Shown here one piece after another: positions 1-31,601 of a stretch of 31,601 nt of DNA (its first letter is position 1; each line of letters starts with the position of its first letter). A program made the translations under genes and the position numbers. The notes beneath the pieces were generated by a model. It made no database searches. It was given only the letters and a program-made list of their open reading frames with translations, and was not told the origin of the DNA. The DNA is taken from positions 1-31,601 of IMG/VR virus record IMGVR_UViG_3300008416_000002; one strand, given 5' to 3'. This DNA is from a virus.

Positions 1-651
1 CTTGATGACTGTCTTCTTTGCCATCTCCACGAACCAATCCTTCCATGGGCCCTTCTTATGTTTCTTCCACAGCTCCGACTTTTCGCGGACGTTCTCGATC
101 TCCTCGATCGACATGAACGTGATGTGCGGGAACTTCGATCCATGGATCTCAGCGATGGCATATGCGCCGATCACTTCGCCGCGATTCTCCTCTTTCATGA
201 AGGGGTCTGGTTCGTGATGGAGATGTGGATCAGATCCTGAGCGATACCAGAAGCGCCGGTCTTCCCGGTCCATCTCGCGAACGACATCAGCTCGAACGCT
301 GATGACCGTTCCACCATCGGTGGCAATCGCGATCAGGCCCTGGTACATCGGATCACAGTGGCAGTCGTACTGCTTGGTGTTGCCGTTGAACCTGGGAATG
401 AGAGCGCAGTGCTTGAGCGCCGGATTGAGTGACAGGCCGATCGAGGCGATGTTGATCACGCTGTCTCGAATGCTGTGCGGATCGCACTTCTGGAGCAGGG
501 TATTGGCAGCCAGGGCCTGCATGGCGAACATCGATTCCTTCTCCCAGCGCACCAGGTTGCCTTCCTGGCCGGAGATCTTCTCGAAGGGCCTACGGGCTCC
601 CGTAATGGCCTTCTGGACTGGTACTGGTAATCGAGGGCTATCGTTCGACAC
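1..651 (-). CDS. recT: RecT-family single-strand DNA annealing protein (3' end outside window)
   Basis: The frame is open for 217 codons from a GTG at 651 to the window edge with no stop, so the C-terminus is missing. RecT proteins coat single strands left by a partner exonuclease and anneal them, supporting phage recombination. The RecT/RedB-like core is visible: SLNPALKHCALIPR near residues 76-89, then a YQGLIAIATDGG segment and VISVRADVV, which match the family pattern of an LNP box followed by a YQGL/YRGL box. The GTG is preceded by AAGGAG 7 nt upstream (659-664). The gene is divergent from the replication operon and has its own promoter. The exonuclease partner is expected further left, outside the window. 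The family call is firm; the symbol is by family only. Confidence 0.9.
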   Translation of the reverse strand, partial: MSNDSPRLPVPVQKAITGARRPFEKISGQEGNLVRWEKESMFAMQALAANTLLQKCDPHSIRDSVINIASIGLSLNPALKHCALIPRFNGNTKQYDCHCDPMYQGLIAIATDGGTVISVRADVVREMDREDRRFWYRSGSDPHLHHEPDPFMKEENRGEVIGAYAIAEIHGSKFPHITFMSIEEIENVREKSELWKKHKKGPWKDWFVEMAKKTVIK

Positions 652-667
652 CTGGTCGCTCCTTATA

Positions 668-715
668 TGACTATACCCAGACACCGAGTATGACGACTTG
701 ACTGCATGATTGCAA
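668..715 (-). promoter_or_regulatory. Leftward promoter of recT with conserved downstream element
   Basis: Read leftward: TTGCAA (715-710), a 17-bp spacer, CATACT (692-687), 8 bp, then TGGGTATAGTCA (679-668). The hexamers fit a sigma-70 promoter with a weak -10. The last block recurs at the other early promoters in this window and would lie at about +1 to +12 of the transcript. The recT Shine-Dalgarno follows directly, giving a leader of about 30 nt. Confidence 0.6.
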
Positions 716-753
716 GCCTTGAGTGTATGAAATGTGACCTGTCCCTGGTCCTG

Positions 754-802
754 TTGACCTGGTGCTGTGAGCCTTATACGATGCAGGGTCTGGGTACAAG
801 CG
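754..802 (+). promoter_or_regulatory. Rightward promoter of the replication operon
   Basis: TTGACC (754-759), 17 bp, TACGAT (777-782), then 9 bp and TGGGTACAAGCG (791-802). The -35 matches the sigma-70 consensus at five of six positions and the -10 at four. The downstream block is a diverged copy of the element found at the leftward early promoters. Transcription would start near 789, about 20 nt before the GTG at 812. Confidence 0.55.
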
Positions 803-811
803 GAGATTGGG

Positions 812-1627
812 GTGTACGGCAAAATTTTCGAGTCCATGTATGACGGAACCTTGGCCGCAGATTGGAAGGCCATGGTGACATTCCAGCAGATGATTGTCCT
901 GGCTGACTTCAACGGCATCGTCGATTACACACCTCCAGCTATAAGCCGACGAACAGGTATCCCGCTCGACATCATCGAGCATGGCATTGAGAAGCTGGAA
1001 GCCCCCGATCCGTACAGCAGGACTCCGGATGACGAGGGCAGGCGCATTCGCCGGATGGATGAACATCGTCCCTGGGGCTGGTACATCGTCAACTACGAGG
1101 ACTACAAGACTCTGGCAAGTAGAGCAGAAGAACGCGAGAGAGCCAGGCTCAGAAAGCAAAAACAGCGCGAAAAGCAGCGGCAAGCTCCTGATTCTGAAGA
1201 AGTGTCACAAGATGTCACAGACGGTCACGGCGAGTCACGCATGTCACGGCATGTAGATGTAGATGTAGATGTAGATGAAAAGACCAAGGGAACTCGCGTT
1301 CCCTTCCAAGGCATCGTCGATCTCTATCATAAGCATTGCCCAGACCTACCCAGGGTCAAAGTCCTCAGTGCCAAACGAAAAGCCCAGCTCAGATCCAGGT
1401 GGAAGACATTCGATGTAGTGCGTGGAATAGGTGCGCCAGGTGAAGCTCTGGAGGTGATCAAATTCGACAACCTGGAGAACTGGGAGCGGTACTTCAAATT
1501 CATCACGGAGAAATGTCCATTCCTGATCGGCAAGAATGATCGAGCCTGGGTAGCCGACTTCGATTTCTGCATCCGTGAATCAGCCATGGTCAGCGTCATG
1601 GAAAATAAATACGTGGCACGGAAATGA
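812..1627 (+). CDS. Phage replication initiator / helicase-loader protein
   Basis: This 271-aa protein has the architecture of phage replisome organisers. The N-terminal part (about 1-100) resembles a winged-helix DNA-binding domain, with AISRRTGIPLDIIEHGI as the likely recognition region. A charged, low-complexity linker follows (about 105-165), then a C-terminal domain starting IVDLYHKHCPDLPRV and ending near ADFDFCIRESAM, the type that recruits the replicative helicase. GTG 812 is preferred over the upstream in-frame ATG at 767 because GCGGAG lies just ahead of it and the promoter overlaps the upstream ATG. It overlaps dnaB by ATGA, which supports a loader role. The linker-coding DNA holds phased repeats that may be the origin. 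An N-terminal residue or two could differ. Confidence 0.78.
   Translation: MYGKIFESMYDGTLAADWKAMVTFQQMIVLADFNGIVDYTPPAISRRTGIPLDIIEHGIEKLEAPDPYSRTPDDEGRRIRRMDEHRPWGWYIVNYEDYKTLASRAEERERARLRKQKQREKQRQAPDSEEVSQDVTDGHGESRMSRHVDVDVDVDEKTKGTRVPFQGIVDLYHKHCPDLPRVKVLSAKRKAQLRSRWKTFDVVRGIGAPGEALEVIKFDNLENWERYFKFITEKCPFLIGKNDRAWVADFDFCIRESAMVSVMENKYVARK
1204..1305. repeat. Candidate replication origin: phased GTCAC repeats, 6-bp tandem repeat and hairpin
   Basis: Five direct GTCAC repeats start at 1204, 1214, 1224, 1234 and 1243, that is at 10, 10, 10 and 9 bp spacing, so all lie on one face of the helix. A tandem GTAGAT repeat (about four units, 1253-1276) follows, then an 8-bp inverted repeat AAGGGAAC/GTTCCCTT with a TCGC loop (1286-1305). 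All of this sits in the linker region of the initiator gene, the position of the iterons in lambda gene O. The repeats are seen directly; origin function is inferred. Confidence 0.5.
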
Positions 1628-3018
1628 ACCAGGCAATCAAGCTACCTCCGATGTCGATTGATTCAGAGCAGGCTGTCCTGGGTGCCATCATGCAGACTGG
1701 TGGCAAGTTGCTCATGGAAGTTCAGGACATTATTGATCGCAATGATTTCTATCGTAGTGATCACAGGGTTATCTGGGATGCGATAGTGCAGCTCGACATG
1801 GAAGACATGCCGACTGATCTTGTGACCGTAATCGAAAAACTTCATAACACTGATCTCATGGAGTCGGCTGGTGGTGATCAGTACATCGGTATGCTCTTTA
1901 GGGAAACCATCGGCTCACCGAATATCAGGGCCTATGCCAAGATCGTCAAAGAGAGATCGGTCAGGAGAGAGTTGATCGGTGTGTCGAATACTGTGCGCGA
2001 GCTGGCCGACGATGCCAGGCCGATCGATGAAGTAATAGCAGATGCCCAGAGCAGGGTGATGGACATCGGTCACGACGCCACGCAGCAGGGCCCGGTCGAA
2101 GCCAAGAAGCTGGTGCCGGCATGGATGGATAGCCTGGATGAGCGGTTCCGCATGGAGCAGACGATCCCAGGCTTGTCAACGGGCTTCAATAACCTTGACA
2201 AGAAGATCAACGGACTCCAGAAGCAGAACCTGGTAGTCATCGCCGGCAGGCCATCGATGGGCAAGACAGCCCTGGCAATCAACATCGCGAACTCAGTGGC
2301 GCAGTACGAGACTGTGCTGGTGTTCTCGATGGAGATGTCAGCGATGGAGATCATCACCAGGTCCGTGGCGCAGCACTCGAAGGTGCCGCTCGATCGACTC
2401 ATGTCCGGTGACTTGGACCAGGAGCAGTGGACGAAAACCGGCGAAGGTAGCAGTCGAGTAGTTCATTCGCACATCCACATCGATGAGTCGCCGGCTATGA
2501 TGCTGGCGACGATCCGCGCCAGGACCAGGCGCATCAAACAGAAACATCCGGATCTATCGCTGGTGATAGTTGATTACCTCCAGCTCATGAGCGGAGACGC
2601 CGGCATTCACCGGGCTCAGCAGATCGCTGACATTACCAGGGGGCTCAAGGCTCTGGCGAAGGAGTTGGATCTGCCGGTGATCGCGCTGAGCCAGCTCAAC
2701 CGAGATGTGGACAAACGAGATGACAAGCATCCCAGGCTTTCGGATCTCAGGGAGTCAGGATCGATCGAGCAGGATGCGGATGTGATCCTGTTCGTTTATC
2801 GCGATGTGGTGTACGACGAGAAGACCAAGTGGAAGAAGGTAGCTGAGATCGTTATCGGTAAGCAGCGCAACGGACCAACTGGCACCGTGCTGCTGTACTT
2901 CTTCGGTGAGTACACCATGTTCGGCCAGATGGATGTTGAGTCACAGCAGGAGTTCTGGAATGACCGGCACAGCCGTAGTCGATCGAGAAGCCGAGACACC
3001 TTTAGCGACGACTTCTGA
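1624..3018 (+). CDS. dnaB: Replicative DNA helicase, DnaB family
   Basis: At 464 aa this is full length for a DnaB-type helicase, a ring-shaped 5'-3' ATPase that unwinds DNA at the fork. The N-terminal domain opens with SIDSEQAVLGAIMQ. The RecA-like C-terminal domain holds Walker A GRPSMGKT (208-215), FSMEMS (about 237-242) and Walker B LSLVIVDYLQLM (about 310-321). LRESGSIEQDADVILF, followed by IGKQRNGPTG, is the usual end-block signature. It starts at an ATGA overlap with the initiator gene. The C-terminal tail is an SRSRSR-rich extension ending in DDF. No intein is present. Assignment is secure. Confidence 0.95.
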   Translation: MNQAIKLPPMSIDSEQAVLGAIMQTGGKLLMEVQDIIDRNDFYRSDHRVIWDAIVQLDMEDMPTDLVTVIEKLHNTDLMESAGGDQYIGMLFRETIGSPNIRAYAKIVKERSVRRELIGVSNTVRELADDARPIDEVIADAQSRVMDIGHDATQQGPVEAKKLVPAWMDSLDERFRMEQTIPGLSTGFNNLDKKINGLQKQNLVVIAGRPSMGKTALAINIANSVAQYETVLVFSMEMSAMEIITRSVAQHSKVPLDRLMSGDLDQEQWTKTGEGSSRVVHSHIHIDESPAMMLATIRARTRRIKQKHPDLSLVIVDYLQLMSGDAGIHRAQQIADITRGLKALAKELDLPVIALSQLNRDVDKRDDKHPRLSDLRESGSIEQDADVILFVYRDVVYDEKTKWKKVAEIVIGKQRNGPTGTVLLYFFGEYTMFGQMDVESQQEFWNDRHSRSRSRSRDTFSDDF

Positions 3019-3727
3019 AACGCTTCCGATCATCGCTCACAAGGGCGGCCTGGAATTGATCGATGCGGAGTGGAAGCTGAACTCAGGGCGCATAGTGAAG
3101 TTCCGCCTGGTGAATGATAACGGGCCGATCCTGATCCATCCATTCATGCAGTTCGTCAGGCGACGAGGCAATCGAGTAGGCACCAGGTTCATGGTTGCCA
3201 TGACCAGAGTCGGTGACGACGAGGTGTTCTTCCAGGGTGAGGTGATGCTGGCAGGTGGAGGCAATCCGCTGGGCCAGGGTATGTGGGTACGGTTCTGGCT
3301 GGACGAAGATGCCGATACTCACCCGTTCTCAGGCTGCGCCGGCAGGCACGGCAATGATCCAGGAGATTTGTTCGAGGCAGTATTCGTCGAGCTGGATGAC
3401 GATGACTTTCCGATCAACCAGGAGAAGCGAGAACGAATTGAGAGATCAGTGACGCAGACTCATCCGCTGACAAAGTGGACAGCAACCAGAGACAGCGACA
3501 AACTATTTCATCAGTGGCTATCGGAGACAGCGAAGTTTCCAGATGGTGAATACAGGAGTCCGGAGTGGTGGCGCACTCCAGGTAAAGATTTTGTGGCCAG
3601 GTGGATTCGATGGATGTGCAACATCGGCTCCAGGGCTGACTTCAAACATGACCAGAGAGCATGCGAGGTGTGCCATGATCGAATCAGGCGACCGTATAGC
3701 GAGTGGCGATCAACCGCAGAGGATTAG
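2960..3727 (+). CDS. Unknown protein of the replication operon with a C-terminal CxxC
   Basis: I do not recognise this 255-aa protein. ATG 2960 follows GGAG and lies 59 nt inside the 3' end of dnaB; the longer frame from 2906 lacks a ribosome site. The first half (about 40-160) looks like a compact beta-rich domain (ELIDAEWKL, GRIVKFRLV, GTRFMVAMTRVG). The C-terminal part is Trp-rich (PEWWRTPGKDFVARWIRWM) and ends with C-E-V-C, which with an upstream Cys could bind zinc. Its place between dnaB and the nuclease genes suggests a role in replication or recombination, but this is context only. Confidence 0.7.
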   Translation: MTGTAVVDREAETPLATTSETLPIIAHKGGLELIDAEWKLNSGRIVKFRLVNDNGPILIHPFMQFVRRRGNRVGTRFMVAMTRVGDDEVFFQGEVMLAGGGNPLGQGMWVRFWLDEDADTHPFSGCAGRHGNDPGDLFEAVFVELDDDDFPINQEKRERIERSVTQTHPLTKWTATRDSDKLFHQWLSETAKFPDGEYRSPEWWRTPGKDFVARWIRWMCNIGSRADFKHDQRACEVCHDRIRRPYSEWRSTAED

Positions 3728-4091
3728 CGTCAGCCGGCACGAGAAGAACCTGCGTGAGCTGCGCTGCATGGTGACGATGATGTATCCGGTCACCTTGCAT
3801 CACTGCCATGGTGGATCGATGATCGAGCTGGGACCTGAGTTCCAGAATCCAGGGATGGGCGAGCGCAATAATCCGTTTTTCCAGATCCCACTCATGCTGG
3901 ATTATCATACCGGGACCAGGGGTGTCGATGGCTCCCTGGGTGTCGAGGTCTGGGAGTCGATCTTTGAGAAGCAGGTGGATCTGCTCAACCAGGTAAACGA
4001 TCAGCTCGACTACGATATATGGGAGCAAGCCAAGCTATGGAGCAACGAGAACTGGAAGTCAGCGATCCCAGTGGAGAGTCACCTGGGCTGA
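3675..4091 (+). CDS. HNH/Ref-like nuclease-related protein
   Basis: The 138-aa product carries Cys31, then HHCHGG (42-47) and, after a short insert, IPLMLDYHTG with VDG and VWESIF. This layout (Cys, paired His, then a hydrophobic strand and HxTG) resembles the beta-beta-metal core of phage Ref/DUF968-type HNH proteins, which process recombination intermediates. ATG 3675 is chosen because GAGG lies 8 nt upstream; earlier in-frame ATGs overlap the previous gene further without a ribosome site. It overlaps both neighbours, including RusA by 55 nt. A second canonical CxxC zinc pair is not obvious, so activity is uncertain. Confidence 0.6.
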   Translation: MIESGDRIASGDQPQRISVSRHEKNLRELRCMVTMMYPVTLHHCHGGSMIELGPEFQNPGMGERNNPFFQIPLMLDYHTGTRGVDGSLGVEVWESIFEKQVDLLNQVNDQLDYDIWEQAKLWSNENWKSAIPVESHLG

Positions 4092-4471
4092 GGCTGGAGC
4101 TACCCTGGCCGCCGACCGCGAATCATTACACCGGCTACCGAGTAGCAGGTAGAAAGGAAGGCAAGCAATTCGTCCAGGCGTATCCAACCAGCCAGGCCAA
4201 GGAGTTTCATCGTAACGTGCAGTCTATTGTGATGCGCGACCGCGCAGCCAGGGGCTGGGTCTGTCCACTGAAGATGACGTTCTGGACTTATCCGCCTGAC
4301 CGCAGGAAGCGAGACACCTCGAATCTATTCAAGATGCTGGAGGATGCGTTGCAAAAAGCTGGTGTGTACGATGATGATTACCAGATCGTAGAGCATCATG
4401 CGTACCGCACGAGCCATGTCGTAGAAGGTGGAATGGTCGTTGTTGAACTGGAGCCAACTGTGCTATCGTAG
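4037..4471 (+). CDS. rusA: RusA-family Holliday junction resolvase
   Basis: RusA is a homodimeric Mg-dependent nuclease that cuts four-way junctions before packaging. The 144-aa product shows the N-terminal LPWPPTANHY motif (22-31) and the catalytic-region pattern RRKRDTSNLFKMLEDAL followed by AGVYDDDYQI, with Asp93, Asp103 and Asp112-114. In E. coli RusA the first pair is Asp70-x-Asp72; here the second position of that pair is Ser95, so one metal ligand may differ. ATG 4037 has GGGAGC 9 nt upstream, unlike ATG 4019. It is the last gene of the operon, followed by a terminator. Confidence 0.85.
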   Translation: MEQRELEVSDPSGESPGLRLELPWPPTANHYTGYRVAGRKEGKQFVQAYPTSQAKEFHRNVQSIVMRDRAARGWVCPLKMTFWTYPPDRRKRDTSNLFKMLEDALQKAGVYDDDYQIVEHHAYRTSHVVEGGMVVVELEPTVLS

Positions 4472-4542
4472 CGCCTTATGAAAGGCTGAATCTGCTCCAC
4501 CGACCCCTGGCGACCCGGTGTAACCTACGCTTCCTGGCTCCG

Positions 4543-4554
4543 TGACTGTACCCA
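4543..4554 (-). promoter_or_regulatory. Orphan copy of the early-promoter downstream element
   Basis: Read leftward this is TGGGTACAGTCA, identical to the copy at 8944-8933. Unlike the others it has no convincing -10/-35 pair at the expected distance and points back into the 3' end of rusA. It lies in the 164-bp gap between rusA and the convergent early operon. It may be a bound regulator site, a relic promoter, or the start of an antisense or small RNA. The rest of the gap (4472-4606) shows no ORF or tRNA that I can support. Confidence 0.35.
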
Positions 4555-4606
4555 CTTTCTACGAAAGCCAATTCTGGCAAAGATGCTCCGGTCGCCTTTA
4601 TTCGAG

Positions 4607-4638
4607 AAGGGCCCTCAATTCGAGGGCCCTTTTCTTTA
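4607..4638 (+). terminator. Rho-independent terminator of the replication operon
   Basis: A 10-bp perfect stem AAGGGCCCTC/GAGGGCCCTT with a 5-nt loop is followed by TTTTCTTT on the plus strand. It terminates rightward transcription. The minus strand lacks a U-run after the stem, so leftward termination would be weak. Its end overlaps the stop codon of the convergent gene. Confidence 0.85.
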
Positions 4639-4953
4639 GTCGATCTCAATGGCTGTGGTCTCGAACCTGTACAGCTTGGAGCCAGCCTTTCGGTAATGTC
4701 CCAAGATCCACTGGAATCCCTGGTACTCCCAGGCATCCTCGATCTGCCCATCTGACGCTTCGTCGATCAAGTCCTGGAAACTTTTCTTGTCTCGCATTGC
4801 CTTCGTCATCGAACTGCCAAGGTGGGAGTACATGGCTGCGCTCGCCATACCTCCCAGGTAGATGGTGTTCATCTGACCAGGACCGTCACGGTAGCGGACT
4901 GCTCGCTTCATCTCAGCTCGCAGCTTGTCTACTTCTGCTTTGGATCTACTCAT
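4636..4953 (-). CDS. Unknown helical protein, last gene of early operon
   Basis: Not recognised. The 105-aa product is mostly helical, with a basic N-terminal helix (KLRAEMKRAVRYR), a Gly/Ala/Met-rich middle (YLGGMASAAMYSHLG) and an aromatic C-terminal part (WEYQGFQWILGHYRKAG). No signal peptide or membrane span is evident. Its ATG overlaps the upstream stop by ATGA, so it is translationally coupled to the gene at 4950. It is the most promoter-distal gene of the nine-gene leftward unit and its stop lies in the terminator shared with the replication operon. Confidence 0.75.
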   Translation of the reverse strand: MSRSKAEVDKLRAEMKRAVRYRDGPGQMNTIYLGGMASAAMYSHLGSSMTKAMRDKKSFQDLIDEASDGQIEDAWEYQGFQWILGHYRKAGSKLYRFETTAIEID

Positions 4954-5177
4954 GATGTGTTCTCCTGTTTATCCCAGGCCGCCAATTCAGCGATGGCATC
5001 CTGGATGTGAGTGCGAGCGTTATCCAGCTCAGGCGAAGCATCTTCTGGTACACACATCCTGTCGAAGCCTCTGCTGTAGTTGCCTTCGTCTTCCTGCTTG
5101 GACTGCTCATCCATCAGGGCCTCAGCAATGTGCTGCTCGATCTCCCACAGCTTGGCGATGATTTCAGTAGTGGTCAT
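4950..5177 (-). CDS. Unknown acidic helical protein
   Basis: Not recognised. The 75-aa protein is acidic and predicted largely helical: an N-terminal amphipathic helix (EIIAKLWEIEQHIAEAL), a Glu/Asp-rich turn region, and a C-terminal helix (ARTHIQDAIAELAAW). Such two-helix acidic proteins are common phage inhibitors of host enzymes, but nothing specific supports that here. It starts and ends with ATGA overlaps to its neighbours, which fixes both boundaries. Confidence 0.75.
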   Translation of the reverse strand: MTTTEIIAKLWEIEQHIAEALMDEQSKQEDEGNYSRGFDRMCVPEDASPELDNARTHIQDAIAELAAWDKQENTS

Positions 5178-5347
5178 GACTTCACCTCCGTTACATCGGT
5201 GATCTGCCAGTCGCCTTCGCCTTCTTCCTCAGTGAAGATTCCACCATCGGCATCCTTGCCTTGCCGGTAAGCGTCTTCATCATCCTTGGCTTCGACTTCC
5301 AGGTAGCAGACAGATGTCATGACTGCTCTTACTCGGTACGTCTTCAT
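5174..5347 (-). CDS. Small unknown beta-type protein (57 aa)
   Basis: Read on the minus strand, an ATG at 5347 overlaps the stop of the upstream peptidase-like gene (ATGA), and the TGA at 5174 overlaps the next ATG, so the gene fits exactly in the coupled array. AAGGAG lies upstream. The product begins MKTYRVRAVMTSVCYLEVEA and continues with KDDEDAYRQGKDADG and an acidic stretch, ending TDVTEVKS. The pattern (a strand pair, then a helix starting EDAY) looks like a small alpha/beta fold seen in many phage early proteins; function is unknown. Confidence 0.7.
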   Translation of the reverse strand: MKTYRVRAVMTSVCYLEVEAKDDEDAYRQGKDADGGIFTEEEGEGDWQITDVTEVKS

Positions 5348-5811
5348 GACTTTCTCCTTTTCCTAACCATCCAGACGTTATCGATAAAGCAGCGCCTGGA
5401 GTGATGTTCTTCGACCGGACATGGCCGCTTGGTTCGGTTGTCGTTTACCTGTCCCAGGTGAGTGACGACATAGTGACTGGTGAGGTTGACCAGGCAGATG
5501 GCCCGGTGGTGATGCGAGCTGTACGTGTTGATCCATCCCTGGAGCGTCTTGCCTTTGCAGCTATGAGCATGCAGAGCGATCACTTCATAGCCCATGAAGT
5601 CCAGGACGTAGCGCATCTCGAAATTGCCTACACCTCGGACTCGCTTCGCACTCCACCAGGCTTTGCGCCGGCCTCTGTTGCGGAGCTTGGCTACCTTCTT
5701 GGCGCAGTATTCAACTCGATTGCCGGTGAGGATGGAGAGCGCGGCTGGGCCGCACCAGGTTCGCATCTTCTCCGGGTTACGGATGGGCTTGAGTCGGCAA
5801 CGCGGCTTCAC
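5344..5811 (-). CDS. Putative papain-like (C39/NlpC-type) cysteine peptidase
   Basis: The 155-aa product has the hallmarks of a minimal papain-fold peptidase: TWCGPAALSILTG with Cys20 at the start of a helix, HAHSCKGKTLQGWI in the middle, then RAICLVNLTSHYVV with His113 on a strand, followed by GQVNDN, where Asn123/Asp124 could be the third catalytic residue. The CGPAAL...SHYVV order matches C39-like domains, which cleave double-glycine leaders or act on host proteins and ubiquitin-like tags. There is no signal peptide, so it is cytoplasmic. GTG start overlaps the previous stop (GTGA). It is rich in Arg and Lys at both ends. A catalytically inactive member is possible. Confidence 0.55.
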   Translation of the reverse strand: MKPRCRLKPIRNPEKMRTWCGPAALSILTGNRVEYCAKKVAKLRNRGRRKAWWSAKRVRGVGNFEMRYVLDFMGYEVIALHAHSCKGKTLQGWINTYSSHHHRAICLVNLTSHYVVTHLGQVNDNRTKRPCPVEEHHSRRCFIDNVWMVRKRRKS

Positions 5812-6203
5812 GATTCGATCTCCTCAACACCGTAGACTTTCCACTCGTCCAGGCTGTCGGCTTGTGACTTGTGAGCAAAGTATTTGAATGCCTTGGATAC
5901 GGCGACGTATCGATCGGTGGCATAGAACGTCTCGCGATGCACTGTGCAATCGTCCAACCTAATCAGGCTGACTCGATACTTCTGCTCAACGAGGTATTCA
6001 GTGGCAACGATGTCATCGACTGGACCTTCCAGACTGAACTGGTGAGTCAGATCCTCGTGTCGAATCAAGTCCAGCATCTTCCGACCGATCGTCTCCAGCT
6101 TGCGCTCGAAGTAGCAGTCGTCGATGGGCCAGGTGTGTTCCTTGCCATCGGCAGTGCGAAGGATCACCTGGTATTCCTGTTTAACGACAGCACGGTGATT
6201 CAT
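5808..6203 (-). CDS. Unknown early protein (131 aa)
   Basis: Not recognised. The sequence begins with a beta-rich segment (KQEYQVILRTADGKEHTWPI), has a helical middle (ERKLETIGRKMLDLI) and a second beta-rich half (EQKYRVSLIRLDDCTV) ending in AVSKAFKYFAHKSQAD and an acidic tail. The two similar strand blocks, EYQVILRTADG and KYRVSLIRLDD, suggest an internal duplication of a small alpha/beta unit. Boundaries are set by ATGA and GTGA overlaps with neighbours. Confidence 0.72.
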   Translation of the reverse strand: MNHRAVVKQEYQVILRTADGKEHTWPIDDCYFERKLETIGRKMLDLIRHEDLTHQFSLEGPVDDIVATEYLVEQKYRVSLIRLDDCTVHRETFYATDRYVAVSKAFKYFAHKSQADSLDEWKVYGVEEIES

Positions 6204-6439
6204 GATTCCACCTCCGGATAGAATTGCTGGAGCCAGGCATTGATGCCCTGGGTCCGTGCGTCGTAAGCGCAGTCGGCTGAGCCGTTCCAGTGGAAGTCAT
6301 CCTTTGGTACGTGGAACTCAACATTGTCACACCAGTTGTATCTGTACGACCAGGCACCGACGAGCCGCTTGCGCTGCTCGCTGGTCAGGTCGTCCCTGGT
6401 TGTCTTCAGGAGTAGTCGGCAGAAGTCGTGGTCGCTCAT
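6200..6439 (-). CDS. Unknown Trp-rich early protein (79 aa)
   Basis: Not recognised. It starts MSDHDFCRLLLKTTRDDLTSEQRKRL, then has an aromatic block (WSYRYNWCDNVEFHVP, DDFHW) and ends NAWLQQFYPEVES. Two Cys residues and several His are present, but no ordered zinc motif is clear. It is coupled by ATGA overlap on both sides. It is cytosolic, with no membrane segment. Confidence 0.72.
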   Translation of the reverse strand: MSDHDFCRLLLKTTRDDLTSEQRKRLVGAWSYRYNWCDNVEFHVPKDDFHWNGSADCAYDARTQGINAWLQQFYPEVES

Positions 6440-6606
6440 GATGTGAATCTCCCAGAGTCAGACTTCAGCCTACCGGCCCGTTGCCATACGTCTTTCCGCA
6501 ATGAGAATGCGGCCCATGTGATGCGAGGGATGCCGTTCATTTTCCGTTCGGCATTCTGCTCGCGCCATTCCTCTTTCAGCTCTGCTGTTGTCCATCGGTT
6601 AGTCAT
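6436..6606 (-). CDS. Small basic protein (56 aa)
   Basis: The true start is the ATG at 6606, overlapping the previous gene by 8 nt; the longer open frame to 6753 is only an extension inside that gene. The product starts MTNRWTTAELKEEWREQ and includes NGIPRITWAAFSLRKDVWQR before an SDSGRFTS tail. It is basic and Trp-rich, with a helical first half and a turn-rich second half, suggestive of nucleic-acid binding, but no family is recognised. Confidence 0.65.
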   Translation of the reverse strand: MTNRWTTAELKEEWREQNAERKMNGIPRITWAAFSLRKDVWQRAGRLKSDSGRFTS

Positions 6607-6778
6607 CAAGGTATCTCTCCAGGTTTTGCAGCCGGGTCTCGATGTCCTGCCCTTTGGTGTTGATCTGGTCGAGCTGGTCCTGGGCACCTTGCCTGGCCAG
6701 TCGGATGAAGCTGAGGTCCAGGCGGATCTGTTCCGCGAACTCAGCGATTGCACTTCTCTCTCTCTTAGTCATGCTCAT
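6599..6778 (-). CDS. Small coiled-coil protein (59 aa)
   Basis: ATG 6778 overlaps the previous stop (ATGA) and has GGGAGG upstream, so it is preferred to the longer frame. After MSMTKRERSAIAEFAEQIRL comes an extended heptad region (DQLDQINTKGQDIETRLQNL) ending ERYLDD, which should form a coiled coil. There is no transmembrane segment. Proteins of this size and shape often act as dimeric adaptors; no specific role can be read. Confidence 0.7.
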   Translation of the reverse strand: MSMTKRERSAIAEFAEQIRLDLSFIRLARQGAQDQLDQINTKGQDIETRLQNLERYLDD

Positions 6779-7041
6779 GCGATTGCCTCCCTGGCTTTGG
6801 CGATCCACTTCCTGGCCGCCTTGGTTGATCCTTTGCGCCTGGCGATGCCGCCGAATGTCGGCAGTCCCTTCTTCAAGGTCATCGCAGGCTTCATGAATTG
6901 GTCTTCATCCAGGGGCAGGGTCTTGTGAACCATGCCTCGCTTCCCATGGAAGAAGACAACATGCAATCTCCTGGAGGTCGGCACGACCAGAGCCGTGATG
7001 ACTCCCTCCAGGGTGTGGTAGTAGACGATTGATGCTTCCAT
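6775..7041 (-). CDS. Unknown basic protein, first gene of the nine-gene early operon
   Basis: This is the promoter-proximal gene. ATG 7041 (MEASIVYYHTL) is preferred because TGGAG lies 7 nt upstream; the upstream in-frame TTG is within the ribosome site. The 88-aa product has a beta-rich first half (VITALVVPTSRRLHVVFFHG) and a basic C-terminal helix (STKAARKWIAKAREAIA). The Lys/Arg-rich tail after GGIARRKG suggests nucleic-acid or acidic-partner binding. Function is unknown. Confidence 0.72.
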   Translation of the reverse strand: MEASIVYYHTLEGVITALVVPTSRRLHVVFFHGKRGMVHKTLPLDEDQFMKPAMTLKKGLPTFGGIARRKGSTKAARKWIAKAREAIA

Positions 7042-7053
7042 ATTCAACTCCAA

Positions 7054-7101
7054 TTACTGTACCCGAATGACCATTATACAGGAATGACAACCAAATGACA
7101 T
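7054..7101 (-). promoter_or_regulatory. Leftward promoter of the nine-gene early operon
   Basis: Read leftward: ATGTCA (7101-7096), 17 bp, a perfect TATAAT (7078-7073), 8 bp, then CGGGTACAGTAA (7065-7054). The -10 is the best in the window, and the downstream element matches the recT promoter copy in the same register. The first ATG (7041) follows within 15 nt of the element. Confidence 0.7.
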
Positions 7102-7200
7102 CTCGACAAAATCCAAAAACGGCAAAGTGCAGGCTGTAGCCCTTTGGTGGCGTCACCGGCATGCCGTGAAACTTTTTTTTCGAGATGATTTTGGCCGCGC
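7102..7200. other. Non-coding spacer with near-palindrome and T8 run
   Basis: No convincing ORF is present. A near-palindrome TCACCGGCATGCCGTGA (7153-7169) is followed 3 nt later by eight T on the plus strand (7173-7180), resembling a weak rightward terminator. The stem has a bulge and almost no loop, so it may instead be a protein-binding palindrome. Together with the adjacent leftward terminator it would insulate the two early units. Confidence 0.3.
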
Positions 7201-7226
7201 AAAAAAAAGGGCCCCGAAGGGCCCTT
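7201..7226 (-). terminator. Leftward rho-independent terminator after the DUF932 gene
   Basis: On the minus strand, AAGGGCCC-TTCG-GGGCCCTT forms an 8-bp stem capped by a UUCG tetraloop and is followed by an uninterrupted U8 tract. It lies 22 bp beyond the DUF932 stop codon and closes the middle early unit. Confidence 0.92.
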
Positions 7227-7248
7227 CCTGGTGCGGGTACACCTGGAG

Positions 7249-8376
7249 TCAGGCGGCAATCCTCTCCGCCTGGATGAACCTGTTCCATTGAAGCTGGTTC
7301 AGGTCGATGACGTTGGCACCGACATTTTCCAGTTCGCAGGCTCGCTCATACGTGGTCTCGTCCTTGTTCGCAACGGAGGTGATGGCAGATGCCAAGCCCC
7401 ATTGTGAGTAGTCACGATCCTCGATGAACGTGGTGAGGATGGATTCTTTCTCATCCTCGCGCAGATCCAGCTCCTTCACGGCGAAGTCAACAGCACCGAC
7501 AGGTGACTTAACGTCACCAGTTTCTGTGGTGGCACGAAGACGTTCGACCATCTGCTGAGAGAACTCAGGCTTGGACATCGCATCCATGACATCACCGACC
7601 TGGCTGATGATTGCCTTGTCTTCCAGCTCACGAGATTTCTCCGAGATCACCTCGAAGTCCACACCTTCGATCAAGCGTCCACCGAGATGGGTGCGCTTGA
7701 ATGTGAATGCTTCGATCTTGCCGAAGACGCAACCATTGAGGCAGTAACCATCGTAGAGGAACCCTTCAATTTCCAGGGTGCCGCAACCTGTCTCAGAGTT
7801 GCCCATGCGGAATCCAGGACGGATGATCCTGGGTGAGCCATCCTTCGTGCGAGAAGTGACTTCGTGCGCCAGCTCGTCGCCAGTGAACAGCACTTTCAAG
7901 TGCATGTGATTCTCACCGACATTGGAGCTGAGCAGTTTAGACTCGAAGTCGCCTTTGACGATTGCGGGAAGCGTCTGCTCCAGGACATCGTTGTTGTCCA
8001 GGCGCAGGTAGCGATCCGACAGGAAGGCGCGGAGTTTGCCATCCAGGACACGGAACAGGCGAGCTGCCGGTTCCCGCTCGAACAGAGCGTTTACCTGGTG
8101 GATGACGAGATCACGGTGATCCTGGAGCAGCCGCATGTAGTAGCGACTGGGGATCTGAAGACGAGCTGCGATCTGCTTGTGTGCGTGGTCCGATATTGCG
8201 AAACGCTCAAGCTCAGCAGCACCATCCGCAAGTAGCACAACGGCAACTTTGCCAGGACATTCGTCAGCTTCGACCATGCGTACATTGTCTTTGGTCGAGG
8301 TCGTGAAGTCTCTCTTGACAGAGTTTTGCCGCTGGACTTCCGTGAGTAATGCTTCAAGTGACATTCCAGCTTTCAT
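7249..8376 (-). CDS. DUF932-domain protein
   Basis: The 375-aa protein matches the DUF932 phage/plasmid family in length and landmarks: RFAISDHAHKQIAARLQIP near residues 76-94, FRVLDGKLRAFLSDRYLRLDN (first 20 are diagnostic) in the middle, and RPGFRMGNSETGCGTLEI, then the second-half helical domain. The biochemical role of the family is not settled; members are common on conjugative plasmids and phages. ATG 8376 follows a perfect AGGAGG. It is cotranscribed with the upstream 154-aa gene across a 76-bp gap holding two small hairpins, and ends at a strong terminator. Confidence 0.85.
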   Translation of the reverse strand: MKAGMSLEALLTEVQRQNSVKRDFTTSTKDNVRMVEADECPGKVAVVLLADGAAELERFAISDHAHKQIAARLQIPSRYYMRLLQDHRDLVIHQVNALFEREPAARLFRVLDGKLRAFLSDRYLRLDNNDVLEQTLPAIVKGDFESKLLSSNVGENHMHLKVLFTGDELAHEVTSRTKDGSPRIIRPGFRMGNSETGCGTLEIEGFLYDGYCLNGCVFGKIEAFTFKRTHLGGRLIEGVDFEVISEKSRELEDKAIISQVGDVMDAMSKPEFSQQMVERLRATTETGDVKSPVGAVDFAVKELDLREDEKESILTTFIEDRDYSQWGLASAITSVANKDETTYERACELENVGANVIDLNQLQWNRFIQAERIAA

Positions 8377-8452
8377 AATTCAATCCTCCTATGGATTGAC
8401 CAGTGCGGTATTGCACTCAGAGGGGCTTGACCCGCAAGCCCTACTGGCTGCA

Positions 8453-8917
8453 TTACTGTGATGCGACGTAAGTGAATCCACCAACGGTGGTCTGGTTGCG
8501 CCAGGCACCTGTGATGCCAGCATTCGGCATCTCGTACTCGATGCGGCACCTGGTTGGCGTGAGCCTGGTGACCCAGCATTCGCGCATTGCCTGGTTGATG
8601 AACTGATCGAAAACATTGTCGCCTTCGTCAGTGCGATTGCCTTTCAGGAAAACGCTGATGACGCGAGCGACCTTTTTGGCCGGCACGTTATAGATCGTGT
8701 CGCCATCTTTGCGAAGGTCTACCTTGCTGTCGGAGAATGTCAGAGTGAAGTAGCCAGGTCGTGGAAACGGGAGGCTTCCCTTCCTGCTGTTGGTGTAATG
8801 ACCGACTCTGAGTGCGACGATGCGACCACAATTATGGCCGATCGCGATGTGATTTGTGACATGAACCGGCCCACCTGGGCTGACTGCTGCCATTGCTGCT
8901 GCGATGTTGTGGAACAT
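8453..8917 (-). CDS. Unknown protein upstream of the DUF932 gene (154 aa)
   Basis: ATG 8917 is chosen because CGGAG precedes it and the longer frame to 8962 would extend into the promoter. The N-terminus (MFHNIAAAMAAVSPGGPVHV) is weakly hydrophobic but not a clear signal peptide. The remainder looks beta-rich (PGYFTLTFSDSKVDL, DTIYNVPAKKVARVISVFLK), with a C-terminal segment containing two Cys. No family is recognised. It shares a promoter with the DUF932 gene, implying linked early expression. Confidence 0.75.
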   Translation of the reverse strand: MFHNIAAAMAAVSPGGPVHVTNHIAIGHNCGRIVALRVGHYTNSRKGSLPFPRPGYFTLTFSDSKVDLRKDGDTIYNVPAKKVARVISVFLKGNRTDEGDNVFDQFINQAMRECWVTRLTPTRCRIEYEMPNAGITGAWRNQTTVGGFTYVASQ

Positions 8918-8932
8918 ATTTGACTCCGTTGT

Positions 8933-8979
8933 TGACTGTACCCAGGACCGATTAGGCCACAATGACCGCAGGATTGCAA
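8933..8979 (-). promoter_or_regulatory. Leftward promoter of the DUF932 unit
   Basis: Read leftward: TTGCAA (8979-8974), 17 bp, CCTAAT (8956-8951), 7 bp, then TGGGTACAGTCA (8944-8933). Flanking bases around TTGCAA (TTGCAATC, then TG, then GTCA) are also shared with the recT and 9350 promoters. It lies just downstream of the terminator of the preceding unit. Confidence 0.68.
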
Positions 8980-8995
8980 GGATCTATTTGACAAT

Positions 8996-9018
8996 AAAAA
9001 AAAGGGCCCGAAGGCCCT
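8996..9018 (-). terminator. Leftward rho-independent terminator of the 9038-9329 unit
   Basis: On the minus strand, AGGGCC-TTCG-GGCCCT forms a 6-bp stem with a UUCG loop followed by U8. It sits 20 bp past the stop at 9038 and directly upstream of the next leftward promoter. Confidence 0.88.
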
Positions 9019-9037
9019 CTAGTCGGAGGTGCGCTAT

Positions 9038-9187
9038 TTAGTAGCGCAAAAACCTGATGATTTTGCCGTTCCGGAAGATTCGCACACTGCGCTTTAGATC
9101 AACGCATGCCTGCTTGCCGGCGACGATGGCAACCCAGAGATGTGGGTATTGCTGTCCCTCACCATCGATCGTGAACATCGTCTTCAT
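9038..9187 (-). CDS. Small basic protein (49 aa)
   Basis: ATG 9187 lies inside the end of the upstream 56-aa gene; a longer frame to 9289 exists but is mostly antisense-like sequence within that gene. The product starts MKTMFTIDGEGQQYPHLWVA and ends RIFRNGKIIRFLRY, with one Cys (AGKQACVDLK). It is strongly basic at the C-terminus. The ribosome site is weak (GAG tracts), so translation probably depends on coupling. Function is unknown. Confidence 0.55.
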   Translation of the reverse strand: MKTMFTIDGEGQQYPHLWVAIVAGKQACVDLKRSVRIFRNGKIIRFLRY

Positions 9188-9329
9188 TCTCTGAGTCTCT
9201 TGCAATTCCAAGGTTTCCCTTGATCTCAGCGATTGTATTTCTGATTCCTCCACGACGAGCGATAACATACGCTGAGCCGGCGAGGTCAACTGCGACGTAG
9301 ATCACAGCTACTGCACAAAAGATTTCCAT
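9159..9329 (-). CDS. Small membrane protein (56 aa)
   Basis: An ATG at 9329 follows AAGGAG and opens MEIFCAVAVIYVAVDLAGSA, a single hydrophobic span, then YVIARRGGIRN, giving a basic cytoplasmic boundary, and a short hydrophilic tail ending DSENEDDVHDRW. Topology is likely N-out/C-in. It is the first gene after the promoter at 9345-9392 and overlaps the following small gene by 29 nt. Tiny early membrane proteins in phages often affect superinfection or host envelope, but no assignment is possible. Confidence 0.6.
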   Translation of the reverse strand: MEIFCAVAVIYVAVDLAGSAYVIARRGGIRNTIAEIKGNLGIARDSENEDDVHDRW

Positions 9330-9339
9330 TTCTTGCTCC

Positions 9340-9368
9340 TTGACTAACTGTACCCAAGCTCAGACAAT
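9340..9368 (+). promoter_or_regulatory. Candidate rightward promoter of the terminase-side operon
   Basis: TTGACT (9340-9345), exactly 17 bp, GACAAT (9363-9368). Five of six -35 and four of six -10 positions match sigma-70 consensus. Its spacer contains the conserved element of the leftward promoter. Transcription would start near 9375, just before the first rightward ORF. Confidence 0.5.
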
Positions 9369-9392
9369 ACACATCTGACTACATGATTGCAA
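9345..9392 (-). promoter_or_regulatory. Leftward early promoter, overlapping the rightward late-side promoter
   Basis: Read leftward: TTGCAA (9392-9387), 17 bp, TATTGT (9369-9364), 8 bp, then TGGGTACAGTTA (9356-9345). It is the best conserved of the family after 8979-8933. Its -10 box occupies the same bases as the -10 of a divergent rightward promoter, so the two should exclude each other. Confidence 0.68.
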
Positions 9393-9613
9393 GGACCAAG
9401 TTCATTAAAGTAATCAGAGGCATTGTGATTGCAGACGCAATGTCATTCAGAGTTGCAACTGAGGAGTTCCGGAAGCGCGACTTCGGGCTAACCAGGCTGG
9501 ATACAGCCAGGAAACTCCTCGACGAATCTGTAGGGCTAAAAGTGGAGGGCATGGCGACCATGCAGGTGATCCCCTTGGGTGATGTTTGTGAGGTCCGATT
9601 GCGTTCGGAATGA
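9383..9613 (+). CDS. Possible small protein preceding the small terminase
   Basis: The frame encodes up to 76 aa. The ATG at 9383 lies within the leftward promoter and has no ribosome site, so translation may begin at an internal GTG (9425, behind AGAGG) or ATG (9440). The coding-like part contains FRVATEEFRKRDFGLTRL and VEGMATMQVIPLGD. No family is recognised. Its stop overlaps the ATG of the next small ORF (ATGA), which supports expression. The opposite-strand frame here is Ser/Pro/Met-rich and looks like a shadow. Confidence 0.45.
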   Translation: MIARTKFIKVIRGIVIADAMSFRVATEEFRKRDFGLTRLDTARKLLDESVGLKVEGMATMQVIPLGDVCEVRLRSE

Positions 9614-9777
9614 GACAGGTGAAAGTGAACCGACCATGCAGGTATCATAAGCGCCATCCGACACATCCTCGGTGGGCTGGTTGCGGCTGCCGGGAAACAA
9701 TGGAGCATGTGCGTGAGCGCCACAGCAGAAGCTATTCAGATCGAGCCCCGAAATACCAAGGGTTGGCCGCGAACTAA
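9610..9777 (+). CDS. Possible tiny Cys/His protein overlapping terminase small subunit
   Basis: An ATG at 9610 overlaps the preceding stop (ATGA) and opens a 55-aa frame, MRQVKVNRPCRYHKRHPTHP, then WAGCGC. Cys10, His13, Cys25 and Cys27 could form a small zinc knuckle. The second half runs 65 nt into the terminase gene in another frame, which lowers confidence; it may be functional only in its first half, or not at all. Confidence 0.3.
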   Translation: MRQVKVNRPCRYHKRHPTHPRWAGCGCRETMEHVRERHSRSYSDRAPKYQGLAAN

Positions 9778-10396
9778 ACAACAACTCGACTTCGCAATCC
9801 TGGTCATTCAGCAGGGAATGAAGCCCTACCCTGCTGCGATCAAGGCTGGCTATTCCAAAAAGACTGCGAACGTCTCATCTCACAAGCTGGCGAAGCAACT
9901 GCGTCCGTTCTTTGCTTTTCTCCAGGAGAAGAAGAACGAGGTTGCGGCGAATCACTACGATGCGACGACCGGCAGGATCTTGCACGAGATGTCAGCGATT
10001 GGCCTTCAGAATGTGAAGGACTACATTCGCATTGTTAAAGTGGACAAGATACCGCAGCTCATCGGTAAGCCGTTGACTGAGCTGACTGATCCGCAGGCCC
10101 TGGCTGTGGAGTCCTGGGAGAAGGAGCCGATCAAGACGGACGATGGTCCGGACTTCGATTACAAGTATGTGCTGCACGATAAAGCGTCAGCTTTAGTTAA
10201 TTTGGGCAAGCATCTTGGGATGTTTTCTGAGAAACTTATGCTTGATCTGAACATGCGTCAGAGTCAGGCAAGGGCCCTGGATTTCAGTGCCATGCCACAG
10301 GACGAATTGGAAGCTGTCATTAAGACACTGGAGGGAATACAGGAGAAGGCCGCCAAAGCGAGAGCCATTGAGGGAGAGTTTCAACAGGTTGATTGA
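9713..10396 (+). CDS. Terminase small subunit
   Basis: The small subunit recognises the packaging site and stimulates the large subunit. The 227-aa product carries the small-terminase DNA-binding signature: GMKPYPAAIKAGYSKKTANV near residues 35-54, followed by SHKLAKQL and a long helical oligomerisation region (VAANHYDATTGRILHEM), then HDKASALVNLGKHLGMF. GTG 9713 has GGAG at an ideal 7-nt distance; the ATG at 9707 sits only 1 nt from it. The C-terminus is Lys/Glu-rich. Unusually, the large subunit gene is almost 10 kb away. Confidence 0.82.
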   Translation: MSATAEAIQIEPRNTKGWPRTKQQLDFAILVIQQGMKPYPAAIKAGYSKKTANVSSHKLAKQLRPFFAFLQEKKNEVAANHYDATTGRILHEMSAIGLQNVKDYIRIVKVDKIPQLIGKPLTELTDPQALAVESWEKEPIKTDDGPDFDYKYVLHDKASALVNLGKHLGMFSEKLMLDLNMRQSQARALDFSAMPQDELEAVIKTLEGIQEKAAKARAIEGEFQQVD

Positions 10397-10415
10397 ATAT
10401 CTGGAGGGCATCGTC

Positions 10416-10517
10416 ATGAAAACATTCCGGACCCTGGTGATCATTATTATTGTGATCGCTTTACTGTACTACCTCGGAACGGGATTTCTGATGGCTATTC
10501 AAGGAGGACATCCATGA
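10416..10517 (+). CDS. Tiny single-span membrane protein (33 aa)
   Basis: After GGAGGG, ATG 10416 opens MKTFRTLVIIIIVIALLYYL followed by GTGFLMAIQGGHP. A basic N-terminus precedes a single 16-residue hydrophobic span. The stop overlaps the start of the next secreted protein by ATGA. Possible roles include a holin-like or anti-holin peptide; nothing distinguishes these. Confidence 0.6.
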   Translation: MKTFRTLVIIIIVIALLYYLGTGFLMAIQGGHP

Positions 10518-11176
10518 AAACTGTACTGTTGATTGGAGCTTTGTTATTTGCAGGGATGGCATTCGCGACTGGTGACGACGACGACAGCGATCGTACTGAC
10601 AGTCAAGGCCAGGATCAAAGTCAGCACCAGGATCAATACCAGGTCCAGGAGCAAATAGTCACTGTCGAAAGCGCAGCCGCTGGTGGTCAGGCAATTAACG
10701 AAGGCAATGATCAGAGCGTCGAGTTTAATTCGGTAAGCGAAGCTCGCGCTCCTGACATTCTCATGGTGCCGAACAACAACACTGAGAAGTGTCTGCGAAT
10801 CTTCGGACTTGCCTTTAGCACCCAGGATGGTGGAGGAGGTATCGGTTTTCCCTGGCGATCTGCTGCATGCGATTTCGAGCAGGCTGCTGACGACGCCTTT
10901 GCTGCTGGCGAACGAGATCTCGGATGGTTCTGGAAATGCCAGAGCAAGAATCTCTACAAGCCATTCCGATCGAAAGGCGAGAGTAAAGAGTCTGCCATGA
11001 TCGATTGCCAGAGCAGAATGATGCGAGGTGTCAGTCAAACTCAGATGATTGCCAGGCTAAGAGATGATCTCGTCGAAATGAATACGCTACGAGAACGAGA
11101 GCTGGAACAATATCGACAGTCACGCAGACGATGTGAAGATCTGACTGCTAAGCTGGAGGAGAACTGCACTAAATAG
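10514..11176 (+). CDS. Secreted Gln-rich protein with C-terminal coiled coil
   Basis: The 220-aa product has a clear Sec signal peptide, MKTVLLIGALLFAGMAFA, with cleavage expected before TGDDDD. A Gln/Asp-rich tract (DSQGQDQSQHQDQYQVQEQ) follows, then a globular part with paired cysteines (EKCLRIFGLAF, SAACDFEQAA, KCQSKN, IDCQSR) suitable for periplasmic disulfides, and a C-terminal helix rich in Arg/Glu (LREREL, SRRRCEDLTAKLEENC). It is not a recognised spanin: no lipobox and no N-terminal anchor. A role in the host periplasm or as a virion protein is possible. Confidence 0.72.
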   Translation: MKTVLLIGALLFAGMAFATGDDDDSDRTDSQGQDQSQHQDQYQVQEQIVTVESAAAGGQAINEGNDQSVEFNSVSEARAPDILMVPNNNTEKCLRIFGLAFSTQDGGGGIGFPWRSAACDFEQAADDAFAAGERDLGWFWKCQSKNLYKPFRSKGESKESAMIDCQSRMMRGVSQTQMIARLRDDLVEMNTLRERELEQYRQSRRRCEDLTAKLEENCTK

Positions 11177-11185
11177 GAGGTCGCA

Positions 11186-11548
11186 ATGAACAGGAAGTCA
11201 CAATGGGTAACGATAGTATTTTCAACCTGGTTCACCTGGTTGATCTATACCTCGAACACGTTAGCCGGCACGGAAGCGCAAGTCGATCTCGTTGTCTGGA
11301 TAACCTGGGGCTTATTTGCAATCTCCTTATATTCGTATCGACTGGACGATGACTTGCTGGTGAAGCTCCAGCACAAAAGCCACTGGATCAAAGCAGGCTC
11401 CGATTGCAATGTGGTTGCCCAGGTTTTCTTGTTAGTGATCACTGGTCACTGGTGGCTCGCGTTCTTGCGTGGCATCTCGGAAACGATTGTCAGATTTCAG
11501 ATTGACAAAGCGGTTGGATGGCAAGGAATTGGATTCAAGAGGAGATAA
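11186..11548 (+). CDS. Three-span membrane protein, holin candidate
   Basis: The 120-aa protein has three hydrophobic segments: about 7-28 (WVTIVFSTWFTWLIY), 32-51 (QVDLVVWITWGLFAISLYSY) and 75-96 (VVAQVFLLVITGHWWLAFL), with a charged loop and a basic C-terminus KRR. Size and three-span topology fit class I holins, but holin families are too diverse for assignment without an adjacent endolysin, and none is found in this window. A superinfection-exclusion membrane protein is an alternative. The ATG follows AGGAGG. Confidence 0.65.
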   Translation: MNRKSQWVTIVFSTWFTWLIYTSNTLAGTEAQVDLVVWITWGLFAISLYSYRLDDDLLVKLQHKSHWIKAGSDCNVVAQVFLLVITGHWWLAFLRGISETIVRFQIDKAVGWQGIGFKRR

Positions 11549-11851
11549 ATGATGGGACTGAGAATTGATTGCGGTGATGTAGAACTGTCATGCAACATCA
11601 CGTTCGGCATGAATTACAAAACTGTGCCAGAAGGTGAAGCTGCCGAAGAAGTATTGAAGCAAAGGGAATTGGTTAGGGATATTAAGCCTAACCTTGAGAA
11701 AACGGTATTGATGCAGATCGCTGATCACATTGGTTACGACCAGGAGACGATTGAAGCGAAGATCAAAGCCAGGGACGAAACGAATGCTGCTAATCGTGAG
11801 GCTGAAGAAAAAGGCAGCGCAGAAATGCGAGCGAGACGCGAGGGTAGATGA
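11549..11851 (+). CDS. Unknown small acidic/charged protein (100 aa)
   Basis: Not recognised. The ATG directly follows the previous stop and has AGAGGAG upstream (a second ATG at 11552 is equally possible). A short beta-rich N-terminus (MGLRIDCGDVELSCNITFGM) is followed by helices (AEEVLKQRELVRDI, LMQIADHIGYDQETIEAKI) and a very charged C-terminal helix (EAEEKGSAEMRARREGR). The stop overlaps the next gene by ATGA. Confidence 0.65.
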   Translation: MMGLRIDCGDVELSCNITFGMNYKTVPEGEAAEEVLKQRELVRDIKPNLEKTVLMQIADHIGYDQETIEAKIKARDETNAANREAEEKGSAEMRARREGR

Positions 11852-12078
11852 ACATCTGGTTCGGTGAACACGCAGGAAAAGAAATTTCAGAGCTGCCGGA
11901 TGGTTACCTGGCATGGTTGACAGAGAAAGCATCGTCGCCGGCAATGCCTGAGCAATTTAATGAAGATCAAAGGAGAAAAGTTAAGGAGCGATGGAAGGAC
12001 TTGATGAGCGAAGTAGAGGATGTAATCTGTGAAAGACAAAATGAAGACGAACGGGGTTGGCTCAATTATTTTACCTGA
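11848..12078 (+). CDS. DUF3820-like small protein
   Basis: The N-terminus IWFGEHAGKEISELPDGYLA, followed by WL, matches the pattern of DUF3820-type domains (FGKxxGKxxxxxPxxYLxWL), also found appended to exonuclease-like proteins and alone in phages. The rest of the 76-aa protein is a charged helical tail (QRRKVKERWKDLMSEVEDVI). The family has no settled function; it is plausibly nucleic-acid associated. It overlaps the upstream gene by 4 nt and the downstream gene by 50 nt. Confidence 0.65.
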   Translation: MNIWFGEHAGKEISELPDGYLAWLTEKASSPAMPEQFNEDQRRKVKERWKDLMSEVEDVICERQNEDERGWLNYFT

Positions 12079-12406
12079 CCGGGACGGTGTGGCCGACCTG
12101 GACATTCGTCGTGTGCAAAAAGAAATGACGAAAGATACAGAGCCACTTGAGATGCACGGTCACATGCCGGCGAAGTTGATCCCTAAAGTTGTCAAGGAAT
12201 TGGAAAGGATCATCGGTGAAGTTAAGCGCGGCGAAATATCGTCCGTGTGCCTGATTTCTATCATCCCTAAAAGTGAATTTGAGGATGCTGGTAGTTGTTT
12301 CATCGGCGGAGTAAACGATCAGATGGAGAAGATACACGAGCTATTTCATCTGTCGCTGATGGAACGTATGGAAATTGAAGGGACACCTCCTGATGAAGCT
12401 GGTTAA
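12029..12406 (+). CDS. Unknown conserved-looking phage protein (125 aa)
   Basis: Not recognised. GTG 12029 has GAGG about 9 nt upstream; an internal ATG at 12041 is an alternative with less overlap. The protein has helices (KLIPKVVKELERIIGEVKRG), then a beta pair (SSVCLISIIPKSEFEDAGSC) and a second helix (QMEKIHELFHLSLMERM), a small alpha/beta domain. No catalytic motif is clear. Confidence 0.6.
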   Translation: MKDKMKTNGVGSIILPDRDGVADLDIRRVQKEMTKDTEPLEMHGHMPAKLIPKVVKELERIIGEVKRGEISSVCLISIIPKSEFEDAGSCFIGGVNDQMEKIHELFHLSLMERMEIEGTPPDEAG

Positions 12407-12695
12407 GCTGGAGTTCTCGGTTGGTCTGCTGGAAGCTATTCTTTCAGCCAAAAATAATGAGTACGTCTACACGGATTGTCCTGATGATGTGCGAGTGGTC
12501 CAAGTCATCCAGGAGACCGAAGACCAGGCGAACCATCGGCTGACCCTGGTGCTAACCAGCGTCGAGGCTGACTGGCCAGATGCTTATGATGGGAAATTAG
12601 GAGTCGTGCCCATCGATGAGATACCCATGATCGAGCCTTTCCAGTACACTGTCATCGATCCAGACGAGGATAAGCCGCCGCACAACGAGGACTGA
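12393..12695 (+). CDS. Unknown small protein (100 aa)
   Basis: ATG 12393 (MKLVKLEFSVGLLEAIL) is preferred over the upstream in-frame TTG, with AAGGGA upstream; it overlaps the previous gene by 14 nt. The product alternates strands and turns (DDVRVVQVIQETED, HRLTLVLTSVEADW, PMIEPFQYTVIDPDEDK) and ends in an acidic Pro-containing tail. It is cytosolic, with unknown function. Confidence 0.65.
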   Translation: MKLVKLEFSVGLLEAILSAKNNEYVYTDCPDDVRVVQVIQETEDQANHRLTLVLTSVEADWPDAYDGKLGVVPIDEIPMIEPFQYTVIDPDEDKPPHNED

Positions 12696-12705
12696 GGAGA
12701 GCATC

Positions 12706-12900
12706 ATGCCTTACAAGAACGCTGGAGACGTAAGAGGAAAGGGCTACCAAGAGCCTGCGGTTGAGAATCCTCCGTATGAGCCATGCACCGACATGACGAC
12801 GCCTGAGAAAGATCCTGGTCGCACCCTGAAGGGAAAGCGACTCAGTGGATCGCATCCGGCACCGTCGCAGAAGGTTCGCGATTTCCCTTCGCAAAAGTGA
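12706..12900 (+). CDS. Small Pro/Lys-rich disordered protein (64 aa)
   Basis: Preceded by GAGGAG, the ATG opens a 64-aa protein with little predicted structure: Pro, Lys, Gly and Ser dominate (NPPYEPCTDMTTPEKD, KGKRLSGSHPAPSQK). It resembles short basic head-associated proteins found next to terminase and portal genes, several of which occur later in this window (19437, 27226, 27396), but function is not known. Confidence 0.6.
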   Translation: MPYKNAGDVRGKGYQEPAVENPPYEPCTDMTTPEKDPGRTLKGKRLSGSHPAPSQKVRDFPSQK

Positions 12901-12908
12901 GGTGAGCC

Positions 12909-13334
12909 ATGGCAAGTAGACAGAACAAAGAGGCTCGCGAGGAGATCCCAACATACGGGACACCGATGGGTCCTCCACCGACACCAACACCAGAGCGTGA
13001 ACAAGAGCGGCAAGAAAAACTGGCAACTAAGCCGACCGCTGCTGAACGTCGAAGACGAATAAAGCAGCACGAGGAGAAAGCCAGGGAAGAATCGGAAAAG
13101 CTCGAACAGGAAGCAGAGTCACGAAAGACTGAAGCCCCAGGTCCAGTACCTTACGAATCAGTTCGACCTGGTGGAGGAACGCCGGCAGAGATTCTTGAGG
13201 AACGAGAGGAAGATGTCCAGACTGCGCTCGAACGAGCGCAAGGTATTGAGCGAGAGCCTGAACCAGGTCGCCAACCAACGACGACAGTGGCTCCGTCAAT
13301 ACCACCAATAAAACGGGACAGACCAAAGCAGTAG
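12909..13334 (+). CDS. Highly charged disordered/coiled-coil protein (141 aa)
   Basis: The product has Pro/Thr-rich ends (GTPMGPPPTPTPEREQ; TTTVAPSIPPIKRD) around a central Arg/Glu/Lys helix (AAERRRRIKQHEEKAREESE). Such composition suggests a flexible scaffold-like or internal-virion protein. No known domain is visible. RBS GGTGAG lies upstream. Low complexity makes distant homology hard to judge. Confidence 0.6.
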   Translation: MASRQNKEAREEIPTYGTPMGPPPTPTPEREQERQEKLATKPTAAERRRRIKQHEEKAREESEKLEQEAESRKTEAPGPVPYESVRPGGGTPAEILEEREEDVQTALERAQGIEREPEPGRQPTTTVAPSIPPIKRDRPKQ

Positions 13335-13337
13335 AAC

Positions 13338-13922
13338 ATGCAGCTCACCAGGAGAGCAGTCATTCAGGGATTCGTATCCGCTGTCGCAACGGTAGCGGTC
13401 GGAATGCGTGTCGCCAACAAGATGCCCAATGTCGATTTGAAAGATGCGATCGACACTTTCCGCTGGGAATTTGCAACCGATAATTATTTCTATGGCCTCG
13501 ATCTGGCCAGGCCCTGGGATGTCACAGTCATGCGTCGAATTGCCGGCGATGACTGGGAAGATGTTGCTGTGAAAGATTTGATGCAGATCTGTGCTGACTC
13601 GATCGTATCAGTTAAGAAAGAAATTGCAGTTCGAGATCCTGATAACGATTTCATGCTCGATCATAACTCTATTAAACATCCAAAATGGCAGATGCCACAC
13701 ATCACTTATCAAGAAATTGAGGAACAGGGTGTTGCTCCAGAAGGTGAAGAAGAATTTGAAGCGGCTGCGGTTATTGCAATGAGCCAGGGCATGGCTGCAT
13801 TACAGGTAGATGGTCATGGCGCACACGCATGGCCAGAGGATCATTACGATCAGACCAGCATTGACGTTGTTCGTGTTCCAGAAATCTCTACGACAGAGGA
13901 AGAATTATTTAAGCATGGTTGA
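13338..13922 (+). CDS. Protein with a twin-arginine-like leader (194 aa)
   Basis: The N-terminus MQLTRRAVIQGFVSAVATVA has a paired Arg followed by a moderately hydrophobic stretch, close to a Tat leader (S/T-R-R-x-F-L-K) but with Ala-Val at the usual Phe-Leu positions. The mature part is acidic and unrecognised: FRWEFATDNYFYGLDLARPW, a DWEDVAVKDLMQICADSI helix, and a His-rich region (GHGAHAWPEDHYDQTS) that could bind metal. It is one of three genes in this operon with such leaders. Confidence 0.6.
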   Translation: MQLTRRAVIQGFVSAVATVAVGMRVANKMPNVDLKDAIDTFRWEFATDNYFYGLDLARPWDVTVMRRIAGDDWEDVAVKDLMQICADSIVSVKKEIAVRDPDNDFMLDHNSIKHPKWQMPHITYQEIEEQGVAPEGEEEFEAAAVIAMSQGMAALQVDGHGAHAWPEDHYDQTSIDVVRVPEISTTEEELFKHG

Positions 13923-14091
13923 ACAAAAGTGGGAGCGTAACGGACGACGCATTCTCAACCTGGCAACCGGAGACGCAGAGATCTATGACACATTCAATGG
14001 GGCCAAACGGAAAAGCCGTGCCCTTCAGATGAAAAACACGAAGGCCCTTGGGCGCGGCGACATGAGACTGAAAAAGAGGAGATGGATGTGA
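13915..14091 (+). CDS. Small basic protein (58 aa)
   Basis: ATG 13915 overlaps the previous stop by 8 nt; upstream in-frame codons lie inside the preceding gene and look non-coding. The product starts MVEQKWERNGRRILNLATGD and becomes strongly basic (GAKRKSRALQ, RLKKRRWM). Its stop overlaps the GTG of the fibronectin-III gene. Perhaps a small nucleic-acid-binding or assembly protein; unrecognised. Confidence 0.5.
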   Translation: MVEQKWERNGRRILNLATGDAEIYDTFNGAKRKSRALQMKNTKALGRGDMRLKKRRWM

Positions 14092-14636
14092 GACGATTTA
14101 TACCACTGATTTTGCTAGTATTTTCAATGGCTTGCTGGGCTGGTGAAGCAACGCTATCGTGGACCGCGCCAACGCAGAACACGGACGGATCGGCGCTGAC
14201 TGACCTGGCTGGTTTCAAGATTTACGCTGGTCTCGTGCAAGGTGGACCGTATGGAGATGTCAGCATCACGATCAACAACCCAACCACGACGACATTCGTG
14301 GTGCCGGGTCTCGCTGAAGGGACAACGTACTACTTCGTAACTACGGCATTTAATAGCGCCAACCCAGTGCAGGAAAGTGACTTCTCAAACGAGGTCAGCA
14401 AACTTATTCCGCCACTGGTTCCGAATCCACCATCGATGTTGACGGTCGTCAATATGGTTGCCTTCTATGTCGTGGCTCAGGAGGATAAGTACGTCCTGGT
14501 AGCTGTTGGCGAAGTGCCGAATGGAACTCCGTGCAATCCAGACGAGACAGTGAACGGACATTACGTTGTGGCCAGGACTTCGGTGAATTGGTATGGCAGT
14601 GTGCAACCGCAAGCAGTTGTGGCGAAGTGTGCCTGA
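14088..14636 (+). CDS. Secreted fibronectin type III protein
   Basis: GTG 14088 is favoured because AGGAG sits 6 nt upstream, whereas the ATG at 14082 touches it. The leader MRRFIPLILLVFSMACWA is a Sec signal peptide. A single FN3 domain follows (about 20-110): EATLSWTAPTQNTDGS, FKIYAGLVQGGPYG, VVPGLAEGTTYYFVTTAF. A shorter C-terminal region has two Cys. FN3 domains on phage proteins usually contribute to cell-surface or carbohydrate contact; export from the host cell is unusual for a virion protein, so it may act in the periplasm. It lies next to two ORFs carrying FN3 pieces. Confidence 0.75.
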   Translation: MRRFIPLILLVFSMACWAGEATLSWTAPTQNTDGSALTDLAGFKIYAGLVQGGPYGDVSITINNPTTTTFVVPGLAEGTTYYFVTTAFNSANPVQESDFSNEVSKLIPPLVPNPPSMLTVVNMVAFYVVAQEDKYVLVAVGEVPNGTPCNPDETVNGHYVVARTSVNWYGSVQPQAVVAKCA

Positions 14637-14746
14637 AGCGCATCAAGGAGTGGTGGAGTCGTTTGACAGCGCAGCCACCTGACGACAGACAGAATCCGAA
14701 ACCGGCAACGAACTTGACCGTGACGGTCACCAGGAGCGAAGCATGA
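14627..14746 (+). CDS. Short ORF ending in the first strand of an FN3 domain (39 aa)
   Basis: A GTG at 14627 overlaps the stop of the FN3 gene. The ORF begins with an amphipathic helix (LKRIKEWWSRLTAQ) and ends NPKPATNLTVTVTRSEA, which is the typical opening strand of an FN3 domain. The rest of that domain continues in the next ORF, which begins at an ATGA overlap. Either reinitiation makes two products or a -1 shift near 14743 would fuse them; no classic slippery heptamer is seen. Confidence 0.45.
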   Translation: MCLKRIKEWWSRLTAQPPDDRQNPKPATNLTVTVTRSEA

Positions 14747-15054
14747 CGATGAATGCAACGGTGGGATGGACACTTCCCACAGAACGTGAGAGCGATAATC
14801 CTTTGCCAGAGACTGCGATCAAGGAAAGTATCATCTCGATCAAAGTTGATGGCGCTCCCAGTTTCACAGAGTTGGATCGAGTACCGTCACCAGGTACGTC
14901 GCATCTGATTCCGGATCTAGCTGATGGAACCTGGGTGTGGCAAGTGGAAATTGTTGATAACGCAGGGAGGATATCCGCACCAGCGGAGCAGACTTTTCTC
15001 ATAGATGATTCGCCACCGAAACCAGCTACAGGACTTACGGTTGATCTTTCATGA
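14743..15054 (+). CDS. FN3-like domain protein (103 aa)
   Basis: The product holds strands B to G of an FN3-like fold: NATVGWTLPTERESDNPLPE, IISIKVDGAP, LIPDLADGTWVWQVEIVDNA. It ends SPPKPATGLTVDLS, again the opening strand of an FN3 domain, just before a stop. The missing first strand is supplied by the preceding ORF. No signal peptide is present if translated alone. The arrangement suggests a degraded or programmed multi-FN3 protein. Confidence 0.6.
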   Translation: MTMNATVGWTLPTERESDNPLPETAIKESIISIKVDGAPSFTELDRVPSPGTSHLIPDLADGTWVWQVEIVDNAGRISAPAEQTFLIDDSPPKPATGLTVDLS

Positions 15055-15314
15055 TCATCGTGTACATCCTGGCTGCTGTGCTGTTCATTTTATTGATCGG
15101 CATTCCCTGGTTGAACGGTGTCCTGGATTTCATCATGGCCTATCGTTTTGCGAAGAACCATCACACCGATAAGACAGCAGCACTGCTGAACTGGAACGCA
15201 TTCAAGTGGTCCTGGTTGCATCAGCTCGATGCGATGGTGGAAGCGATGCCGTTCCTGCGGAAAGACCTGACCGAGACGTTCGGCATCAGGCCGGATGATG
15301 GAAGAACGACATGA
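15051..15314 (+). CDS. Single-span membrane protein (87 aa)
   Basis: Begins MIIVYILAAVLFILLIGIPW, an N-terminal transmembrane segment, followed by a hydrophilic, partly helical domain with aromatic residues (NWNAFKWSWLHQL) and an acidic/basic tail. The ATG overlaps the previous stop (ATGA) and its stop overlaps the next ATG. Lysis-associated function (holin or inner-membrane spanin) is possible but unsupported. Confidence 0.62.
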   Translation: MIIVYILAAVLFILLIGIPWLNGVLDFIMAYRFAKNHHTDKTAALLNWNAFKWSWLHQLDAMVEAMPFLRKDLTETFGIRPDDGRTT

Positions 15315-15658
15315 ATAAAAATCCTTTATGGATTATTGCTGTTGCGATAGCTGCACTGGCTGTCATATTGGTCAACCTTCCTGACGATCATTGGAGCCTG
15401 GTGTACGAAGCGATACAAGTGCCGGAGCTGGTGTGCGATGACGATGGTAATTGTGTTCCAGGAGATCAGAAGCGATTCGTGTTGTTCAATGAAGATGGGC
15501 TCACGCAACCTGAGTGCAAAGATCTATTCGACGAACATCTGCGACGACTGAACAACAATGGTGCGGTGATCGAGTACGAGATTCAGTGCGAGCATTTAAT
15601 GACGAAGGGTCACGGCTATCTGTTCCAGTATCAGAACCAGTGGCTGCTGCCACCATGA
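15311..15658 (+). CDS. Membrane-anchored or secreted Cys-containing protein (115 aa)
   Basis: The N-terminus NPLWIIAVAIAALAVILVNL is one hydrophobic span with few positive charges after it, so the C-terminal part should face the periplasm. It contains four Cys (VCDDDGNCVPG, ECKDLF, QCEHL) compatible with two disulfides. No lipobox. Coupled by ATGA overlaps to both neighbours, the second of which is the Tat-leader capsid-like protein. Confidence 0.62.
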   Translation: MNKNPLWIIAVAIAALAVILVNLPDDHWSLVYEAIQVPELVCDDDGNCVPGDQKRFVLFNEDGLTQPECKDLFDEHLRRLNNNGAVIEYEIQCEHLMTKGHGYLFQYQNQWLLPP

Positions 15659-15975
15659 ATAGACGAGATTTCATAGTCAGCGCGATCGGTGCTACGGTCA
15701 TGGCAGCGGTGCCTGCGACGAAAAAAACAACACTGCTTCACGATGCAGCACATCACGATCTCAACGGTGGATTCGGTCTTGCTCCACTCAAGCCTGAAGG
15801 TGGAACTGTCCTGTATGATCAGGGAGAGAGAATGGCCAGAGCTTTGGCCAGGTCCATGATGCAAACAAAAGAAGCGGTAGCTTCCAGGGTGCTAGGGGAG
15901 GCATTCGATGTCGATCACGAAGAAGACGGATACACATACCGGACATACAAAACAGGAAAACGCATCATCGGATGA
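15655..15975 (+). CDS. Tat-leader protein with internally deleted major-capsid-like sequence
   Basis: The 106-aa product opens MNRRDFIVSAIGATVMAAVP, a textbook twin-arginine leader. The rest matches the major capsid protein at 30597: residues 40-57 (APLKPEGGTVLYDQG core) align to capsid 53-70 (APVKPEGEGVAYDQG core) with 12 of 18 identical, and residues 61-85 (ARALARSMMQTKE core) align to capsid 107-131 (ARALARSLQHTKE core) with 12 of 25 identical. The 36 capsid residues between these blocks are reduced to 3. ATG 15655 overlaps the previous stop (ATGA). It could be a decoy, an assembly regulator, or a capsid relic with an acquired leader. Confidence 0.7.
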   Translation: MNRRDFIVSAIGATVMAAVPATKKTTLLHDAAHHDLNGGFGLAPLKPEGGTVLYDQGERMARALARSMMQTKEAVASRVLGEAFDVDHEEDGYTYRTYKTGKRIIG

Positions 15976-16207
15976 TGGCCAGATGCGCTTCGAGGATGAT
16001 GGAGTATATCCAGCATCAAGGCTGAGAGAGTGCAGTATTTGTCAAGGTCCATTCGATCTCGACACGGAGGGAGGGAGCGAAGGCAATATAGGAATCTTGC
16101 CGGTAGCTTTTTGCCCCACCTGCAAGGTAGGGATTCTGGAGTACGCTGAATTTCAGCAACCAGGATTCGACTGTCCGCACTGTGGAGAATACATCGGAGA
16201 TGAGTAG
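15908..16207 (+). CDS. Small zinc-ribbon protein
   Basis: Three CxxC pairs are visible in the 99-aa product: CSIC, CPTCK and CPHCGEY, enough for one zinc ribbon plus a third pair. ATG 15908 is preceded by a very strong GGGGAGG, although it lies 68 nt inside the previous gene; ATG 15983 would give a shorter form keeping all Cys pairs. The N-terminal part (KKTDTHTGHTKQENASSDDG) looks disordered. Likely a protein- or nucleic-acid-binding adaptor. Confidence 0.62.
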   Translation: MSITKKTDTHTGHTKQENASSDDGQMRFEDDGVYPASRLRECSICQGPFDLDTEGGSEGNIGILPVAFCPTCKVGILEYAEFQQPGFDCPHCGEYIGDE

Positions 16208-16478
16208 ACCGACTGAAGGCAAGGTGATTGAGCCAAGTACCTCCGGCGACATTGGCGAAGTGATGCTGGAGCAAGCCGTTGCAGCACTCCTGGCAGAAGA
16301 CGTAATCCCCAGAGTTCTCCAGGTTAGCCTGGAAGATAAATTCGATGAGCTGAGTGACCTGGCTCGTAAGCATGGAATTACCTGGATGATCCGAGGTGAC
16401 TTCTCGGATGGCGAGTGGTGTCTTCACAATCTCAAGGAAGGAGATGAGAAGGTCAGCTACTGGAATAAACCATGGTGA
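16200..16478 (+). CDS. Unknown acidic protein (92 aa)
   Basis: ATG 16200 overlaps the previous stop; a GTG at 16182 in frame is an alternative. The protein is helical in the middle (VMLEQAVAALLAEDVIPRVL, DKFDELSDLARKHGI) and ends with a Trp-containing beta segment (TWMIRGDFSDGEWCLHNL). No family is recognised and no membrane segment is present. Confidence 0.6.
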   Translation: MSRPTEGKVIEPSTSGDIGEVMLEQAVAALLAEDVIPRVLQVSLEDKFDELSDLARKHGITWMIRGDFSDGEWCLHNLKEGDEKVSYWNKPW

Positions 16479-16633
16479 GATGTCAGCATCATTACTGTCG
16501 TTGTATGCGAGCCAACGAACTGGCTCAGATGGACATGCTGCAAGAAGCAATGCAGGTTCATAATCAGGAAGTTCGTTGTCGTAAAATAGAGGAGCAAGAC
16601 CATGACCAATCAAGTAGTAGCGTACACACCTAA
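16472..16633 (+). CDS. Tiny Cys/His-rich protein (53 aa)
   Basis: ATG 16472 overlaps the previous gene. The product starts MVRCQHHYCRCMRANELAQM and later has EVRCRK: Cys4, His6, His7, Cys9, Cys11 and Cys36 can bind zinc. A helical segment (MDMLQEAMQVHNQE) separates the clusters and the tail is Ser-rich. It runs 32 nt into the next gene. The gap would otherwise be non-coding, and the Cys/His pattern resembles the other tiny zinc proteins nearby. Confidence 0.45.
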   Translation: MVRCQHHYCRCMRANELAQMDMLQEAMQVHNQEVRCRKIEEQDHDQSSSSVHT

Positions 16634-17279
16634 CGAGCTGGTCATCGCTCAGCGCACAGTGCGCGGCTGGTGTGCAGAAAATATTCGCCGGCTGTACCGG
16701 CAGAAGCAGGACGCACAGAAAAACGTCGAGACTGCCATCTCTGGCAAATTCAACTCGAAACCATTCAAGTCCCTGGTAAAACGATGTGAACGTCGCATCG
16801 TGTACTACAAGAAGATTGGCAAAGCGATCAAGCTGGGCTACATGATCGTGCCGAACTTCGATTTGGATCTGTTCGCAGTGAGAACCAGTCAGAAGAAACC
16901 ACGGAAGCAGACCAGCACCTGGGATGCGAGCTTCAACCAGGAAGGCCAGCAGTTAGTTGAAGGTGAAGGTCGATATGTGGATGTCCATCCATTCTGGGCT
17001 GAGGGTGAGCGACCAAACGGCGATAAGACGCAGACGTTTTATTTTCCAACAGCCTTCGACGAGGAGATCACATTCCCTGTCACGATCATCCAGCCTGGAA
17101 TTGTGAAAGAGACAACGCGAGCCATGGGACACAAACTGTTCGACCAGGTTGGAGTGGCAACAGGTCGCAGAGTGTTTCGAGCTGATCCGATTGTCTGTGG
17201 AAGATTCCTCGATCCAATCGGGCGTGACAAGGCAGTGACATTCTTCATTGCCTGGTGGATGGACCAGGACGACATCTGA
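16602..17279 (+). CDS. Unknown phage protein (225 aa)
   Basis: Not recognised. ATG 16602 has GAGGAG upstream. The first half is basic and helical (RRLYRQKQDAQKNVETAI, SLVKRCERRIVYYKKIG, KAIKLGYMIVPNFDLDLF); the second half is beta-rich (FYFPTAFDEEITFPVTIIQ, FRADPIVCGRFLDPIG) and ends with FFIAWWMDQDDI. It is one of the larger products of the small-gene block, so a structural or DNA-associated role is plausible. No catalytic motif is seen. Confidence 0.72.
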   Translation: MTNQVVAYTPNELVIAQRTVRGWCAENIRRLYRQKQDAQKNVETAISGKFNSKPFKSLVKRCERRIVYYKKIGKAIKLGYMIVPNFDLDLFAVRTSQKKPRKQTSTWDASFNQEGQQLVEGEGRYVDVHPFWAEGERPNGDKTQTFYFPTAFDEEITFPVTIIQPGIVKETTRAMGHKLFDQVGVATGRRVFRADPIVCGRFLDPIGRDKAVTFFIAWWMDQDDI

Positions 17280-17482
17280 TGAGTGACATGACCCTGGAGC
17301 AGGCAGAGGAAATCCTGCGGAAGATGGGTATGAACGATCATCGCAATCCAACGAGTGAGCAACGCACAGCGAAGAACCTATACTTCGATAAGGTGATCGT
17401 GCCGAAGTATGGCTCGCTCGATGACGTACCTGATCACCTGGAGCCTGATTACATGGAAGGCTGGACAACGGTGTACCCATGA
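17279..17482 (+). CDS. Unknown small acidic protein (67 aa)
   Basis: ATG 17279 overlaps the previous TGA; the listed longer frame begins inside that gene. The product is MSDMTLEQAEEILRKMGMND, then TSEQRTAKNLYFDKVIVPKY and an acidic aromatic tail (DYMEGWTTVYP). It is probably a two-helix protein. The stop overlaps the next ATG (ATGA). Unrecognised. Confidence 0.62.
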   Translation: MSDMTLEQAEEILRKMGMNDHRNPTSEQRTAKNLYFDKVIVPKYGSLDDVPDHLEPDYMEGWTTVYP

Positions 17483-17820
17483 AACGAAGAAAGTTTATTA
17501 AAGCGATGGCTGCTGGTGCAGCCGTACCTGTTGCAGCACTGGGAGATGACCAGGAGGTTCCTTACGCAGTAGATCCTGGGCATCCGGAAGTCATGCCGGT
17601 GATTCAGTACATCGGTAACCTGGGTGAGCCGATCAAGGCCATGACCGTGTTCCGAGATTCAGTCATTATCGTGACGGAGTACGGCAAGGTGTATCGGATG
17701 ACATACGATCTGGATATCCACAACATTGGATTCACATTTGAACATCGCATTCATGAGAGCGACTTGGCAGATGGGCCGCCAACAGAATGGCCCAAGTTTT
17801 ATGACGACCGGAGATTCTGA
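17479..17820 (+). CDS. Protein with a canonical twin-arginine leader (113 aa)
   Basis: MKRRKFIKAMAAGAAVPVAA is a near-perfect Tat leader (K-R-R-x-F-I-K), with likely cleavage around AALG-DDQ. The mature part is about 90 aa and beta-rich: EVMPVIQYIGNLGEPIKAMT, RDSVIIVTEYGKVYRMTYDL, GFTFEHRIHESD. The repeated strand pattern could be one small beta-propeller-like or beta-sandwich module. No cofactor motif is evident. Tat export normally means folding in the cytoplasm before transport, which is unusual for a phage protein. Confidence 0.7.
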   Translation: MKRRKFIKAMAAGAAVPVAALGDDQEVPYAVDPGHPEVMPVIQYIGNLGEPIKAMTVFRDSVIIVTEYGKVYRMTYDLDIHNIGFTFEHRIHESDLADGPPTEWPKFYDDRRF

Positions 17821-18077
17821 TGTTCGCTAAAGAGATACCAGACTTCCTCGAAGAAGTAATGGAGCAGCTTGCGATCGGTATCGATCGAGTTGCCGATAAA
17901 AATCTGGCGATAGTCGAGCCGCCTGCTGGTGTAGATCCACCGGCAGTGCCTCGCAGATACCCTGATCAGGTGGAGATCATGCTGAACGTCGATGCCAAGA
18001 TCGATGATGGCACTGCTGAGGGCGGATACGAGAACCAGACTATCTGGGTCAAGATCCCCTGGCCAACGAGAGAGTGA
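17820..18077 (+). CDS. Unknown small protein (85 aa)
   Basis: Starts at an overlapping A of the previous stop (TGATG). A helical acidic N-terminus (DFLEEVMEQLAIGIDRVADK) leads to a Pro-rich linker (PPAGVDPPAVPRRYPDQ) and a C-terminal beta segment (VEIMLNVDAKIDD, TIWVKIPWPTRE). It is coupled to the ParB-like gene by GTGA. No family is recognised. Confidence 0.62.
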   Translation: MFAKEIPDFLEEVMEQLAIGIDRVADKNLAIVEPPAGVDPPAVPRRYPDQVEIMLNVDAKIDDGTAEGGYENQTIWVKIPWPTRE

Positions 18078-18493
18078 AGCCAGTTCCTGATTTTGTGGTG
18101 GCTGATGTACCGACAATCGGAAAGCGGAAGTTCATCAAGTCGCGACCAGGTAAGGATCATGATTGGTGGTTGCGTAAGACGTTCGGACAAGAGATGGTGA
18201 TGATCAAGGCTGAAGACTTTGAGGCTGGATGGTCTAAGGATTCAGATTATCGTCCACCAGACCTGTCGAGGAGCAAGCCTCACCGTATCGAACAGGCTGA
18301 AAAGTTCCTTGCTGAGAATGAAGTCATTGAGACTGGCAACATACAGGTCAAGGTAAATGGACATATCTCATTCAGGGACGGTCGGCACAGAGTTCGCGTA
18401 CTGCTGAACCTGGGAATGGAATACATACCAGTGACCATGACAAAGGAATCGGTGGATCTTTTCGAGCGGTACTATCCATGCGACCAGGATTGA
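18074..18493 (+). CDS. ParB/sulfiredoxin-like domain protein
   Basis: The 139-aa product carries VNGHISFRDGRHRVRVLLNL and then GMEYIPVTMTKE near residues 95-125, matching the GxHxxxDGRHR...IPV signature of ParB/Srx-type nucleotide-binding folds. A DPD-like front motif of classic ParB is not evident, and no helix-turn-helix follows. Phage proteins with this core include nucleases, kinases and unknowns, so biochemical function cannot be fixed. Start is GTG, overlapping the previous stop. Confidence 0.6.
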   Translation: MKPVPDFVVADVPTIGKRKFIKSRPGKDHDWWLRKTFGQEMVMIKAEDFEAGWSKDSDYRPPDLSRSKPHRIEQAEKFLAENEVIETGNIQVKVNGHISFRDGRHRVRVLLNLGMEYIPVTMTKESVDLFERYYPCDQD

Positions 18494-18612
18494 TGCAGTG
18501 CTGCCGGTGTCGTCAAGGTTGGAAGGACAGGCCAGGTGAGTACCGTCAGATCAACTTCTGCCCCAAGTGTTTCAGCGTGTATTGGGTGTGGCTGACGTAC
18601 AAGAACAGGTAG
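18493..18612 (+). CDS. Tiny zinc-ribbon protein (39 aa)
   Basis: ATG 18493 overlaps the previous TGA (TGATG); an in-frame ATG at 18478 would add five residues. The sequence MQCCRCRQGWKDRPGEYRQI is followed by NFCPKCFSVYW and a basic end. CxxC (CCRC) and CxxC (CPKC) separated by 19 residues form a minimal zinc ribbon. It is likely a regulatory or adaptor peptide. Confidence 0.55.
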   Translation: MQCCRCRQGWKDRPGEYRQINFCPKCFSVYWVWLTYKNR

Positions 18613-18649
18613 TTTTAGATTAGGATGATATTAGGATGGGAGAGGGCAT

Positions 18650-18751
18650 GTGGGCCTGAAGAAGAAGCTGGGTGAAGCGTTACAGATTATTTTCTTCCTG
18701 GCTGCTGTTTGCCTGGTTTTCTATGTGGGATACTTCCTGACCAGCGGATAG
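18650..18751 (+). CDS. Tiny single-span membrane protein (33 aa)
   Basis: GTG 18650 lies behind GGGAGAGG and opens VGLKKKLGEALQIIFFLAAV, then CLVFYVGYFLTSG. Three Lys at the N-terminus precede a single hydrophobic span, giving an N-in topology. The 37 bp upstream hold an imperfect direct repeat (TTAGATTAGGATGATATTAGGATGG is split as TTAGATTAGGATG and ATATTAGGATGG). Function is unknown. Confidence 0.55.
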   Translation: MGLKKKLGEALQIIFFLAAVCLVFYVGYFLTSG

Positions 18752-18761
18752 GGGAATTGAC

Positions 18762-18971
18762 ATGGCAAGAACAGTAACCGTGCCGGTATTCATTGCCGTG
18801 CTGACAGCAAGTGCCGAAGATGTCAGGCCACAGATCGTCGTGACTGATCAGAAGTTCGGTAACAAACGATTCAACGATTATATTTGGTTCCGATCGACAG
18901 TCGATATCGATATACCTGATGTAGTGACGCCAGCAGTATCGACACCATCGACACCTGAGCCTGATCCGTAA
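18762..18971 (+). CDS. Unknown small protein with Pro-rich tail (69 aa)
   Basis: The N-terminus MARTVTVPVFIAVLTASAED is mildly hydrophobic and could be a weak signal peptide. It is followed by a beta-rich segment (QIVVTDQKFGNKRFNDYIWF) and a Val/Pro/Thr tail (VVTPAVSTPSTPEPDP). RBS GGGGAATTG lies upstream. No family is recognised. Confidence 0.58.
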   Translation: MARTVTVPVFIAVLTASAEDVRPQIVVTDQKFGNKRFNDYIWFRSTVDIDIPDVVTPAVSTPSTPEPDP

Positions 18972-18972
18972 G

Positions 18973-19146
18973 GTGGAGCGATCTGAATACTTGGATCGTC
19001 TGATTCATAGATGCGAGAAGACAGGGCATCGAGCTACAGTATTGCAGGACGGTCGAGTTCAGCCAGAGGGTGAGCAGCCGATGTCAGGCAAGGATTTTGC
19101 CCACTGGGTTTACATGGTTGAAGAACAAGTGAGGAGAAGACGATGA
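18973..19146 (+). CDS. Unknown small charged protein (57 aa)
   Basis: A GTG at 18973 opens VERSEYLDRLIHRCEKTGHR and continues TVLQDGRVQPEGEQPMSGKD, ending in a basic helix (WVYMVEEQVRRRR). The stop overlaps the ATG at 19143 (ATGA), which supports expression. The ribosome site is weak. It fills what would otherwise be a 170-bp gap; unrecognised. Confidence 0.52.
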   Translation: MERSEYLDRLIHRCEKTGHRATVLQDGRVQPEGEQPMSGKDFAHWVYMVEEQVRRRR

Positions 19147-19385
19147 GCGTGATTTTCTACTGTGATGGACCTGGTTGCATCAAGAAGGCAGCCGGGCAGA
19201 TAGGACCGGAGGGCTGGGACAGCCCTCAAGACTGGAGTGGAATCAGTGATGGTGACAAGATCTACGATCTGTGCAGCCAGAGGTGTTCTGATATGCGGAA
19301 AGCGGAGATCGACAAGAATCAGCCGGTAGAAGAAGCTGAGGAGCAGACCATCACGCCGGATGACGTAGGCACTCTCAAAGTATAG
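19143..19385 (+). CDS. Small zinc-binding protein (80 aa)
   Basis: The product contains FYCDGPGCIKKA and, after a Trp-rich loop (GWDSPQDWSGIS), YDLCSQRCSD, so two Cys pairs (C-x4-C and C-x3-C) can hold one zinc. A charged C-terminal tail (EEAEEQTITPDD) follows. The architecture is like treble-clef fingers used for protein contacts. It lies at the end of the small-gene block, coupled to the previous gene. Confidence 0.65.
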   Translation: MSVIFYCDGPGCIKKAAGQIGPEGWDSPQDWSGISDGDKIYDLCSQRCSDMRKAEIDKNQPVEEAEEQTITPDDVGTLKV

Positions 19386-19388
19386 AAT
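19360..19388 (+). promoter_or_regulatory. Candidate rightward promoter upstream of the large terminase genes
   Basis: ATGACG (19360-19365), 17 bp, TAGAAT (19383-19388). Four of six and five of six positions match sigma-70 consensus. The -10 overlaps the stop of the preceding gene and lies 48 bp before the next ATG. A 5-bp hairpin GCGGA/TCCGC follows in the leader (19394-19410). Confidence 0.42.
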
Positions 19389-19436
19389 ATCCAGCGGATA
19401 GAAAGTCCGCACTGTCGCCGCCTGGAGGATGCAAGC

Positions 19437-19667
19437 ATGCCACTCAAAAAAGGTAGCAGTGATGCGGCTGTCAGCTCAAATATCAGTGAGCTGGTGCAAA
19501 CGGGCAGACCGCAAGATCAAGCCATCGCAATCGCGATGAGTAAGGCTGGCCGATCAAAGAAGAAGCACAAGCCAGGTAATCCGCACGGAATGAAATCAGG
19601 GCATCCATACATGGGTGATCCGATGGCAGCCAGGCCGGCGCACCATCGCAACAAGCACGATATGTGA
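19437..19667 (+). CDS. Small basic head-region protein (76 aa)
   Basis: [20 protein letters not shown], then [20 protein letters not shown] matches a common short phage protein ([38 protein letters not shown]) encoded next to terminase and portal genes of many environmental phages. The C-terminal part is His/Pro/Lys-rich ([15 protein letters not shown]). It is cytosolic with unknown function, possibly virion-associated. RBS GGAGG lies upstream. Confidence 0.72.
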
Positions 19668-20056
19668 TGTCAGATAACTTCGAGAAATGGGCCAAGGAAC
19701 ATGAGCTGAACGAGAAGAACTTACTCGAAGCAGCTCGTCGGCTACGTCTCCGAAACATGGCGCATCGAGGTGGCAAGCTGGTGCGTCCAAAGCTACGTCC
19801 GCATACCTGGGTATTCCTTCAAGCAGACAAAGCAGATCCAGAGTCAATCATCTGCCTGGGTATCTGCTTTCATACCTGGTCGCACAAAAAGTACAACGCA
19901 GTAAACTTCCACGCCGAACTTAACGGCGCACCAATTCAATCGTCAGGGAGACTGACGAAACTCACCAACGATCAGGATGGCATTGTCATCTCGGAACGGT
20001 GGTGCTGGGAATCATTGCTGAAGGAGTTCAAAGGATTATCAGCAGGGAACATCTGA
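19667..20056 (+). CDS. Unknown basic protein (129 aa) before terminase
   Basis: ATG 19667 overlaps the previous TGA (TGATG). The product has a helical N-terminus (EKWAKEHELNEKNLLEAARR), a basic linker (RGGKLVRPKLRPHTW) and a C-terminal beta-rich half (ICLGICFHTWSHKKYNAVNF, VISERWCWESL). Its position directly ahead of terL suggests a packaging link; no family is recognised. Confidence 0.65.
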   Translation: MSDNFEKWAKEHELNEKNLLEAARRLRLRNMAHRGGKLVRPKLRPHTWVFLQADKADPESIICLGICFHTWSHKKYNAVNFHAELNGAPIQSSGRLTKLTNDQDGIVISERWCWESLLKEFKGLSAGNI

Positions 20057-20057
20057 G

Positions 20058-21650
20058 GTGGTCGCAGATCCTCTTACCGTTCAGACAGCAGTAGGTGAGT
20101 CATTAACTCAAGCCCAAGCTGAGTTTCTGCGACGAGATCTACGAGAGTTCGTAGCGGCGGCATGGCCGATCGTCGAACCAAAGCCATTCAAGAATAACTG
20201 GCACCTGGACGCAATCTGCGATCACCTCGCCTATGTCACGTTCGGTGACATTCGCAATCTCATGATCAACATTCCTCCCAGGCAGACAAAGAGCCTGGTG
20301 GGCAGTGTGCTATGGCCAGTGTGGGAATGGTTACTCGATCCGAAGGTGCAGTTCTTGTATGCCTCGTATGCCCAGGAGCTGGCGCTACGTGATGCAGTGA
20401 AGTCACGCCGGCTGATCGAGTCAGCCTGGTTCCGTGAACGGTTTGCGAAGACGTTCTATCTTGATCCAGCGGACAACAGGAAGAATCGCTACGTCAACAA
20501 TCACGGTGGTCATCGCATCTCAGGGTCTATCCTGGGTAAGGCAACCGGCGAAGGTGGCGATAAGATCGTCCTCGATGATCCGCACAACATGAAGGATGTG
20601 TACTCGGACACGATCCGTTACAACACGCTATCCACCTGGGACAACTCCCTGCGCTCCAGGCTCAATGATCCAACCACAGGCCAGAAGGTGCTGATCGGAC
20701 AACGGTCGCACGATGCTGATTTGTTCGGGCACATCCTCAGCAGTGAAGATGAGCGGTGGGAAGTGCTGATGCTGCCGATGGAATACGATCCTCCCAGGCA
20801 CTGCATTACCTTCTTCAACAAGGGCAAAGGACACAAGACACACAAGGGCTCAGTCTTCGAGGACCCAAGGAAGAAGAAAGGCGAGCTGCTGAATCCGCAA
20901 CGCTTCGGTGAGGAGGAGAAGAAAGCCGAGTCGAAGGCCATGGCTCGCAGAGACTATTCAGCTCAGTTCAACCAGGACCCAACATCAGGCGGCGGCCTGA
21001 TCCTGAAGAAGAAGTGGTGGCGTCAGTGGTGCTATCCAGAGAATCATCCCGAAGCCGGCAAGCCCATGCCGAATCCAGACTTCTTCGAGATCATCTCGTT
21101 CTATGACACGGCATTCGAGACTGAGGAGGAGAATGATTTCTCAGCCAGGATCACTGCTGGTCTGTTCGAGTATTCAGAGAGTGGTCGTGAGATCGATACC
21201 AAGGTCCACGCATTGATCCTGGAGCGAATGAATGAGCGCCTGGAGTTTCCGGATCTCAAGACTGAAGCAGTCGAACACAATGTTGACTGGGCTCCTGATC
21301 GAACGCTGATCGAGAAGAAGGCCAGTGGACATTCACTGCGCCAGGAGCTGCGGAAGGCTGGCGTCTCTACGTGGGCAGTGAATCCAGGGACCAAGGACAA
21401 AGTGTTTCGCGCTCACATGGTCGCGCAGATCATGAAGGATGGCCGGCTCTGGTACATCCCCAGGAACTGGGCTTACGAAGTCATCAATCAGTGCGCGACG
21501 TTCCCAGTCGGTGAGCATGACGACATGGTGGACTGCATCGTGATGTTGCTGGCTTACATTCGTCGCATGGGCTTGATGCAGCTCGACGACGACGAGAAAG
21601 ATGACGAGATGAAACTGTTTGCACAGCCAAGGAAATTCTATGGCGCATAG
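20058..21650 (+). CDS. Terminase large subunit (ATPase and nuclease)
   Basis: At 530 aa this is full length. The large terminase pumps DNA into the prohead and cuts the concatemer. The N-terminal ATPase has a Walker A-like NIPPRQTKS (71-79), a deviant form typical of terminases, and Walker B KIVLDDPHN (about 165-173). The RNase H-like nuclease domain shows FYDTAFETEEENDFSARI, LIEKKASGHSL and the final acidic motif GEHDDMVDCIV. GTG 20058 follows the previous stop by one base. Neighbours are a basic protein upstream and small genes downstream. Confidence is very high. Confidence 0.96.
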   Translation: MVADPLTVQTAVGESLTQAQAEFLRRDLREFVAAAWPIVEPKPFKNNWHLDAICDHLAYVTFGDIRNLMINIPPRQTKSLVGSVLWPVWEWLLDPKVQFLYASYAQELALRDAVKSRRLIESAWFRERFAKTFYLDPADNRKNRYVNNHGGHRISGSILGKATGEGGDKIVLDDPHNMKDVYSDTIRYNTLSTWDNSLRSRLNDPTTGQKVLIGQRSHDADLFGHILSSEDERWEVLMLPMEYDPPRHCITFFNKGKGHKTHKGSVFEDPRKKKGELLNPQRFGEEEKKAESKAMARRDYSAQFNQDPTSGGGLILKKKWWRQWCYPENHPEAGKPMPNPDFFEIISFYDTAFETEEENDFSARITAGLFEYSESGREIDTKVHALILERMNERLEFPDLKTEAVEHNVDWAPDRTLIEKKASGHSLRQELRKAGVSTWAVNPGTKDKVFRAHMVAQIMKDGRLWYIPRNWAYEVINQCATFPVGEHDDMVDCIVMLLAYIRRMGLMQLDDDEKDDEMKLFAQPRKFYGA

Positions 21651-21915
21651 CATGAAGAATGTTGTTGAGTTGAATGTTGGCAAGTTCGATGCAGTGCGAA
21701 CGCTTCGAGATTGCCTGGCAGCCGCAGAGCGTGGCGAGATCAATCATGTCGTGGTGATCTGCACTGATGCGTTACTCGAAGGAGAGGCTGACGATGGCCA
21801 GGACATATGGGCGAGCTGGTCACAGATGCAGCGACATCATGTCCTGTGGCTGGTGCGATGGCTAAACAGCTTCGTCAATTATCGCTACTTCGGGAAGTAT
21901 CACGCTCCAGACTGA
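21640..21915 (+). CDS. Unknown small protein after terL (91 aa)
   Basis: ATG 21640 (MAHSMKNVVELNVGKFD) has AAGGA upstream and overlaps terL by 11 nt. The middle region (TLRDCLAAAERGEINHVVVI, followed by CTDALLEGEA) resembles a compact alpha/beta unit in which a helix leads into a buried strand. The C-terminus is aromatic (MQRHHVLWLVRWLNSFVNYR). Function is unknown. Confidence 0.65.
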   Translation: MAHSMKNVVELNVGKFDAVRTLRDCLAAAERGEINHVVVICTDALLEGEADDGQDIWASWSQMQRHHVLWLVRWLNSFVNYRYFGKYHAPD

Positions 21916-21948
21916 GGTAGACTTCACTCGCTGCCCAAGGAGACCATC

Positions 21949-22083
21949 ATGTTCATTGTTTGGATTCTTATCGGTATTCTGATTGGCCTGATCCTGGCCT
22001 GTAAATTCCCGCGCATCTGTACAGTCGTTTCGACAGCCTGGAACTGGCTCAAGGGAAAGTTTGGCAGCAAGGCTGGTGAGTAA
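21949..22083 (+). CDS. Tiny membrane protein (44 aa)
   Basis: AAGGAG precedes ATG 21949. The product starts MFIVWILIGILIGLILACKF, a single hydrophobic span, then PRICTVVSTAWNWLKGKFGS and a short tail. The second part is amphipathic with Lys, like peripheral lysis peptides. Its stop overlaps the GTG of the PagL-like gene, suggesting coordinated envelope-directed action. Confidence 0.6.
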   Translation: MFIVWILIGILIGLILACKFPRICTVVSTAWNWLKGKFGSKAGE

Positions 22084-22621
22084 AAGATGGCGCGGCATCA
22101 AGTACAAGAAGCCGGTGACATACATACTCATCGCCTTTGCCGTGACTCTGATCTGGGCTGCCTGTCATGAGACTGCGAGTGGTGCAGAGACAATCCTGAG
22201 AGTAGCGCCAGAGACGATGTTCGTCGGTGGCGATAAATACAACGGCTCTGCGGTGTCGGTCGTGGAACGATTCGCCGGCAAGTACGATGTCGGACTTGGG
22301 CTCTACACTGAGTTGCAGTGCCGTGATCCTATGGACTGTCCCAGAGGTGTGGGCTCGACCAACATCGGTCTCCAGGCGAAGCGAGTGTTCCAGGTCAACT
22401 GGTTCGAGATTGGTTTCGGTGCTGCTTACTGGAAGAACCAGGGACCAGCCTGGGATAGCAATCTGACGTTCGCCTTACACGTAGGCATTCACACTCCGGA
22501 TACCTGGTGGACCTGGTTGCCGGATCAGGTGCTGTGGGAGCATGCCAGCACTGGAGGCAGTTCAGACAAGAACGGTGGGCTTGATTACATTTCGATTGGT
22601 TGGGTGCTTACCAGGAAATAA
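22076..22621 (+). CDS. PagL-like outer-membrane beta-barrel, putative lipid A 3-O-deacylase
   Basis: PagL removes the 3-O acyl chain of lipid A in the outer leaflet. The 181-aa product has a basic N-terminus, a hydrophobic signal (VTYILIAFAVTLIWAAC) and about 145 mature residues alternating as beta-barrel strands, the size of PagL. The last strands carry His156-Ala-Ser158, Asn166 and Asp170 within WEHASTGGSSDKNGGLDY. In Pseudomonas PagL the catalytic residues are His126, Ser128 and Glu140, with Asn136 between; spacing here is identical, with Asp for Glu. GTG 22076 overlaps the previous stop; a TTG at 22061 is an alternative. A lipobox-like AAC at 28-30 is possible. Enzyme activity is inferred. 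Confidence 0.62.
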   Translation: MSKRWRGIKYKKPVTYILIAFAVTLIWAACHETASGAETILRVAPETMFVGGDKYNGSAVSVVERFAGKYDVGLGLYTELQCRDPMDCPRGVGSTNIGLQAKRVFQVNWFEIGFGAAYWKNQGPAWDSNLTFALHVGIHTPDTWWTWLPDQVLWEHASTGGSSDKNGGLDYISIGWVLTRK

Positions 22622-22671
22622 TCAGATAGAATCACCACAACTTCGCCGCCAACGAAGCAGAGGGTACAGCT

Positions 22672-24261
22672 ATGGGTGTTAGCGGCTTAGGTCTCGAAGG
22701 ACTCACCAGCGATTCCGCTGGTGGTGGGGGAATACCATCCTCTCCACATCTCCTCCAAAATTTCGGTGTTGTAGGTGCGCCTGAACTTGCGTTCGATGGC
22801 GACCAAGATACGGGCCTTTACAGGCCAGCAGTCAACACACTCGGTCTCGTTGCCGGTGGTGTTGAACTCGCCAGAATTTCAGCCACTGGCAATGCTTTTC
22901 TTCAGGCAGGCACTGATCCTGCTGGTGACGGTGGTGACCTGGACCTGGGCTCAGGTGATTCAGGTGTCGGCGCGACAGGTAATGGCGGCGATGTAAATGT
23001 CCTGGCAGGCTCATCAGTCGCAACGACTGGTGACGGTGGCATCGTAAGCATCAAGGGAGGTGCCGGTTTCTTCCAGGGTGCTGGCGGAAGCATACTTCAA
23101 GAAGTTGGCGCAGGTGGAGCCGCTGGTCCTGGCACGAGCGGAGACTACTTCGTTAATACTACGGTCGGTCTTACCGCTGATGCTGGACTACAAGTTCCTA
23201 TCCCCGGTCTCGTATCGATATACGGTATTGGGCGCTCTGGTTCAGGGCCAGCAGGAGACCTGGAACTCTGGGGCGGATATGCCGCAGGTGCTGGTGGTGG
23301 ATCAATCGGCGGCGATCTTCTGCTCTTTGGTGGAGGTCAAGGCGGAGGAGCAGGCGAGGGCGGCAACGCTCACCTCTACGGTGGCGAGAGCGACACTCAG
23401 CCTGGTTTCGCAGAAGTTGAAGGTGGTACGGCGACCGTTAATGGGCCTGGTGGTCTAGCAAGAGTTGTAGGTGGTCCAGGTTTCGGCACTAACGAAGATG
23501 GCGGCACAGCCGCTCTCATCGGTGGAGCAGCTATCGGCACTGGACTCGGTGGCCCTGTATTAGTAACGGGCGGAGCTTCAGGTGCTGGAGCCTCTGGACT
23601 CGCCGGCCCTGTGACCGTCAAAGGTGGTGCGGCATCAGCGACTAATGTGGACGGTGGTGCCGTTAGCGTAGAAGGAGGCGATGCTTCCAACGGTGGTGAC
23701 GGTGGTTCAGCCACATTGGAAGGTGGTGCTGGCAATGCTACGAACGCTGGTGGACAAGCTAACGTCACTGGTGGTGTTTCAGGCGCAGGCGCAACAGGTG
23801 ACGGTGGCACAGTAGCAATTACAGGTGGTGCTTCTGCCGCAACCAATGGTGGTGGTGGAGCAGTCATAATCGGCAGTGGTGCGGGAGCAGGTGCTGGCGC
23901 AGATGGCGATATTTTCTTAGATCTCGCTGGCGTTACTCAGTTTAGAGTTTCTTCAGTGGGCCTCCATTCAGAGGTTGGTTCTGGCCCTGCACTGTTGAAT
24001 GTTGGCGCAAGTGCAACTGTACCTGTCCTGATTCCCAACCAAGCGGAAAATGACACTGGATATACGAGGTCAGGAGTCGATCAGTTGTCGCATACTCTCG
24101 GAGGAGTTGAAGCCTTACGTTGCCGATCAACTACCAACACATTATCAGCATCTAGCAATCTTGCCGTATGGAGTTACGATGAGTCGGCGTTGTTATTTAT
24201 TCAATTTGGCGCAGATGATTCGGCTGGATCAGGTTTCAAAACGTGCAGGGTGACAAACTAA
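22672..24261 (+). CDS. Glycine-rich repetitive fibre-like virion protein
   Basis: Most of the 529-aa product (about 75-420) is Gly-rich repeats of roughly 19-23 residues, pattern GG-x-V-x-V-x-GG-A-x-x-A-T-N, likely a stacked beta or polyglycine-type shaft. At both ends lies the same flanking motif: DQDTGLYRPAVNTLGLVAGG (near 43-62) and ENDTGYTRSGVDQLSHTLGG (near 462-481), a D-T-G-x-Y...GGVE pattern typical of phage tail-fibre shafts. The gene has RBS AGAGGG and sits between terL and portal. It may be a fibre, a decoration protein or an adhesin. The opposite-strand frame is a compositional shadow. Confidence 0.68.
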   Translation: MGVSGLGLEGLTSDSAGGGGIPSSPHLLQNFGVVGAPELAFDGDQDTGLYRPAVNTLGLVAGGVELARISATGNAFLQAGTDPAGDGGDLDLGSGDSGVGATGNGGDVNVLAGSSVATTGDGGIVSIKGGAGFFQGAGGSILQEVGAGGAAGPGTSGDYFVNTTVGLTADAGLQVPIPGLVSIYGIGRSGSGPAGDLELWGGYAAGAGGGSIGGDLLLFGGGQGGGAGEGGNAHLYGGESDTQPGFAEVEGGTATVNGPGGLARVVGGPGFGTNEDGGTAALIGGAAIGTGLGGPVLVTGGASGAGASGLAGPVTVKGGAASATNVDGGAVSVEGGDASNGGDGGSATLEGGAGNATNAGGQANVTGGVSGAGATGDGGTVAITGGASAATNGGGGAVIIGSGAGAGAGADGDIFLDLAGVTQFRVSSVGLHSEVGSGPALLNVGASATVPVLIPNQAENDTGYTRSGVDQLSHTLGGVEALRCRSTTNTLSASSNLAVWSYDESALLFIQFGADDSAGSGFKTCRVTN

Positions 24262-24279
24262 AATAACGGAGAGAGGAGC

Positions 24280-24477
24280 ATGGCTAAGGAGCATACATAC
24301 GCATTGATTTTCACGGAAACAGAAATGCGAACAGCTTTGGAATCTATCAACAAGACAGCATATGTCGGCCTGGTATCGGACACGGTATCAAGCATTCGTG
24401 AAAAGTTGGATGTTGATAAACAGCAGCCAATAAAACCGCGAAAGCGAAAAGCAAAGCCAGAAACGCCAGAGGAATAA
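24280..24477 (+). CDS. Small Lys-rich protein upstream of portal (65 aa)
   Basis: GAGAGGAG precedes ATG 24280. The sequence MAKEHTYALIFTETEMRTAL is followed by a helical middle (GLVSDTVSSIREKLDVDKQQ) and a basic disordered tail (KPRKRKAKPETPEE). Its stop is followed by the portal ATG after 3 nt. Possibly a small head or assembly protein; unrecognised. Confidence 0.65.
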   Translation: MAKEHTYALIFTETEMRTALESINKTAYVGLVSDTVSSIREKLDVDKQQPIKPRKRKAKPETPEE

Positions 24478-24480
24478 TTG

Positions 24481-26979
24481 ATGGCAGTCAGAGCAGATCT
24501 TCTATCGACTATGAAGCCGATGCCGACCTTCACGGAGACCGAACAGGCCACCGATAGGAACATCATTCAGCACAATGACGATGGCACCATCTCTGTAATA
24601 CCGAAGGGAGAGATCGCTGAGTATGCTGACATCGATCACGATGCAGAGACACCTGAAGGTTGGAACGACAACCTGGCTGAGGAATTGTCTCCCCAGGAAC
24701 GAATCACAATCGCGGACGAGCTGATCGAATACTACGAGATCGATGAGCAGGTTCGCGAGGAACACTTCGATCGACTGGCCGATGGTCTCAGGCTGCTTGG
24801 CCTGACCGATGAGCCGGCATCAGATGTCCCATTCAAAGGTGCTGCCACCGTGCAGCATCCACTCATCGCTGAAGCATGTACGCAGTTCCAGGCACGAGCG
24901 ATTGAGGAATTTTTCCCGCCTGCTGGGCCAGTCAAAGCCTACATCATGGGTGAAGCGACCGAGGAAAAAGTGGCGCAGGGTGAACGTCTTGCGGATTACA
25001 TGAACTATCAGCTCACGGAAGCCGACGACGAATACTACTGGTCCACTGACCAGATGCTGTTTTATCTCCCCCTTTCAGGATCTGCGTTCAAGAAGGTCTA
25101 CATCGATCCCATCACAGGCATGACTACATCTCGGTTCGTTACCGCTGAGGATTTCGTCGTCCCGTATAACGCGAGGTCGCTTGCGAATGCTCCACGGTAC
25201 TGTCACAGATACGAGATGCCGGAGAACGATGTTTTTCGGGCCCAGGAAGCGGGATCATTCATCGAGGATGCCAGGTTACTTCCGACTCCACAGATCCTGG
25301 TTGATAAGAACACCAGCTTCTCCAGGTACGACATGGAGGACGTTGCGGACGATCGGTCGCCACAGCAGCACTATGACGACACGATCTACACGATGCTGGA
25401 GTACCACATCGATTACCGCATGCCCTGGGATGAAGATGAAGACATAGCGCCACCGTACATCGTCACCGTTGAGTCAGAGTCTCGTGAGGTGATGGCAGTT
25501 CGTCGCAACTGGGTACACGACGACGAGCTGATGAAGAAGCGAATTTGGTTCACTCATTACAAATATCTCCCTGGCCTTGGTTTCTATGGCTTTGGCCTGC
25601 TACACATAATTGGCTCACTAGCAAAAGCTGTCAGTGGCGGCATCCGTGCCCTGCTCGACAGTGCAGCAGTGGCAAACTTGCAAGGTGGCTTCAAGAGCAA
25701 AGAAGCCAAGATTGCTGGGGAGATTCGATTTACACCAGGAGAATGGATCGATGTTGATATGTCAGCCGACGAGCTTGAGAAGGCTTTCTTCAATCTCCCA
25801 GTTAAAGAGCCATCCACAGCACTGGCTAACCTTGTACAGACACTTGTCGATGAAGGAAGACGCTTTGCAACGACAACTGAGAACATGGTTGGCGAAGCAT
25901 CGAATACCGGACCAGTTGGCACGACACTCGCGCTGATCGAGCAAGGCTCGAAAGTGTTCAGCGGCATTCACAAGCGCATGCACATGGCAGCCAGGCAAGA
26001 GTTCAAGATGATGTCCACGCTGAACTTCGAGTTCATGGAAGTGGAGGAGTATCCATACGAAGTGCAGGGCGAGGAACGCACTATCCTCAAGTCCGACTTC
26101 GATGGTCGCGTTGATATCATCCCGGTATCCGATCCGAACATCTGGTCAACGACGCAACGCATTGCACAGAACCAGGCAATCCTGGAACTGATCACGACTG
26201 ATCCGGAGTTGTATCCGAAGAAGCAGCGCAAGATCGCGCACAGGCGCATGCTCGAATCGTTACGCATTCCTGATGTCGATCAGATCCTGCCGGAGGACAG
26301 TGACGCTGCACTTGATCCGGTGAGCGAGAACATGGGCTTCATGGTTGGATCGGCAGCCACGGTGTATCCGCTCCAGGATCACGAAGCGCACATTCAAGTT
26401 CACATGAATTTTGCAGAGCAGCAGGCCGCAGAGAATCCTGACCTGGTAGCGCAGATGGAGGGAGTGGTCCAGGCGCATGTCATGGAACACAAAGCCTACG
26501 TGTATCGGGCCCAGGTCGAGGCTGAGCTGGGAACACAATTACCGCACATCAACCTGGACGATCCGACAGATAACGAGGATCTTCCGCCTGAGTTAGAAAA
26601 ACTCATCAGTCAAGCTGTTGCTAAGAAGCTGCGGCCTCCACCACCTCCGGCACCGACACCAGAAGAACAAGCTGAGCAAGATGAGCGTCAACGCGAGGAA
26701 GACGAGCGTGACCTGGAGACGATCGGTAAGATCGAACGAGGCCGGGCAGAGAGCGCAGCCGGGATCGATCGCAAGGACGAGGAGTCTGAGTCAGAGCAGA
26801 AGCGCAAGGATAAGGAATCCCAGGCTGAGGAGAAACGTAAGGACAAGGAATCGAGAGCCGAAGTTCGCCGCCTGGACAAGAAAGCTCGCGCTCAAGCCAC
26901 CTTTGGTAGGGGGCCAGTGAGCGCACCAACTAGCAAGGCCGGAAAGAAACGGAAGAAACGTGGCAGTCGCAAGTCCTAA
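24481..26979 (+). CDS. Portal protein (P22-like)
   Basis: The portal forms the dodecameric ring at the DNA entry vertex. At 832 aa it is of the large P22-like type. Landmarks are the N-terminal acidic arm, PFKGAATVQHPLIAEACTQF near 118-137, the central core (GSAFKKVYIDPITGMTTSRF), HIIGSLAKAVSGGIRALLDS as the hydrophobic core helix, and PVGTTLALIEQGSKVFSGIH. The C-terminus has a long Arg/Glu/Lys repeat (KRKDKES repeated) predicted as a coiled coil, like the P22 barrel region. ATG 24481 follows GAGGAATAATTG; the upstream in-frame TTG is within that leader. It lies directly upstream of GroES-like and scaffold genes. Confidence 0.92.
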   Translation: MAVRADLLSTMKPMPTFTETEQATDRNIIQHNDDGTISVIPKGEIAEYADIDHDAETPEGWNDNLAEELSPQERITIADELIEYYEIDEQVREEHFDRLADGLRLLGLTDEPASDVPFKGAATVQHPLIAEACTQFQARAIEEFFPPAGPVKAYIMGEATEEKVAQGERLADYMNYQLTEADDEYYWSTDQMLFYLPLSGSAFKKVYIDPITGMTTSRFVTAEDFVVPYNARSLANAPRYCHRYEMPENDVFRAQEAGSFIEDARLLPTPQILVDKNTSFSRYDMEDVADDRSPQQHYDDTIYTMLEYHIDYRMPWDEDEDIAPPYIVTVESESREVMAVRRNWVHDDELMKKRIWFTHYKYLPGLGFYGFGLLHIIGSLAKAVSGGIRALLDSAAVANLQGGFKSKEAKIAGEIRFTPGEWIDVDMSADELEKAFFNLPVKEPSTALANLVQTLVDEGRRFATTTENMVGEASNTGPVGTTLALIEQGSKVFSGIHKRMHMAARQEFKMMSTLNFEFMEVEEYPYEVQGEERTILKSDFDGRVDIIPVSDPNIWSTTQRIAQNQAILELITTDPELYPKKQRKIAHRRMLESLRIPDVDQILPEDSDAALDPVSENMGFMVGSAATVYPLQDHEAHIQVHMNFAEQQAAENPDLVAQMEGVVQAHVMEHKAYVYRAQVEAELGTQLPHINLDDPTDNEDLPPELEKLISQAVAKKLRPPPPPAPTPEEQAEQDERQREEDERDLETIGKIERGRAESAAGIDRKDEESESEQKRKDKESQAEEKRKDKESRAEVRRLDKKARAQATFGRGPVSAPTSKAGKKRKKRGSRKS

Positions 26980-27184
26980 AGAAGTGCGAGCAGCGCGAGC
27001 GTTCCTGCAAACCAGAGACATTCGATCGGGTGATATCCCGCCGCGCAAGTTTGCCAATTCAGCGAAAGAGCTGAACATGGGTTTTCGTGAGTTGCTACGG
27101 ATGATCTCCAGGTTATACTCTGGCGGCCAAGCACAGTCGCGCTTCCGCATGGAGGTGATTAGGGCTGAAGCAGAAAAAGGGTAA
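26960..27184 (+). CDS. Unknown basic protein after portal (74 aa)
   Basis: GTG 26960 has GGAAG 5 nt upstream and overlaps the portal end by 20 nt. The product is rich in Arg and Ala: SPKEVRAARAFLQTRDIRSG, then PPRKFANSAKELNMGFRELL and RLYSGGQAQ. Helical with a basic surface, it may contact DNA or the portal. Unrecognised. Confidence 0.6.
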   Translation: MAVASPKEVRAARAFLQTRDIRSGDIPPRKFANSAKELNMGFRELLRMISRLYSGGQAQSRFRMEVIRAEAEKG

Positions 27185-27225
27185 GCGTCGTGCCCTAATG
27201 TTCGACGCAGGTTGAGGAGACAGTC

Positions 27226-27396
27226 ATGGACTATCTTTTATATCCAAAGCCGAGTGCAGATAAAACCGCAAGCAGATCCGCAAAGAAAGTGTCAACGGTT
27301 TCTGGTGGCGGCCAACATCACGTTTCCGGTGCAATGGGTAAGCACCAGAAAACCGGAACCGGCAAGGAAGGTGGCGGCAATAAGGGAAGCTACTAA
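27226..27396 (+). CDS. Small Lys/Gly-rich protein (56 aa)
   Basis: ATG 27226 follows GAGGAG and starts MDYLLYPKPSADKTASRSAK; the rest is Gly/Lys/His-rich and presumably disordered (TVSGGGQHHVSGAMGKHQKT, GKEGGGNKGSY). The stop overlaps the next ATG (TAATG). Composition resembles the other small basic head-region proteins of this phage (19437, 27396). Function is unknown. Confidence 0.62.
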   Translation: MDYLLYPKPSADKTASRSAKKVSTVSGGGQHHVSGAMGKHQKTGTGKEGGGNKGSY

Positions 27397-27584
27397 TGCA
27401 CAAGGATGGCATGAAATCTAAAAAGCCAGCCGGTCAGCGACACATGCAGAAAAAGTCTGCGTTAGCAAAGCCGAAAGCCCCCCTGGCGAAGAACACAATG
27501 GGCATGGGCAAGTCGAAGATGCGCGCCAAAGGAACGATGGGCAAGAACCAAAGTACCGGCGACGGAGGTGCATCGGACTTTTAG
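27396..27584 (+). CDS. Small strongly basic protein (62 aa)
   Basis: The product is dominated by Lys, Met and Gly (KKPAGQRHMQKKSALAKPKA, NTMGMGKSKMRAKGTMGKNQ) with an acidic-neutral end (GDGGASDF). It could neutralise DNA or coat the head interior, as in other small basic virion proteins. Its ATG overlaps the preceding stop (TAATG). Family not recognised. Confidence 0.6.
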   Translation: MHKDGMKSKKPAGQRHMQKKSALAKPKAPLAKNTMGMGKSKMRAKGTMGKNQSTGDGGASDF

Positions 27585-27593
27585 GAGGAGAGT

Positions 27594-27797
27594 ATGTCTG
27601 CACTTCGGATAGCAGAACTACTCCTGAATCGCTGCAAGGCACGAGTGGCTGAGAATCACGCCGGCATGGATAAAGGCGTGAACGAAGAACAGTATCAGCG
27701 CCTGGTTGGAAAGAACCAGGAGCTGCGCTGGGTCATGGATCTCACCAAAGAGTATTTGCAGCAAGTGGAGTCGGAGGAAACATTGGATGAACTCTGA
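27594..27797 (+). CDS. Small helical protein (67 aa)
   Basis: AGGAGGAG precedes ATG 27594. The product is helical: SALRIAELLLNRCKARVAEN, EEQYQRLVGKNQELRWVMDL, then KEYLQQVESEETLDEL, with a pattern suited to a short coiled coil. Its stop overlaps the GroES-like start by 11 nt. Possibly an adaptor or minor head protein; unrecognised. Confidence 0.65.
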   Translation: MSALRIAELLLNRCKARVAENHAGMDKGVNEEQYQRLVGKNQELRWVMDLTKEYLQQVESEETLDEL

Positions 27798-28218
27798 AGT
27801 ACAACAAGAGAAAAGTGAATATCGGGAAGCTCAAGCAGCAACATTAGCGGATGTATTTGAACCAAAGGAATACCCAGGGAAGATCGATCTGTGGCGCATT
27901 GCGGTGCAGATCCCGGAGCCACCAGAATTTACTCCTGGTGGAATCGCGACTCCAGAGGAGTATCGAGATCAAAGGGAGTTCAGCACATACGTTGGCATGG
28001 TGAGAGCCATGGGCCCGTTGTGTCACCAGGCAGTAACCAGATCACAACTTGATCTGACTCAAGCACTTGGCTGCGAAATCGGAGACTGGGTGCAGTTTGG
28101 AAAGCATGACGGTGAGAAGTTCAGGACGCGAGATAACACCCTCTGGGTGGTTCTCACGGATACGCAGATCATATGCGTGACAAATGAGCCTGAAGCATTC
28201 GATTGCATGTCTCTTTGA
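27787..28218 (+). CDS. GroES-like co-chaperonin candidate
   Basis: The 143-aa product resembles phage GroES-fold proteins: a first strand DLWRIAVQIPEPPEF, a Gly-Gly-Ile loop (TPGGIATPEEYRDQREF) where GroES has its mobile loop GGI, then VGMVRAMGPLCHQA as the G-E-V-type strand, IGDWVQFGKHDGEKF matching VGDxVxF, and a final strand TQIICV. Such proteins replace host GroES to enlarge the GroEL chamber for capsid folding. ATG 27787 has GAGG upstream. Its place between portal and capsid supports the call; the longer frame from 27706 is a shadow of the previous gene. Confidence 0.62.
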   Translation: MNSEVQQEKSEYREAQAATLADVFEPKEYPGKIDLWRIAVQIPEPPEFTPGGIATPEEYRDQREFSTYVGMVRAMGPLCHQAVTRSQLDLTQALGCEIGDWVQFGKHDGEKFRTRDNTLWVVLTDTQIICVTNEPEAFDCMSL

Positions 28219-28242
28219 CTGGAGAATTGCGAGGAGTAGAAT
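28215..28242 (+). promoter_or_regulatory. Strong candidate rightward promoter of the capsid genes
   Basis: TTGACT (28215-28220), 16 bp, TAGAAT (28237-28242): five of six matches in both boxes, the best rightward sigma-70 match seen here. A hairpin CAGCGAC/GTCGTTG with a 7-nt loop (28246-28266) follows in the leader, before the scaffold ATG at 28281. Confidence 0.6.
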
Positions 28243-28280
28243 CAGCGACACACTGAGTCGTTGCGACCAGGAGAGCGAGG

Positions 28281-29345
28281 ATGGCTGAAACGCAACGGGA
28301 CAAGATTGAGTACGACTTTGAGGATCTGCGACGGAATGAAGATCCCATACCGGACAACGTACTTAATCAGCTTGGACTCGAAGATGAGGATTTAACCGAC
28401 GACGAGCGTCATGATGACAAAAAAGCCAGGGATGACAGAGAGGAGTTGGATGACAAGGACGACGCAGATGCTGAAATGGACGACGAGCTGGATGACGATG
28501 GAGAGTACAATCCAGCAAAGATGACCAATGCGATGCGAAAGCGTCTCATGAAGGTCAAGCGTGATGCGAACAAAGCGATCGTTTCCGCCAAGGCAGAAGC
28601 TGGCGAGGAAATATCAAAGCTAACCAAGCGAATCGCGGAGCTAGAGAGATCAGGGAAGACCGAACAGATCGAAGATGAGTTCGGTGGGAAGCTCGAAGAT
28701 CTCGAAGCTCAGATGGAAGCTGCAATGGAGAAAGGTGACAGTAAAGAAGTCACTTCTCTTACCAGGCAGATGTCTGAGCTGACCGCAGATATGCGCGATA
28801 AAAAGCGCGAGCTGGAACAGCAAAGGGATGAGCCCGATGATATTGAGGACGAAGATAGTCCGAAGATCATCCCCAGGGCTGCGGAATGGGTCAAAGAACA
28901 GGATTGGTGGGATGACGACGAGTACGGACATATCCGTGAGTTCGTCCGCAAAGCGGATATCGCTTTGCAGAAAAAAGGTTATAAGCCCACCGACGACGAC
29001 TTCTACGAGCAGTTAGAGAACTTGGTTGAGAAAAAGTATCCAGGCATCGTTGTGCAAACAGTAGATGACGACGATGTTGATCTTGATCTTGACGAGGAGA
29101 TCGACGAAGAAGACGACTTCGAGGATGTTCCGGACAAACGTCGCAGGGCTGCGAAAAAGAAACGCAGCCGGCGAAGGAGTCCAGTTTCGGAGGGTGACCG
29201 AGGTGGTGTCTCACGAGCAGCAAAGAAAGTCAGGAAGAAGCGCGGCAAGACATTGACCGCAGCCAGGGTGAAGAACATGGAAGTGTTTGGAATGGACCCT
29301 GAGAATCCTGATCACGTTGAGGCATACCTGGATAACAATCCGTAG
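28281..29345 (+). CDS. Candidate head scaffolding protein
   Basis: The 354-aa product is highly acidic and helical in the first two thirds (DDERHDDKKARDDREELDDK, ELERSGKTEQIEDEFGGKLE, a long coiled coil), then ends with a strongly basic stretch (DKRRRAAKKKRSRRRSPVSE) and a short C-terminal helix (LTAARVKNMEVFGMDPENPD). An acidic coiled-coil rod with a basic C-terminal capsid-binding region is the usual scaffold design, and it sits between portal and capsid genes. No protease motif is present in it. Assignment is by position and composition, not by a named domain. Confidence 0.65.
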   Translation: MAETQRDKIEYDFEDLRRNEDPIPDNVLNQLGLEDEDLTDDERHDDKKARDDREELDDKDDADAEMDDELDDDGEYNPAKMTNAMRKRLMKVKRDANKAIVSAKAEAGEEISKLTKRIAELERSGKTEQIEDEFGGKLEDLEAQMEAAMEKGDSKEVTSLTRQMSELTADMRDKKRELEQQRDEPDDIEDEDSPKIIPRAAEWVKEQDWWDDDEYGHIREFVRKADIALQKKGYKPTDDDFYEQLENLVEKKYPGIVVQTVDDDDVDLDLDEEIDEEDDFEDVPDKRRRAAKKKRSRRRSPVSEGDRGGVSRAAKKVRKKRGKTLTAARVKNMEVFGMDPENPDHVEAYLDNNP

Positions 29346-29356
29346 GAGACTGAGCG

Positions 29357-29983
29357 ATGGGTAGCGCGGCAAAGAGTCAAGCACGAAAGAAAGCTGAGCA
29401 GCGTCGAGTTGATTCAGCATCAGGAACAAAAGCGTCCGGTGCAGAGAAGAACGCACCTGAGCAGTTGGTCCACGGAGAAGGCAAAGTCCATGAAGCGGAG
29501 AACATGGACCGGGAAATGGACGACCTATACGACACGGAAACGGACAATGAACAAACGGAGTGGCGAAGGCATTCAGATCTGGATGCGCCACCTGCCAGGG
29601 ATGGTTACGTGAATCGTTTCATTCGGATACGTCTGGGAACCGTTCGCGATACAGCCCGACTGAGGAATGCTATTCGAGAAGGGTGGAGACCTGTTAAGGC
29701 GTCAGCCGTTTCAGATCGTTCACTACCGACCACCACTATCGACCAGTACGGTGAAGTCATCGGTGTAGAGGACTTGATCCTATGCGAGATGCCGATTCAT
29801 ATGCACAAGCAGCGGCAAAAACATTTCCGCGATAAGCAGCGCAGACAGAATCGTGCCATCGAGCGTCAACTAAAGGGAGTGTCCAGGGAAGATGTTTCAG
29901 GCTTCGGCCCGATCACAGCCCAAAGACACTCGTCCGTTACGGCTGCACCTCAACGACGAGTAGAGGTTGCAGATGATGATTAA
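29357..29983 (+). CDS. Unknown basic head-region protein (208 aa)
   Basis: The N-terminal part is charged and disordered (KSQARKKAEQRRVDSASGTK). The centre is a compact domain: DGYVNRFIRIRLGTVRDTAR, NAIREGWRPVKASAV, EVIGVEDLILCEMPIHMHKQ, and a basic C-terminal helix (RDKQRRQNRAIERQLKG). I have seen this central pattern (GxxPVKA..., LxLCExP) in phage proteins coded next to capsid genes, but its role is not known. RBS GGAGACTGAGCG precedes ATG. Confidence 0.68.
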   Translation: MGSAAKSQARKKAEQRRVDSASGTKASGAEKNAPEQLVHGEGKVHEAENMDREMDDLYDTETDNEQTEWRRHSDLDAPPARDGYVNRFIRIRLGTVRDTARLRNAIREGWRPVKASAVSDRSLPTTTIDQYGEVIGVEDLILCEMPIHMHKQRQKHFRDKQRRQNRAIERQLKGVSREDVSGFGPITAQRHSSVTAAPQRRVEVADDD

Positions 29984-29997
29984 CCGGAGGTATCCGA

Positions 29998-30594
29998 ATG
30001 ACAAACGTGGATCGACCGTTTGGCTTTACAGCCACTCGCCACGGAGCAGGAGGTACACCCCAAAGACTCGGTAGTTACGAAATTGAGAATGGATTAGCAG
30101 AGAACATCTTTTCTGGTGATCCGGTAGTTCTAACCGGCACAGGCCGGAGAATTGTTCTCGCGACTGCTGGCAATGCAAACCTGATCGTAGGTATCTTTGC
30201 CGGTGTTCGTTTTACCGATGCACGAGGGGATGTGATCTTCGAGCCCAACTGGTTAAGTGGAACAGTTGGAACTGGATTACAGCGTGGCGAAGACAATCCA
30301 GAAGCCCTCGTTTACGATGACCCAAGGAGTGAGTTCATCGTACAAGTCAGCTCAGCAAGTGGCTTGGCAGAAACGGATGTTGGTCTATTGGCCAATTTCG
30401 TTGCTGGAACGGGGAATCAATTTACAGGCCGATCGGCTTACGAGCTTGACCAGACGACACTGAACGCTTCGGCGCGACAGTTGCGTATCCTTGGTCTCTC
30501 TCGCATACCTGAGAATGACTATGGTGAGTTCGCGAAGGCTCGCGTTCTAATCAACAACCATAGTTACGGCCAACTTGCAGCAGCGGGAGTCTAA
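29998..30594 (+). CDS. Capsid cement/decoration protein candidate
   Basis: The 198-aa product looks like a beta-rich capsid-cement protein: VDRPFGFTATRHGAGGTPQR, YEIENGLAENIFSGDPVVL, GIFAGVRFTDARGDVIFEPN, VSSASGLAETDVGLLANFVA. The order (signature PFGF, IFxGDPV, then GxFxGVxYTDxxG) is typical of structural cement proteins encoded just upstream of HK97-fold capsid genes. RBS CCGGAGG precedes ATG 29998; the capsid gene starts 2 nt after its stop. Decoration function is inferred from family and place. Confidence 0.75.
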   Translation: MTNVDRPFGFTATRHGAGGTPQRLGSYEIENGLAENIFSGDPVVLTGTGRRIVLATAGNANLIVGIFAGVRFTDARGDVIFEPNWLSGTVGTGLQRGEDNPEALVYDDPRSEFIVQVSSASGLAETDVGLLANFVAGTGNQFTGRSAYELDQTTLNASARQLRILGLSRIPENDYGEFAKARVLINNHSYGQLAAAGV

Positions 30595-30596
30595 TC

Positions 30597-31508
30597 ATGG
30601 CTATGAATCGAAGCGACTTTCGCAAACAACTACAGGAAGGGTTGAACGCTGTCTTCGGTATGGAGTACAAGCGATATCCAGAGGAGTGGCGCGACATCTT
30701 CGACATCGAGCGATCGATGAAAGCATTCGAGGAAGACGTACTGCTCGCAGGATTCGCTGGTGCGCCAGTGAAACCCGAAGGCGAAGGCGTGGCATACGAC
30801 CAGGGGGCAGAGAGTTACGTCGCCAGGTATACGCATGAGACGATTGCGTTGGCATTTGCAATCACCGAGGAAGCTGAAGAAGATGGCTTGTACGGAAGTC
30901 TTGGCAACAAGTATGCAAGGGCCCTTGCCCGTTCTCTCCAGCACACCAAGGAAGTCAAAGGTGCTGACATCATCAATAACGGTTTCGACGCAGGTTTCCT
31001 TGGCGGCGACGGAGTACCGTTATTCTCGCTCTTGCATCCGCAGTTCGGTGGTGGAGTCCAGGCTAACACCCTGGCGACTGCTGCTGACCTGGCAGAGGCA
31101 TCTATTGAGCAGGCAGCGATCGACATCTCAGAGTTCGACGACGATCGTGGCATCCCGATTGCAGCGCAGATCACGAAACTGATTATTCCTACGGAACTTC
31201 AGTTCGTGGCTACACGCATTCTGATGTCACCTTATCGCACGAACACTGGCGATAACGACATCTCTGCTATCTACACTCTGGGCACAGTCGGTGATGGATT
31301 CTGCGTGAACCATCGTCTTACCGATCCAGATCAGTGGACACTCAAGACTGATGCTCCGGATGGCCTGAAGCACTTTGTTCGCAAGAAAATCAGTCGTGGT
31401 ATCGAAGGTGACTTCGAGACTGGCAACCTGCGTTACAAAGCTCGCGAGCGGTACAGCTACGGCTGGTCCGACTGGCGAGGTGCTTACGGCTCTCCAGGTG
31501 GAGCGTAA
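30597..31508 (+). CDS. Major capsid protein (HK97-fold)
   Basis: The 303-aa protein forms the icosahedral shell. The N-terminal arm (FRKQLQEGLNAVFGMEYKRY) and the E-loop-like block (APVKPEGEGVAYDQGAE, VARYTHETIALAFAITEEAE) lead to the spine-helix region (KYARALARSLQHTKEVKGAD), then GFDAGFLGGDGVPLFSLLHP and the P-domain end (LKHFVRKKISRGIEGDFETG). It is the typical podovirus/siphovirus gpT-like pattern. The gene follows the cement gene and is followed by a terminator. Residues 53-131 have a deleted paralogue at 15655. No N-terminal protease site is obvious, so the scaffold is probably separate. Confidence 0.92.
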   Translation: MAMNRSDFRKQLQEGLNAVFGMEYKRYPEEWRDIFDIERSMKAFEEDVLLAGFAGAPVKPEGEGVAYDQGAESYVARYTHETIALAFAITEEAEEDGLYGSLGNKYARALARSLQHTKEVKGADIINNGFDAGFLGGDGVPLFSLLHPQFGGGVQANTLATAADLAEASIEQAAIDISEFDDDRGIPIAAQITKLIIPTELQFVATRILMSPYRTNTGDNDISAIYTLGTVGDGFCVNHRLTDPDQWTLKTDAPDGLKHFVRKKISRGIEGDFETGNLRYKARERYSYGWSDWRGAYGSPGGA

Positions 31509-31550
31509 GAGGTAAGGGAACAGGTTTCTCCAAGACCTGTGCCTTGAACT

Positions 31551-31590
31551 GGGAAGCCCGGCTTGCTCTGCTGGCCGGGCGCTCCCTTTT
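31551..31590 (+). terminator. Terminator after the major capsid gene
   Basis: A GC-rich stem (AGCCCGGC / GCCGGGCG, extended by GGGA/TCCC) is followed by TTTT. A smaller hairpin CAGGT/ACCTG precedes it at 31521-31539. It should end or attenuate high-level capsid transcription. Confidence 0.8.
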
Positions 31591-31601
31591 GCAATAATTA
31601 A

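Follow-up and report, generated by a model that had tools for sequence, protein, structure and literature searches.

The window, by which we mean the whole stretch of viral DNA analyzed here (31,601 nt; IMG/VR record IMGVR_UViG_3300008416_000002), carries a small gene, P0001, whose 106-residue product (MNRRDFIVSAIGATVMAAVPATKK...GKRIIG) is one of a set of fast-evolving, selected small proteins with a cargo of short segments of the HK97-fold major capsid protein (MCP). The gene, its parts, its neighbors and the MCP gene of the same window are as follows.

13338–13922, plus strand: P0003, a second protein with a twin-arginine (RR) leader, conserved in the cluster.
15311–15658, plus strand: upstream gene with an N-terminal hydrophobic segment; its stop overlaps the P0001 ATG (ccaccATGA), and a homolog lies upstream in L003/L004.
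15655–15975, plus strand: P0001, RR-leader capsid-mosaic protein, defined by its ORF, BLASTP, segment HMMs and hhalign.
15655–15714, plus strand: P0001 residues 1–20, MNRRDFIVSAIGATVMAAVP, twin-arginine leader (TAT_signal; RR invariant in the alignment).
15730–15771, plus strand: P0001 residues 26–39, TLLHDAAHHDLNGG, a mobile module that in P0001 apparently replaces the MCP HP loop.
15769–15825, plus strand: E-loop strand 1 (E1) block, P0001 residues 39–57, equivalent to capsid 52–70 (26 bits).
15826–15909, plus strand: spine-helix block, P0001 residues 58–85, equivalent to capsid about 104–131 (37 bits, hhalign).
15925–15954, plus strand: P0001 residues 91–100, DGYTYRTYKT, after the helix; probably like E-loop strand 2 (E2), judging from L138 and L141.
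15908–16207, plus strand: zinc-ribbon-like protein, downstream and overlapping P0001, a conserved neighbor.
16182–16478, plus strand: conserved neighbor of mosaic genes, with a weak ADLSE segment in its homologs (12 bits).
17479–17820, plus strand: P0004, a third RR-leader protein.
30597–31508, plus strand: P0002, the MCP, of HK97 fold (PHROG 371, structure model), the source family of the pieces.

The window MCP matches PHROG 371, ‘major head protein’ (E 1.8e-15), and its structure model matches the HK97-fold capsids of T5 (the best match, E 2.8e-4), GTA and HK97, encapsulins, and entry 7rwz; a search of the PDB by sequence with the same protein gave no match. In two related records, tandem paralogs adjoin the MCP (G003 14662–15426 and 15446–16144; G006 38327–39019 and 39045–39809; tblastn E 1e-10 to 1e-12).

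A preliminary description of P0001 had pointed to two blocks collinear with this capsid protein, and both hold up: residues 40–57 against capsid 53–70 (12 of 18 identical) and residues 61–85 against capsid 107–131 (12 of 25), with the 36 capsid residues between them reduced to 3. P0001 matches the window MCP by BLASTP (E 1e-8), and profile-profile comparison, on which the description had staked its claim of capsid ancestry, gives a strong match, with hhalign aligning 15 leader proteins to 15 MCPs at 98.8% probability (E 1e-16). The DNA of the E1 block is 67% identical to that of the phage’s own MCP gene (E 0.012), and the P0001 helix is closer to the MCPs of other lineages than to its own. When P0001 is searched against all six frames of its own record, it finds only its own gene and two places in the MCP; by tblastn against 50,697 cultured or deposited phages its weak matches are mostly to MCPs, in the E-loop and helix region. 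The E2-like block of P0001 is not significant alone, the E2 segment scoring 9 bits in L138 and 24 bits in L141. The structure model of P0001 is poor (pLDDT 57, pTM 0.24), with a helix at residues 52–83, the expected place of the capsid spine helix. A match to AAA_25 (E 1.5e-4, below the cut-off) was dismissed as spurious, being seen in only 1 of 15 members. The capsid and the leader start alike, with MNRSDF and MNRRDF, probably by coincidence.

The twin-arginine leader of P0001 is present as first described; its match to TAT_signal is weak (E 0.01) and does not reach the curated cut-off (16.2 bits against 22.7). Across the aligned leader proteins, RR is invariant in 15 of 15, in the forms NRRDFI, KRRTFIK and DRRKFLK, and is followed by F or L and a hydrophobic core, as in a Tat-type motif. 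Pfam TAT_signal is matched by 13 of the 15 (best E 1e-4) and TIGR01409 by 7, mostly weakly. From these leaders, the RR-bearing mosaics are predicted to be substrates for export by the Tat pathway. Export would not be universal, because a few fragment ORFs are leaderless or carry a membrane segment at the C-terminus. P0003 and P0004 were considered as capsid mosaics and rejected, as neither contains a significant MCP segment; no relatives of P0004 occur in the records compared.

Related phage contigs were gathered by IMG/VR scans, and their six frames were read against an MCP panel with shuffled controls. Nine segment HMMs cover the N-arm (MCP residues 1–40), E1 (46–72), E2 (72–100), helix (100–132), HP (132–156), ADLSE (156–182), midA (183–222), midB (222–262) and C-terminus (268–303). 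The search for leader-bearing homologs proposed in the preliminary description proved productive: about 30 small ORFs in the window and related IMG/VR phages string together MCP segments, most of them behind an RR leader, and many related phages carry several such ORFs. Among about 7,900 six-frame ORFs, the top scores outside MCPs are 25 bits for the N-arm, 29 for E1, 24 for E2, 55 for the helix, 16 for HP, 33 for ADLSE and 37 for the C-terminus, and the A-domain core (midA and midB, 183–262) gives only background in non-MCP ORFs (8.0 and 7.3 bits). No shuffled or reversed ORF exceeds 11 bits, and in two control phages nothing but their own MCPs exceeds 8; these shuffled, reversed and control-phage scans rule out chance similarity. 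Pfam Phage_capsid_4 is matched by two mosaics alone (best E 7.8e-4).

The sampling is also specific to the capsid protein. Profiles of 30-residue MCP windows give 79 matches of at least 10 bits outside the family, in 31 ORFs, 57 of them at or above 15 bits, against 5 and 0 in the reversed control. The corresponding figures are 4 and 0 for the portal protein and 4 and 2 for the DnaB helicase (the 2 in a 42-residue ORF); terminase profiles give 24 and 14, which among the matches listed are other terminases, and with scaffold and cement profiles nothing appears beyond distant family members and matches close to background. This lack of a comparable spread for portal, terminase, helicase, scaffold and cement profiles led us to reject composition or general mosaicism as the cause. 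In an unfiltered tblastn of ORFs of at least 150 residues against their own records, the matches listed also include low-complexity, tail-fiber and tandem-paralog matches, which were set aside. The nearest relatives in culture are the Roseobacter phages CRP-901 and CRP-902, whose capsids are related. The cultured relatives CRP-901 (MCP 56% identical) and DSL-LC04 contain neither MCP fragments nor RR ORFs, so phages with capsids of this family do not carry MCP fragments as a rule. No cultured host for the mosaics was found: three of them searched against the 50,697 phages returned other phages’ MCPs, unconvincing matches or nothing. A query from L204, a clade-2 relative, returned MCPs of related phages down to E 1e-8, the others among the matches listed having E of at least 3. 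No cellular relatives were confirmed among 84,980 genomes (profile A2).

The mosaics are 70–130 residues long. In the MCP, the segments run N-arm, E1, E2, helix, HP, ADLSE, A-domain core and C-terminus; most mosaics are permuted, because their segment order differs from this one. The H-type genes (in L139, L140, G006 and G008) encode a KRRGFL leader, a DDGVALxSxKHP loop, LLHDAAHHDLxGG, E1, DLSEASLEQ and an N-arm, and one permuted arrangement in the relatives runs HP loop, E1, ADLSE, N-arm. Elsewhere, the order is E2, ADLSE, helix and HP (L145 and L204), HP, E2 and helix (L146 and L191), or E1 followed by the N-arm (L013/G005 and L138), and in L141:880–1131 and L143:7268–7567 E2 and the helix are contiguous as in the MCP. 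The window gene shares with L001, L003 and L274 an E1 followed by the helix, and the proteins of the window, L001 and L274 have C-termini that are E2-like. At the position of TTLLHDAAHHDLNGG in P0001, its L274 ortholog carries DRGVALYSAVHPHL, a canonical HP loop of the MCP. Because L274 has an HP loop in that place, and DGYTYRTYK corresponds to E2 after the helix, P0001 is itself probably permuted, in the order HP, E1, helix, E2.

The C-terminal MCP motif occurs in RR proteins (L001, L013), in proteins that look tail-anchored (L140, L261) and in leaderless ORFs. In L140:4917–5189 and L261:9723–10118, the motif, RYRAHERYGFGWTDPRG, is joined to a C-terminal membrane segment, giving a topology opposite to that of the RR proteins. 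A 79-codon frame, L013:4765–5004 (G005 44353–44592), fuses an MCP N-arm, in DNA nearly identical to that of its own MCP, to a motif like the MCP C-terminus and to a membrane segment at the end of the protein, and the leaderless L145:98–508 contains ESTEKYVPGWDDPK, from a clade-2 MCP C-terminus, with a possible N-arm piece, NVADFRKEL. An ADLSE-like stretch, SDIAEVSIEEAC, in window 16182–16478, G001 35390–35683 and L274:4539–4937 may be a capsid piece or a chance likeness.

Several phages divide the segments among two or three such genes. Four of them (L139, L140, G008 and L261) carry three genes in the order H, C and helix, where H contains HP, E1, ADLSE and mostly also the N-arm, C the C-terminus, and the helix gene E2 and the helix; no segment is repeated between the three. 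Repeats between genes are likewise absent from L138, L141, G001 and L145, and one is present in G005.

These architectures bear on two proposals of the preliminary description. It had read P0001 as an internally deleted copy of the phage’s own capsid protein, which does not stand, as the relatives carry other MCP segments in permuted order, P0001 itself is probably permuted, and its helix is closer to the MCPs of other lineages. It had also suggested that the capsid protein and the leader protein might belong to a wider leader-bearing family, and this was near the mark; the version in which MCPs and leader proteins share, or have converged on, the helix motif, with no derivation from an MCP, is very improbable. 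The ALARSMMQTKE form of the motif, common to nearly all mosaics and unlike the MCPs’ own variants, speaks for it. Against it are the six or seven different MCP segments found in the mosaics, some contiguous as in the MCP (L141, L143), the hhalign match, and one piece whose DNA is nearly identical to that of the phage’s own MCP gene.

That piece is the N-arm of the G005 mosaic, which agrees with its own MCP over 12 residues. It is identical to the own MCP gene at 33 of 36 nt, against 28–29 of 36 for sister MCPs, and in 9 of 12 codons, a level that about 0.8% of random synonymous encodings match; at least this piece was apparently copied from the own MCP gene. Most other pieces are older, and the helix segments are most like the MCPs of other lineages, a comparison biased upward because it takes the best of many lineages. 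No RVT_1 match was found in 11 records (possibly incomplete), the control genomes being positive, and retro-copying by a diversity-generating retroelement (DGR) was rejected, as the 11 records contain no reverse transcriptase.

Between mosaic genes, DNA identity runs by module. In L267, a leader (86–92% nt identity) and a tail (90–97%) of helix-type genes surround an E1 module that is 78–79% like that of H-type genes. The window gene resembles L138 in its LLHDAAHH-E1 module (75.5%) and leader (77%) and L143 in its helix (79%), and the module at P0001 residues 26–39 recurs in other mosaic genes at 72–79%. At the level of sequence, these identities establish that modules move between mosaic genes by recombination. 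That modules are common to sibling genes at the DNA level indicates that P0001 arose by shuffling between genes and not by a single deletion.

The products of this shuffling are under selection. In 16 of 16 pairs of mosaic genes, the Nei–Gojobori dN/dS is 0.15–0.49, against 0.01–0.05 for the MCP, and the mosaics are therefore real, selected and fast-evolving proteins. A degenerate relic would lack purifying selection, and the suggestion that P0001 is one is countered by the values among window-type genes (0.15–0.36). Neutral insertion of MCP DNA was rejected on the same purifying selection and because the significant fragments, among the matches listed, lie in sense and in phase. Phages with MCPs 96–97% identical have mosaics that show about 66% identity or differ in construction, as in the window and G003 (MCPs 97%, mosaics 66%), and such divergent mosaics beside near-identical MCPs suggest an arms race.

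Shuffling at the DNA level is what would be seen if a recombination-prone region built small envelope proteins from whatever came to hand, capsid sequence being no more than building material and the leader doing the work, for example by occupying Tat; the recurrence of leaders on cargoes without capsid sequence (P0003, P0004) fits this as well. We consider it unlikely, as among the proteins tested only the MCP is sampled, in certain segments only and, among the matches listed, in sense and in frame, and as the cargo is under purifying selection.

A function of the cargo may instead lie in what the segments contact. In phage GP4, the N-arm, E-loop and P-domain form inter-capsomer and quasi-three-fold contacts (PMC9698820), and the segments used in mosaics are mostly those that form these contacts. 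Capsid elements are also recognized by host defenses. For CapRel, the predicted contacts on the MCP include the spine helix and the sheet of the P-domain (PMC9712102), and the TIR sensors of Thoeris bind to a major head protein (PMC11312562). The Tat pathway, in turn, can carry leaderless partners by hitchhiker export (PMC4273604).

Our preferred reading, offered tentatively, as a possibility that we hold with some doubt, is that the mosaics are capsid mimics that bait a host capsid sensor, which is then evicted through Tat. The mimics would be made in the cytoplasm, presenting conserved capsid elements, and would bind a host protein that recognizes capsids; the leader would then take the mimic and its bound partner to the membrane or out of the cytoplasm, by the hitchhiker principle, and the phage would be shielded from capsid-sensing defense while MCP accumulates. 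A permuted mimic that lacks the A-domain core cannot build shells, which favors binding over assembly as its role. A Tat leader is easiest to understand on a mimic whose task is to remove a partner from the cytoplasm. A fuller version, in which phages keep recombining capsid modules behind Tat leaders so that their gene sets together represent all of the conserved capsid surface but the A-domain core and bait sensors, is somewhat less probable still. It counts against baiting that certain capsid sensors require MCP that is folded or hexameric, an epitope that short, permuted segments may not present. Among the PADLOC families, none matched convincingly.

The same segments would suit a second role, in which membrane-bound MCP elements tether the phage’s own procapsid for assembly, maturation or release. 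The N-arm, E-loop, P-domain helix and C-terminus correspond to the inter-capsomer, quasi-three-fold interface of GP4 (PMC9698820) and the A-domain core is never used, and the C-terminal hydrophobic segment in L140:4917–5189, L013:4765–5004 and L261:9723–10118 would leave the fragment cytoplasmic. We nonetheless judge tethering rather unlikely: an RR leader separates its cargo from capsids by placing it on the outer side, the segments are permuted, and the helix segments fit other lineages’ MCPs better than their own. This last feature, with its best-of-many bias, would suit mimics that act as MCP-derived interface peptides and poison capsid assembly in related phages or satellites that infect the same cell, as would the rapid turnover of mosaics; the phage’s own MCP could have diverged to immunity. 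Interference of this kind leaves the RR leader unexplained and sits poorly with the G005 N-arm piece, which equals its own MCP, and we regard it as improbable.

The mosaics differ from each of the known systems they resemble. With HK97-fold MCPs (PHROG 371, Mu-like gpT/Phage_capsid_4) they share homologous N-arm, E-loop, spine helix, HP, ADLSE and C-terminal segments; however, they lack the A-domain core, are permuted and carry an RR leader, and are no shell subunit as such. With Tat substrates they share an RRxF[IL] leader and hydrophobic core, but they are virus-encoded, their cargo is capsid sequence and not a cofactor enzyme, and their export is predicted. CapRel-SJ46 (PMC9712102) and staphylococcal Thoeris (PMC11312562) have MCP elements as their immune targets, for CapRel the P-domain and spine helix; these are host sensors. 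The open-access literature searched, on Tat leaders in phages and on capsid fragments or decoys, contains no precedent: it describes no phage capsid-fragment decoy, and it reports no phage that exports capsid pieces or shuffles capsid segments between small genes. The preliminary description had likewise known of no capsid-derived fragment routed to the membrane or periplasm.

To our knowledge, no exported phage proteins built from capsid pieces are known. Among the nearest known systems is also Ccm of SaPIbov5 (7rwz, the entry matched by the window MCP model), a capsid size-redirecting, MCP-like protein that alters capsid assembly. Ccm is a whole capsid-like fold, unlike the mosaics, with no leader, no permutation and no gene set.

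If the mosaics are baits, capsid-sensing immunity would exert enough selection to produce a dedicated decoy system, the choice of segments would indicate which parts of the capsid bacteria watch, and the mosaics would be an anti-defense of a new kind, built from the virus’s own trigger. If their role is to dock capsids or to block assembly, the mosaics would represent naturally occurring peptides of the capsid interface. On either view, bait or docking and interference, the sequence pattern is a strong one.

Two minor observations concern the same phages. The helix-type genes of L031, L140, L142, L143, L261 and L267 encode proteins that vary except for a near-constant C-terminal tail, EGARRSVGxxGSPDR (L142 and L267 share 97% nt identity there), which possibly reflects an overlapping element. 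The product of window 22061–22621 has a membrane segment at its N-terminus; on visual inspection, the protein looks similar to outer membrane barrels of the lipid A deacylase type (HAST...N.G.D).
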